A DNA stretch of 35,997 nucleotides, from contig JACCYU010000154.1 of assembly GCA_013696315.1 (NCBI GenBank), positions 1-35,997 of the forward strand, read 5' to 3'. Position 1 is the first letter of the stretch. Each line of letters begins with the position of its first letter. This stretch comes from Gammaproteobacteria bacterium (GTDB lineage Bacteria > Pseudomonadota > Gammaproteobacteria > JACCYU01). Under the pieces are notes generated by a model. It did not search any database, was not told the origin of the DNA, and was given only the letters and a program-made list of their open reading frames with translations. The position numbers and the translations under genes were made by a program. Shown here in pieces: positions 1 through 35,997 of this stretch.

Positions 1-129
1 GAAAGCGGCATCAATTCGCGCGATGATGTCGCGCGCATGCGAAAGGGTGGGATTAGTTGTTTTCTGGTCGGTGAGGCATTTATGCGTGCCCGCGATCCGG
101 GCGCGAAGCTGGCCGAGCTGTTTGCGTGA
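1..129 (+). CDS. trpC: Indole-3-glycerol phosphate synthase, C-terminal fragment
   Basis: Only the last 42 codons lie in the window, read from base 1 to a TGA at 127-129. TrpC converts carboxyphenylaminodeoxyribulose phosphate to indole-3-glycerol phosphate in tryptophan synthesis. The visible end begins ESGI, continues with a DVARM helix and ends with [10 protein letters not shown] followed by DPGAKLAEL. This is the typical final strand and phosphate-binding helix of the TrpC TIM barrel. It is convergent with crp, 62 bp away. Confidence is limited only by the short length. Confidence 0.85.
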
Positions 130-132
130 TAA

Positions 133-161
133 GTAGCGGGAGCGATCTTAAGATCGCGCCC
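133..161. repeat. REP-like palindromic hairpin between trpC and crp
   Basis: The trpC-crp gap holds a perfect 16-bp palindrome (142-157, GCGATCTT/AAGATCGC) flanked by GGG and CCC, and preceded by GTAG at 133-136. The GTAG head plus a GGGAGC-type stem resembles REP elements of Pseudomonas and Xanthomonas. It may also act as a bidirectional transcription stop between the convergent genes. There is no U-run on either side. Only one copy was seen in this window, so the repeat call rests on resemblance. Confidence 0.45.
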
Positions 162-191
162 ACCGGCCTGCGTTGACTGAAAAGCTTGAGC

Positions 192-830
192 TTACCGCGT
201 ACCCAGCACCACGATGGTTTTGCCGCGCGCGGTGATCAGCCCGCGTTGTGCCATATCCTTCAGCACCCGCCCGGCCATTTCGCGCGAGCAACCGACAATC
301 TTGGCGATCTCCTGACGCGTGATGCGCAGCTGCATACCGTCCGGATGCGTGATGGCAGTGGGCTGGCTCGCAAGTTCGATAAGCGTGTGGGCGATGCGGC
401 CGGTGACGTCGAGATGCGCGAGGTCGATCACCTTGCGGTTACTGAGCTTGAGGCGCCTGGCCATTTGGCCGGCCAGAGCGAACAGGATCTCCGGATCGGA
501 GGTGGCGAGATGGCGAAATCTGGAGTAGTGCATTTCGGCCAGTTCGGATTCCTCTTTCGCCACCACCAGGGCGGTGCGCTGCCCGGATTCGAATAAACCC
601 ATCTCGCCAAAGAAGTCTCCACGGTTCAAATACGCAAGCACCATTTCGTGGCCCTCGTCGTCCTTGATCATTATGCTCACTGAGCCACGGGTGATATAGT
701 AAAGCGTGTCTGAGGGTTCGCCCGCGTGAATAATGATGCTGCGCGCCGGATACTTCCTGCGATGACAATGCGCCAGAAACCGTTCCAGCGTCGGGTTGGG
801 GTTCGGTTTTTTTAGCGGTAGAACGGACAT
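192..830 (-). CDS. crp: Crp/Vfr-type cyclic-nucleotide-responsive regulator
   Basis: A 212-aa protein of normal length for cAMP receptor protein. The N-terminal cyclic-nucleotide-binding beta-roll includes [21 protein letters not shown] and then an Arg-Thr pair where E. coli CRP has Arg82-Ser83. A dimerisation helix follows, then the hinge LDVTGRIA. The C-terminal winged HTH reads [15 protein letters not shown] and keeps the Arg, Glu and Arg of the recognition helix that read TGTGA half-sites. It ends [10 protein letters not shown], close to E. coli CRP. AGGTG lies four bases before the ATG. It is divergent from the OsmC-like gene, an order shared with crp-yhfA in E. coli. Pocket residues differ slightly from E. 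coli: Ser-Asn in the helix position of Thr127-Ser128. Confidence 0.93.
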
Positions 831-929
831 GGCGCACCTCTTGGCGTAGTGGATTCCCTTAAGCGCCTGAATCTATGTGACGCCGCGTCGCTTGTCGAAT
901 CAGATTTAACTCAAAGCCACCGAATTCCG

Positions 930-1346
930 ATGAACGTTCGTGTTAAATGGATGGACAACATGACGTTCGTCGGCGAAACCGGCAGCGGGCATGCCGTCGT
1001 CATGGATGGACCACCCGACCACGGCGGCCGTGATCTTGCCCCGCGCCCCATGGAAATGGTGCTGCTGGGGCTGGGCGGTTGCACGGCATTCGATGTGGTC
1101 AGCATTCTCAAAAAGGCGCGGCAGAACATCACGGGATGCGAGGCGGATATCCAGGCCGAGCGCGCGGACGCGGTGCCGGCCGTGTTTACCCGCATTCACA
1201 TTCATTATTCCGTGCGCGGTAAAAATCTATCGGCGCCGCAGGTGACACGCGCGGTAGCGCTATCGGCGGAAAAGTATTGCTCGGTTACCGTCATGCTCGC
1301 GAACAGCGTCGAAATCACGCACGACCACGAGCTTATTCAGGACTGA
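930..1346 (+). CDS. yhfA: OsmC family protein, YhfA-like
   Basis: A 138-aa OsmC/Ohr-superfamily protein. The start at 930 (MNVRVKWMDN) is preferred over an upstream in-frame ATG at 849 because E. coli YhfA begins at the equivalent residue (MQARVKW). Motifs are GETGSGH, then PRPMEMVLLGLGGCTAFDVV with the first conserved Cys, and SAEKYCSVTVML with the second Cys. These two Cys form the redox pair in OsmC-type peroxidases. YhfA itself has no firmly established substrate. It stands divergent from crp. No strong Shine-Dalgarno is seen before 930. Confidence 0.88.
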   Translation: MNVRVKWMDNMTFVGETGSGHAVVMDGPPDHGGRDLAPRPMEMVLLGLGGCTAFDVVSILKKARQNITGCEADIQAERADAVPAVFTRIHIHYSVRGKNLSAPQVTRAVALSAEKYCSVTVMLANSVEITHDHELIQD

Positions 1347-1458
1347 GCGCATCTGAATTGAGTACATTTTTTAACTGCCGTGCGAGTGCGACAGGTTCCG
1401 GCATCCTTGAACGGAATGCCTTCTTGCATGGCGGTACGCAGTAACGAGTTCAGAACAA

Positions 1459-1869
1459 ATGGATCAATTAAACAAGCGACCTCCCGCTACCGGTGGGCTG
1501 CGTCACGTGGCTCTTAACGTCACCGATATGGCGGCTTGCGAGCAGTTTTACGTGGGTCTGCTGGGAATGGCGATCGGGTGGCGACCCGATGCTGAAAATA
1601 TGTATCTAAGCTCGGGTTGCGACAATTTAGCGTTGCACCGGGTGCAGAAAGTTGGCGAAGCGGGTCAGCGCCTGGATCATATCGGTTTTATCCTGCGCAG
1701 GGCCGAAGATGTCGATGCCTGGTTCGAGTTCCTGCAGGCGCACGAGGTGCCTGTCGCGCAGCCGCCGCGGACGCATCGCGATGGGGCGCGCAGCTTCTAC
1801 TGTCGTGATCCGCAAGGCAATCTGGTACAGATGATCCATCATCCGCCCATCGCGCAAATGTGTCCTTAA
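1459..1869 (+). CDS. VOC (glyoxalase/dioxygenase fold) family protein
   Basis: A 136-aa protein with two beta-alpha-beta-beta-beta VOC modules. Module 1 starts at LRHVALNV (about residue 14) and runs FYVGLLGM. Module 2 starts at LDHIGFIL (about 73) and ends with RDPQGNLVQMIHHP. The usual metal-binding His positions are present in both first strands. The acidic ligand expected in the last strand (Glu) is Gln here, so metal binding may differ. The substrate cannot be named. No partner gene overlaps it; it stands alone between the OsmC gene and speD. Confidence 0.78.
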   Translation: MDQLNKRPPATGGLRHVALNVTDMAACEQFYVGLLGMAIGWRPDAENMYLSSGCDNLALHRVQKVGEAGQRLDHIGFILRRAEDVDAWFEFLQAHEVPVAQPPRTHRDGARSFYCRDPQGNLVQMIHHPPIAQMCP

Positions 1870-2058
1870 GATCCGCGTCCGCGCCGCGCGCTCGCTAAAC
1901 GCGAAGCGGCCGACGCGAGCTAGAGTCCGCGGTCGCCGCGGGTTTACGCGCTCGGCCCAATCGGGCATTATCCTGCGCCAGCTTTCCGCGCACTCCATAA
2001 CACCCTGACTGACATACGCGTGCATCGGTAGAATGTCGCCCGTTATCCGGAGATGCCC

Positions 2059-2880
2059 ATGAAATCAAAAAAGCTCGATAAGAAGCTGCAGCTTTACGGA
2101 TTCAACAATCTCACCAAATCCTTGAGTTTCAATTTCTACGACGTCTGCTACGCGACCAGCGAGCGGCACCGCGACGAGTACATCGAGTACATCGACGAGG
2201 CGTACAATGGGGACCGGCTGACGCAGACATTAAACGACGTCGCCCACATGATCGGGGCGACCGTGCTGAACACGGCCACGCAGGACTACCACCCGAAGGG
2301 CGCCAGTGTCACGATGCTGATCGCCGAAGATGACGAGGTGCCCGCGCAGCCGGAGCAGACCAACGAGGCGCCGACGGCCGGCCCGTCGCCGGAGGCGGTA
2401 GTGGCGCACCTGGACAAGAGCCACATCACCGTGCACACCTATCCGGAAAGCCATCCCGACAAGGGTGTGATGACCTTCCGCGCGGATATCGATGTCTCCA
2501 CCTGCGGCCGGGTATCGCCGTTGCGGGCGCTCAACTATCTGATCCAGTCCTTCGACGAGGATATTGTCGTTATGGATTACCGCGTGCGCGGGTTTACGCG
2601 CGATCTGCGCGGCAAAAAACACTTTATAGATCACAAGATTAATTCAATTCAGAATTTTCTGTCGAAGGAGACCAAGCGCCGTTACCAGATGATCGATGTA
2701 AACGTTTATCAGGAGAAGATCTTTCATACGAAGATGATCCTGAAAGACTACGACCTCGACGACTACCTGTTCGGCCAGGGCAAGAGCGATTTTTCAAAGA
2801 AAGAGGAGAAGATCATCGAACACCGTATACGGCGCGAAATGGCTGAGATTTTTTACGGGCGCAATCTGCCCCGTGCGTGA
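2059..2880 (+). CDS. speD: S-adenosylmethionine decarboxylase proenzyme, E. coli type
   Basis: A 273-aa class Ia AdoMet decarboxylase, which supplies decarboxylated AdoMet for spermidine synthesis. The start at 2059 is chosen because GGAG (2049-2052) sits 6 bases upstream; an in-frame ATG at 2053 directly abuts that GGAG. Near identity to E. coli SpeD is seen at [56 protein letters not shown] and the terminal IFYGRNLP. Autocleavage is expected between Lys and Ser of DKSHI (Ser about 121), giving the pyruvoyl group. A Glu/Pro-rich stretch before the cleavage site makes the N-terminal chain about 9 residues longer than in E. coli. Confidence 0.96.
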
Positions 2881-2944
2881 CCAGCGGGATATTCCAGCCG
2901 TGAGGCTGCGGCCAAAAAGCGCTGCCGCATTCGGAACGACCTGA

Positions 2945-3817
2945 ATGATGTTCGATGCTATTCCCAGCCTTTATCGGGTGCCATTCGACGGCCGATTTGC
3001 GCGCGCTGAGCTCCCCACGCGGCCGCCCATCGTGTCGGACAAGAACGCTTTAAAGAAAGCGCTCGCGCAACACGTCGACCGCCTGAGCGTGCTGCAACGG
3101 ATGCTTTACGCGCACGATCGGTATGCAGTGTTGCTGATCTTTCAGGCGATGGACGCGGCGGGCAAGGACGGCACAATACGCGCCGTCATGAGCGCCGTCG
3201 ATCCAGCCGGGTGTCGGGTATACAGTTTCAAACAACCGTCCGCGGAAGAACTGGATCACGATTTTCTGTGGCGCACCACGCGCTGTCTACCGGAGCGCGG
3301 CCACATCGGCGTGTTCAACCGCAGCTATTATGAGGAAGTGCTGGCCGTGCGGGTGCATCCGGAATATCTGGAAGCGCAAAAACTGCCGGACGAAATCGAT
3401 CGCGATGCAATCTGGCCGCAGCGACTGGCATCGATTCGTGACCTCGAACAGCATCTGGCGCGCAACGGCACCGTGATTTTGAAGTTCTGGCTGAATGTGT
3501 CGAAAGAGGAGCAGCGCGAGCGATTTCTATCCAGACTGGATGAGCCAGAAAAGCAGTGGAAGTTTTCCATGGCCGACGTGGGCGAGCGCGGTTCTTGGGG
3601 CGCCTACATGAATGCTTACGAAGAGGCGCTGGCGGCGACTTCACGTCCCTGGGCGCCATGGTATGCGATTCCCGCGGACAACAAGCATTACATGCGGCTC
3701 GCGGTGGCGGAGCTCGTGGTGGAGTCACTGAAGTCGCTGAAGCTCGAGTATCCTGCGGTCGGCGCCGTAGAGCGCGCTAGGTTCACGGAAATGCGGCGCA
3801 TCTTGGAAGCGGAGTAG
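2945..3817 (+). CDS. Polyphosphate kinase 2 family protein (class III-like)
   Basis: A 290-aa PPK2 enzyme, transferring phosphate between polyphosphate and nucleotides. Walker A is AMDAAGKDGT (about 69-77). The lid and second motif region includes VFNRSYYEEVL, with acidic residues after it. KFWLNVSKEEQ followed by RFLSRLDEPEKQWKFS is typical of the family. The MDAAGKDG form and the single-domain length of about 290 suggest the class that phosphorylates AMP and ADP, but this is family inference. Two adjacent ATGs (2945, 2948) are possible starts and the Shine-Dalgarno is weak (GGAA). It is convergent with coq7, the gap of 59 bp holding a short GGCGT/ACGCC hairpin. Confidence 0.9.
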   Translation: MMFDAIPSLYRVPFDGRFARAELPTRPPIVSDKNALKKALAQHVDRLSVLQRMLYAHDRYAVLLIFQAMDAAGKDGTIRAVMSAVDPAGCRVYSFKQPSAEELDHDFLWRTTRCLPERGHIGVFNRSYYEEVLAVRVHPEYLEAQKLPDEIDRDAIWPQRLASIRDLEQHLARNGTVILKFWLNVSKEEQRERFLSRLDEPEKQWKFSMADVGERGSWGAYMNAYEEALAATSRPWAPWYAIPADNKHYMRLAVAELVVESLKSLKLEYPAVGAVERARFTEMRRILEAE

Positions 3818-3876
3818 AGGCGGCGAGGGCGTAAGACGCCGCTCATATACCTCCGTATCGAGGATTACCGGCAAAT

Positions 3877-4527
3877 TCAAAGCCAGTACGCGGTGCGCGT
3901 CATCACCTTCGACACGAGTGTCATGGCGCGCTGGATCGCGCCTGGCAACGCCTGCCCTCCTGCAAGCGCCGCGGAGCGCGCATGTTCAGCCTCGTCGAGC
4001 TTCATTTGCGTCAGGATTGCGTGGCTGCGCCGGTCGCCCGCCGGCAGGCGCTGCAGGTGATCGTCGAGATGCCGGACAACCTGGCGTTCCGTTTCGCTGA
4101 CGAAGCCCAAGCTCCAGGGGTCGCCGGCTAGACCCGCGACCGCGCCCAACGCATATGACCCAAGGTACCAGCAGGGTCCGAATACGCTGCGGCGGCCGCC
4201 AAGTTCCAGAATCCTTTCATGGCACCAGGCGAGATGGTCGTTTTCCTCTTCCGCCGAATGTCGCATCTGCTTGCGTACTGGCGCATCGCGCGCGGTAAGC
4301 GCCTGACCGTGATACAAACCCTGTGCGGCGACTTCACCGGCATGATCCACACGCAACAGCCGCCGGGACAATCGTCGCGCGGACGCCGGTAATGAATTCG
4401 CGCTATCGCTGTCGGTTTGCGCGGTCGCTGAAGGGTTCGGGCGCCGCGCATGTTGCCGACCGTGCACGGTACGCAGCGCCTGGTCAATTTCCATCAGCAG
4501 CTTGTCCGCCCACGAGTAGTTGCGCAT
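3877..4527 (-). CDS. coq7: 3-demethoxyubiquinol 3-hydroxylase (Coq7, di-iron)
   Basis: A 216-aa ferritin-like di-iron hydroxylase for the C6 hydroxylation step of ubiquinone, the role taken by UbiF in E. coli. Ligands are visible as DHAGEVAAQGLY, EEENDHLAW, SETERQ and DEAEHA, giving the E/ExxH twice pattern. The ATG at 4527 is chosen because AGGTG precedes it by 6 bases; an in-frame GTG at 4536 lies inside that Shine-Dalgarno. The stop codon of the upstream Fe-S gene is only 9 bases before the ATG, so the two are probably translationally coupled. The first 50 residues are low-complexity and variable. Confidence 0.93.
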   Translation of the reverse strand: MRNYSWADKLLMEIDQALRTVHGRQHARRPNPSATAQTDSDSANSLPASARRLSRRLLRVDHAGEVAAQGLYHGQALTARDAPVRKQMRHSAEEENDHLAWCHERILELGGRRSVFGPCWYLGSYALGAVAGLAGDPWSLGFVSETERQVVRHLDDHLQRLPAGDRRSHAILTQMKLDEAEHARSAALAGGQALPGAIQRAMTLVSKVMTRTAYWL

Positions 4528-4536
4528 TCTAAACAC

Positions 4537-5766
4537 CTAGTCGGTAATGAGTTGACGATCCAGCAAGGTCACCGGATGCAGCACCTCGCAACTTAGACCT
4601 GCGCGTCGCAAGCCGGCCTTGATGTGCAGCGCGCAGCCGATATTCGATGTCGCGATGATGTCGGGTCGCTGTTCTTTGACATGTTCGAGCTGGTCCGCGA
4701 GCAGAATATCGGCCATGCGGGGCTGCGTCAGCATGTAGCTGCCGGCCGCGCCACAGCAACCACCGCTGTCGGGCAGTTCCCGCAACTGGATGCCCGGTAT
4801 GCTGGACAGCAGGTCGAAGGCATGGCGCGGCTTTTTTAGCACGTGTCTCAGACTGCATGGGGTGTGCACCATAACCTTCGCGGCAAGCGGCCTGAATGCA
4901 GGCTGCCGGGGGGCTTGCGTGGCCAGAAACTGACAAATGTCCTGATTGCGCTTCGCAAAACGCTGCGCAGAGTCGCATGCCAAGTGTTTGGCGTAGTCGG
5001 ACAATTGTGCGCCGCAGCCGCTGGCGGTTGAGACGACGGTCTGGTTGGCGCGGCTTTCGAACGCGCGAACGTTGCGTTTCATCAAGGCCAGCGCCTGGTC
5101 AGGCGCGCCACTGTGCATGTGCAGCGCGCCGCAGCAGGTCTGAGGTTTCGGGACCGACACGTGATAGCCCAGCCGCGTGAGCAATCTCTGGCTTGCATTC
5201 AAGGTCGCGCGATCGAAGATCTCGGCGACGCAGCCGGTAAACAGCGCCACCGAGGGACGGTCGTCAGCGGAAGCATGCTCGGAGCGCGGGCGCGCCGTCG
5301 GTTCGATCGCAGGCAGCAGGGACTGGCCGCGCGCGAGGCCGGCGAGTTTCAGCAAGCCCATCTTCCGTGCCACGTTCTCCACGCCGGACCGCTGGTAGGC
5401 TAGCAACGATGTGAAGGCCAACGTTCGCGGCCAGCGCCGCGTGACCAGCATGCTGATCAAAATGTGCGAGAAATCGAAATAGCCGGTGCGCCTGTCCCTT
5501 AGCCTGGCCCTCGTGGCATCGATCAGGTCGCCATAAGGAACGCTTGCCGGGCATACAGGTTCGCAGGCGCGGCATGCCAGGCAGCCATCGAGGTGTTGCA
5601 CCAGTGCGCCGCCGTCGCTCAGCCGCCCCGTGTGCAGCGCCTGCATCAAGGCAATGCGCCCGCGCGGCGAATCGGCCTCATTGCGCGTCTGGTTGTACGT
5701 CGGGCAATGCGGCAGACACATGCCGCACATCACGCAACGATCCGCCGCTTCGGAGATATCGATCAT
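4537..5766 (-). CDS. glcF: (Fe-S)-binding protein, glycolate oxidase GlcF-like
   Basis: A 409-aa protein with two N-terminal 4Fe-4S clusters (CVMCGMCLPHCP near residue 11 and CLACRACEPVCP near 60) and two CCG domains (CCGALHMHSG, CCGAAGSYML). This is the GlcF/heterodisulfide-reductase D-like arrangement. GlcF passes electrons from the FAD-linked GlcD/GlcE subunits to the quinone pool. No glcD or glcE is in the window, so it may serve another FAD oxidase. The ATG at 5766 fits the family N terminus; an in-frame GTG at 5817 would add 17 unmatched residues. It lies directly upstream of coq7 on the same strand, linking an electron carrier with ubiquinone synthesis. Confidence 0.87.
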   Translation of the reverse strand: MIDISEAADRCVMCGMCLPHCPTYNQTRNEADSPRGRIALMQALHTGRLSDGGALVQHLDGCLACRACEPVCPASVPYGDLIDATRARLRDRRTGYFDFSHILISMLVTRRWPRTLAFTSLLAYQRSGVENVARKMGLLKLAGLARGQSLLPAIEPTARPRSEHASADDRPSVALFTGCVAEIFDRATLNASQRLLTRLGYHVSVPKPQTCCGALHMHSGAPDQALALMKRNVRAFESRANQTVVSTASGCGAQLSDYAKHLACDSAQRFAKRNQDICQFLATQAPRQPAFRPLAAKVMVHTPCSLRHVLKKPRHAFDLLSSIPGIQLRELPDSGGCCGAAGSYMLTQPRMADILLADQLEHVKEQRPDIIATSNIGCALHIKAGLRRAGLSCEVLHPVTLLDRQLITD

Positions 5767-5912
5767 TGGTTGGAGTATAAGCCGCGTGGCAGTCCCTGTT
5801 GCGTTTGGAAAGTTCACCGGGGAAACTTAAATAAACCTGTCGATGTGATGTACGCCTGCCAACGGCAGTAACATGGTGACCACCTTCTAAGCTCCAATAT
5901 TTCCATACCACG

Positions 5913-6221
5913 ATGGCTTACTACAAACGTCATTTGTTTTTTTGCACCAACTGCCGGGACGACGGCAATGTCTGTTGTCAGGATCATGGCGCGACCGAGA
6001 TGCGCCAGTATGCCAAGCGGCGCGCCAAGATGTTGAACATCACGGGCCAGGGGGGCGTGCGCGTGAATACGGCAGGCTGCCTGGATCGTTGTAGTGAAGG
6101 ACCCGTCGCGGTCGTATATCCGGACGCCGTTTGGTACACATACGAAACGCAGTCGGATATCGACGAGATCATCGACGAACATCTGGTGCACGGTCGGACT
6201 GTCGAGCGCCTCAAAATCTGA
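5913..6221 (+). CDS. Thioredoxin-like (2Fe-2S) ferredoxin
   Basis: A 102-aa protein with the Cys pattern of thioredoxin-fold 2Fe-2S ferredoxins: FFCTNCRDDG near the N terminus and AGCLDRCSEGP near residue 56. Two further adjacent Cys (residues 21-22) follow the first pair. It ends in an acidic helix (DIDEIIDEHL), as in the family. It is likely a soluble electron carrier. It is divergent from the GlcF-like gene across about 150 bp, so the two may share a regulatory region, but a functional link is only inferred. Confidence 0.85.
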   Translation: MAYYKRHLFFCTNCRDDGNVCCQDHGATEMRQYAKRRAKMLNITGQGGVRVNTAGCLDRCSEGPVAVVYPDAVWYTYETQSDIDEIIDEHLVHGRTVERLKI

Positions 6222-6406
6222 TGCTTTTTCGGAAGCACGGTCGACTTCGGTGCGCGATGAACGGCTGACGAAGACGGACGGGTGGTGCAAATTCCGGTAG
6301 TAACGGTTTGCACATCTAAACTATTATTCGATATGAATACATGGGGCTCGTCGTTGACCCTAAGCACAAGCGACGCATAAACACACATCAAACGGGAGAT
6401 CCCCAC

Positions 6407-7705
6407 ATGCAACAAATATCAGCGAAGAAAATCAGCTCCGCGCTAGGGCTAATGGCGTTCCTGGGCGCCGGTAGCGCTAGCGCCCTGGGTACGTTGGCTA
6501 TTAATGTCGAGCCCAACGGTACGGCGGGCGCGAACGTGATTGTGATCGGTCCAGCAGGGCCAAACACTGCGGTTCGGAACACCACGGTGGATCGGCGTCT
6601 GAGCCTGCCGCCCGGTCGGTATCAGGTGTTTACGCCGGGTGTGCGTCTGACCGCACCTATCGTCGACAGCGTCTTTGGCGTGGTAAACAAGCCGGTTGTG
6701 AATATCGTCAATGGGCAAACCGTACCATTACTGGCCAATTTCGACCAGCTGCGCCCCGGTACGGGACGCTTATGGCTGCCGGTGAGGTTGGATGGCCAGG
6801 TACAAAGCTTCGCGCGCGCGCAACTCGCGTCCGGTAGTGATGCGCCTGGTGTCGCCATTACCGGCGCCGGCAATCAGCCGATCAACGCCATTTTCGACAA
6901 CCGCGGCAACATGTGGGTCGCCTCGTTCGGCGACAACACGATACTCAAGTACAGCCCGCCCAAGCTCGCCGCCCCCGGTGGAGCCCGAGTGCCGGACGTA
7001 ATCCTCCGCACCAATGCCACGGGGTCCATGAATGGCCCTGTGGGACTCGCCTTTGACCGCCTGGGAGATTTGTGGGTGGGCAACTACGGCCTACAGACGG
7101 GTGGCGGCGGCGCCGGCGACAACACCATCGTTAAATTTACGAGGGCTCAAATCGCTGTGAGTGGTGCACCGACACCTTCGGTCATTCTGAGGGGCTTCAA
7201 CAATCCCTATGGTCACACCTTCGATGCGCGGGGCAACCTGTGGGTGGGCAACACCAGGGCCAACAACGTGTTGCGCTTCCCGCCGGCACAGCTGAAAAAC
7301 GGCGGTACGCCCAATCTCACCATTACCGAGACGAGCATTGGAACCCTGAACGGCCCGCGGGGCCCCGTGTTTGATCGCGACGGCAACTTGTGGGTAGCTA
7401 GCGCGGGTGACGAGCGCGTGGCCGGATACTCCATAAGCGGCGCTACCGTGACGCCATTGTCAACAATTACCCTGCAGGACGAACAGGGTCAACCGGTGCC
7501 GAGTCCAGACGGGCTGGCGTTCGACAATGCCGGGTTTTTGTGGGTGACGGGGACTGGCGGGTTCCTCTATCGATACTCGAAGGCCAGTGTGACCCCCCCC
7601 GGCGGTATCAAACGGCCAGTTACCACCATCAGTCAATTCGGCAACACGCGCGGCGTATTTATCTCGTTCAATCCAAAGCCCACACCGCTGCCAGCGACCC
7701 CTTAA
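6407..7705 (+). CDS. Exported NHL/Vgb-like beta-propeller protein (copy 1)
   Basis: A 432-aa secreted protein. GGAGA lies 7 bases before the ATG at 6407, which is followed by a Sec signal peptide (KKISSALGLMAFLGAGSASA). An immunoglobulin-like or PEGA-like N-terminal module of about 120 residues is followed by five or so propeller repeats. Each repeat carries an FDxxGNLWVxxxGxNTxL core (IFDNRGNMWVASFGDNT, AFDRLGDLWVGNYG, TFDARGNLWVGNT, VFDRDGNLWVASAG, AFDNAGFLWVTGTG). It is paralogous over its full length with the next gene. The role is unknown; a surface or periplasmic binding or lyase function is possible. A strong hairpin follows it. Confidence 0.85.
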   Translation: MQQISAKKISSALGLMAFLGAGSASALGTLAINVEPNGTAGANVIVIGPAGPNTAVRNTTVDRRLSLPPGRYQVFTPGVRLTAPIVDSVFGVVNKPVVNIVNGQTVPLLANFDQLRPGTGRLWLPVRLDGQVQSFARAQLASGSDAPGVAITGAGNQPINAIFDNRGNMWVASFGDNTILKYSPPKLAAPGGARVPDVILRTNATGSMNGPVGLAFDRLGDLWVGNYGLQTGGGGAGDNTIVKFTRAQIAVSGAPTPSVILRGFNNPYGHTFDARGNLWVGNTRANNVLRFPPAQLKNGGTPNLTITETSIGTLNGPRGPVFDRDGNLWVASAGDERVAGYSISGATVTPLSTITLQDEQGQPVPSPDGLAFDNAGFLWVTGTGGFLYRYSKASVTPPGGIKRPVTTISQFGNTRGVFISFNPKPTPLPATP

Positions 7706-7725
7706 AGGGGTAAGCGCGCTCACCA

Positions 7726-7755
7726 ACGGTACGGGCGTTAACACGCCCGTACCGT
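7726..7755 (+). terminator. 12-bp stem hairpin after propeller copy 1
   Basis: A perfect 12-bp inverted repeat (7726-7737 and 7744-7755, arms ACGGTACGGGCG and its complement) with a 6-base loop lies 21 bases after the stop codon. The following bases are pyrimidine-rich (CTGTCTCTCGTTTCTCC) but not a pure T-run. It probably stops or pauses transcription between the two paralogs, making the second gene a separate unit. Confidence 0.7.
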
Positions 7756-7980
7756 CCTGTCTCTCGTTTCTCCCCCTTGTCGTTCAGGCGTTGGAACGCA
7801 TATACTCGCGTTCCACGCTTTGTGTTCCGCGGCAACTTGTGCCAGCCACAGCAAAAACCCAGCAAAAACAATAATTGAGGCCGCCTGAAGTGCGGCAGAA
7901 CGCCTATCTACCTTAGATATCGGCATGTTCAGGATAAAACTAGTTCACCCAGCAGCATTAACGGGCAAAGGACGATCGAC

Positions 7981-9297
7981 ATGAAAGTACGGATTATTGA
8001 CAGGATTCTGCTGCCTTGCGCACTGATTGCGCTCATTGCCGGATGTGGAGGTGGCGACGGTGGCGATAGCACGCCACCGGTACCCTCAGGCGGCCAGGGT
8101 ACGCTGGATATCGATATTCGCCCGAATAACCTCGTTGGCAGCACTGTTCAGATCGCCGGTCTTAACGCCGTACGCACAGTCTCGCGAGACATGAGTCTGA
8201 CGCTGCCGGCGGGTCAATATGCCGTTTCCGCCCTTGGGTTGCGTCGCGCGCGGCCGATTGTCGATGATGTGCTGGGCACTGTAGATACGCCGACCGTATC
8301 GCTTTCGGACGGGCAGACCGTCACCGTGGTGGCGGATTTCACGGAATCCCAACCTGGCGCTGGTCGCTTGTGGTTGCCGGTGCGTGCGCCCGGCCAGCTT
8401 CAGTCTTTCAATCGAGCCCAGCTATCGACGAACACCGTGGGCACGGGCAGTACCACCATCACAGGCGCCGGCGTGGAGCCGATCAACACAGTGTTCGATG
8501 CGGGCGGTAATCTGTGGGTGGCCTCGTTCGGCGACAACACGCTGTTGAAATACAATGCGGCGCAGCTCGCCGCGCCCGGCGGCGCGCTTACGCCGGACGT
8601 GATCATCAGCTCCTTGGCGAACGGTTCGCTGAACGGTCCGGTCGGACTCGCGTTCGACGGCGACGGCAATCTGTGGGTGGGCAACTTCCTTCCGCGCGGC
8701 GCCGCCGGCGAGAATACGGTAGTGCGTTACACACCGCAGCAGCTCGGTCAGTCGGGGCAGCCCGAACCGGGGGTAGTCCTTACCGGTTTCACACGCTCGT
8801 ATGGTCATGCCTTCGACGCCGACGGAAACCTCTGGGTCGCGAACAACGGCGCGGACACCGTGCTTCGGTTCCCGCCATCTGAGCAGGTGAGCGGTGGAAC
8901 GCCGGACGTCACTATCAACAGTACCAGCGGCGGTTCCTTGCGCGGGCCGCGCGGCCCAGCCTTCGATGACGAGGGCAGATTGTGGTTATCGAGCGCCGGC
9001 AACAGCCGGGTCGCGGGTTACACGATCGGCTCGGATGGCGCGGCGACGCCGATTGCCACCGTCACTTTGGAAAATGCGCAAGGGCAGGCGGTGCCCAGTC
9101 CCGATGGACTGGCATTCGATAATCAGGGCAACCTGTGGGTGGCGGCCTCCGACAATAACCTGTATCAGTACGCAAAGGCTGATCTATCCGCTAACGGCAG
9201 CATCCAGCCCGCAGTCACCATCACCGGCTTTGGCGCCAACCGGGGAGTGTTGTTCTCCTTCAATCCCTTGCCGGTTGGGCTGCCGATCAATCAGTAA
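7981..9297 (+). CDS. NHL/Vgb-like beta-propeller lipoprotein (copy 2)
   Basis: A 438-aa paralog of the preceding gene, but with a lipobox (ALIALIAGC at residues 14-22) followed by a Gly/Asp-rich linker. It should therefore be lipidated and membrane-anchored rather than released. An AAAGGA Shine-Dalgarno precedes the ATG. The N-terminal module (GTLDIDIRPNN) and five propeller blades (VFDAGGNLWVASFGDNT, AFDGDGNLWVGNF, AFDADGNLWVANNG, AFDDEGRLWLSSAG, AFDNQGNLWVAASD) line up one to one with copy 1. Both end in FSFNPLP or FISFNPKP. Tandem duplication followed by a change of export signal is the simplest history. Confidence 0.85.
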   Translation: MKVRIIDRILLPCALIALIAGCGGGDGGDSTPPVPSGGQGTLDIDIRPNNLVGSTVQIAGLNAVRTVSRDMSLTLPAGQYAVSALGLRRARPIVDDVLGTVDTPTVSLSDGQTVTVVADFTESQPGAGRLWLPVRAPGQLQSFNRAQLSTNTVGTGSTTITGAGVEPINTVFDAGGNLWVASFGDNTLLKYNAAQLAAPGGALTPDVIISSLANGSLNGPVGLAFDGDGNLWVGNFLPRGAAGENTVVRYTPQQLGQSGQPEPGVVLTGFTRSYGHAFDADGNLWVANNGADTVLRFPPSEQVSGGTPDVTINSTSGGSLRGPRGPAFDDEGRLWLSSAGNSRVAGYTIGSDGAATPIATVTLENAQGQAVPSPDGLAFDNQGNLWVAASDNNLYQYAKADLSANGSIQPAVTITGFGANRGVLFSFNPLPVGLPINQ

Positions 9298-9321
9298 ACT
9301 GGCGGGTATCTTTATGACCCG

Positions 9322-9351
9322 GGGTGGGCCTTGAGCCCGCCCTTTTAATTT
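9322..9351 (+). terminator. Rho-independent terminator after propeller copy 2
   Basis: Stem GGGTGGGC (9322-9329) pairs with GCCCGCCC (9335-9342) around a 5-base loop, with one G-T pair. It is followed at once by TTTTAATTT. It lies 25 bases after the stop codon and separates this gene from the rplM operon. Confidence 0.85.
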
Positions 9352-9443
9352 GGCCCTGGGATCGCATACACAATCGTGAAATTGCCGCGAATCTTGACGC
9401 GATATATGGCGGTCCAGGCCTCCGGGCAGCGAAACTTCAGCGG

Positions 9444-9472
9444 TTGTATGCTGCCTGTCAGTCCGCTATTAT
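9444..9472 (+). promoter_or_regulatory. Candidate sigma-70 promoter of rplM-rpsI
   Basis: TTGTAT (9444-9449) and TATTAT (9467-9472) are separated by exactly 17 bases and lie 37 bases before the rplM ATG. No other gene intervenes after the terminator at 9322-9351, so this is the likely operon promoter. Confidence 0.6.
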
Positions 9473-9508
9473 CGCGTGTTTTCGCATTTATGCGTGAGCA
9501 CCCCCGCG

Positions 9509-9937
9509 ATGAAAACCTTTAGCGCAAACGCGGCCACTGTCAGGCGCGACTGGCACCTGGTCGATGCCACCGACAAAACGCTGGGCCGTCTGGCCAGCGA
9601 AATCGCGCGCAGGTTGCGCGGTAAACACAAACCGATTTACACGCCGCATGTCGACACCGGCGATTACATCGTCGTCGTCAACGCGGAAAAGATCCATGTC
9701 ACCGGCAACAAACTGCAGGACAAGGTATACCACCGTCACACGGGTTACATCGGCAACCTGAAATCCGAAACCTTAGGCCATCTGTTACAGAACAAGCCGG
9801 AGCGCGCAATTCAACGCGCTGTGAAGGGCATGCTGCCAAAAAATCCGCTGGGACGCGCGATGTTCCGCAAACTCAAGGTGTATGCGGGTCCGCAACATCA
9901 GCACGCGGCCCAGCAACCGCAACCACTAGACATCTGA
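9509..9937 (+). CDS. rplM: 50S ribosomal protein L13
   Basis: 142 aa, the same length as E. coli L13, and colinear: MKTF start, [57 protein letters not shown] and the C-terminal [11 protein letters not shown]. The ATG at 9509 is chosen by this match rather than an in-frame upstream ATG at 9476, although the Shine-Dalgarno is weak and distant. L13 binds 23S rRNA early in large-subunit assembly. It is co-transcribed with rpsI 25 bp downstream. Confidence 0.97.
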
Positions 9938-9962
9938 CCGGCGAGTCGACCGAATCTTTCTT

Positions 9963-10355
9963 ATGGCAACAGAACAATATTACGGAACGGGTCGCCGCAA
10001 ATCCTCAGCGGCGCGCGTGTATATGCAATCCGGCAACGGCGAAATAACCATCAACAAGCGTTCGGCGGATAGCTATTTCGGCCGCGAGACAGCTCGCGCC
10101 GCCATCCGGCAGCCATTAGACGTCGTCGCCATGCAGGACAAATTCGACATTCGAATCAGCGTCGCCGGCGGTGGCGGCAGCGGTCAGGCCGGCGCCATCC
10201 AGCTCGGGATTGCACGCGCCCTCGTCCGTTACGACGAAGGTTTGCGGCAGTCGCTGCGCAAGACGGGATTTCTCACCCGCGATGCGCGCGAGGTGGAACG
10301 CAAGAAAGTCGGTTTGCGCAAGGCGCGCAAGGCGACGCAGTATTCCAAGCGGTAA
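9963..10355 (+). CDS. rpsI: 30S ribosomal protein S9
   Basis: 130 aa, full length. Family marks are [14 protein letters not shown] at the N terminus, [17 protein letters not shown] in the middle, and the basic C-terminal tail ending QYSKR. The tail reaches the P-site tRNA in the small subunit. It is second in the rplM-rpsI operon, the usual arrangement. The tRNA-Gln gene follows 92 bp later. Confidence 0.97.
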
Positions 10356-10447
10356 GCTTTCAGTCTGAGGTCCGATACTGGCTGATTTAGTAGCCGCTTT
10401 CGCATGGCTTGAAGTTGCCGCCTCGGCGGTCACGATCGTTCATTTGC

Positions 10448-10521
10448 TGGGGGATCGTCTAGTGGTAGGACAGCGGACTCTGACTCCGTTAACCGAGGTT
10501 CGAATCCTCGTCCCCCAGCCA
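10448..10521 (+). tRNA. tRNA-Gln (anticodon CTG)
   Basis: A 74-nt tRNA including encoded CCA. Acceptor arms TGGGGGA and TCCCCCA pair fully with discriminator G. The T-arm is GAGG.TTCGAAT.CCTC. The anticodon stem GCGGA/TCCGT encloses loop CTCTGAC with anticodon CTG at 10480-10482, reading CAG. It closely resembles E. coli glnV. The 3' half, from 10478, is the attachment site of the downstream island, and integration leaves the tRNA intact. Confidence 0.97.
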
Positions 10522-10523
10522 AT
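10478..10523 (+). repeat. attL: 46-bp direct repeat within tRNA-Gln
   Basis: It starts CTCTGACTCC and ends CCAGCCAAT, spanning the anticodon loop to two bases past the CCA end. It is identical to 20953-20998. The flanks diverge immediately on both sides, which defines the core exactly. Confidence 0.93.
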
Positions 10524-10566
10524 AAACACAATAACTTAGAATAATAACCCGCTAAGTGCGTTCCAG

Positions 10567-10586
10567 TTTGGCGCACTTTTGGCGCA
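10567..10586 (+). repeat. Left arm-type repeats TTTGGCGCA x2
   Basis: TTTGGCGCA occurs at 10567-10575 and again at 10578-10586, one helical turn apart (period 11). The same pair with the same spacing and orientation occurs near the right end at 20815-20834. Position 44 bp inside attL suits integrase arm-binding sites; binding is inferred. Confidence 0.6.
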
Positions 10587-10654
10587 ACAGTTCACAACAA
10601 ATGGTATGATTGCGGGCGTGGTAGCGTGTGCTATCGCTTCGGCAGGTGCTAGTC

Positions 10655-11745
10655 ATGGCCTACGTTCGTGAGCGCGCGGGCAACGATGGGAAGCCCGCTT
10701 ACTGTGTCTACGTCCGCCTCAAGGGCTACCCGCCGCAGACCGCGACTTTCGCCCGCAAGACGGACGCGAAGCGATGGGCGCAGCAAACCGAGGCCGCGAT
10801 CCGCGAGGGGCGGCACTTCAAGAGCGTCGAGGCCAAGCGGCACACATTGGCTGAGCTGATCGAGCGCTACTTGCGGCACGTGGCGCCGCACATGAAACCG
10901 CCGAGGATCGCGAGGCGCATCTACAATGGTGGAAGGCCGAGATCGGCGAGCATGTCTTAGCCGACGTGACGCCTGCGCTGCTCGTCGAAATGCGAGACAC
11001 GCTACTGCGCGGACAAACGCGGCGAGGCAAGCGTAGCGCATCGACAGTCAATCGTTATATGGCCGCGCTTTCGCACGTTTTCACGATGGCCGTGCGGGAG
11101 TGGCAGTGGACAGAAGATAATCCTTTTCGCAAAATATCCACGCTAAAGGAGCCTTCCGGGCGCGTGCGATTCCTGGACGATGACGAACGCGCGCGGTTGC
11201 TTGTCGAGTCTAAGGCGCATAGTGACGAGCTTTACACAATCGTCGTGCTGGCGCTCTCAACTGGGGCGCGGCGCGGCGAACTTCTATCGCTCACTTGGAA
11301 AGACGTCGATCTAGCACGCAGGACACTCGTTCTCCGAGAGACTAAGAACGGTGAGCGGCGATCACTGCCACTGCAAGGCCACGCGTTCGTCTTGGTTCAA
11401 GACATGGCAAAGCTGCGCCGGATCGACACCGACCTGCTGTTTCCCGGCACGAAAGACCCGAAGAGGCCGTTGGCGATCGGCAATATCTTCAACGCGGCAG
11501 TTACGCGCGCCGGCATCGAAGACTTTCACTTTCACGATCTACGGCACAGCGCCGCGTCCTATCTCGCCATGAACGGCGCGACTATACCAGAGATCGCTGG
11601 CGTGCTCGGCCACAAGACCTTGCAGATGGTCAAGCGTTACGCACACCTATCAGATCAGCATACGGCGCAAGTCGTGGCGCGGATGAACACAGCGATATTT
11701 GGCGCCGAAGCTAAGCGGATTCGGGCGCTTGAACAAACCAGATGA
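10655..11745 (+). pseudogene. Island tyrosine integrase, disrupted by a frameshift
   Basis: The first part (10655-10960) starts MAYVRERAG after AGGTG and holds the AP2-like arm-binding domain (PAYCVYVRLKGYPPQTATF). The frame is lost around 10900. The true continuation (DREAHLQWWKAEIGEHVLAD) is in another frame and runs to 11745, with the catalytic domain: Arg in GARRGELLSL, HDLRHSAASYL, LGHKTLQMVKRYAHL with the nucleophile Tyr. Restoring one lost base near CCGCCGAGG would give about 363 residues. It stands next to attL, the normal place for a tRNA-targeting integrase. Unless the shift is a sequencing error or is bypassed, recombination function is lost. Confidence 0.88.
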
Positions 11746-11798
11746 TAGGTGCCGCGCGGCTCCATTAGGCGTGCACAAAATCTAGCGCGGCGTATCGC

Positions 11799-12425
11799 GT
11801 GGATTCCATACTCAAGCGCTATCACGCTGATCTACCTGTGCTAGAGCAGGCTCGTCTTGGCTGCATTAGCGAACGCGAATGGCTCAGCGAACTTGCCATC
11901 GCATTGCTCTGGGAGCCCGATCCAGACAAGCAATACTACTTAAGGGCGGCCATCATCCGTGCATGCAAGGCAGGGGATCTGCCTTACCAAGGGCGACCAC
12001 CTATCAAACCCGGCGAGCCTCCGGTGATTTGGGTTGACGAAACTAGCCCTTTCTACGAGTGCTACTACATAACGCGTGACGACCTTCGAATTTGGCTTGA
12101 GCGTTGTGGGGAGTGGCCTTTGCAGCCCGATATTCTGCTCTCGCGATGGTGGGTTGATGTCAGCAGTTCCATCCAAGCCCCGCGGGTGCGAGCGGATGCG
12201 TTGACCGACGCAATAACGGCGGCTCTGTGTGTTCTACGAGAGGAACTTGGACGTGACTCAACTGCCCACGAGATCTATGACTATCTGCGCCTTCGCGACA
12301 CGACTGGAACCGTACTCGATGAGAATGACCGAGGACTCATATGGGAAACCAGCGGTGGCAAGTGTCACACTACCAGCCTCAAGGCGCTTGCGAAACGTGT
12401 AAACAAACTTCGGCGTCGGAGATAG
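11799..12425 (+). CDS. Hypothetical island protein, 208 aa
   Basis: GTG start. No family recognised. The N-terminal third has SEREWLSELAIALLWEPD. The middle has YYITRDDLRIWLERCGEWPL, an arrangement seen in small-element proteins with a HTH-like part. The C-terminal third (ADALTDAITAALCVLREELG, then AHEIYDYLRLRD) is helical and ends in a basic tail (VNKLRRRR), suggesting nucleic-acid binding. It lies 53 bp after the integrase on the same strand. Function is unknown. Confidence 0.65.
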   Translation: MDSILKRYHADLPVLEQARLGCISEREWLSELAIALLWEPDPDKQYYLRAAIIRACKAGDLPYQGRPPIKPGEPPVIWVDETSPFYECYYITRDDLRIWLERCGEWPLQPDILLSRWWVDVSSSIQAPRVRADALTDAITAALCVLREELGRDSTAHEIYDYLRLRDTTGTVLDENDRGLIWETSGGKCHTTSLKALAKRVNKLRRRR

Positions 12426-12441
12426 GTTGGTGTCTCACCTG

Positions 12442-12498
12442 TCCCGATTTCCCTCCCGATTTCCCCGAGTTCCCTCCCGATTTCCCCGATTTTCCCCC
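12442..12498. repeat. Tandem TCCCGATTTCCC repeats
   Basis: About five head-to-tail units of 10-13 bases, three of them exact TCCCGATTTCCC (12442, 12454, 12475) and two degenerate (near 12463 and 12485). They fill the 168-bp gap between the 208-aa gene and the excisionase-like gene. The strand bias (pyrimidine-rich top strand) and iteron-like phasing suggest a binding site or replication-related site; function not shown. Confidence 0.6.
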
Positions 12499-12593
12499 TT
12501 TCTAAAAATGTAAAGTTTCGTGCTCTAGCCTTCGGCAATCGCTGGCGATAATTCGCCGCGCTTCGCCGATAGGCACATCAATAGGATTAGAGC

Positions 12594-12812
12594 ATGACTG
12601 AAGCAATAGCACACACCCGGTTAATTCCAGTCCCGAAATGGAACGACTACCACGCTTGGCCGCCTCCGGGCGGTCTGCGTCACCTGATCTTTCATGCCGA
12701 GCACAACGGTTTCAAGAGTGCCTTCAAGAGGGTAGGCCGACGCATACTCGTTGATGAGGCCGCGTTCTTTGCGTGCGTAGAACGGCAGCAGAAGAAAGGC
12801 CGCGCAGCCTAA
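12594..12812 (+). CDS. Excisionase-like DNA-binding protein
   Basis: 72 aa. The core RLIPVPKWNDYHAWPPPGG, followed by LRHLIFHAEHNGF and a GRRILVDEAAFFACVE end, matches the small winged-helix proteins encoded upstream of RepA-like ATPases in integrative elements. These are annotated as excisionase or AlpA-like regulators. AGGA precedes the ATG by about 7 bases. It is the first gene of a tightly packed cluster to 15256. It may direct excision or control the downstream genes. Confidence 0.65.
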   Translation: MTEAIAHTRLIPVPKWNDYHAWPPPGGLRHLIFHAEHNGFKSAFKRVGRRILVDEAAFFACVERQQKKGRAA

Positions 12813-12824
12813 AGGGGAGCTTAT

Positions 12825-13049
12825 ATGGTGCAGAATCGAGAACGCCCGGCGAACAGGCCGGGCGTTAATGTGGTGGCGCAACTAAACGTCTTGTCGGAAG
12901 TTCAGAATTCTACTACTACCGACCATAAAGCAGTAGCCACACCGGCGACGCCCCCGCCTAGCGCTTATCGTTTTTCATATTGTCACCCATGCCTGGCCAG
13001 CGCTGCGCGCGTCGGCGATGTGCGTTGCCTCAAAGAGGCTAGAACATGA
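12825..13049 (+). CDS. Small island protein, 74 aa
   Basis: No family recognised. GGGGAG lies 5 bases before the ATG and the stop overlaps the next start by 4 nt (ATGA), which supports real expression. The first half is polar and low-complexity (TTTDHKAVATPATPPP). The end, YCHPCLASAARVGDVRC, has three Cys that could bind a metal. Confidence 0.55.
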   Translation: MVQNRERPANRPGVNVVAQLNVLSEVQNSTTTDHKAVATPATPPPSAYRFSYCHPCLASAARVGDVRCLKEART

Positions 13050-13426
13050 GGCGCCGCTATCCGCCTTATGGACGCCTACTAGCTAAGCGCATGGCACGTC
13101 CGGACACCTGGCGCCGCTATTGGGGTACCTCGCCGGATGGTAAGCGTGTGAGTCTCTTTGTGTTAGCCGGCGTGGATGCCTGGAGGCTCGGCCACGAATG
13201 GATCGAGCATCGCTTACTCGCCGTGAGCGCACCTGATAGCGATCCCACTATATACGACTGGTCAATACTCGCCGGTCACCCGCCGATCCTGGTGTGGCCA
13301 TGCGGGCGCTGTGGAAGTGCGCACCTGGAGTGCCTGATCTGCGCGCTTATCCGCGACGGTTGTGAGCGCGTACTCGCACTTAGGCCACGTTGCTGCATTC
13401 GGTATTTGGCCGAGGAGGTCTCATGA
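13046..13426 (+). CDS. Cys-rich island protein, 126 aa
   Basis: No named family. The C-terminal part has a zinc-ribbon-like cluster (CGRCGSAHLECLIC, then CERVLALRPRCC). The N terminus is basic (MRRRYPPYGRLLAKRMARPD). It overlaps the genes on both sides by 4 nt, so it is translated within the repA operon. A role in replication or regulation is only a guess. Confidence 0.55.
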   Translation: MRRRYPPYGRLLAKRMARPDTWRRYWGTSPDGKRVSLFVLAGVDAWRLGHEWIEHRLLAVSAPDSDPTIYDWSILAGHPPILVWPCGRCGSAHLECLICALIRDGCERVLALRPRCCIRYLAEEVS

Positions 13427-14724
13427 GCCGCGCGCACATTAGATTCGGTCGCGAACGCGGCGACCGCATCGTTAGCTGTGAGGGTGATGCGGGTGATCGC
13501 GCACGTCGGATTGAAACGCGCCAACTTGCAACGCCTGGCAGTCGCGCGGTCATGCGCTGCCTGGCTAATGTGTCGCCGGAGCTTATCCGTTGGCTCTGGC
13601 TTGGTCGGATCGCTTGCGGGAAGGTAACTCTCATCGTGGGCGATCCTGGACTTGGTAAGTCTTTCGCGACCCTGGACATCGCCGCGCGCGTCTCCACCGG
13701 CGCGACTTGGCCGGATGGCCGACCAAGTATTTCGGGTTCGGTCATCCTACTTAGTGCTGAAGACGACGCCGCTGACACCATCCGGCCGCGGCTTGATGCT
13801 TTGGGGGCGGATCTCTCCCGTATTCACATCCTGGATGGAGTGCGCAGTGAGGACAGCGAGACCGGCGAGGCTGTCGAGCGCGCGGTCACTCTAGCCGACA
13901 CGAATGTACTGGCCGAAGCTATCGATTCTGTTACCGATGTCCGGCTGGCCATTGTTGATCCGATCAGCGCGTATCTAGGCACCGCCGATTCTCACAAGAA
14001 CGCCGAGATCCGCAGCCTGCTCGCGCCCCTGGCGAAATTCGCTGCTGCTCGCGGAATAGCCGTAGTCGCCGTGTCGCATCTGAACAAGGGCGCCGGCAGC
14101 GCGATTTACAGGATCATGGGGAGTCTCGCCTTCACGGCCGCCGCGCGCGCCGTATGGGTTGTCGCCAAAGACAAAGATGATGAGACACGTCGGCTCCTGT
14201 TGCCCGTGAAGAATAATTTGGCTACGGACTCAGGCGGGCTCGCCTACCGTATAAAGACACACGACAACGCGCCATTCGTAGAATGGGAACCTGATCCCGT
14301 ACTCGTAGACGTGAGTGATGCCCTCGCAAGCCCTCCGGGCGATGAGGAAGGAAGCTTCCGCCAAGAAGCCGCCAAGTGGCTTACCGAAATTCTCGCGCGT
14401 GGGCCAATGACCGTGAAGGCCCTCAAGCACGAGGCTTCTGGCGCGGGATTTTCGTGGCGTACGATAGAAAGGGCTAAAAGCGCGGTCGGTGCGGTCGCGC
14501 GCAAGCAAGAATTCTCCGGCGGCTGGTGGTGTTGGGAGCTTCCGACTATGACCAAGATTGCCATGAAGACCGCCACACATCCCAAGGTGGCGGCCTTCGC
14601 GAAAAAGCGCCACAGAAAGCCGGTTCTGTCGCGACTTTCAGCGAAGACCGCCAAAGCTCACGGAATGGCGGTCTTCACTGCGTCAAGGCGGCTTTGCAGG
14701 AAGCCTGCGTGGGGGTGTCCGTGA
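13423..14724 (+). CDS. RepA-like AAA ATPase / hexameric helicase family
   Basis: 433 aa, starting at the ATG that overlaps the previous stop (ATGA). A RecA-type core has Walker A GDPGLGKS (about 73-80), ILLSAEDD, and Walker B LAIVDPIS, then VVAVSHLNKG as the sensor strand. This is the RepA/RSF1010-like ATPase family (AAA_25) found in plasmids and satellites, where it acts in replication initiation. The C-terminal 100 residues (KWLTEILARGPMTVKALKHEA) look like a winged helix, followed by a basic Lys-rich tail. Its stop overlaps the next small gene (GTGA). Confidence 0.82.
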   Translation: MSRAHIRFGRERGDRIVSCEGDAGDRARRIETRQLATPGSRAVMRCLANVSPELIRWLWLGRIACGKVTLIVGDPGLGKSFATLDIAARVSTGATWPDGRPSISGSVILLSAEDDAADTIRPRLDALGADLSRIHILDGVRSEDSETGEAVERAVTLADTNVLAEAIDSVTDVRLAIVDPISAYLGTADSHKNAEIRSLLAPLAKFAAARGIAVVAVSHLNKGAGSAIYRIMGSLAFTAAARAVWVVAKDKDDETRRLLLPVKNNLATDSGGLAYRIKTHDNAPFVEWEPDPVLVDVSDALASPPGDEEGSFRQEAAKWLTEILARGPMTVKALKHEASGAGFSWRTIERAKSAVGAVARKQEFSGGWWCWELPTMTKIAMKTATHPKVAAFAKKRHRKPVLSRLSAKTAKAHGMAVFTASRRLCRKPAWGCP

Positions 14725-14831
14725 CGCCGGACCAGTTGCGCGCTGTACTAGCCGAAGAGGATATCCATGATATCGAGGGAGGGGTGCTCAGCGTTGAGAA
14801 TCTGCGCGCATTGGCGCGTACGATGCAATAA
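14721..14831 (+). CDS. Small acidic protein, 36 aa
   Basis: GTG start within the GTGA overlap with the ATPase stop, reading TPDQLRAVLAEEDIHDIEGG then LSVENLRALARTMQ. It is acidic and helical. Its TAA shares its last base with the ATG of the next gene. Coupling on both sides supports translation. No function known. Confidence 0.5.
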   Translation: MTPDQLRAVLAEEDIHDIEGGVLSVENLRALARTMQ

Positions 14832-15256
14832 TGCGTGCAGAGCGACCTGAACACACCCGCCAACACACAAACCAACACGCCAACGAACACACTTCCGGAC
14901 ACACCTTTTGCACACGCCTCAACACACGCTTGACACACTACCGAACGCGCCCTAGCGTTTACGTCATGGCCGACATGGAGACTTGGGATCGTCTATGGGA
15001 GATTTTCTATAGTGGAGACCCGGATGATTGTGCTTAGGTCTACCGCGTCGTTGCGGATGGTGCGTTTGTTAATCCATACTTCCTGAAATGTACGCCGACG
15101 AACGATCTACCAGAAAGCCTCCGGGATGATTATGGTGGTGGCGCTTTCCGGATTCTGGTTCGGCGATGCAAGAAGATGATACTAAGCGGCACTTTTGATA
15201 TTGAACCGCTTCCACCGCCACGTGAGCCCAGACGACAGCCGCGATACAGCCTTTGA
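14831..15256 (+). pseudogene. Island backbone gene interrupted by an in-frame amber codon
   Basis: The frame opens at 14831 and runs to a TAG at 15035-15037, then continues in the same frame without another stop to the TGA at 15254-15256. Downstream codons make coherent protein: VYRVVADGAFVNPYFLK, LRDDYGGGAFRILVRR, KKMILSGTFDIEPLPPP. The start may instead be the internal ATG at 14966 (MADMETWDRLWEIFY). The first 40 residues are His/Thr-rich because of an AC-rich DNA tract. This is one original gene with a nonsense mutation, or less likely a suppressed stop. Function unknown. Confidence 0.7.
14848..14940. repeat. AC-rich degenerate ACACRC tract
   Basis: About ten degenerate copies of (A)ACACACNC or AACACGCC over 90 bp, just after the ATPase operon. 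The asymmetric strand composition and location directly after a RepA-like gene suggest iterons or an origin-proximal region. It is alternatively just biased coding sequence. Confidence 0.45.
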
Positions 15257-15374
15257 ATTAATAATCACTAGGTCTGAGGTTTTATTCCTTCGTCCGCACC
15301 AATTAACCCAAAAAAAAGGGCGATGACGCCGCAGGGTGTCTCGCCAGACATAAGCAATTAAATAAGCAACTCGC

Positions 15375-15442
15375 GTGTCGCAACTCACCGAACTCATTGC
15401 GCAGATCAAGGCTAAGAACCCTCAAATGGGGGCGGATCCTGG
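15375..15442 (+). pseudogene. Scar: N-terminal codons of a type III-like methyltransferase
   Basis: GTG at 15375 opens a frame reading SQLTELIAQIKAKNPQMGAD. From memory of the family this is the opening of type III-like Mod proteins, which continue LEREFKALS. Here the match stops at residue 22 and the sequence jumps into the C-terminal part of a restriction/helicase subunit in a different frame. It looks like the left edge of a large internal deletion. Confidence 0.5.
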
Positions 15443-15964
15443 ATGGAAGCCACCCATGCTAGGGAAGCGGATGGAAGTGAAACTCCACTGCCCCGCTACG
15501 AGCACCACATGCTATGCGACGAGTATGGCCAATTCCCTGCGGAGATGAACGACTGGGAAAGAGAGGTGTTGAAGGTCGAGATGACACGCGAAGGTTTTCA
15601 GGCATGGTACCGTAACCCGTCACGTGCTTGTCCGGAGTCTTTAGGCGTCGCTTACAACGGCAATGATCAGGTCAAGCTCGTACGCCCCGACTTCATCTTC
15701 TTCGTAAAGCAATCCGATGGCAGCTTCGCTGCGGACATTGTAGACCCACACGGGACCCACTTCAGCGACGCATTGGCAAAACTTCAAGGCCTAGCCTACT
15801 ACGCTGAGAAACACTCGGAAGTCTATCGTCGGATAGAGGGTATCGCGAAGGCCGGGGACAAACTGCGTGTGTTGGACCTGACTGACTCGTCGGTGCGGAA
15901 GGCGGTTGCCGAGGCTGCGGACGCAAGGAGTCTTTACCAGAGCGAGTTCGCGAGCGACTATTGA
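15443..15964 (+). pseudogene. C-terminal fragment of a Res-like restriction/helicase subunit
   Basis: 173 residues, with coding sense continuing upstream of the first ATG. It holds the PD-(D/E)xK-like end domain of type III-like Res or DEAD-helicase proteins: RPDFIFFVKQSDG, AADIVDPHG, then SDALAKLQGLAYYAE and LRVLDLTDSSVR. The N-terminal helicase (expected 700 residues or more) is missing. Together with the Mod scar at 15375 this indicates a former two-gene R-M or related defence system that lost its middle. A retained stable fragment with nuclease activity is conceivable but unlikely. Confidence 0.7.
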
Positions 15965-16081
15965 GCACTGATTTTACGCAACTAAGTGCTTGACAAGCTC
16001 TCGGGAAGCTGTCCCCGAGGGCCCTACAATTATTACAGGATTCCAAGCGCGCCGGGAGTAAATCTCCAAGAGTGCCTGTTC

Positions 16082-16966
16082 TTACTTACGTCGGCTCTTT
16101 GAGGGCCAGGGCAGAATGCCGTCAAGCTCCTCCAATAGTGGCTCCTCGTTGTCTGCATCGTCATCATGGGTATGCCCGACGCACCTTAAGCTGTCATCGA
16201 ACCAAATGAGTGACAGGCACTGATCCCACTCTCGTACGAGCATCGCCTCCTCGGCTAACAAGTCGTAGTTCTTGACGCCATTCGAGAACCAGATATCTAC
16301 GGGAATTTCATCATAGTCTTCGATCTTCGCCCCCTCTTTGATCAGCTTGTGGGCGACGCTGCTTTGAGGCGCAGGGTTCCCAATCCCGATCCATCCCTTC
16401 ATTTCCCGGAGTAACCTCGACCTTGATGCGTAACGAACCTTACCGTTCTCGATCAAGACAAAAGCGCACGGGACATCGCAGCTGGCGGCGAAGCGGGAGC
16501 CAGTCGAGCTTACGGACGCCTCATATTTGGCCGCCAGTTGCTTAATGGCATCTAGAGATACATCCAGATCATCGATATCCCTCTTAAACATGTCGTACGG
16601 CAAGAGGCATTCAGCCGCAAAGACATCACATAAGATCTCTTCTTTGGGGCGCGACCGATAACTGATGAGATCCGACGTGCTTATATTCTCTCCGTGATGT
16701 TGTGAGGAGAGTCCAAGCACGATATGCGCGATTTCATGCAGCACTGTGAAGCGTTGTCGCTCCTCTCTGTGGTTCCCGTTCACGGTGATGATGTTCTTGC
16801 TACGAAGGGAAAACGTTTGTCCTGATTCTGCGTCATCCAGGTCGTAACATATTTTGATCTTGGCGTTCGCGGCAGCAGCAAGACGCTCGATATCAACCGG
16901 AACGGAATCGATACCCGCGTCCCTTACAAACTGACGTGCCTTCAGGACGGCTGTGAATTCGTCCAA
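16082..16966 (-). CDS. capP: ImmA/IrrE-type metallopeptidase, CapP-like CBASS regulator
   Basis: 294 aa. The zinc motif is HEIAH (residues 77-81), with the third ligand region EEILCDVFAAECLLP (about 109-123). Cys113 sits beside the metal site; from memory, CapP proteins use such a Cys as a switch. The last 150 residues form a sensor-like region ending in an acidic stretch (THDDDADNEEP). The TTG start abuts the stop of the upstream HTH gene, so the pair is one operon. It is divergent from the CBASS operon. In described CapH-CapP pairs, the protease cleaves the HTH repressor on DNA damage or infection and so induces CBASS; that role is inferred here from motif and position. Confidence 0.8.
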   Translation of the reverse strand: MDEFTAVLKARQFVRDAGIDSVPVDIERLAAAANAKIKICYDLDDAESGQTFSLRSKNIITVNGNHREERQRFTVLHEIAHIVLGLSSQHHGENISTSDLISYRSRPKEEILCDVFAAECLLPYDMFKRDIDDLDVSLDAIKQLAAKYEASVSSTGSRFAASCDVPCAFVLIENGKVRYASRSRLLREMKGWIGIGNPAPQSSVAHKLIKEGAKIEDYDEIPVDIWFSNGVKNYDLLAEEAMLVREWDQCLSLIWFDDSLRCVGHTHDDDADNEEPLLEELDGILPWPSKSRRK

Positions 16967-17350
16967 TTAATCGTCCTGCTCTCCGAGAAATGCGTTCAGG
17001 CGATCCGCCTGTCTCCGCCAGTCATCGGGCGTTTCCGGGCGTTTTCCCCGGAAGCTCATCTGCGCCAAGGGTTCAAGAAGCTCTAAAGGCCGATCCTCAT
17101 CCTTGATAAAAACGTCAATGAGCTGCTCGTTCATTGTCTTCCCAACAAGCAAGCGCAGCAGGCGTGCGCGGCGGGAACTAAGTTTCAGAGTGCGCGCGAA
17201 TGATTCGACGACTTCCCCTGATGGGGAGGTCTTCTCACCCTTCTCCAGCCGGTGAATATAGGCGTGGTCAATCTCGCACAATTTTCCGAACTCGCGAAGG
17301 CTCAAGCCGCGCTCTTCACGAAACATTCTTAGGGCGTAGCCAAAAGACAT
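16967..17350 (-). CDS. capH: XRE-family HTH repressor, CapH-like
   Basis: 127 aa from the ATG at 17350, preceded by AGGAG at 5 bases; an in-frame start 6 codons earlier lacks this. The N-terminal XRE HTH (LREFGKLCEIDHAYIHRLEKGEK, about residues 16-40) is followed by a helical extension (SRRARLLRLLVGK) and a C-terminal acidic/basic tail. It pairs with the ImmA/IrrE protease as substrate and repressor, as in CapH-CapP and ImmR-ImmA. It likely binds the GTTGT/ACAAC repeats in its own upstream region and represses both itself and the CBASS operon. Confidence 0.78.
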   Translation of the reverse strand: MSFGYALRMFREERGLSLREFGKLCEIDHAYIHRLEKGEKTSPSGEVVESFARTLKLSSRRARLLRLLVGKTMNEQLIDVFIKDEDRPLELLEPLAQMSFRGKRPETPDDWRRQADRLNAFLGEQDD

Positions 17351-17389
17351 CTGGGCTCCTCTTGACAAAACGGAGAACTATTCTAGTGT

Positions 17390-17484
17390 GTTGTCCACAT
17401 AAACAACGGCATGGCGCGCAAGCACACTTGATAATATCAGAAACGTGTGATGTTTCCAGTAATATGTTGTTGTTTCAGACAACA
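17390..17484. promoter_or_regulatory. Intergenic operator candidates between capH and the CBASS operon
   Basis: Two inverted repeats share the TTGT/ACAA half-site: GTTGT-N8-ACAAC at 17390-17407 and TGTTGT-N5-ACAACA at 17468-17484. The first overlaps a plausible minus-strand promoter for capH (TTGTTT, 15 bases, TAGAAT). The second lies 55 bases before the first CBASS gene. Another small repeat (GAAAC-N7-GTTTC) lies between them. This suits autorepression plus control of the operon by the XRE protein. Confidence 0.55.
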
Positions 17485-17539
17485 CAAGAGCTAAACGGAC
17501 GGCCTTCAACAAGCCGTTTGTGCGATAGGAGATGAAACT

Positions 17540-17722
17540 ATGAGCAATAAATCATGGAAACCAGGAGAGAAAGCGCCGCGTTCCGGCCAGTACCAGGTAG
17601 TCAGGCCGCGTGGCGGGAAGGGGCCAGAGCGCACCGTCGTGAAGGACGAACCCTTTCCGCCGACGTTTGGCCGAGGCCATCGGTACATACTCGTTGATCC
17701 CACCAAAACCAAGCGGAGGTGA
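17540..17722 (+). CDS. YjzC-like small protein, first gene of the CBASS operon
   Basis: 60 aa. AGGAG lies 8 bases before the ATG. WKPGEKAPRSGQY at the N terminus, ERTVVKDEPFPPTFG in the middle and a basic end (DPTKTKRR) resemble the small YjzC family known from Bacillus and scattered Proteobacteria; no function is established for it. It is the promoter-proximal gene, its stop sits in the loop of the hairpin that carries the phospholipase ribosome-binding site, and it is conserved in frame. It is not a standard CBASS component. It could be a co-factor, an antitoxin-like brake, or mainly a leader cistron. Confidence 0.75.
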   Translation: MSNKSWKPGEKAPRSGQYQVVRPRGGKGPERTVVKDEPFPPTFGRGHRYILVDPTKTKRR

Positions 17723-17727
17723 CTCCG
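17714..17727 (+). promoter_or_regulatory. Hairpin holding the capV Shine-Dalgarno and upstream stop
   Basis: CGGAG (17714-17718) pairs with CTCCG (17723-17727) around the GNRA-type tetraloop GTGA. The Shine-Dalgarno GGAGGTGA (17715-17722) and the TGA stop of the 60-aa gene (17720-17722) both lie inside it. The ATG follows at 17731. A ribosome terminating on the small gene would melt the stem, so capV translation should depend on translation of the upstream gene. Confidence 0.6.
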
Positions 17728-17730
17728 CTG

Positions 17731-18768
17731 ATGGCCGGCAAAGAAGAATCTGAACAGCCGAAACGCCGCATCCTTTGTATTGATGGCGGCGGCATCCTCG
17801 GTACATTCCCGGCGGCCTTTCTCGCTGGCCTGGAACCGGATGTCGATCGCCCGATCGGTTCATATTTCGATCTGATCGCCGGCACCTCGACCGGCGGCAT
17901 CATCGCCATCGGTCTCGCGATGGGGCTGCGCGCCTCGGAGCTTCTCGATCTCTACGAAAAACGTGGTCCGGAAATCTTCGGCCAAGGGCGTGGGCCGGTC
18001 GCGGACTTCATCTTCGACAAGCTGCGGTTCGCGCGAAGGCTTGTTGTGAACAAGCACGATTCCGGGCCGTTACGATCCGTTCTCGAAGACACGCTCGGGG
18101 GCAAGCGGGTTGGCGACGCCGCAACGCGGCTGCTTATCCCGGCATGGAACCCGGTCGCGCGGTCTGTCTATATCTACAAGACCGCGCATCACGCACGCCT
18201 TCGCAACGATTACAAATGCCTGGCCGTCGATGTCGCGATGGCGACCGCTGCTGCACCGACCTACTTCCGCCAGCACGTCACGCAGCACGCCGTTGGCCTC
18301 ACCGACGGCGGCACATGGGCGAACAACCAGGTCGCGCTCGCCGTGGTGGAAGCGATCACGCTTCTCGGCTGGCCACGCGATTCCCTTCAGGTTCTCAGTC
18401 TGGGTTGCCTGGACGAGACCTATACGATTCGCAAATGGGCCGGGATCGGAACGCTCGGCTCGAAAGTCATCAAGCTGTTCATGGACGGGCAGTCGCACGG
18501 TGCGATGGGGATCGCCAAGCTGCTCACAGGTCACGAGCACGAGCGGACGGCCATTCACCGGATCAATCACCCGGTCCCTTACAACGCCTACAAGATGGAC
18601 GACACGCGCGTCATTCAGGATCTCAAGGGGCTGGGCCATTCCTTCGCACGCGATCGACAACCGGTTCTCGATCCCGTGTTCTTCAGCCATCCGGCCGACG
18701 CGTTCATGCCGGTCTACGCGCTGAATGAAGAGCCGGGTGTGACATCAAGAGAGAGGTTGTCGGCATGA
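17731..18768 (+). CDS. capV: Patatin-like phospholipase, CapV-type CBASS effector
   Basis: 345 aa from the ATG at 17731 (GGAGGTG 9 bases upstream); a GTG at 17719 overlapping the previous stop is the alternative. The patatin fold shows an oxyanion motif DGGGILG (18-24), nucleophile GTSTGG with Ser53, and catalytic Asp in TDGG (Asp192). CapV enzymes are activated by the cyclic dinucleotide or trinucleotide of the partner CD-NTase and degrade membrane phospholipids, killing the infected cell. The oxyanion motif has Leu where DGGGxRG proteins usually have Arg. Its stop overlaps the CD-NTase start by 4 nt (ATGA). Confidence 0.9.
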   Translation: MAGKEESEQPKRRILCIDGGGILGTFPAAFLAGLEPDVDRPIGSYFDLIAGTSTGGIIAIGLAMGLRASELLDLYEKRGPEIFGQGRGPVADFIFDKLRFARRLVVNKHDSGPLRSVLEDTLGGKRVGDAATRLLIPAWNPVARSVYIYKTAHHARLRNDYKCLAVDVAMATAAAPTYFRQHVTQHAVGLTDGGTWANNQVALAVVEAITLLGWPRDSLQVLSLGCLDETYTIRKWAGIGTLGSKVIKLFMDGQSHGAMGIAKLLTGHEHERTAIHRINHPVPYNAYKMDDTRVIQDLKGLGHSFARDRQPVLDPVFFSHPADAFMPVYALNEEPGVTSRERLSA

Positions 18769-19967
18769 CGATTGATATGAAGAAGTATTCGGCGTTCCTC
18801 GAACAGGTCGCAAGCGAGATCGACATCCCGCCCGGCAAGTATCAGGATGCTGTGGACCGCTATCAGGCCGTAGGACGCTGGCTTGAAGAGGGCGAATATC
18901 CCGGATGCCAGGGCGAACTCAGCATCTGCGTACAAGGATCGTTTCGCCTGGGAACGGTCACCCGGCCGATTCGCGATGGAATCGAGGCGTGCTACGACAT
19001 CGACCTCGTGTGCGAGTTGCCGTTGCGCAAGAAAGAGACCACGCCGCAAGCCATCAAGTCCATGGTCGGCGACCGGCTCCGCGAACACGGAACCTACAAG
19101 AAGTTGCTCGATCCCGAAGGCCGGCGCTGCTGGACGCTCGAATACGCCGAGCAGGACGGCGTGGGATTTCATCTGGACGTGCTGCCCGCCGTTCCCGACG
19201 CGCGCGGACTGCTCGACACCGCCGTCGCGATCACGAAGAAGGCGGACACCATCTATTCGTGGTCGGCAAGCAATCCCCGTGGCTACGGGGTGTGGTTCGA
19301 CGGCAAGAACGCCGTGGCGTTCTCCCGGGTGGTCGTCGAGCAGAAGCAGGATATCCGGCGCCGCGCATCCCTGATCTACGCGAGCATCGACATGGTTCCC
19401 GACCAGTTGGTCCGCACGCCGCTCCAGCGTTCGATCCAGCTCATGAAGCGCCACCGCGATCTGCGCTTCAATCATCATGATCGGGTCGACTACGCACCGA
19501 TCTCGATTATCATTACGACGCTCGCCGCGTATCTCTACGGCAACGAGCCGGTTGTGTATTCGGCTCTGTCAGGGATCGTCGGAAAGCTCCAGGCGCATGC
19601 AGCGCTCGTCGAGGGCAAGGCCATCGACCGCTCGCTGGCGGCGATGGGATTGATCCAGAGACGGCCGGATGGCACGTGGTACATCGGCAATCCCGTCAAC
19701 CCGGACGAGAATTTTGCGGACCGCTGGCATGAAGACAACCACGCCCGCGCCCGCGCCTTCTTCGCATGGGTGGATGCGCTCCAGAAGGATCTGCTGAACA
19801 TCCTGGGCGAGACGACTCCGCGTCTGCTCAAGGAGCATCTGGGCCGCGCATTGGGCAAGGCGGCTGTAACGAGGCATCTCGATATCCCGGTTCCGCCCGC
19901 TGCGGCCATCGACACGCCGCCGCGCATTCACGTCGCCAGTCCCGCGAAACCGTGGAGGGAGGCGTGA
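18765..19967 (+). CDS. CD-NTase (cGAS/DncV-like nucleotidyltransferase)
   Basis: 400 aa. The catalytic core is intact: VQGSFRLGT with Gly-Ser at 58-59, DID at 78-80, and the third carboxylate in FHLDVLP (Asp138). The C-terminal helical domain contains TPLQRSIQLMKRHRD and the AHAALVEGKAID region typical of the family. AGAGAGG lies 8 bases before the ATG. The enzyme should make the cyclic oligonucleotide that activates the phospholipase; the nucleotide product cannot be told from sequence. The last residues are Pro-rich and end PWREA, so the C terminus is Ala rather than Gly, which matters if the E2 protein conjugates it. Confidence 0.9.
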   Translation: MTIDMKKYSAFLEQVASEIDIPPGKYQDAVDRYQAVGRWLEEGEYPGCQGELSICVQGSFRLGTVTRPIRDGIEACYDIDLVCELPLRKKETTPQAIKSMVGDRLREHGTYKKLLDPEGRRCWTLEYAEQDGVGFHLDVLPAVPDARGLLDTAVAITKKADTIYSWSASNPRGYGVWFDGKNAVAFSRVVVEQKQDIRRRASLIYASIDMVPDQLVRTPLQRSIQLMKRHRDLRFNHHDRVDYAPISIIITTLAAYLYGNEPVVYSALSGIVGKLQAHAALVEGKAIDRSLAAMGLIQRRPDGTWYIGNPVNPDENFADRWHEDNHARARAFFAWVDALQKDLLNILGETTPRLLKEHLGRALGKAAVTRHLDIPVPPAAAIDTPPRIHVASPAKPWREA

Positions 19968-20695
19968 CGGAGGATTTGCGGCGGCAAATCTCCGAACTCA
20001 TCGCCGTTCACAAGAGACTCATCAACGTGCTCGAACGCGGTACGGAAACCATCGTATCCGGTGCGCTGCCGTTCGAGGCGTCCGCCGACGGATTCGAGAC
20101 GATCGCGGATAGGTTTGAGATCGAACTGGCTATACCAGATGCCTTTCCGGACATGCTTCCGCGCGTAAGGGAAACGGCTGGCAGGATCGAGCGAAGCTAC
20201 CCGCATATTAATGTAGAGGGGACGCTCTGTCTTGCGATTCCGGTTGAACAACGCCGGATTTTCTTCGAGCAGCGCTCTTTGTTGGGATTTGTGAACCGGC
20301 TGGTTATCCCTTATCTATACGGTTACTGCCATTGGAATCAGTGCGGTCGACATCCCTTCGATGAGGAAAAGCACGGCGCCGAAGGAATTGTTCAATACTA
20401 CATCGGAAAGCTGCACCTGGCGGATGAACTAGCGGTGTTGGGCGTCGTTTGCTTCCTTTATGAGCACGGTTACCGGGGCCATCATCCCTGTCCGTGCGGG
20501 AGCGGGCTGAAGGTCCGGAGCTGTCATGCTTCCGCGCTGCGTAGTCTTGATCAACATCATACTTCACAAACCATTTGTCACGATTTCTTGTGCGTGTTTG
20601 AAGTCTGCTTCAGTAGGTTTCAGGCTGGTCAGTTCTCCTTCCCAAGACCGCTCAGGAATCAGATCTGTCGCATCCTTAACAAGATTAAAGGCTAG
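19964..20695 (+). CDS. E2-like CBASS accessory protein with SEC-C-type motif
   Basis: 243 aa from the GTG that overlaps the CD-NTase stop by 4 nt. The E2-like core has an FEIELAIPDAFPD strand and HINVEGTLCLAIP, where Cys89 matches the catalytic Cys of bacterial E2 proteins. After a helical part (DELAVLGVVCFLYEHGYRG) comes HPCPCGSGLKVRSCH (175-188), a SEC-C-type zinc motif. No E1 or JAB gene follows, so this is the E2-only (type II-short) layout, where E2 is thought to modify or hold the CD-NTase. The 55 residues after the SEC-C motif are Cys/Phe-rich and unlike the rest; the true end is probably near residue 195, with a junction into foreign sequence. Confidence 0.8.
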   Translation: MTEDLRRQISELIAVHKRLINVLERGTETIVSGALPFEASADGFETIADRFEIELAIPDAFPDMLPRVRETAGRIERSYPHINVEGTLCLAIPVEQRRIFFEQRSLLGFVNRLVIPYLYGYCHWNQCGRHPFDEEKHGAEGIVQYYIGKLHLADELAVLGVVCFLYEHGYRGHHPCPCGSGLKVRSCHASALRSLDQHHTSQTICHDFLCVFEVCFSRFQAGQFSFPRPLRNQICRILNKIKG

Positions 20696-20770
20696 CTGTT
20701 CCCGCGCGGAGCTGGGCCTGCGTCGATCAGTCGCGCCCAGCACTTCCCATTTCCGTTGAGATGCATTCGG
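20564..20770 (-). other. Antisense open frame, likely gene remnant
   Basis: Read on the minus strand this stretch encodes normal-looking protein (REQLAFNLVKDATDLIPERS, then ADFKHAQEIVTNGL, stop at 20564-20566) with an upstream stop near 20771 and no ATG. It overlaps the doubtful C-terminal tail of the E2 gene. It may be the tail of a lost gene joined to the island end. Possible GTG start at 20743. No family recognised. Confidence 0.3.
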
Positions 20771-20814
20771 CTATTCCCTACTGACCGGCCCGCAGCAGCA
20801 TGCTACATAGTAGA

Positions 20815-20834
20815 TTTGGCGCAATTTTGGCGCA
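20815..20834 (+). repeat. Right arm-type repeats TTTGGCGCA x2
   Basis: TTTGGCGCA at 20815-20823 and 20826-20834, period 11, same strand and spacing as the left pair at 10567-10586. It lies 119 bp inside attR. The 368-bp gene-free stretch 20696-21063 otherwise holds only attR and the second element's repeats. Confidence 0.6.
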
Positions 20835-20952
20835 GTACGCAACAAGAAAAGGCCGCAAACCACAAAAGGGCGCAAGCATGCCTGCGTACTAAGCCGTTGA
20901 ATACATTGTTATCATCTGTGGTAAGTTGTTGTAAATAGTGGTAAAAGGCCGT

Positions 20953-20998
20953 CTCTGACTCCGTTAACCGAGGTTCGAATCCTCGTCCCCCAGCCAAT
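20953..20998 (+). repeat. attR: 46-bp copy of the tRNA-Gln 3' half
   Basis: Identical to 10478-10523. It lacks the 5' half of the tRNA, so it is not a functional tRNA gene. It marks the right border of the island. Confidence 0.93.
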
Positions 20999-21044
20999 TA
21001 AATCAATAGCTTGCCTGTACCCTCGCGACGTGCATCATCATAGT

Positions 21045-21063
21045 TGCAACCCAACTGCAACCC
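21045..21063 (+). repeat. TGCAACCC x2, arm-site candidate of the second integrase
   Basis: TGCAACCC at 21045-21052 and 21056-21063, period 11, between attR and the 3' end of the second integrase gene. This repeats the layout seen for the first integrase. Confidence 0.45.
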
Positions 21064-21855
21064 TTAGGGCTTGAGATAAAAAGCGGCATGGAGCGCCGCG
21101 TTTAATTTGCTGGCGGCTTCCTCTTGAATGCCTGGCAACACATGCGAGTAGGTGTCCAAGGTGATGGCAATTGTTGAGTGGCCCAGGCGCTCGGAGACAA
21201 CCTTGGGATGGACACCTTGACGTAGCAATTGCGTGGCGTGCGAATGTCTTAAGTCATGAAGGCGTAGAGTCTGCAAGCCTGCTTTTCTAACCAGCTTGCG
21301 ATAAGCCATCGTGAGCGCGTTGGGCGGCCATACACTGCCATCCTCCCGCGCGAAAACGAGGCCCTGATCCTTATACGCGGGCCCGATCATCAAACGCGCC
21401 TTTTTCTGCTCGATATCGTGGACACGTAGAGCATCCATCGTCATGGTAAGTAGGGCGATGGTGCGCTGACTCTTTTTCGTTTTGGGTTTCTTGAACTGGA
21501 TACACCCGCGGGTTTGTTCGACCGTTTGGCGGACGGTCAACATTGCGCGTACTAGATCTACATCCTGCCAGCGCACAGCTAGAAGCTCTCCTCGCCGCAG
21601 ACCAGTCGTGACCGCGACCAACAACGGCACGTAGAGGCGCGTTCCTCTCGCCAGATCCAAGAGTATCCCCGTCTCGCGTTCATCTATCGCCCGCATCTCT
21701 CGATGCTCCGGGCGCGGAGTCTCGACGGCATCGGCCGAATTCCGTACAACGAGACGCCACTTTACCGCCGTCTTAAGTGCGAGCTTTAGTACCCGGTGGT
21801 GCTGCAGCAAAGTCTTTTCCGAACGCCGGCCGAGCTTTGGCATAGTGCCCCCCAT
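21064..21855 (-). pseudogene. Second tyrosine integrase, N-terminal domain missing
   Basis: 263 codons. They hold the second half of the core-binding domain and a full catalytic domain: TTGLRRGELLAVRW, LHDLRHSHATQLLRQG, ERLGHSTIAITLDTYSHVLPG with the Tyr. The arm-binding and early core-binding regions, about 110-120 residues in relatives, are absent; the frame starts at MGGTMPKLGRRSEKT. Its 3' end points at attR, so it belongs to another element that used the same tRNA-Gln site. The start is 5 bp from the Fic fragment, which is also cut at its N terminus. Confidence 0.8.
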
Positions 21856-21860
21856 TTAGT

Positions 21861-22661
21861 CGCAAGTTACTGCTCGAACTGCATACGGTATTGCTCAAGA
21901 GTGGGCGCGGCCAGGACAAAGAGCCAGGACGCATTCGTATAGAGCAAAATTGGATAGGAGTTCACGGACGTCCAATCGAAGAAGCCTTTCATGTACCGCC
22001 AGAAGCACATCTCCTCCCGCAATTTATTGATAACTGGCTGGAATACTATCGCGGAGAATCGCCTGATCCCTTGGTGCAGCTTGCGGTAATTCACGCACAG
22101 TTCGAAATTTTGCATCCATTCATGGATGGCAATGGCCGCATAGGCCGACTGCTTGTCCCGCTGTTCTTGTACGAAAAGCGCATTCTGTCTGAGCCAGTAT
22201 TCTATCTTTCCGCCTATCTTGAAGCGCATCGGGACGAGTATGAGCAGGGGCTACGGGTGCTGTCAGGCCTAGACAGCTGGAATCAGTGGATACTATTCTT
22301 TCTGCGGGCTATCGAGTCGCAGGCCGAGGAGAATGCGGCGAAGGCGCGAGATATACAAACATTGTATGAATCGCTAAAGCGGACAATATTGGATCTCACG
22401 CGGTCACAGTACGCCGTCCCATTGCTGGACGCTATGTTCGCCAAACCCATATTTCGCAGCTCCGAGCTATTCGATCGACCGGAGATGCCGAGCCAGCCCG
22501 CGGTAACTCATATGCTGAACCAGCTTAAGGAAGCTGGTGTGCTTACTTTGGTGCGCGAAGCCGCCGGCCGCCGCCCTCAAGTTTTAATGCTTGAAAAACT
22601 ATTGAGTATTGCCGAAGGAAGAGAAGTGCGCCTGCCCGCGGTCGCCCAAGTGCCTGCCTAA
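21861..22661 (+). pseudogene. Fic-domain protein, N-terminally truncated
   Basis: The frame is open from about 21861, with the first usable start a TTG at 21891. The Fic motif HPFMDGNGRIGR is complete, with the preceding EILHPF helix, and is followed by a C-terminal winged-helix-like part (PAVTHMLNQLKEAGVLTLVRE). Fic proteins transfer AMP to target proteins. Relatives have about 100 more N-terminal residues with an inhibitory helix ahead of GRGQDKEPG; here that part is gone. It is divergent from the truncated integrase. An active fragment is possible if translated, but a remnant is more likely. The 211 bp after it hold no gene I can support. Confidence 0.78.
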
Positions 22662-22872
22662 ATGCAGTTTTCTGGGCGTCTGGCGGGCGGGCAAGCCGGG
22701 CAGGCGCGCCGCCTTTAAGCATAATCGCAATGTGCAAAATTCCCGTTATAATGAACGCTGTTAAACGTCTAATAGGTCGTTTACACAATTGCCTTTCGTT
22801 GAATTTCGCGCTGGATTCTACGCACACTAAGCCTGTCTCTTGCCGCAACGGCTGATTGCCTTAACTGGAGGC

Positions 22873-23529
22873 CTATCTCAGCGTTTCGACACTGCCCTGG
22901 TTCCCAACAAGCAAAACATTGGCGGGACGCAGCGCGAATATACCCACCGTCACCACGCCGGGAATATTGTTGATACCAGCCTCGAGTTTTGCGGGTTCCA
23001 TGATGTTCAGACCGCGTACATCCAGGATCGGATTGCCGTTGTCGCTCGTGTAATCCGGCCGCAGTGCGGGCGAACCACCCAGGCCTACAAGTTTGCGCGC
23101 GACCAGGCTCCGCGCCATGGGTATGACCTCGACGGCTACCGGAAACGCGCCCAGCACGCCGACCAGCTTCGAGTCGTCAATGATGCAGACGAATTTGCGG
23201 CTGGCACCCGCGACGATCTTCTCCCGCGTTAACGCGCCGCCGCCGCCCTTGATCAGATGGCGGTGACGGGTCGCTTCATCCGCGCCATCGACGTACAGCG
23301 GTAATTCGCCGACATCGTTCAAATCCATCACGGCAATACCTGCGCGTTTGAGCCGTTGCGCTGTTATTTCCGAGCTGGCGACTGCGCCATCGATCCTGTT
23401 TTTCACGCGCGCGAGAGCGTCGATAAAAAAGCCGGCGGTCGTGCCCGTGCCGACGCCAATCACGTCACCGGTCTGAACATACTCGAGTGCCGCCTCGGCC
23501 ACGCGCCGTTTGATATCGTCTTTGTTCAT
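22873..23529 (-). CDS. rpiA: Ribose-5-phosphate isomerase A
   Basis: 218 aa, full length. It interconverts ribose-5-phosphate and ribulose-5-phosphate. Motifs: [15 protein letters not shown] at the N terminus, [10 protein letters not shown], the catalytic YVDGADE, and [14 protein letters not shown] with the catalytic Glu and Lys. It is divergent from ilvA with 122 bp between them. It is the first core gene past the mobile remnants. Confidence 0.96.
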
Positions 23530-23651
23530 AGAATTCTACTCGCGTGTGAGATGTGTTTATTGATCGGCGGGCCTGCTACCATTGTTCGATCGCTGCCAGT
23601 GATACGTCTCTGATCGGTCCTTTCCCGTAGCAGTCTTATTTCTAATGCATA

Positions 23652-25166
23652 GTGGATAACAGATACATCGAGAAAATTCTCGGCGCGCGCGTTTACGATG
23701 TAGCGGCCGAGTCTTCACTCGATCTGGCGCCGTCGCTGTCGAAGCGAGTCGATAATCTCGTTTTTTTGAAGCGCGAGGATCAGCAGCCGATCTTCTCGTT
23801 CAAACTGCGTGGCGCGTATAACAAGATATTCCATTTGTCGGCTGCCGAAAAGTCTAAAGGCGTGAGCGCGGCATCGGCGGGCAATCTCGCGCAGGGCGTG
23901 GCGCTGGCCGCGCAGCGGCTGGGCATCAAGGCGATCATAGTCATGCCGGTCACCACGCCGCGCATCAAGATAGACGCGGTACGCGCGCTGGGCGCACGCA
24001 CGGTGCTGCATGGCGACGCCTACGACGATGCTTTCGCGCACGCGCAGGAACTCGTTGGCGAGCGCGGCATGACGTTCATCCATCCGTACGACGACCCCGA
24101 TGTCATTGCCGGCCAGGGCACTATCGGCATGGAGATCGCGCGGCAACATCCGGACAAGATCGCGGCCGTATTCGTGCCGGTGGGCGGCGGCGGACTGCTG
24201 GCCGGTGTGGCGACGTATCTCAAATACCTCAGGCCGGATACGAAGATTATCGGTGTGGAGCCACAGGATGCGCCGACCATGTACGAGGCGCTCTCCGCCG
24301 GCCGGCCGGTGACTCTGGAGCGGGTCGGCATCTTCGCGGACGGTGTCGCGGTGCGCTGCGTTGGCAGGGAGACTTTTCGTCTGGCGAGAGAATCCGTCGA
24401 TGAAATTTTGCTGGTTACCACGGACGAGATCTGCGCGGCCATCAAGGATATTTTCGACGATACGCGCACCATGGCGGAGCCCGCCGGCGCACTGGCGGTG
24501 GCTGGTGTCAAGAAATACCTGACGCGCGAAAAGCTATCCGGACAGCATCTGGTCGCGATCAACAGCGGGGCGAATATCAACTTCGACCGGCTGCGGCACG
24601 TCGCCGAGCGGGCCGAGTTGGGTGAGCGCCGTGAGGCGGTGCTCGCGGTGACCATCCCGGAGCGGCCCGGCAGTTTCCGTGCGTTCTGCCGGGCGCTTGG
24701 CAGGCGCGGTGTTACCGAATTCAACTATCGTTATGCGTCACAGCGCGATGCACATATTTTTGTCGGCGTGCGGATCGCCGATGGCGATGCCGAAAAAGAG
24801 AAGATCATCGCGGCGCTGCGGAATAAGGATTATCCGGTGCTGGACATGACCGATAACGAGACGGCGAAGCTGCACGTGCGGCATATGGTGGGCGGACGTT
24901 CACCCGATGTCGAAAATGAACTGTTGTATCGTTTTGAGTTTCCCGAACGCCCCGGCGCATTGCTGCAATTTCTGGATGCGATGAATCACGGCTGGAATAT
25001 CAGTCTTTTTCACTATCGCAATCACGGCGCGGCCTATGGCCGGGTGCTGGTCGGCATGCAGGTTCCTGTTGGCGACAGGAAACGTCTGGGTGCGTCACTG
25101 CGAGCGCTCGGCTATCGGTACTGGGATGAAACCGACAATCCGGTGTACAAGCTTTTTCTCGGCTGA
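23652..25166 (+). CDS. ilvA: Threonine ammonia-lyase, biosynthetic
   Basis: 504 aa from a GTG start. Threonine is deaminated to 2-oxobutanoate, the first step to isoleucine. The PLP Lys lies in FSFKLRGAYNK; the Gly loop is ASAGNLAQGVA and the PLP-phosphate loop VPVGGGGLLAG. The C-terminal third has two ACT-like modules (VTIPERPGSFRAFCRAL and FEFPERPGALLQFLDAM) that give isoleucine feedback control, typical of the long biosynthetic form rather than the catabolic TdcB. A bidirectional terminator follows. Confidence 0.95.
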   Translation: MDNRYIEKILGARVYDVAAESSLDLAPSLSKRVDNLVFLKREDQQPIFSFKLRGAYNKIFHLSAAEKSKGVSAASAGNLAQGVALAAQRLGIKAIIVMPVTTPRIKIDAVRALGARTVLHGDAYDDAFAHAQELVGERGMTFIHPYDDPDVIAGQGTIGMEIARQHPDKIAAVFVPVGGGGLLAGVATYLKYLRPDTKIIGVEPQDAPTMYEALSAGRPVTLERVGIFADGVAVRCVGRETFRLARESVDEILLVTTDEICAAIKDIFDDTRTMAEPAGALAVAGVKKYLTREKLSGQHLVAINSGANINFDRLRHVAERAELGERREAVLAVTIPERPGSFRAFCRALGRRGVTEFNYRYASQRDAHIFVGVRIADGDAEKEKIIAALRNKDYPVLDMTDNETAKLHVRHMVGGRSPDVENELLYRFEFPERPGALLQFLDAMNHGWNISLFHYRNHGAAYGRVLVGMQVPVGDRKRLGASLRALGYRYWDETDNPVYKLFLG

Positions 25167-25268
25167 CCAGCGCCGCGACCTGATTATGCCTTTGAACGTG
25201 GAACAATAATATTCAGCAGCTGGCGCGCGCATGCTTGAGCGAATGATTAATGGCAAGCAAGAACCCAT

Positions 25269-25297
25269 AAAAAAAAGGCTCTTGATAGGAGCCTTTT
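25269..25297. terminator. Bidirectional Rho-independent terminator
   Basis: AAAAGGCTC (25273-25281) pairs with GAGCCTTTT (25289-25297) around a 7-base loop. On the minus strand the stem is followed by a run of eight T, serving the histone-like gene. On the plus strand it ends in TTTT, serving ilvA. Confidence 0.88.
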
Positions 25298-25338
25298 CAA
25301 CAACACACGACTGACGCGAGAGGTCAGTTTTTCTTCTT

Positions 25339-25623
25339 TTAGATTTTCTTCTTTGCAGGGCCGGTTTTCTTGGCCGTGGCCTTCGGCTTTGCCCTTGTGC
25401 CTTTCGGCGCCGCCTTTTTAGTAACTTTCTTTTTGGATGTGGGCGTTTTCTTCTTTACCGCCGCACGTTTTGGTGCGGCCTTTTTCTTGGCCGCCGTTTT
25501 TGTCTTTACGCTCTTTGCTTTTGGCGCCGACTTCGCGACACCCTTCTTTTTGGTAACCGCCTTCTTTGCCGCAGCCGCCTTCTTGACGACTTTCTTCTTG
25601 GTGCCGCTTTTAGCCGTAGCCAT
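25339..25623 (-). CDS. Histone H1-like Lys/Ala/Pro-rich protein
   Basis: 94 aa from the ATG at 25623 (GGGAGA upstream). It consists almost wholly of Lys, Ala, Thr and Pro in KKA, KKK and PKA runs (VVKKAAAAKKAVTKKKG, AAPKRAAVKKKTP). Such H1-like or AlgP-like proteins bind DNA nonspecifically and compact or regulate the nucleoid. A longer frame to 25737 has no support. Composition rather than a fold is the evidence, so homology to a named gene is not claimed. Confidence 0.8.
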   Translation of the reverse strand: MATAKSGTKKKVVKKAAAAKKAVTKKKGVAKSAPKAKSVKTKTAAKKKAAPKRAAVKKKTPTSKKKVTKKAAPKGTRAKPKATAKKTGPAKKKI

Positions 25624-25752
25624 AATTCTCTCCCAAGTCAAACAGTAACGGGCTCGCGCTTCAGTATAATCGAGTTTAATTAAATTACTAGTCGCGCCGT
25701 AATGTTTTTTTCCAGTTGCGCTTCGCGTCGTACGCACGCAATACGCTGACGA

Positions 25753-26208
25753 TTACTCCAGGCTCAGAATAAAATCCCACTGTTCGCGGGTCACGGGTGT
25801 AACCGACAGGCGATTGCCTTTGCGCAGCAGCGGCATGTCTTTCAATTGCGGATGACGCTTGAGTTCGGCAAGACCAATCACGCGTTTCAGCCGCCGCTTG
25901 TAGCGCACGTCCACCATCAGCCAGCGCGGATTGTCGGGATCGCTTTTGGGGTCGAAGTGATCGCTGGCCGGATCGAATGCAGTAGGGTCCGCGTATGCCT
26001 CACGCGCAATCGTCATGATGCCGGCAATGCCGATTTCCCTGCAGGCCGAGTGATAGAGAAACGCGAGATCGCCTTTCTGCATTTCGTCGCGCATCATGTT
26101 CCGCACCCGATAATTGCGCACGCCGTCCCAGGACTCGACCTCGACCCGCCGCAGATCGTCGATGCCGAATTCAGCCGGTTCCGTTTTCATAACCCAGTAC
26201 CGCGTCAT
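25753..26208 (-). CDS. EVE domain-containing protein
   Basis: 151 aa, one EVE domain end to end: YWVMKTEPAEFGIDDL, SWDGVRNYRVRNMMRDEM, KGDLAFLYHSACREIGIAG, and WLMVDVRYKRRLKR. EVE/PUA-like domains bind modified bases in DNA or RNA. The cellular role in most bacteria is not known. In the E. coli order the fau gene lies next to 6S RNA; this gene occupies that position. Confidence 0.9.
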   Translation of the reverse strand: MTRYWVMKTEPAEFGIDDLRRVEVESWDGVRNYRVRNMMRDEMQKGDLAFLYHSACREIGIAGIMTIAREAYADPTAFDPASDHFDPKSDPDNPRWLMVDVRYKRRLKRVIGLAELKRHPQLKDMPLLRKGNRLSVTPVTREQWDFILSLE

Positions 26209-26369
26209 CGCGGGAATTCAGATTGGACGGGCTTGCGGCTCAGGCGCATTACATGGGTACGCATTCATAAGCTCCCACGACCGAGAGCCAGGGCAAGCGC
26301 ATGAGTTTGCGGAGACGCACCCCGACTGATAGCTGCTACGTGGAATAACCTGCGTGCGGGAATTAAAGC

Positions 26370-26558
26370 GGACACGCTCCGCGAATGCCGTGGCAGGCCT
26401 TCGACCTTGAACCGAAGGTTCAGGTGGGCGCTGCACAGGGGCATCAGGCTCCCCGCTTGCGCGGGTCTGCACAACAGCACCTGCTTCTCAGCTCCCGGGG
26501 TATACAATTAGGCTCAAGGATATACACCCGGCCGCTCACGAACACCGCAGAGGTGTCC
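26370..26558 (-). ncRNA. ssrS: 6S RNA
   Basis: 189 nt, beside zapA as in other Gammaproteobacteria. The ends pair (GGACAC at 26553-26558 with GTGTCC at 26370-26375), extended by CTCTGCGGTG against CATTCGCGGAG. The 5' strand CTCTGCGGTGTTCGTGAGCGG and the later CTTGAGCC match E. coli ssrS closely. The 3' side has the hairpin CTGAACCTTCGGTTCAAGG and GCCTGCCACGGCAT, again matching. It mimics an open promoter and sequesters sigma-70 RNA polymerase. Exact ends are set by the closing stem, not by mapping. Between it and the EVE gene (26209-26369) I see no gene. Confidence 0.88.
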
Positions 26559-26613
26559 AAACCTGTTATTGCTGATCCGTTAGCTCTAGCTCCGTCAATG
26601 GACCAGCAGTTAT

Positions 26614-26934
26614 CTATAATGCCTCGGACGTTGTTTGCTCGTCTGTCGCCAGCACACGGTCGATTCGATCCTCGATCGACCGGACCTGCGCCGCTACTTC
26701 GCGACTGAAGGTTTCTCGCGAAGCCTTTTCGTTGAGAAACTCGTGCGTCAGATTCAATGCCGCGATCACCGCCACACGATCCGCGCCGACCACCTTGCCG
26801 CTTTCCCGGATCTGTTTCATGCGCGCGTTGAGCAGGGTTGCCGAAGCGAGCAGCGCACTGTGTTCGTCTTCGGGACACGCTACCCGATATTCCTTGTCGA
26901 GAATGTAGACAGTGACCGGAATACTGGTCGCCAT
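26614..26934 (-). CDS. zapA: Cell division protein ZapA
   Basis: 106 aa. It starts VTVYILDKEYRVACPEDE, followed by LLASATLLNARMKQIRE and AALNLTHEFL, the ZapA beta-hairpin plus long coiled coil. It crosslinks FtsZ filaments at the division site. The ATG at 26934 overlaps the stop of the upstream gene by one base (TGATG), so the two are coupled. 6S RNA lies 55 bp downstream on the same strand. Confidence 0.92.
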   Translation of the reverse strand: MATSIPVTVYILDKEYRVACPEDEHSALLASATLLNARMKQIRESGKVVGADRVAVIAALNLTHEFLNEKASRETFSREVAAQVRSIEDRIDRVLATDEQTTSEAL

Positions 26935-27167
26935 CACGCGCCCCGCTCCATGGACTTCAGCCGGTTGATCATCGCTTCCACCCTTGAGCGCGCCATCTCG
27001 TGTTTGTCGATCAGGCTGGCGCGTTGCGCCGCGAGCGTCTGCTGCTGCACCCGCAATGCCACATTCTCCTCCTTGAGCCGCTGACTATACGCGATCAAGC
27101 GATTCACGCGATCCTCCAGCCGTCGCAATTGCGACTGGGCGTCGTGCGTAACGTCGTCGTCAGCCAT
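26934..27167 (-). CDS. ZapB-like coiled-coil protein (TIGR02449 type)
   Basis: 77 aa from the internal ATG MADDDVTHD. It is one predicted coiled coil: LRRLEDRVNRLIAYSQRLKEEN, then QQTLAAQRASLIDKHEMARSRVEAMI. This small family is commonly found just upstream of zapA in Gammaproteobacteria and is thought to act with it in division; that role is inferred. The 186 bp between it and pepP carry divergent promoters but no ygfB gene. Confidence 0.82.
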   Translation of the reverse strand: MADDDVTHDAQSQLRRLEDRVNRLIAYSQRLKEENVALRVQQQTLAAQRASLIDKHEMARSRVEAMINRLKSMERGA

Positions 27168-27353
27168 GCGTTCAATAGTAGGACTCCGCCACGGGGTGGT
27201 CAACCATTTTGCCGGGCGCGCCGATGACAGGCGCCGCGGTGCAGTTTGTCGCCTCGCGATGCTAGTATGCGCTAGTTACTCACTTCAGGGGCGGCCGCGT
27301 TTCGCGATGGCGTCTGCACGAAAAATCGTCCGGCATAAGCAGGCAATCCGATA

Positions 27354-28667
27354 GTGACCGCGACAGAGTTCGCCAGGCGTCGCCGCGCGCTGATGCGCAA
27401 GATGGGCAATCGGAGCATTGCGATCATTCCGTCGGGCCGGGTTCGCCCACGAAATCGCGACGTGGATCATCCGTACCGCCAGGACAGCGATTTTCTGTAT
27501 CTCACCGGGTTCGCCGAACCCGAGTCGCTGGCAGTGCTGACCTCTGGGACAAGCGGAAGTCGCTTCATTCTGTTCTGCCGCGAACGCAATAAGGCAAAAG
27601 AAACGTGGCACGGTCGCCGCGCCGGTCCCAAGGGCGTGGTTAAGGACTACGGCGCTGACGAGGCATATCCAATCGATGAGCTCGACGACCAGCTGCCCGG
27701 CCTGCTGGAAGGGCATGCGCGCGTCTACTACACTCTTGGACGCGATCCATCGTTCGATCAAAGGCTTATGGGCTGGGTCAATCGATTGCGCGGGCGCGCC
27801 GGCGCCGGCAACCGTCCGCCGCGCGAATTTGTATCGCTGGAATACCTGCTGCACGAGATGCGGCTTTACAAGTCGAAGCCTGAAACGCGCGCGATGCAAA
27901 GCGCCGCTGAAGCGTCGATGCGCGCGCACGAGCGCGCCATGCGCGCATGCCGGCCCGACATGGCCGAGTTCGAGCTGGAGGCCGAGTTGCTGTATGAATT
28001 CCGCCGCGCCGGCATGGTGCCCGCTTATCCGGCCATCGTCGGCGGCGGCGCCAACGGCTGCATCCTGCACTACACCGAAAATGCCGGATTGCTGCGCGAT
28101 GGCGACCTGGTGCTGATCGACGCGGGCGCCGAATGCGAAGGCTACGCCAGCGACATCACGCGCACGTTTCCCGTCAACGGGCGTTTCCGTCCCGCGCAAC
28201 GCGAGTTGTATGATCTGGTTCTGCAAGCGCAGCGCGCGGCCATTCAGAAAGTGCAGCCCGGCAATCACTGGAACGATCCGCACGATGCCGCGGTCAAGGT
28301 TTTAACCAGGGGCATGATCAGCCTGGGGCTATTGAAGGGCAAGCCCGCCGGTCTCATCAAGAAGGGCGAATACCGGCGATTTTACATGCACCGCACGGGG
28401 CACTGGCTTGGCATGGACGTGCATGACGTGGGCGATTACCGCGTCGATGACGGATGGCGGCTGCTGGAACCGGGCATGACCCTGACCATCGAGCCTGGCC
28501 TTTACATCGCGGCGAAGAGTCCCGGCGTTGCGAAGCGCTACCGGAACATCGGCATCCGCATCGAGGACAACGTGCAGGTCACGCGTGACGGCAATCACGT
28601 GTTGACCGGAGCGTTGATACGGGAAGCGGACGAGATCGAAGCGTACATGGCGTCGTCCGCGGACTGA
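27354..28667 (+). CDS. pepP: Xaa-Pro aminopeptidase
   Basis: 437 aa from a GTG start. The N-terminal creatinase-like domain has PYRQDSDFLYLTGFAEPE. The C-terminal pita-bread domain has the dimetal ligands: LIDAG, SDITRTFPVNG, THW-type region MHRTGHWLGMDVHDVG, TIEPGLY and IRIEDN. It removes N-terminal residues ahead of proline. Colinear with E. coli PepP. It heads the pepP-sodC-ubiH-ubiI run. Confidence 0.95.
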   Translation: MTATEFARRRRALMRKMGNRSIAIIPSGRVRPRNRDVDHPYRQDSDFLYLTGFAEPESLAVLTSGTSGSRFILFCRERNKAKETWHGRRAGPKGVVKDYGADEAYPIDELDDQLPGLLEGHARVYYTLGRDPSFDQRLMGWVNRLRGRAGAGNRPPREFVSLEYLLHEMRLYKSKPETRAMQSAAEASMRAHERAMRACRPDMAEFELEAELLYEFRRAGMVPAYPAIVGGGANGCILHYTENAGLLRDGDLVLIDAGAECEGYASDITRTFPVNGRFRPAQRELYDLVLQAQRAAIQKVQPGNHWNDPHDAAVKVLTRGMISLGLLKGKPAGLIKKGEYRRFYMHRTGHWLGMDVHDVGDYRVDDGWRLLEPGMTLTIEPGLYIAAKSPGVAKRYRNIGIRIEDNVQVTRDGNHVLTGALIREADEIEAYMASSAD

Positions 28668-28700
28668 CGCATCGCCGCGGATATTTTATGCAGGCGGGAC

Positions 28701-28730
28701 ACGGCCGGACAGCGGCGCGTCCCCGGCCGT
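28701..28730. other. GC-rich hairpin between pepP and sodC
   Basis: ACGGCCGG (28701-28708) pairs with CCGGCCGT (28723-28730); no T-run follows. It may attenuate pepP read-through or just stabilise mRNA. Confidence 0.4.
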
Positions 28731-28772
28731 CAATCATCTGGAAGTACAAGACTTAAAGGAGTACGACGCAAA

Positions 28773-29291
28773 ATGAACCGATTGATGATCTTTGCGTTTG
28801 GCGCATGTTTAATGGCGACCGCGCACGCGGATAAAATGACCATAGAAATGCACGCGGTCGACGCCGATGGCGTGGGCGCCTCGATCGGCATTGTGACAGC
28901 GACCACAACGCCCTGGGGCTTGCTGTTGACGCCGCGTTTAAGCGATTTGCCACAAGGCTTGCACGGCTTTCACGTGCATGAGAATCCGAACTGCGCGCCG
29001 GCCAAAGACGAGGGCGAAATTACCGCGGCCTATGCTGCGGGCAGTCATTACGATCCGACTGACACCGACAGGCACGCAGGCCCTTACGGCAACGGTCATT
29101 TGGGCGATCTGCCGCCGTTGTATGTCGATGACGACGGTGAGGCGACCCATCCCGTGCTCGCGCCGCGACTGAAGCTGAATGACCTGAACGATCGCGCATT
29201 GATGGTGCACCTGCATGGCGATAATTATTCGGACAAGCCCGTGGAGTTAGGCGGGGGCGGGGCGCGCATGGCCTGCGGCGTCCCCGAGTAG
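28773..29291 (+). CDS. sodC: Periplasmic superoxide dismutase [Cu-Zn]
   Basis: 172 aa with a signal peptide (LMIFAFGACLMATAHA). Cu/Zn ligands: GFHVHENPNC, the zinc loop GSHYDP...GPYGNGHLGDLPPLYVD, and MVHLHGDNYSD. The disulfide partner Cys is in ARMACGVPE. It converts periplasmic superoxide to hydrogen peroxide. It is inserted between pepP and ubiH, which are adjacent in E. coli. The copper chaperone 5 kb away could supply metal, but this is inference. Confidence 0.94.
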   Translation: MNRLMIFAFGACLMATAHADKMTIEMHAVDADGVGASIGIVTATTTPWGLLLTPRLSDLPQGLHGFHVHENPNCAPAKDEGEITAAYAAGSHYDPTDTDRHAGPYGNGHLGDLPPLYVDDDGEATHPVLAPRLKLNDLNDRALMVHLHGDNYSDKPVELGGGGARMACGVPE

Positions 29292-29374
29292 TCGACGATG
29301 GCGCAAGGTGTCATTGCTACAGGCAGGCTCCGTTTTCGCGGCGCTATGCCCACACGTTTCGCGCGGCACCGACC

Positions 29375-30631
29375 ATGACGCGTGATTACGACGTTCTGAT
29401 TGTCGGCGGTGGTCTGGCCGGCGCCGCGATGGCCTGCGCCTTGTCGGCGTCGGCGTATCGAATTGCGCTGATCGAGGCCCAAGCGGCGGGTGACAAACAT
29501 CCACCTGGATACGACGATCGAAGCCTGGCGCTCGCGTTCGGCTCACGGCGGATACTGGAGGGTCTGGGATTGTGGCAGGCAATCGCGCCGGCGGCTACGC
29601 CCATAAAAACCGTACACGTATCGGAGCGTGGCCGCTTCGGCGCGGCGCGACTGCATCAGCGCGAGGAAGGCGTGGCGGCGCTCGGTTACGTCGTGCCCAG
29701 CCACGATCTTGCTCAGGCGGTTTACGCGCGGTTAAGTGCGCAAGATAACGTAGACATCGTCGCGCCGGCGCGTGTTCGGAACTTCATCGTCGATGGCTCG
29801 CTGGTCGATGCAAGGGTGGACGGAGACGCGGAAAAGGGCGAGGCTCAAGGCTGGACCCTGCGCGGGCGCCTGCTGATCGCAGCGGATGGCGCGAGTTCCG
29901 GTATGCGACGGCAGCTTGGCATTGCCGCCGCCACCGCGGATTATGGCCAGACCGCAATCATCGCCAACGTCACACCGTCGCGGGACCATCAGTGCGCCGC
30001 TTACGAGCGCTTTACCGATGCCGGGCCGCTGGCGTTATTGCCCATGAGCGAGCAGCGCTGCGCGCTGGTTTGGACGCATCCCGCGACAGATGCCGCGGCG
30101 ATCTTGCGCTTGAGCGATGCTCAATTTCTCGCAAAATTGCAGGAGAGCTTCGGCTATCGACTGGGACGCTTCACCAAGGTCGGTACAAGACAGGCGTATC
30201 CGCTGACAATTAACGTCGCGCGCGACCTGGTCGCGCCGCGCGCCGTGCTGATCGGCAACGCCGCGCATACCCTGCATCCGGTCGCGGGGCAGGGTTTCAA
30301 TCTGGCCCTGCGGGACGTCGCCGAGCTCGCGGATCTGCTGCGCACACACGCCCCGCGCGATCCCGCCGAGCAGTCGCTGCTCGGCCGCTATGCGGCCCGG
30401 CGCAAGGCGGATCTGCGCGCTGCAGTCCGCTTCACGGACACGTTGGCGCGCGCCTTCGTCAATCCGTTTCCGCCGCTGGTCTGCGCACGCGGGGCCGCGC
30501 TGCTGGCGCTGGACGCGATCCCACCGCTGCGCCACATGCTGGCCCGGCGCGCCATGGGTTTGAGCGGCAAACCTCCACGCCTGACCAGCGGCCTGAGCCT
30601 GGTGGATTTAACCACGGGGGAGTTACAGTGA
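29375..30631 (+). CDS. ubiH: 2-octaprenyl-6-methoxyphenol hydroxylase (UbiH)
   Basis: 418 aa class A FAD monooxygenase for the C1 hydroxylation of the ubiquinone ring. FAD motifs: GGGLAGAAMACAL near the N terminus, DDRSLALAFGS, ADGASSGMR and the second FAD motif GNAAHTLHPVAGQGFNLALRD. The Asn in GNAAH is also found in E. coli UbiH. Its stop overlaps the start of the next gene by 4 nt (GTGA). Assignment to UbiH rather than UbiI rests on gene order and this motif. Confidence 0.88.
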   Translation: MTRDYDVLIVGGGLAGAAMACALSASAYRIALIEAQAAGDKHPPGYDDRSLALAFGSRRILEGLGLWQAIAPAATPIKTVHVSERGRFGAARLHQREEGVAALGYVVPSHDLAQAVYARLSAQDNVDIVAPARVRNFIVDGSLVDARVDGDAEKGEAQGWTLRGRLLIAADGASSGMRRQLGIAAATADYGQTAIIANVTPSRDHQCAAYERFTDAGPLALLPMSEQRCALVWTHPATDAAAILRLSDAQFLAKLQESFGYRLGRFTKVGTRQAYPLTINVARDLVAPRAVLIGNAAHTLHPVAGQGFNLALRDVAELADLLRTHAPRDPAEQSLLGRYAARRKADLRAAVRFTDTLARAFVNPFPPLVCARGAALLALDAIPPLRHMLARRAMGLSGKPPRLTSGLSLVDLTTGELQ

Positions 30632-31860
30632 GCGCGCAAACGGTCTCGCCACGGGATGTGGTCGTTATCGGCGGCGGCATGGTCGGCGCTACCGCCGCGT
30701 GTGCGCTGGCGCAGCAAGGTCTGCGGATTTCGATCGTCGAAGCGCGCCAGGCAGAAAGTTTTGATCGCGATGCGGACTACGGCATTGCTGATTACCATGG
30801 GCGGGTGTCGGCGATCAGTCCCGCCTCCGTGACGATTCTGAACGCGCTGGGTGTGTGGGACTTGATCGCGAGTGAACGGGCGTGCCCGTACCGCCAGATG
30901 CATGTCTGGGACGCTGCGAGCAGTGGCTCGATCCATTTTGATTGCTGTGACGTCAACGCGCCGCTGTTGGGCCACATCGTCGAAAATCGGGTCATTCAGC
31001 AGGCGCTGGTTGAACGACTGCGCGAGTTCGAAAATATCACCTGGCGTTGCCCGGATGCGCTGGCGCGGTTCGACGTCATGGAAGATCGTGTCGCAGTCGA
31101 TCTCGCCAGCGGCGCGCAGGTTTCCGCGCGATTGCTGGTCGGTGCGGACGGCGCCCACTCGCTGGTGAGAACCTTGGCCGGCATCGTTTTCAACGCGCGT
31201 GACTATGACCACAGCGCGCTGGTTGCGACCGTGGGCACGGAGTTGCCGCACCAGCACACGGCGTGGCAGCGCTTCGTCGCGAAAAGCGTGCTCGCTTTTT
31301 TGCCGCTTGCCGATGGCCGTTGTTCGATCGTCTGGTCCACTCCGGACAAGCGCGCCAAAGCCCTGGCGGCAATGCCCGACGAGGCATTCAAGCACGCGCT
31401 CGCCGCCGAGTTCGATTACAGGCTGGGCCGTATCGAGTCCTGTGGCGCGCGCACGGTGTTCCCGTTGCGCGGCGGGCAAGCGGATCGCTACGTGTTGCCG
31501 CGCGTGGCATTGATCGGCGATGCGGCGCACGGCATCCATCCGCTGGCGGGACTGGGCGCCAACCTCGGCTTTATGGACGCGGCCACACTGGCGGAGGCGC
31601 TTTGCAATAGCCGGCGCGACATCGGCGGCTTGCGCGTGTTGCGTCGCTACGAGCGCGCGCGCCGCGGCGATAACGAGTTGACCATGCGCGCGATGGAGGG
31701 ATTCAAATTTCTGTTCGCGCAACCGGCGTCAGGATGGCGCTGGCTGCGCGGGGCGGGTTTGAATGTGACCGACGCCGCCATCCCGCTCAAACGCCGTATC
31801 ATGCGCCATGCAATTGGGTTGTCCGGCGAGCACCCGCGTATGGCTCGCGATAATTCTTGA
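30628..31860 (+). CDS. ubiI: UbiI-like FAD-dependent ubiquinone hydroxylase
   Basis: 410 aa from a GTG start with GGGGGAG upstream. It belongs to the same family as UbiH but is close to E. coli UbiI: GGGMVGATAACAL, RVSAISPASVTIL, LGHIVENRVIQQAL, then GDAAHGIHPLAGLGANLGFMDAATLAE. It likely performs C5 hydroxylation. The usual GQGxN of the second FAD motif is GLGAN here (Gln to Leu). It follows ubiH as in E. coli; the next gene begins at its stop. Confidence 0.88.
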   Translation: MSAQTVSPRDVVVIGGGMVGATAACALAQQGLRISIVEARQAESFDRDADYGIADYHGRVSAISPASVTILNALGVWDLIASERACPYRQMHVWDAASSGSIHFDCCDVNAPLLGHIVENRVIQQALVERLREFENITWRCPDALARFDVMEDRVAVDLASGAQVSARLLVGADGAHSLVRTLAGIVFNARDYDHSALVATVGTELPHQHTAWQRFVAKSVLAFLPLADGRCSIVWSTPDKRAKALAAMPDEAFKHALAAEFDYRLGRIESCGARTVFPLRGGQADRYVLPRVALIGDAAHGIHPLAGLGANLGFMDAATLAEALCNSRRDIGGLRVLRRYERARRGDNELTMRAMEGFKFLFAQPASGWRWLRGAGLNVTDAAIPLKRRIMRHAIGLSGEHPRMARDNS

Positions 31861-31892
31861 TCGCGACCAGCGACTTTGGCGTGCGCGAGCTG

Positions 31893-32768
31893 ATGAATAC
31901 CCGCGAGGTCGCGGATTATCTGCGGCTCAAGGAACGCAAAATTTACGATCTGGTCCGCACCCGTAGCATTCCCTGCACGCGTCTGACCGGCAAATGGCTT
32001 TTTCCGCGGACCTTGATCGATTTATGGGTCATCCGTCACACGGAATATCAGGCTGATATCGAGGGAGCGCGGATCACGCCGCGGGTGGTCGCCGGCAGTC
32101 ACGATCCGCTGCTCGAATGGGCGTTGCGCGAAGCGGAATGCGATTGCGCCACGCAGTTCGATGGCAGTCTCGACGGCGTGCGCCGCCTCGGCGCGCGCCA
32201 GGCGATGGTTTGCGGTATGCACGTTCTCGACGGCGAGTCGGGTCACTACAACATCGAGCTCGCGCGGCAGCTACTCGCGGGCCTGCAGGTCGTATTGCTG
32301 GAATGGGCCCGGCGCGAGCAGGGTCTGGTGCTGGCCCAGGGCAACCCGCATGGGGTAACCGGGCTGACCGACTTGCGTGATCACAAGCTGCGCGTGGTGG
32401 ATCGGCAGCATACCGCGGGCAGTTACGTGCTGCTCAAGCACCTGCTGGAGCGGGCCGGCATGTCGCGCGACGATCTTGCGCTGATCGAGACGACCGCGCG
32501 CAGCGAAACCGATGTGGCCGTGGCGGTGCTGGAGGGCAAGGCCGATGCCGGCATCGCCATCGCGGCCGTCGCGCACCAGTTCCGGCTTGAGTTTTTGCCC
32601 CTGCACCGCGAGCGTTACGATCTCGCCATCGCGCGCCGCGATTACTTCGAGCCGCCTTTCCAGCAGCTGTTGCGGTTCGCGCGTTCGCCGCGTTTTATCG
32701 AGCGCGCACAAGAGCTGGGCGGCTACGATGTGTCGGCGCTGGGGCAGGTGATTTATAACGCGAATTAA
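31893..32768 (+). CDS. HTH plus periplasmic-binding-like one-component regulator
   Basis: About 291 aa. An excisionase/MerR-type HTH lies at the N terminus (MNTREVADYLRLKERKIYDLVR, then GKWLFPRTLIDLWV). A PBP-like domain fills the rest (VVAGSHDPLLEWALRE, RHELL-type core, LRVVDRQHTAGSYVLLKHLLE, EGKADAGIAIAAVA). Such proteins often sense an oxyanion such as tungstate or molybdate, or another transporter ligand. It is convergent with the TupB/TupC-like transporter genes, which supports that. The start is uncertain: a TTG at 31857 overlapping the ubiI stop is also possible. Confidence 0.75.
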   Translation: MNTREVADYLRLKERKIYDLVRTRSIPCTRLTGKWLFPRTLIDLWVIRHTEYQADIEGARITPRVVAGSHDPLLEWALREAECDCATQFDGSLDGVRRLGARQAMVCGMHVLDGESGHYNIELARQLLAGLQVVLLEWARREQGLVLAQGNPHGVTGLTDLRDHKLRVVDRQHTAGSYVLLKHLLERAGMSRDDLALIETTARSETDVAVAVLEGKADAGIAIAAVAHQFRLEFLPLHRERYDLAIARRDYFEPPFQQLLRFARSPRFIERAQELGGYDVSALGQVIYNAN

Positions 32769-32798
32769 CGAGCCGGTCGGCGGCGCCCACGGCGTTGT

Positions 32799-33590
32799 TT
32801 AGCTAAGCAAATCGCCTCGCAGGAACGCCCGGGCCGGCGCGCTTCGTGGCCGTTCGAAAAAATCACCGGCCGGCGTATGCTCCAACACCCGCCCCTTGTG
32901 CATGAACAGGACTTCGTCGCCCAGACGTCTTGCCTGCGCCAGATCGTGCGTGCTCATGATGATGCGCGCGCCGGCCCGGCGGATACTCTGGATCAGCGTT
33001 TCGATCGCCCGTGTTGCGGCCGGGTCGAGGTTGGAAGTTGGTTCATCCAGCAGCAATACCTGCGGCCGCGATACCCAGGCGCGCGCGATGGCCAGGCGCT
33101 GCTGTTCGCCGCCCGAGAGCACGCGCGCTGGACGTCTGGTGAGATGCTCAAGGCCGGCGTCGGCCAGCGCCGTGTTGACCCGCGCTTTGCGCGCGGCCCG
33201 CGGCACGCCCTTGACGGCCAGCGCGTAGTCGATATTGGCGGCGGCCGAGCGGCGCAGCAGCACCGGTTTCTGAAACACCATGGATACCCAGCGGTGCGCG
33301 CGTTTTGCGCCTTCACTACCCCAGCTCACCGAACCGCGCTCGGGTTCGAGCAACCCGTGACACAGACGCAGCAGCAGACTTTTGCCCGCGCCGTTGGGAC
33401 CCAGCAGCATCGTGTTGGCGTCGGGCCGCAATGTGAACGAGATTTCGTCCAGCAGGCGGTGCCCGCCCGCGCAATAAACCAGTTCGCTTACCACCAGCGG
33501 CAGTACGCCGGATGCGACATCGCTGCGGGTAACCGGCGCGCCGCGTTCGGCAAGGGGATCGGCTTTAGCGATAGCGGCGATAGGCGACAT
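32799..33590 (-). CDS. ABC transporter ATPase, tungstate/molybdate-type (TupC-like)
   Basis: About 263 aa. Walker A is LLGPNGAGKS, signature LSGGEQQRLAIARA, Walker B VLLLDEPTSNLDP, switch His in STHDLAQ. The N-terminal 45 residues are variable. Two starts are possible (GTG 33599, ATG 33590). The frame overlaps the end of the permease gene. The pairing with a short TupB-like permease suggests tungstate or a similar oxyanion; the substrate is inferred. Confidence 0.82.
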   Translation of the reverse strand: MSPIAAIAKADPLAERGAPVTRSDVASGVLPLVVSELVYCAGGHRLLDEISFTLRPDANTMLLGPNGAGKSLLLRLCHGLLEPERGSVSWGSEGAKRAHRWVSMVFQKPVLLRRSAAANIDYALAVKGVPRAARKARVNTALADAGLEHLTRRPARVLSGGEQQRLAIARAWVSRPQVLLLDEPTSNLDPAATRAIETLIQSIRRAGARIIMSTHDLAQARRLGDEVLFMHKGRVLEHTPAGDFFERPRSAPARAFLRGDLLS

Positions 33591-34269
33591 CTCTGACACT
33601 CATGGCGGCGGCGTTGACGCTTATCGAGATCGCGATCAGGATCAGCCCCAGCGCCAGCGCCAGCCCCAGATTGCCCTTGCTCGTTTCCAGGGCGATGGCG
33701 GTGGTCATCACGCGCGTGACGTGGTCGATGTTGCCGCCGACGATAAGCACCGCGCCGACTTCGGCGCTGGCGCGGCCGAAGCCGGCGAGCACGGCGGTCA
33801 CCAGACTGAAGCGCCCATCCCAGAGCAGCGCCCGCATTTTGCGAAAACCCCCCGCGCCCATAGCCCGGAACTGCTCGTCGTATTCCTCATTGAGATCGGT
33901 GATGGTCTGCCGTGTCAGTGCCGCGATGATGGGCGTGACCAGCACGCACTGCGCGATGATCATCGCGGTGGGTGTGAACAGCAGACCCACGGGCCCCAGC
34001 GGGCCGGAGCGGGACAACAGGAGATAGACCACAAGCCCTACGACGACGGGTGGCAGACCCATGCAGGCGCTGAGCAAAGCTGCGAGCACACCACGACCGG
34101 GAAAGCGATACAGCGCAATCGCGGCGCCCAGCGGCATGCCGATCAGCGCCGCCAGCCCGACCGCGACCAGGCTTACCCGCAAGGAGAGCAGCACGATCTC
34201 GGCGAGATCAGAATCCAGACTAAGGATCAATTGCGACGCCGTGACCATTGCGGCGTAAAATTCACTCAT
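33565..34269 (-). CDS. ABC transporter permease, TupB-like
   Basis: 234 aa with about six membrane segments and the ABC coupling motif around EQFRAMGAGGFRKMRALLWD. LMGLPPVVVGLVVYLLLSRSGPLG-type and AEVGAVLIVGGNID segments are characteristic of TupB/ModB-related tungstate permeases. The ATG lies in one arm of a 9-bp inverted repeat and has no clear Shine-Dalgarno. No substrate-binding protein gene (TupA) is next to it in the window, which is unusual. Confidence 0.83.
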   Translation of the reverse strand: MSEFYAAMVTASQLILSLDSDLAEIVLLSLRVSLVAVGLAALIGMPLGAAIALYRFPGRGVLAALLSACMGLPPVVVGLVVYLLLSRSGPLGPVGLLFTPTAMIIAQCVLVTPIIAALTRQTITDLNEEYDEQFRAMGAGGFRKMRALLWDGRFSLVTAVLAGFGRASAEVGAVLIVGGNIDHVTRVMTTAIALETSKGNLGLALALGLILIAISISVNAAAMSVRDVAYRRYR

Positions 34270-34306
34270 GATGACGGCGCAGCGCGTGGAATTACTGCGT
34301 CATCAT
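34268..34306. promoter_or_regulatory. 9-bp inverted repeat at the permease start codon
   Basis: ATGATGACG (34268-34276) and CGTCATCAT (34298-34306), perfect arms with a 21-base spacer. The permease ATG falls inside the left arm. It could be an operator for the HTH-PBP regulator or an RNA hairpin controlling translation. Confidence 0.5.
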
Positions 34307-34394
34307 GGGCTGGGTAGCGGGATCAGGTCAAATGCGCAAACAGGACATAAAAAAAGCAGTATGATGCGCGACGCTTAGGCTTCGAGGATGTCGG

Positions 34395-34428
34395 GGCGTC
34401 GTCGCGCGCGAATTGTGGCGACAACGCC
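34395..34428. other. GC-rich imperfect hairpin after the copper chaperone gene
   Basis: GGCGT-c-GTCGC pairs with GCGAC-a-ACGCC over a 12-base loop, about 19 bases past the PCu(A)C stop. Without a T-run it is a weak terminator candidate. Confidence 0.35.
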
Positions 34429-34446
34429 GCGCATTTTCCGATTGTG

Positions 34447-34911
34447 TCACTGATGATGATGGTGATGCATGGCGGTGCCGCCGGCGTTTCTGACCGGCAT
34501 CGTCGTCGTCACGTTTTCATCGCCATTAAACTTGAGCGTGAGGGTGACCTGTGTGCCTGCGCGCAGCGGTTTGGTTGGCGCCAGCATCATCAGATGGCAA
34601 CCGTTCGGTCTGAGTTCCACCTTGCCGCCGGCTGGCGGGATGGACACGGATTTCTTCGGCACCATGCTCGCGACGCCGTTTTTCACGATTGATTTATGCA
34701 GCTCAATGCTGCCGAACTCGGCGCTTTCGGCGCCGATCAGTTTGCGCGGGGTCACGCCGTGATTTTCGATAGTCAGATAGCCGGCCAGCGCCGTCGCCGT
34801 TGGCGGCGCTTCGCGAATCCACGCGTTATGCACGCTCAATGTGGTCTCCGCGTCTCCGGAGCCCACGGCGCCAATGCCGATAATTAACGAGAACAGATAA
34901 CGAGCCAGCAT
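34447..34911 (-). CDS. PCu(A)C periplasmic copper chaperone
   Basis: 154 aa with a signal peptide ending near GSGDAET. The copper motif is H-x-M ... M ... HLM: LHKSIVKNG, VASMVPKK, NGCHLMML. GGAG lies 6 bases before the ATG. Such proteins deliver Cu(I) to cytochrome oxidase and other periplasmic sites. The C terminus is a natural MHHHHHQ run, an additional metal-binding tail. It is divergent from gcvT. Confidence 0.88.
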   Translation of the reverse strand: MLARYLFSLIIGIGAVGSGDAETTLSVHNAWIREAPPTATALAGYLTIENHGVTPRKLIGAESAEFGSIELHKSIVKNGVASMVPKKSVSIPPAGGKVELRPNGCHLMMLAPTKPLRAGTQVTLTLKFNGDENVTTTMPVRNAGGTAMHHHHHQ

Positions 34912-35131
34912 GTTGAACTCCAGGAGAATGACGCGACATGACGTTGCAGCGTTTTAACGCGGACTATGTCGCTGTGCGGAAAAAGTCGGCGAGGCGTGGG
35001 GCGAGCCGGTTGCGGCGGGCGTGCGGCTCGGGCTACCCTTTGACACTTCATGGCCATGACGATCCTTTATGGGCATGGTATACGCACATTCCGCCGCGTG
35101 CGCAACGCGCGGCTCATAACCCGCGGGCGAC

Positions 35132-35997
35132 ATGACGATCAACAAGCCGCTGAAGCAGACCGCTTTGCACGAAAAGCACCTTGAGCACGGCGCACGCATG
35201 GTGAACTTCGGCGGCTGGGAGCTGCCTTTGCATTATGGCTCGCAGATCGAGGAGCACCGCCGGGTGCGGCGCGACGCTGGCGTGTTCGATGTATCGCACA
35301 TGACCATCATCGACATCACGGGCGCAGGCGCGCGCGCTTACTTGCGTCATCTGCTGGCCGCCGAAATTGACGCAATGAGCATGCCGGGTCGCGCACTTTA
35401 CAGTTGCATGCTGAATCCGCGCGGCGGCGTGATCGATGACGTAATTGTGTATTACACGGGGCAGGATCGCTATCGCGTGGTCGCCAACGCCGCGACCCGT
35501 GACCGGGTGCTCGCATGGACGACCGAACTGGCGCGCGACCACAGTGTAAAACCGAAAGTGGCTGACGACCTGGCGATGCTCGCGGTGCAGGGGCCGGCCG
35601 CGCGCGCGCGACTGGTGGCGCAACTGGATCGAGACACAAGCCCCATTGCGGAACGGCTCGGTTACTTTCACGTCGCCGAAATCGGCGAAACCTGGATTGC
35701 CCGCACCGGATACACCGGCGAGGACGGTTTCGAAGTCCTGCTACCGGCCGCCGCCGCGCCGGCGCTATGGCAGCGTCTGGTCGATGCCGGCGCAGCACCC
35801 GCGGGGCTGGGCGCGCGCGATTCCTTACGGCTGGAAGCCGGTCTGAACCTTTACGGCGCCGAGATGAATGAAGACATTACGCCGCTGCAATGCGGGCTCG
35901 CCTGGACCATAAGCTGGCAGCCGGAGCGCGATTTCGTCGGCCGCAGGGCGTTGACGCAGGAGCGCGAGGCGGGTGTGACCCGCAAGCGGATAGGGCT
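35132..35997 (+). CDS. gcvT: Glycine cleavage system T protein (aminomethyltransferase), partial
   Basis: The frame runs from the ATG at 35132 to the window end (288 full codons; family about 360-370). It reads TALHEKHLEHGARMVNFGGW, VFDVSHMT, LYSCMLNPRGGVIDDVIVY, and RTGYTGEDGFE, all GcvT marks, including folate-binding residues. It transfers the methylene unit from the lipoyl arm of GcvH to tetrahydrofolate. In E. coli it follows ubiI; here the regulator, transporter and copper genes lie between. No glycine riboswitch was recognised upstream (34912-35131). Confidence 0.95.
   Translation, partial: MTINKPLKQTALHEKHLEHGARMVNFGGWELPLHYGSQIEEHRRVRRDAGVFDVSHMTIIDITGAGARAYLRHLLAAEIDAMSMPGRALYSCMLNPRGGVIDDVIVYYTGQDRYRVVANAATRDRVLAWTTELARDHSVKPKVADDLAMLAVQGPAARARLVAQLDRDTSPIAERLGYFHVAEIGETWIARTGYTGEDGFEVLLPAAAAPALWQRLVDAGAAPAGLGARDSLRLEAGLNLYGAEMNEDITPLQCGLAWTISWQPERDFVGRRALTQEREAGVTRKRIG

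What the first reader, a model, noticed from the sequence alone, without database searches (positions are those of the whole stretch)
15375..15964. Deletion scar of a type III-like restriction-modification system
The opening residues of a Mod-like protein are fused out of frame to the C-terminal nuclease domain of a Res-like protein. It implies an older defence system in the same island slot before or alongside CBASS.
Basis: partly seen in the sequence, partly recalled or inferred. Interest (0 to 1): 0.5.

Follow-up and report, generated by a model that had tools for sequence, protein, structure and literature searches.

The report
Deletion scar of type III restriction system
A two-gene bacterial anti-virus system once sat here beside another one that still looks whole, but a deletion of about four thousand bases removed nearly all of it and left only the start of its first gene and the intact tail domain of its second; it is an ordinary genetic scar, unusually easy to read.

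Summary
Window 15375-15437 encodes the first 21 codons of a type III methyltransferase (Mod). From 15437/15440 to 15961 another frame encodes the last about 175 residues of the partner Res, 69-70% identical to the nearest relatives. In 69 relatives with both ends these points lie 3.7-5.3 kb apart (median 4128 bp), so about 4.1 kb is missing. It was not found elsewhere in the assembly; only a diverged type III pair lies on another contig. Of 103 related loci, 82 hold a long Res frame, 80 of them with Mod upstream. None is a stand-alone 173-codon gene and none shares this junction; one (L039) is an independent, in-frame Mod-Res fusion. Scar and CBASS lie inside one 10.5-kb island bounded by a duplicated tRNA-Gln end. 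The leftover domain models confidently, with a fold resembling PD-(D/E)XK nucleases, and 0 of 40 conserved positions have changed (true of 50 of 100 sequences). Without selection this allows only about 3% neutral change since the deletion: the scar is young, or the domain is still kept. Best reading: an inert, fairly recent deletion remnant. Low interest.

The parts
15375..15437 (+). First 21 codons of a type III DNA methyltransferase (Mod), GTG start
   Evidence: PADLOC MTase_III 1-22/709, E 3.2e-5; tblastn of intact Mod; HMM of 67 Mod N-termini, E 2.3e-10
15435..15442 (+). Deletion junction: the last Mod codon ends at 15437, Res homology starts at 15437 or 15440; about 4.1 kb missing
   Evidence: tblastn end points and distances in 69 relatives with both ends, 3690-5308 bp, median 4128; sequences side by side
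15443..15964 (+). 173-codon ORF: C-terminal domain of type III Res, starting at an internal methionine of Res
   Evidence: 52-70% identity to the 80 Res tails kept; 51-55% for the 20 listed of 38 plasmid records; model pLDDT 93
15375..15548 (+). Mod reading frame that runs out of frame into Res DNA (57 codons, then stop)
   Evidence: ORF list
10448..10521 (+). tRNA-Gln (CTG), the integration site
   Evidence: ARAGORN; Rfam tRNA
10473..10537 (+). attL-like direct repeat (3' part of tRNA-Gln and following bases)
   Evidence: 65-nt direct repeat, 91% identical, spacing 10475
20948..21012 (+). attR-like direct repeat, right end of the island
10966..11745 (+). Catalytic part of the island's tyrosine integrase; its N-terminal part lies upstream in another frame
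   Evidence: Pfam Phage_integrase E 2.3e-32; frames compared with the relative in L053
13390..14724 (+). AAA_25 ATPase of the island backbone
   Evidence: Pfam AAA_25 E 8e-34
16082..16966 (-). CBASS-associated CapP protease
   Evidence: PADLOC capP E 1.2e-53
16967..17368 (-). CBASS-associated CapH regulator
   Evidence: PADLOC capH E 5.5e-14
17719..18768 (+). CBASS patatin-like phospholipase effector
   Evidence: NCBIfam CBASS_lipase E 7.3e-65, above cut-off
18765..19967 (+). CBASS cyclase
   Evidence: PADLOC Cyclase E 7.5e-111
19766..20695 (+). CBASS E2-like protein (family match starts at residue 68, so the true start is probably further in)
   Evidence: PADLOC E2 E 1.1e-70

Best explanation
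The stretch is what a deletion of about 4.1 kb left of a complete type III restriction-modification operon (mod, then res). One break fell just after mod codon 21, the other about 175 codons before the end of res, and the ends were joined with little or no shared sequence. This removed nearly the whole methyltransferase and the helicase motor, so neither modification nor restriction by this locus can remain. The leftover C-terminal Res domain has an open frame from an internal methionine but is most likely inert. Shown: both halves, their order, the junction, and that the middle part was not found in the assembly. Inferred: that it was a single event, its mechanism (illegitimate joining), and the lack of function.
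For: Mod N-terminus and Res C-terminus match at the expected ends. Of 82 relatives with a long Res frame, 80 have Mod upstream and the other two reach a contig end. The distance between the two junction points in 69 relatives with both ends is 3690-5308 bp, median 4128. The missing part was not found elsewhere in the own assembly: full Mod and Res queries find only this scar, a diverged pair at C102 (46% and 36% identical) and one weak Mod hit on C169 (E 0.1). Damaged Res copies occur elsewhere too: 11 of 103 loci are truncated or interrupted, among them E. coli yagJ and a Salmonella plasmid copy, each next to IS1. L039 joins Mod (about residues 131-480) to Res (about 403-864) in one open frame, an independent loss between mod and res at other break points. 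The island shows other decay: the integrase is split over two frames.
Against: The Res domain has no stop and 0 of 40 conserved positions changed, more than expected for an old dead piece. The genome is a draft of 280 contigs without read data here, so a false join in assembly cannot be fully excluded. In 71 loci with a Mod start on the same strand the nearest start is 3759 bp from the Res tail, so this junction is seen only once.
Confidence: 0.93

Rival explanations
1. The 173-aa product is kept as a stand-alone nuclease domain: after the deletion, translation starts at the internal methionine and the intact PD-(D/E)XK-like fold acts alone or with CBASS.
For: The fragment models as a complete domain (pLDDT 93); 0 of 40 conserved positions changed; in 3000 neutral simulations per level, only 5% at 3% divergence and 0.6% at 5% divergence kept both the open frame and all 40 positions.
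Against: A young deletion explains the same, and 50 of 100 aligned sequences also show 0 changes. No stand-alone relative of this length among 103 loci. No sigma-70-like promoter match in 14700-16300, where shuffles give 1.1 on average. No CBASS gene in the flanks held for the other Res copies fetched. The motor and the Mod partner are gone; for EcoP1/EcoP15 it was postulated that Mod helps Res to fold and protects it (PMC3874151, passages seen).
Confidence: 0.06
2. Assembly artefact: the contig wrongly joins two parts of an intact mod-res locus.
For: Draft genome of 280 contigs; no reads available here.
Against: The missing 4.1 kb was found on no other contig of an assembly that is 96% complete; the only other type III pair is too diverged (46%, 36%) to be the source; the join lies inside a contig with island genes on both sides.
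Confidence: 0.03
3. A small native gene, unrelated to type III systems, that happens to resemble Res.
For: Open frame of 173 codons with its own ATG.
Against: 69-70% identity to the two nearest Res C-termini over 171 residues, and a Mod N-terminus directly upstream.
Confidence: 0.01

Closest known systems
Type III restriction-modification pair with Mod of PADLOC family PDLC03645 and an about 860-aa DEAD/DEAH-box Res (e.g. L026, L028)
   Same: Mod start (16 of 21 residues as in L028) and Res tail (64-70% identity to L025-L028) in the same order
   Different: Here about 4.1 kb between the two is missing; no methyltransferase core or helicase is left
Mod-Res fusion frame in L039 (Thiosulfatihalobacter marinus)
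   Same: Also made by loss of sequence between mod and res
   Different: In frame; keeps the methyltransferase core (Pfam N6_N4_Mtase E 3.6e-8) and the second half of Res; other break points
E. coli K-12 YagJ (CP4-6 prophage; prophage name recalled)
   Same: Also a C-terminal piece of the same Res family, 52% identical to the window ORF
   Different: 243 aa, with IS1 on its 5' side; no Mod start fused to it
EcoP1/EcoP15 type III systems
   Same: Adjacent mod and res genes of about 2.2 and 2.8 kb (PMC3874151, passages seen)
   Different: One Res of the present family (L028) finds no solved structure by sequence at E 0.01, so it is far from the Res proteins solved so far

Membership tests
Type III restriction-modification system | mod gene for an N6-type DNA methyltransferase | tested here: not met
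   Only codons 1-21 remain; the full relative L028 Mod matches MTase_III E 1.6e-284
Type III restriction-modification system | res gene with ResIII/DEAD helicase motor | tested here: not met
   Helicase part not found in the window; present in relative L028 (PF04851 E 2.3e-10)
Type III restriction-modification system | C-terminal domain of Res | tested here: met
   Res C-terminus at 15437-15961, 69-70% identity to the closest relatives
Type III restriction-modification system | mod directly upstream of res on the same strand | tested here: met
   Remnants in that order; 80 of 82 relatives with a long Res frame have Mod upstream
Type III restriction-modification system | Restriction and methylation activity | not testable with these tools
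   Not expected, as motor and methyltransferase are gone
PD-(D/E)XK nuclease superfamily (C-terminal domain) | Core fold of the restriction-endonuclease-like superfamily | tested here: inconclusive
   Top rows are RecU, Hjc, TnsA: VIA-align Z up to 7.5, rmsd 4.0, 117 aligned; Foldseek best E 6.5e-3, TM-scores about 0.4. Consistent, but Z is under 8
PD-(D/E)XK nuclease superfamily (C-terminal domain) | PD ... (D/E)xK catalytic residues (motif recalled) | tested here: inconclusive
   P82-D83 in 64 of 64 rows and D98 in 63 of 64, but position 100 is V or I in all 64; 113 in the next helix is K in 62 and R in 2 of 64, a possible moved lysine
Stand-alone gene family | Same short gene recurring without Mod-Res | tested here: not met
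   0 of 103 loci

The most novel reading that the evidence does not exclude
The deletion freed a complete PD-(D/E)XK-like domain that is now kept by selection as a small separate nuclease inside a CBASS island: a defence system reduced to its cutting domain and taken over by its neighbour.
Probability: 0.05. Interest if true: 0.45.

Novelty: new member of a known kind. Interest (0 to 1): 0.14.

Why it matters
It shows turnover of defence genes inside one small tRNA-integrated island: type III reduced to a scar, CBASS apparently whole. The type III family is a known one, and loss of such systems by deletion is, to my knowledge, ordinary. Side results: E. coli K-12 yagJ, annotated only as 'protein YagJ', is a tail piece of the same Res family, and L039 is an independent in-frame Mod-Res fusion.

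Tried and rejected
Searching with the single 173-aa sequence gave no relative in genome contigs or viral contigs; the alignment A2 gave the best 80 of 217 and 10 loci. A DNA search in plasmids gave none. Only two weak phage records match (31.7-32.6%).

Related islands were sought through the AAA_25 ATPase: 7 viral contigs (L125-L131) and 6 of the 11 other places found in 369 class genomes (L144-L149, 15-16.5 kb each; the other 5 places were not looked at with flanks). None of these 13 shows type III genes at E 1e-3.

The empty site could not be seen: in the same-genus genome G001 the pieces matching the two sides lie on different contigs. dN/dS of the window against its three nearest relatives could not be given, as synonymous sites are saturated (pS 0.76-0.80). 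Pfam GH-E (E 0.007, below cut-off) and an obscurin-like PDB match (E 0.046) were taken as chance. The 75% repeat between 15355-15378 and the bases after attR was taken as chance. A junction repeat was looked for: at most about 1-4 shared bases can be inferred, as the ancestral sequence is unknown. Of two paper searches on yagJ, one held no paper and one listed 8, none on its origin by title or abstract start; the listings show none on this junction. Beyond listings I saw only passages of PMC12707154 and PMC3874151.

Rows dropped and recounts: the 103 loci hold three pairs with identical Res tails (L049/L051, L061/L019, L101/L003), so 100 distinct tails. One search reported 83 long frames, 81 with Mod; on recheck one of them, L039, is a Mod-Res fusion rather than a full Res, which leaves 82 and 80. 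L116 was read on the wrong strand by my script (866-codon frame) and counts among the 20 short rows; eight of those 20 reach a contig or locus end; 11 are truncated or interrupted. One search left out L108, L113, L114 and L116. One search scanned 9 of the 11 damaged loci on both strands; the other two (L041, L065) hold a full-length Mod match; one search scanned the + strand of all 103.

Full report
What is there. Window 15375-15437 is the start of a type III methyltransferase gene. The frame from the GTG at 15375 matches PADLOC MTase_III at positions 1-22 of 709 (E 3.2e-5). An HMM built from 67 Mod N-termini hits it over positions 1-21 (E 2.3e-10). After codon 21 the window departs from those 67: position 22 is L or I in all and P here, position 25 is E in all and K here. 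From 15437 or 15440 on, a different frame matches the C-terminus of the partner Res protein up to 15961 (best E 3e-75). The closest Res tails are 70% (L025), 69% (L026), 65% (L028) and 64% (L027) identical. The 173-codon ORF starts at a methionine that many relatives also have inside Res.

Size of the loss. In 69 relatives with a Mod start and a long Res frame the two points lie 3690-5308 bp apart, median 4128. The junction shows no long repeat; relatives suggest at most a few shared bases, which fits illegitimate joining but does not prove it.

Is it a gene in its own right? I examined 103 related loci from genome, viral and plasmid collections (100 distinct Res tails). 82 hold a long Res frame of 780 or more codons; 80 of them have Mod upstream and the other two reach a contig end. 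One further locus, L039, is an in-frame fusion of Mod (about residues 131-480) and Res (about 403-864) in one frame of 877 codons. Of the 20 short ones, eight reach a contig or locus end, one (L116) was misread by my script and is long, and 11 are truncated or interrupted. The sample leans to loci that keep the Res tail, since that was the query. None is a stand-alone 173-codon gene. None has a Mod start close to the Res tail: 71 Mod starts found on the + strand of the 103 loci lie 3759-5377 bp away. On both strands of 9 of the 11 damaged loci the Mod HMM gives only one weak opposite-strand hit (E 0.34). At E 1e-20 the Res tail is rare among relatives: 3 of 369 genomes of the class and 5 of 398 in a phylum draw, the window's own genome counted in both.

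Missing part. In the own genome a full Mod query (E up to 1) finds a diverged Mod at C102 (46%), this scar (E 0.058), and one weak hit on C169 (E 0.1). A full Res query finds the C102 Res (36%) and this scar. C102 holds an apparently complete but different type III pair, in open frames of 825 and 848 codons. So the deleted segment is not merely misplaced within the assembly.

What the leftover is. AlphaFold2 with 64 sequences gives mean pLDDT 93 and pTM 0.86. The best structural rows are RecU, Hjc and TnsA (VIA-align Z up to 7.5, rmsd 4.0, 117 aligned; Foldseek best E 6.5e-3). These belong, from my knowledge, to the PD-(D/E)XK fold; Z under 8 is modest. P82 and D83 are invariant in 64 rows and D98 is D in 63; the usual lysine position is V or I in all 64, while 113 in the next helix is K in 62 and R in 2. 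In three full Res proteins the best stretches matched by PADLOC REase_III models lie in the helicase part, within residues 198-546, not in this domain.

Is it kept? 0 of 40 strongly conserved positions have changed; the median in intact relatives is 1, and 50 of 100 aligned sequences, truncated ones among them, also show 0, so this is normal for a working copy rather than special. Its terminal branch (0.22) is longer than the median (0.11) but 22 of 100 are longer still. In 3000 neutral simulations per level, an open frame plus all 40 positions survives in 36% at 1% divergence, 5% at 3% and 0.6% at 5%. So without selection the deletion must be young. The Mod start has Q at position 3 where 67 of 67 relatives have R, one change at an otherwise fixed place. 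Synonymous sites are saturated against the nearest relatives, so no dN/dS could be given.

Setting. A tRNA-Gln lies at 10448-10521, and its 3' part is repeated at 20948-21012 (65 nt, 91%). Between lie an integrase, an AAA_25 ATPase, the scar, and a CBASS with CapH, CapP, phospholipase, cyclase and E2 by family matches; that the CBASS works was not tested. The integrase is itself split over two frames, whereas the relative in L053 matches both parts in one frame, so the island may no longer move. No CBASS gene lies in the flanks held for the other Res copies fetched, and none of 13 loci with a related ATPase carries type III genes. The pairing with CBASS therefore looks incidental, and the order of arrival is open.

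Verdict. It is an ordinary deletion remnant of a known kind of system, with a small chance that the leftover domain still does something.

Noticed in passing
L039 3889-6519: Independent in-frame fusion of Mod (about residues 131-480) with the second half of Res (about 403-864) in one open frame of 877 codons; it may be a remnant or a working fusion.
   Followed up: partly
window 10600-11745: The island's integrase is split: its N-terminal part and its catalytic part lie in different frames compared with the relative in L053, so the island may be immobile.
   Followed up: partly
L004 5788-6519: E. coli K-12 yagJ is a tail piece of the same Res family with IS1 on its 5' side; 379 of 5426 E. coli genomes hold at least 80% of it, and one listed relative with 93% identity is annotated as a helicase.
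   Followed up: partly
G000 contig C102, 5942-10923 (L023): A second, apparently complete but diverged type III Mod-Res pair in the same genome.
   Followed up: partly
window 14966-15256: Small ORF just upstream of the scar, interrupted by an in-frame TAG; no relative found in the loci searched.
   Followed up: partly
window 21064-22661: A second tyrosine integrase (minus strand) and a Fic protein just outside the right att repeat, perhaps another element; G001 contig C142 has a similar integrase.
   Followed up: no
L146 5282-13684: A locus with a related AAA_25 ATPase and integrase carries phage capsid and minor tail genes, like a phage satellite.
   Followed up: no
window 15443-15961 (residues 82-113 of the ORF; alignment A3): The nuclease-like Res domain of this family lacks lysine at the usual PD-(D/E)XK place in all 64 rows but has K or R at 113 in all 64; the best PADLOC REase_III stretches in three Res proteins do not reach this domain.
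   Followed up: partly

Follow-up and report, generated by a model that had tools for sequence, protein, structure and literature searches.

A YjzC-like gene at the head of a putatively CapH/CapP-controlled CBASS operon and its recurrent location behind HTH/M78 regulators

Described systems closest to the locus

CapH/CapP, CapW and CapK/CapS are viewed as modular switches for many immune operons. According to the summary of Lau et al. 2022 in PMC13373217, ssDNA activates proteases of the CapP type, which then cut the repressor CapH. As far as this account goes, the HTH repressor and the M78 protease are encoded divergently ahead of the CBASS or Bub operons they control. The same arrangement is present in the window, i.e. 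the whole stretch of 35,997 nt analysed here, and the PADLOC models of capH and capP match in the window as well as in other loci encoding YjzC-like proteins. The window differs in that the controller is separated from the immune genes by a YjzC-like gene, for which PMC13373217, within its summary of these controllers, describes no counterpart. It likewise contains the genes of a type II-short CBASS in the order CapV, CD-NTase and E2, to which it adds a first gene and the putative CapH/CapP control.

A comparable arrangement is known from the CapK/CapS pairs, which are followed by the small protein YegP of unknown function in 57 of 443 cases (PMC13373217). There, too, a controller responding to DNA damage precedes a small uncharacterised protein; however, the chemistry of the controller (kinase/STAS) and the family of the small protein are different.

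In Mycobacterium tuberculosis the YjzC-like protein Rv1954A is encoded first in the higBA operon, the promoter of which is under repression by HigA (PMC3912914), and its translation has been demonstrated by tagging (PMC3912914, PMC2897130). The Rv1954A-higB-higA-SecB locus thus resembles the window in that a YjzC-like gene leads a toxin operon whose promoter is repressed by an HTH protein, whereas Rv1954A comprises 100 aa and the operon encodes a toxin-antitoxin-chaperone system. Since the promoter upstream of Rv1954A is not inducible by DNA damage, the damage-inducible promoter being located downstream of Rv1954A (PMC2897130), this example weighs against a strict link of YjzC to DNA damage.

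Operon structure and conservation of yjzC

The 60-aa YjzC-like protein is encoded at positions 17540..17722 on the forward strand (ATG to TGA), with an AGGAG Shine-Dalgarno sequence at 17527-17531, 8 nt ahead of the start codon. As is evident from the sequence, it opens a tight operon that continues with the genes of a CapV-like patatin phospholipase effector (17719..18768, +; Pfam Patatin 1.9e-23, NCBIfam CBASS_lipase 219 bits at a cut-off of 200, PADLOC Effector 1e-92), of the CD-NTase acting as CBASS cyclase (18765..19967, +; PADLOC Cyclase 7.5e-111, Pfam DncV-like_NTFase) and of the E2-like protein typical of type II-short CBASS (19964..20695, +; PADLOC E2 4.7e-71). Cyclase, effector and E2-like protein, as identified by the PADLOC models, are adjacent, which agrees with a type II-short CBASS. 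The position of yjzC at the head of the operon and its good Shine-Dalgarno sequence, both stated in the preliminary description, were confirmed, and so was the overlap of the effector gene signals with yjzC. The GTG at 17719, a possible start of capV, overlaps the yjzC stop codon by 4 nt and the capV Shine-Dalgarno sequence (17715-17719) lies within the last codons of yjzC; judged from homologues, the ATG at 17731 is the likelier start of capV.

The preliminary description left the divergently oriented genes unnamed. They are predicted to encode a CapH-like HTH repressor (16967..17350, -; PADLOC capH 5.5e-14, HTH_31) and a CapP-like metalloprotease of the M78 (ImmA/IrrE) family (16082..16966, -; PADLOC capP 1.2e-53, Peptidase_M78 2.1e-16) with the HExxH motif, so that the divergent pair required for CapH/CapP control is located beside the promoter region. 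The capH start at ATG 17350 is supported by the homologue in L194, the orthologous locus introduced below, while the reading frame is open up to TTG 17368. An inverted repeat, 76% complementary over 21 nt, provides two candidate halves of a CapH operator at 17387..17407 (TGTGTTGTCCACATAAACAAC) and 17466..17486 (GTTGTTGTTTCAGACAACACA). The second half includes the inner palindrome GTTGT-N5-ACAAC, which occurs once in the 36-kb window (0.06 expected), and a similar palindrome, TGTTGT...ACAACA, precedes capH in L194.

Also missed before were two att-like repeats delimiting a 10.5-kb element (region 10448-20996) that contains an AAA ATPase gene, capH/capP and the CBASS operon. The first one is the 3' end of a tRNA-Gln(CTG) gene (10497..10521, +), the second one an exact 25-bp copy at the right edge of the element (20972..20996, +), with 0 such repeats expected by chance. 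A tyrosine integrase beside the tRNA-Gln gene seems to be split into two open reading frames (10628-10960 and 10966-11745). Just beyond the right copy, the region 21064-22661 comprises another tyrosine recombinase (-), which is short at its N-terminus, and a SoFic-like Fic protein (+) without its N-terminal part.

A class-wide search revealed L194, an operon with the same gene order in a genome of another bacterial family: CapP/CapH are encoded divergently, followed by YjzC, CapV, CD-NTase and E2. The proteins of the window and of L194 share identities of 73% (YjzC), 75% (CapV), 65% (cyclase), 56% (E2), 84% (CapH) and 70% (CapP). The yjzC genes differ at 9, 7 and 27 sites in the first, second and third codon position, respectively, i.e. 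27 of 43 differences fall on the third position, and a dN of 0.158 and a dS of 0.963 correspond to a dN/dS of about 0.16. Based on these sequence comparisons yjzC is a real, conserved protein-coding gene under purifying selection, the strength of which is about the same as on CapV.

The junction between yjzC and capV is predicted to fold into a hairpin (17713..17729, +), the 7-bp stem of which covers the capV Shine-Dalgarno sequence while the loop contains the stop codon of yjzC. The fold of the 46-nt junction RNA reached a z-score of -2.36, equal stability was observed in 6 of 200 shuffled sequences, and the unpaired probability of the stem is near 0. This placement of the capV ribosome site and the yjzC stop codon suggests coupled translation from yjzC to capV. 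Taken further, it might indicate that the yjzC reading frame mainly serves as a translated leader setting the expression of capV. However, the low dN/dS shows the conservation of the amino acid sequence, the hairpin is absent from L194 although the tight junction is kept there, and YjzC is uncoupled from the next gene in other loci (gap of about 86 nt in L029), which makes a mere leader function highly improbable.

Properties and distribution of the YjzC-like protein

The protein of the window shares the N-terminal motif KPG-x-APxSGQY and the motif E-T...PPT with the proteins of Pfam family PF14168 (YjzC-like), yet its match to this family (18.4 bits, E 0.0027) remains below the curated gathering cut-off of 25. 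Full-length homology was detected to proteins annotated in RefSeq as "YjzC family protein", with identities of 64% to WP_317252639.1 and 58% to WP_062151945.1, and the closest relatives are 57-70% identical over most of the length, or 57-73% if L194 is included. Relatives were found in 40 loci from GTDB, on 39 plasmids and in 42 loci from IMG/VR. The conserved small family proposed in the preliminary description thus exists, and the protein indeed does not belong to the canonical CBASS gene set, as it is absent from the PADLOC CBASS models; neither PADLOC nor NCBIfam holds any model matching the YjzC of the window. Its search against a viral library returned a single match, a phage protein itself named YjzC-like, and no match was obtained in phage GenBank records.

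With a pI of 11 and a net charge of +10 the protein of the window is strongly basic. The basic charge is a consistent trait of the family, all 92 members measured having a pI above 9 and a mean net charge of +6.6. The structure prediction gave a three-stranded beta protein (pLDDT 86.5), and the structure search found neither a solved structural relative nor a fold match. YjzC is best read as a member of the YjzC-like superfamily, namely a small and soluble beta-protein of strongly basic charge that is encoded by a mobile gene.

Three weak hits (L153, L156, L157) are longer proteins carrying CxxC (SGIYRCxxC...PPQNxxQH) and align to A1, the alignment of the YjzC proteins, with an hhalign probability of 96.9. 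A possible origin of YjzC is a zinc-ribbon-like domain that has lost its zinc; this origin was retained as a lead only, given that the CxxC relatives had been found with A1 itself and that the A2 alignment consists of three rows.

Genomic neighbourhood of YjzC and its putative role

The neighbourhood of the YjzC genes was surveyed in a sample of genomes, with M78 and HTH proteins called by profiles built here and by Pfam/PADLOC checks of examples. Within 2 kb upstream of YjzC, the HExxH M78 profile detected a protease in 14 of 38 GTDB loci, while the other 2-kb bins contained 0 or 1. After loci with similar flanking DNA had been collapsed to independent ones, M78 proteases were encoded in the upstream 2 kb of 14 of 74 loci as compared to 0 of 71 for the following 2 kb (Fisher's test, 6e-5) and 3 of 67 downstream (0.0095). 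The base rate of M78 genes in 60 genomes of the phylum (0.31 per Mb) corresponds to a random expectation near 0.1% per locus, or 0.07 in 73 loci, against 13 observed with the window excluded. All three YjzC loci newly found in the class-wide scan (L192, L193, L194) possess HTH and M78 genes as well. The recurrent link between YjzC and HTH/M78 regulators is shown by these sequence data, and it is not explained by a general island effect, which was rejected because almost no M78 genes occur at other distances.

The regulators appear in several arrangements. CapH and CapP are divergent in the window and in L002, L016, L020, L029, L151, L192 and L194 as well as on the plasmids L167, L168, L170 and L178, and co-directional in L005 and L193; in L007, L010 and their relatives a fused HTH-M78 antitoxin-like protein takes their place, which in L179 is encoded divergently. 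Since the M78 lineages beside YjzC are mostly 25-40% identical to one another, the pairing of YjzC and M78 must have arisen or been shuffled several times. The association is not exclusive in either direction: about 80% of the independent YjzC loci lack M78 upstream, with some of them located behind an S8 peptidase or ArdC and others behind nothing recognisable, and most CapH/CapP-like pairs of the phylum lack YjzC.

In view of its patchy distribution, namely 4 of 369 genomes of the class and 12 of 398 of the phylum including weak hits (six strong), and of the diversity of its contexts, among them conjugative plasmids and restriction loci, YjzC might also be regarded as a passenger. It would then be a small mobile gene that serves some unrelated purpose in housekeeping or in mobile elements and is often inserted behind the regulated promoters of islands and plasmids. 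However, the link to M78 is specific for the position (upstream 2 kb only) and involves several unrelated M78 lineages, and L194 keeps the operon order, so that a passenger role seems rather unlikely.

A protease gene is frequently found upstream of YjzC. In L017, L032 and L035, YjzC follows an S8 subtilase gene by 18-39 nt (in L032 with an AAA ATPase before it), and in L018 by about 0.6 kb. In L026 and L027 it is located behind ArdC with a zincin domain, the same model matching in L025. A different small family behind such a switch was observed in L151, where a DUF2188 protein (7114-7443) is encoded between the CapP-like gene and YjzC.

The genes downstream of YjzC clearly vary from locus to locus. 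Multiubiquitin and E1 (DUF6791/ThiF, DUF6527) are encoded in L020, L193 and L179, a ThiF protein in L178 and TIR proteins in L018, L026, L028 and L040, and in L168 and L170 nothing but plasmid functions accompanies CapH/CapP-YjzC. The 4.0-kb plasmid NZ_CP065845.1 of Klebsiella quasipneumoniae encodes replication genes, CapP (PADLOC capP 1e-50), CapH (capH 4.6e-27) and YjzC only, and the small plasmids NZ_CP073787.1 and NC_019092.1 are similar. Conversely, a multiubiquitin operon is under CapH/CapP without YjzC in L159, and the same holds for CBASS operons in L161 (CapV-CDN-E2, the order of the window), L158 (CapV-CDN-E1/E2), L160 (CDN-E2-CapV) and L162 (CDN-E2). The varying downstream genes and the matched operons without YjzC indicate that YjzC is an optional gene inserted first behind the switch.

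The preliminary description had proposed YjzC as a possible unrecognised CBASS component, and a dedicated component modulating CapV or the cyclase could indeed be suggested by its first position with the tight capV junction, its conservation in L194 and its location at the head of a different CBASS architecture in L029. However, of the independent YjzC loci, about 79 in number, only three adjoin CBASS, namely the window, L194 and L029. When the window was considered together with 105 YjzC loci taken from four sources, a cyclase was found nearby in two cases (the window and L029). Independently of the flanks of about 1.5 kb covered by the cyclase search, the comparison of 398 genomes of the phylum identified 19 with a relative of the window cyclase and 12 with a YjzC hit, and the window genome was the only one with both, so that none of the 18 other genomes of the cyclase clade encodes YjzC. 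Taking furthermore into account that L161 has the same CapH/CapP-CapV-CDN-E2 order without YjzC, such a dedicated CBASS role seems very unlikely. A CBASS-specific role as the main association of YjzC was rejected by the genome-level co-occurrence: YjzC is present neither in most homologous CBASS operons nor mainly together with CBASS. Absence from homologous CBASS operons and occurrence mostly in unrelated contexts had been named beforehand as the findings that would speak against the proposal; they largely apply, since CBASS operons without YjzC exist and most YjzC loci lack CBASS, but the contexts are not random in view of the HTH and M78 genes upstream. A literature search, with Lau et al. 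2022 lying outside of it, yielded no paper linking YjzC to CBASS or CapH/CapP.

As YjzC tracks the damage-sensing switch rather than CBASS, it gives the impression of a so far unstudied partner to this switch, and YjzC is probably an accessory of CapH/CapP-type regulatory cassettes and not a CBASS-specific part. In the window CapH would repress the divergent promoter region. Upon phage infection or DNA damage ssDNA would cause CapP to cleave CapH, and the promoter would open. YjzC would then be made first and CapV, the cyclase and E2 after it, the translation of capV being presumably tied to yjzC via the shared stop/Shine-Dalgarno junction. Its occurrence with CapH/CapP where no effector follows, as on the 4-kb plasmids, suggests that the target of YjzC is most likely on the side of regulation or damage and not CapV. 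Our preferred guess is that it might bind nucleic acids or damp the protease/repressor loop.

The same plasmids, on which replication genes, CapH/CapP and YjzC stand alone, together with the purifying selection and the invariably basic charge, might also point to YjzC as an output of the switch, i.e. a small stress or anti-phage effector that is used alone or stacked before defence systems. This appears doubtful, since YjzC has neither features known from toxins or nucleases nor a match to a toxin family (Pfam, PADLOC, NCBIfam) or to a fold, and since many YjzC loci lack such a switch. We tentatively consider it possible that CapH-CapP-YjzC forms a self-contained mobile module for the response to DNA damage or phages, which has repeatedly been placed ahead of CBASS and multiubiquitin operons. 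In such a module YjzC would be a direct output or feedback regulator of ssDNA-activated M78 proteases and an unrecognised general part of immune control.

If YjzC accompanies a single type of switch in CBASS, Bub and toxin-antitoxin-like operons and on bare plasmids, either a third component of this switch has been overlooked or YjzC is a small effector that acts on its own in the DNA damage response. This is directly testable with the naturally occurring pairs that differ in the presence of YjzC (the window and L194 versus L161; L020 versus L159) and with the 4-kb enterobacterial plasmid version.

Two further arrangements were observed among the YjzC loci. In L011, L015 and L147 (Rhodobacterales-type) a HigB-like toxin, an HTH-M78 antitoxin-like protein and YjzC are encoded in this order, followed by a convergent reverse transcriptase gene whose product resembles that of a retron. 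In L179 (Nostoc linckia NIES-25 plasmid3) the HTH-M78 fusion diverges from genes for YjzC, a multiubiquitin-like protein, a possible E2 and a ThiF protein with a JAB-like N-terminal part, which apparently constitute a complete ubiquitin-like conjugation operon.
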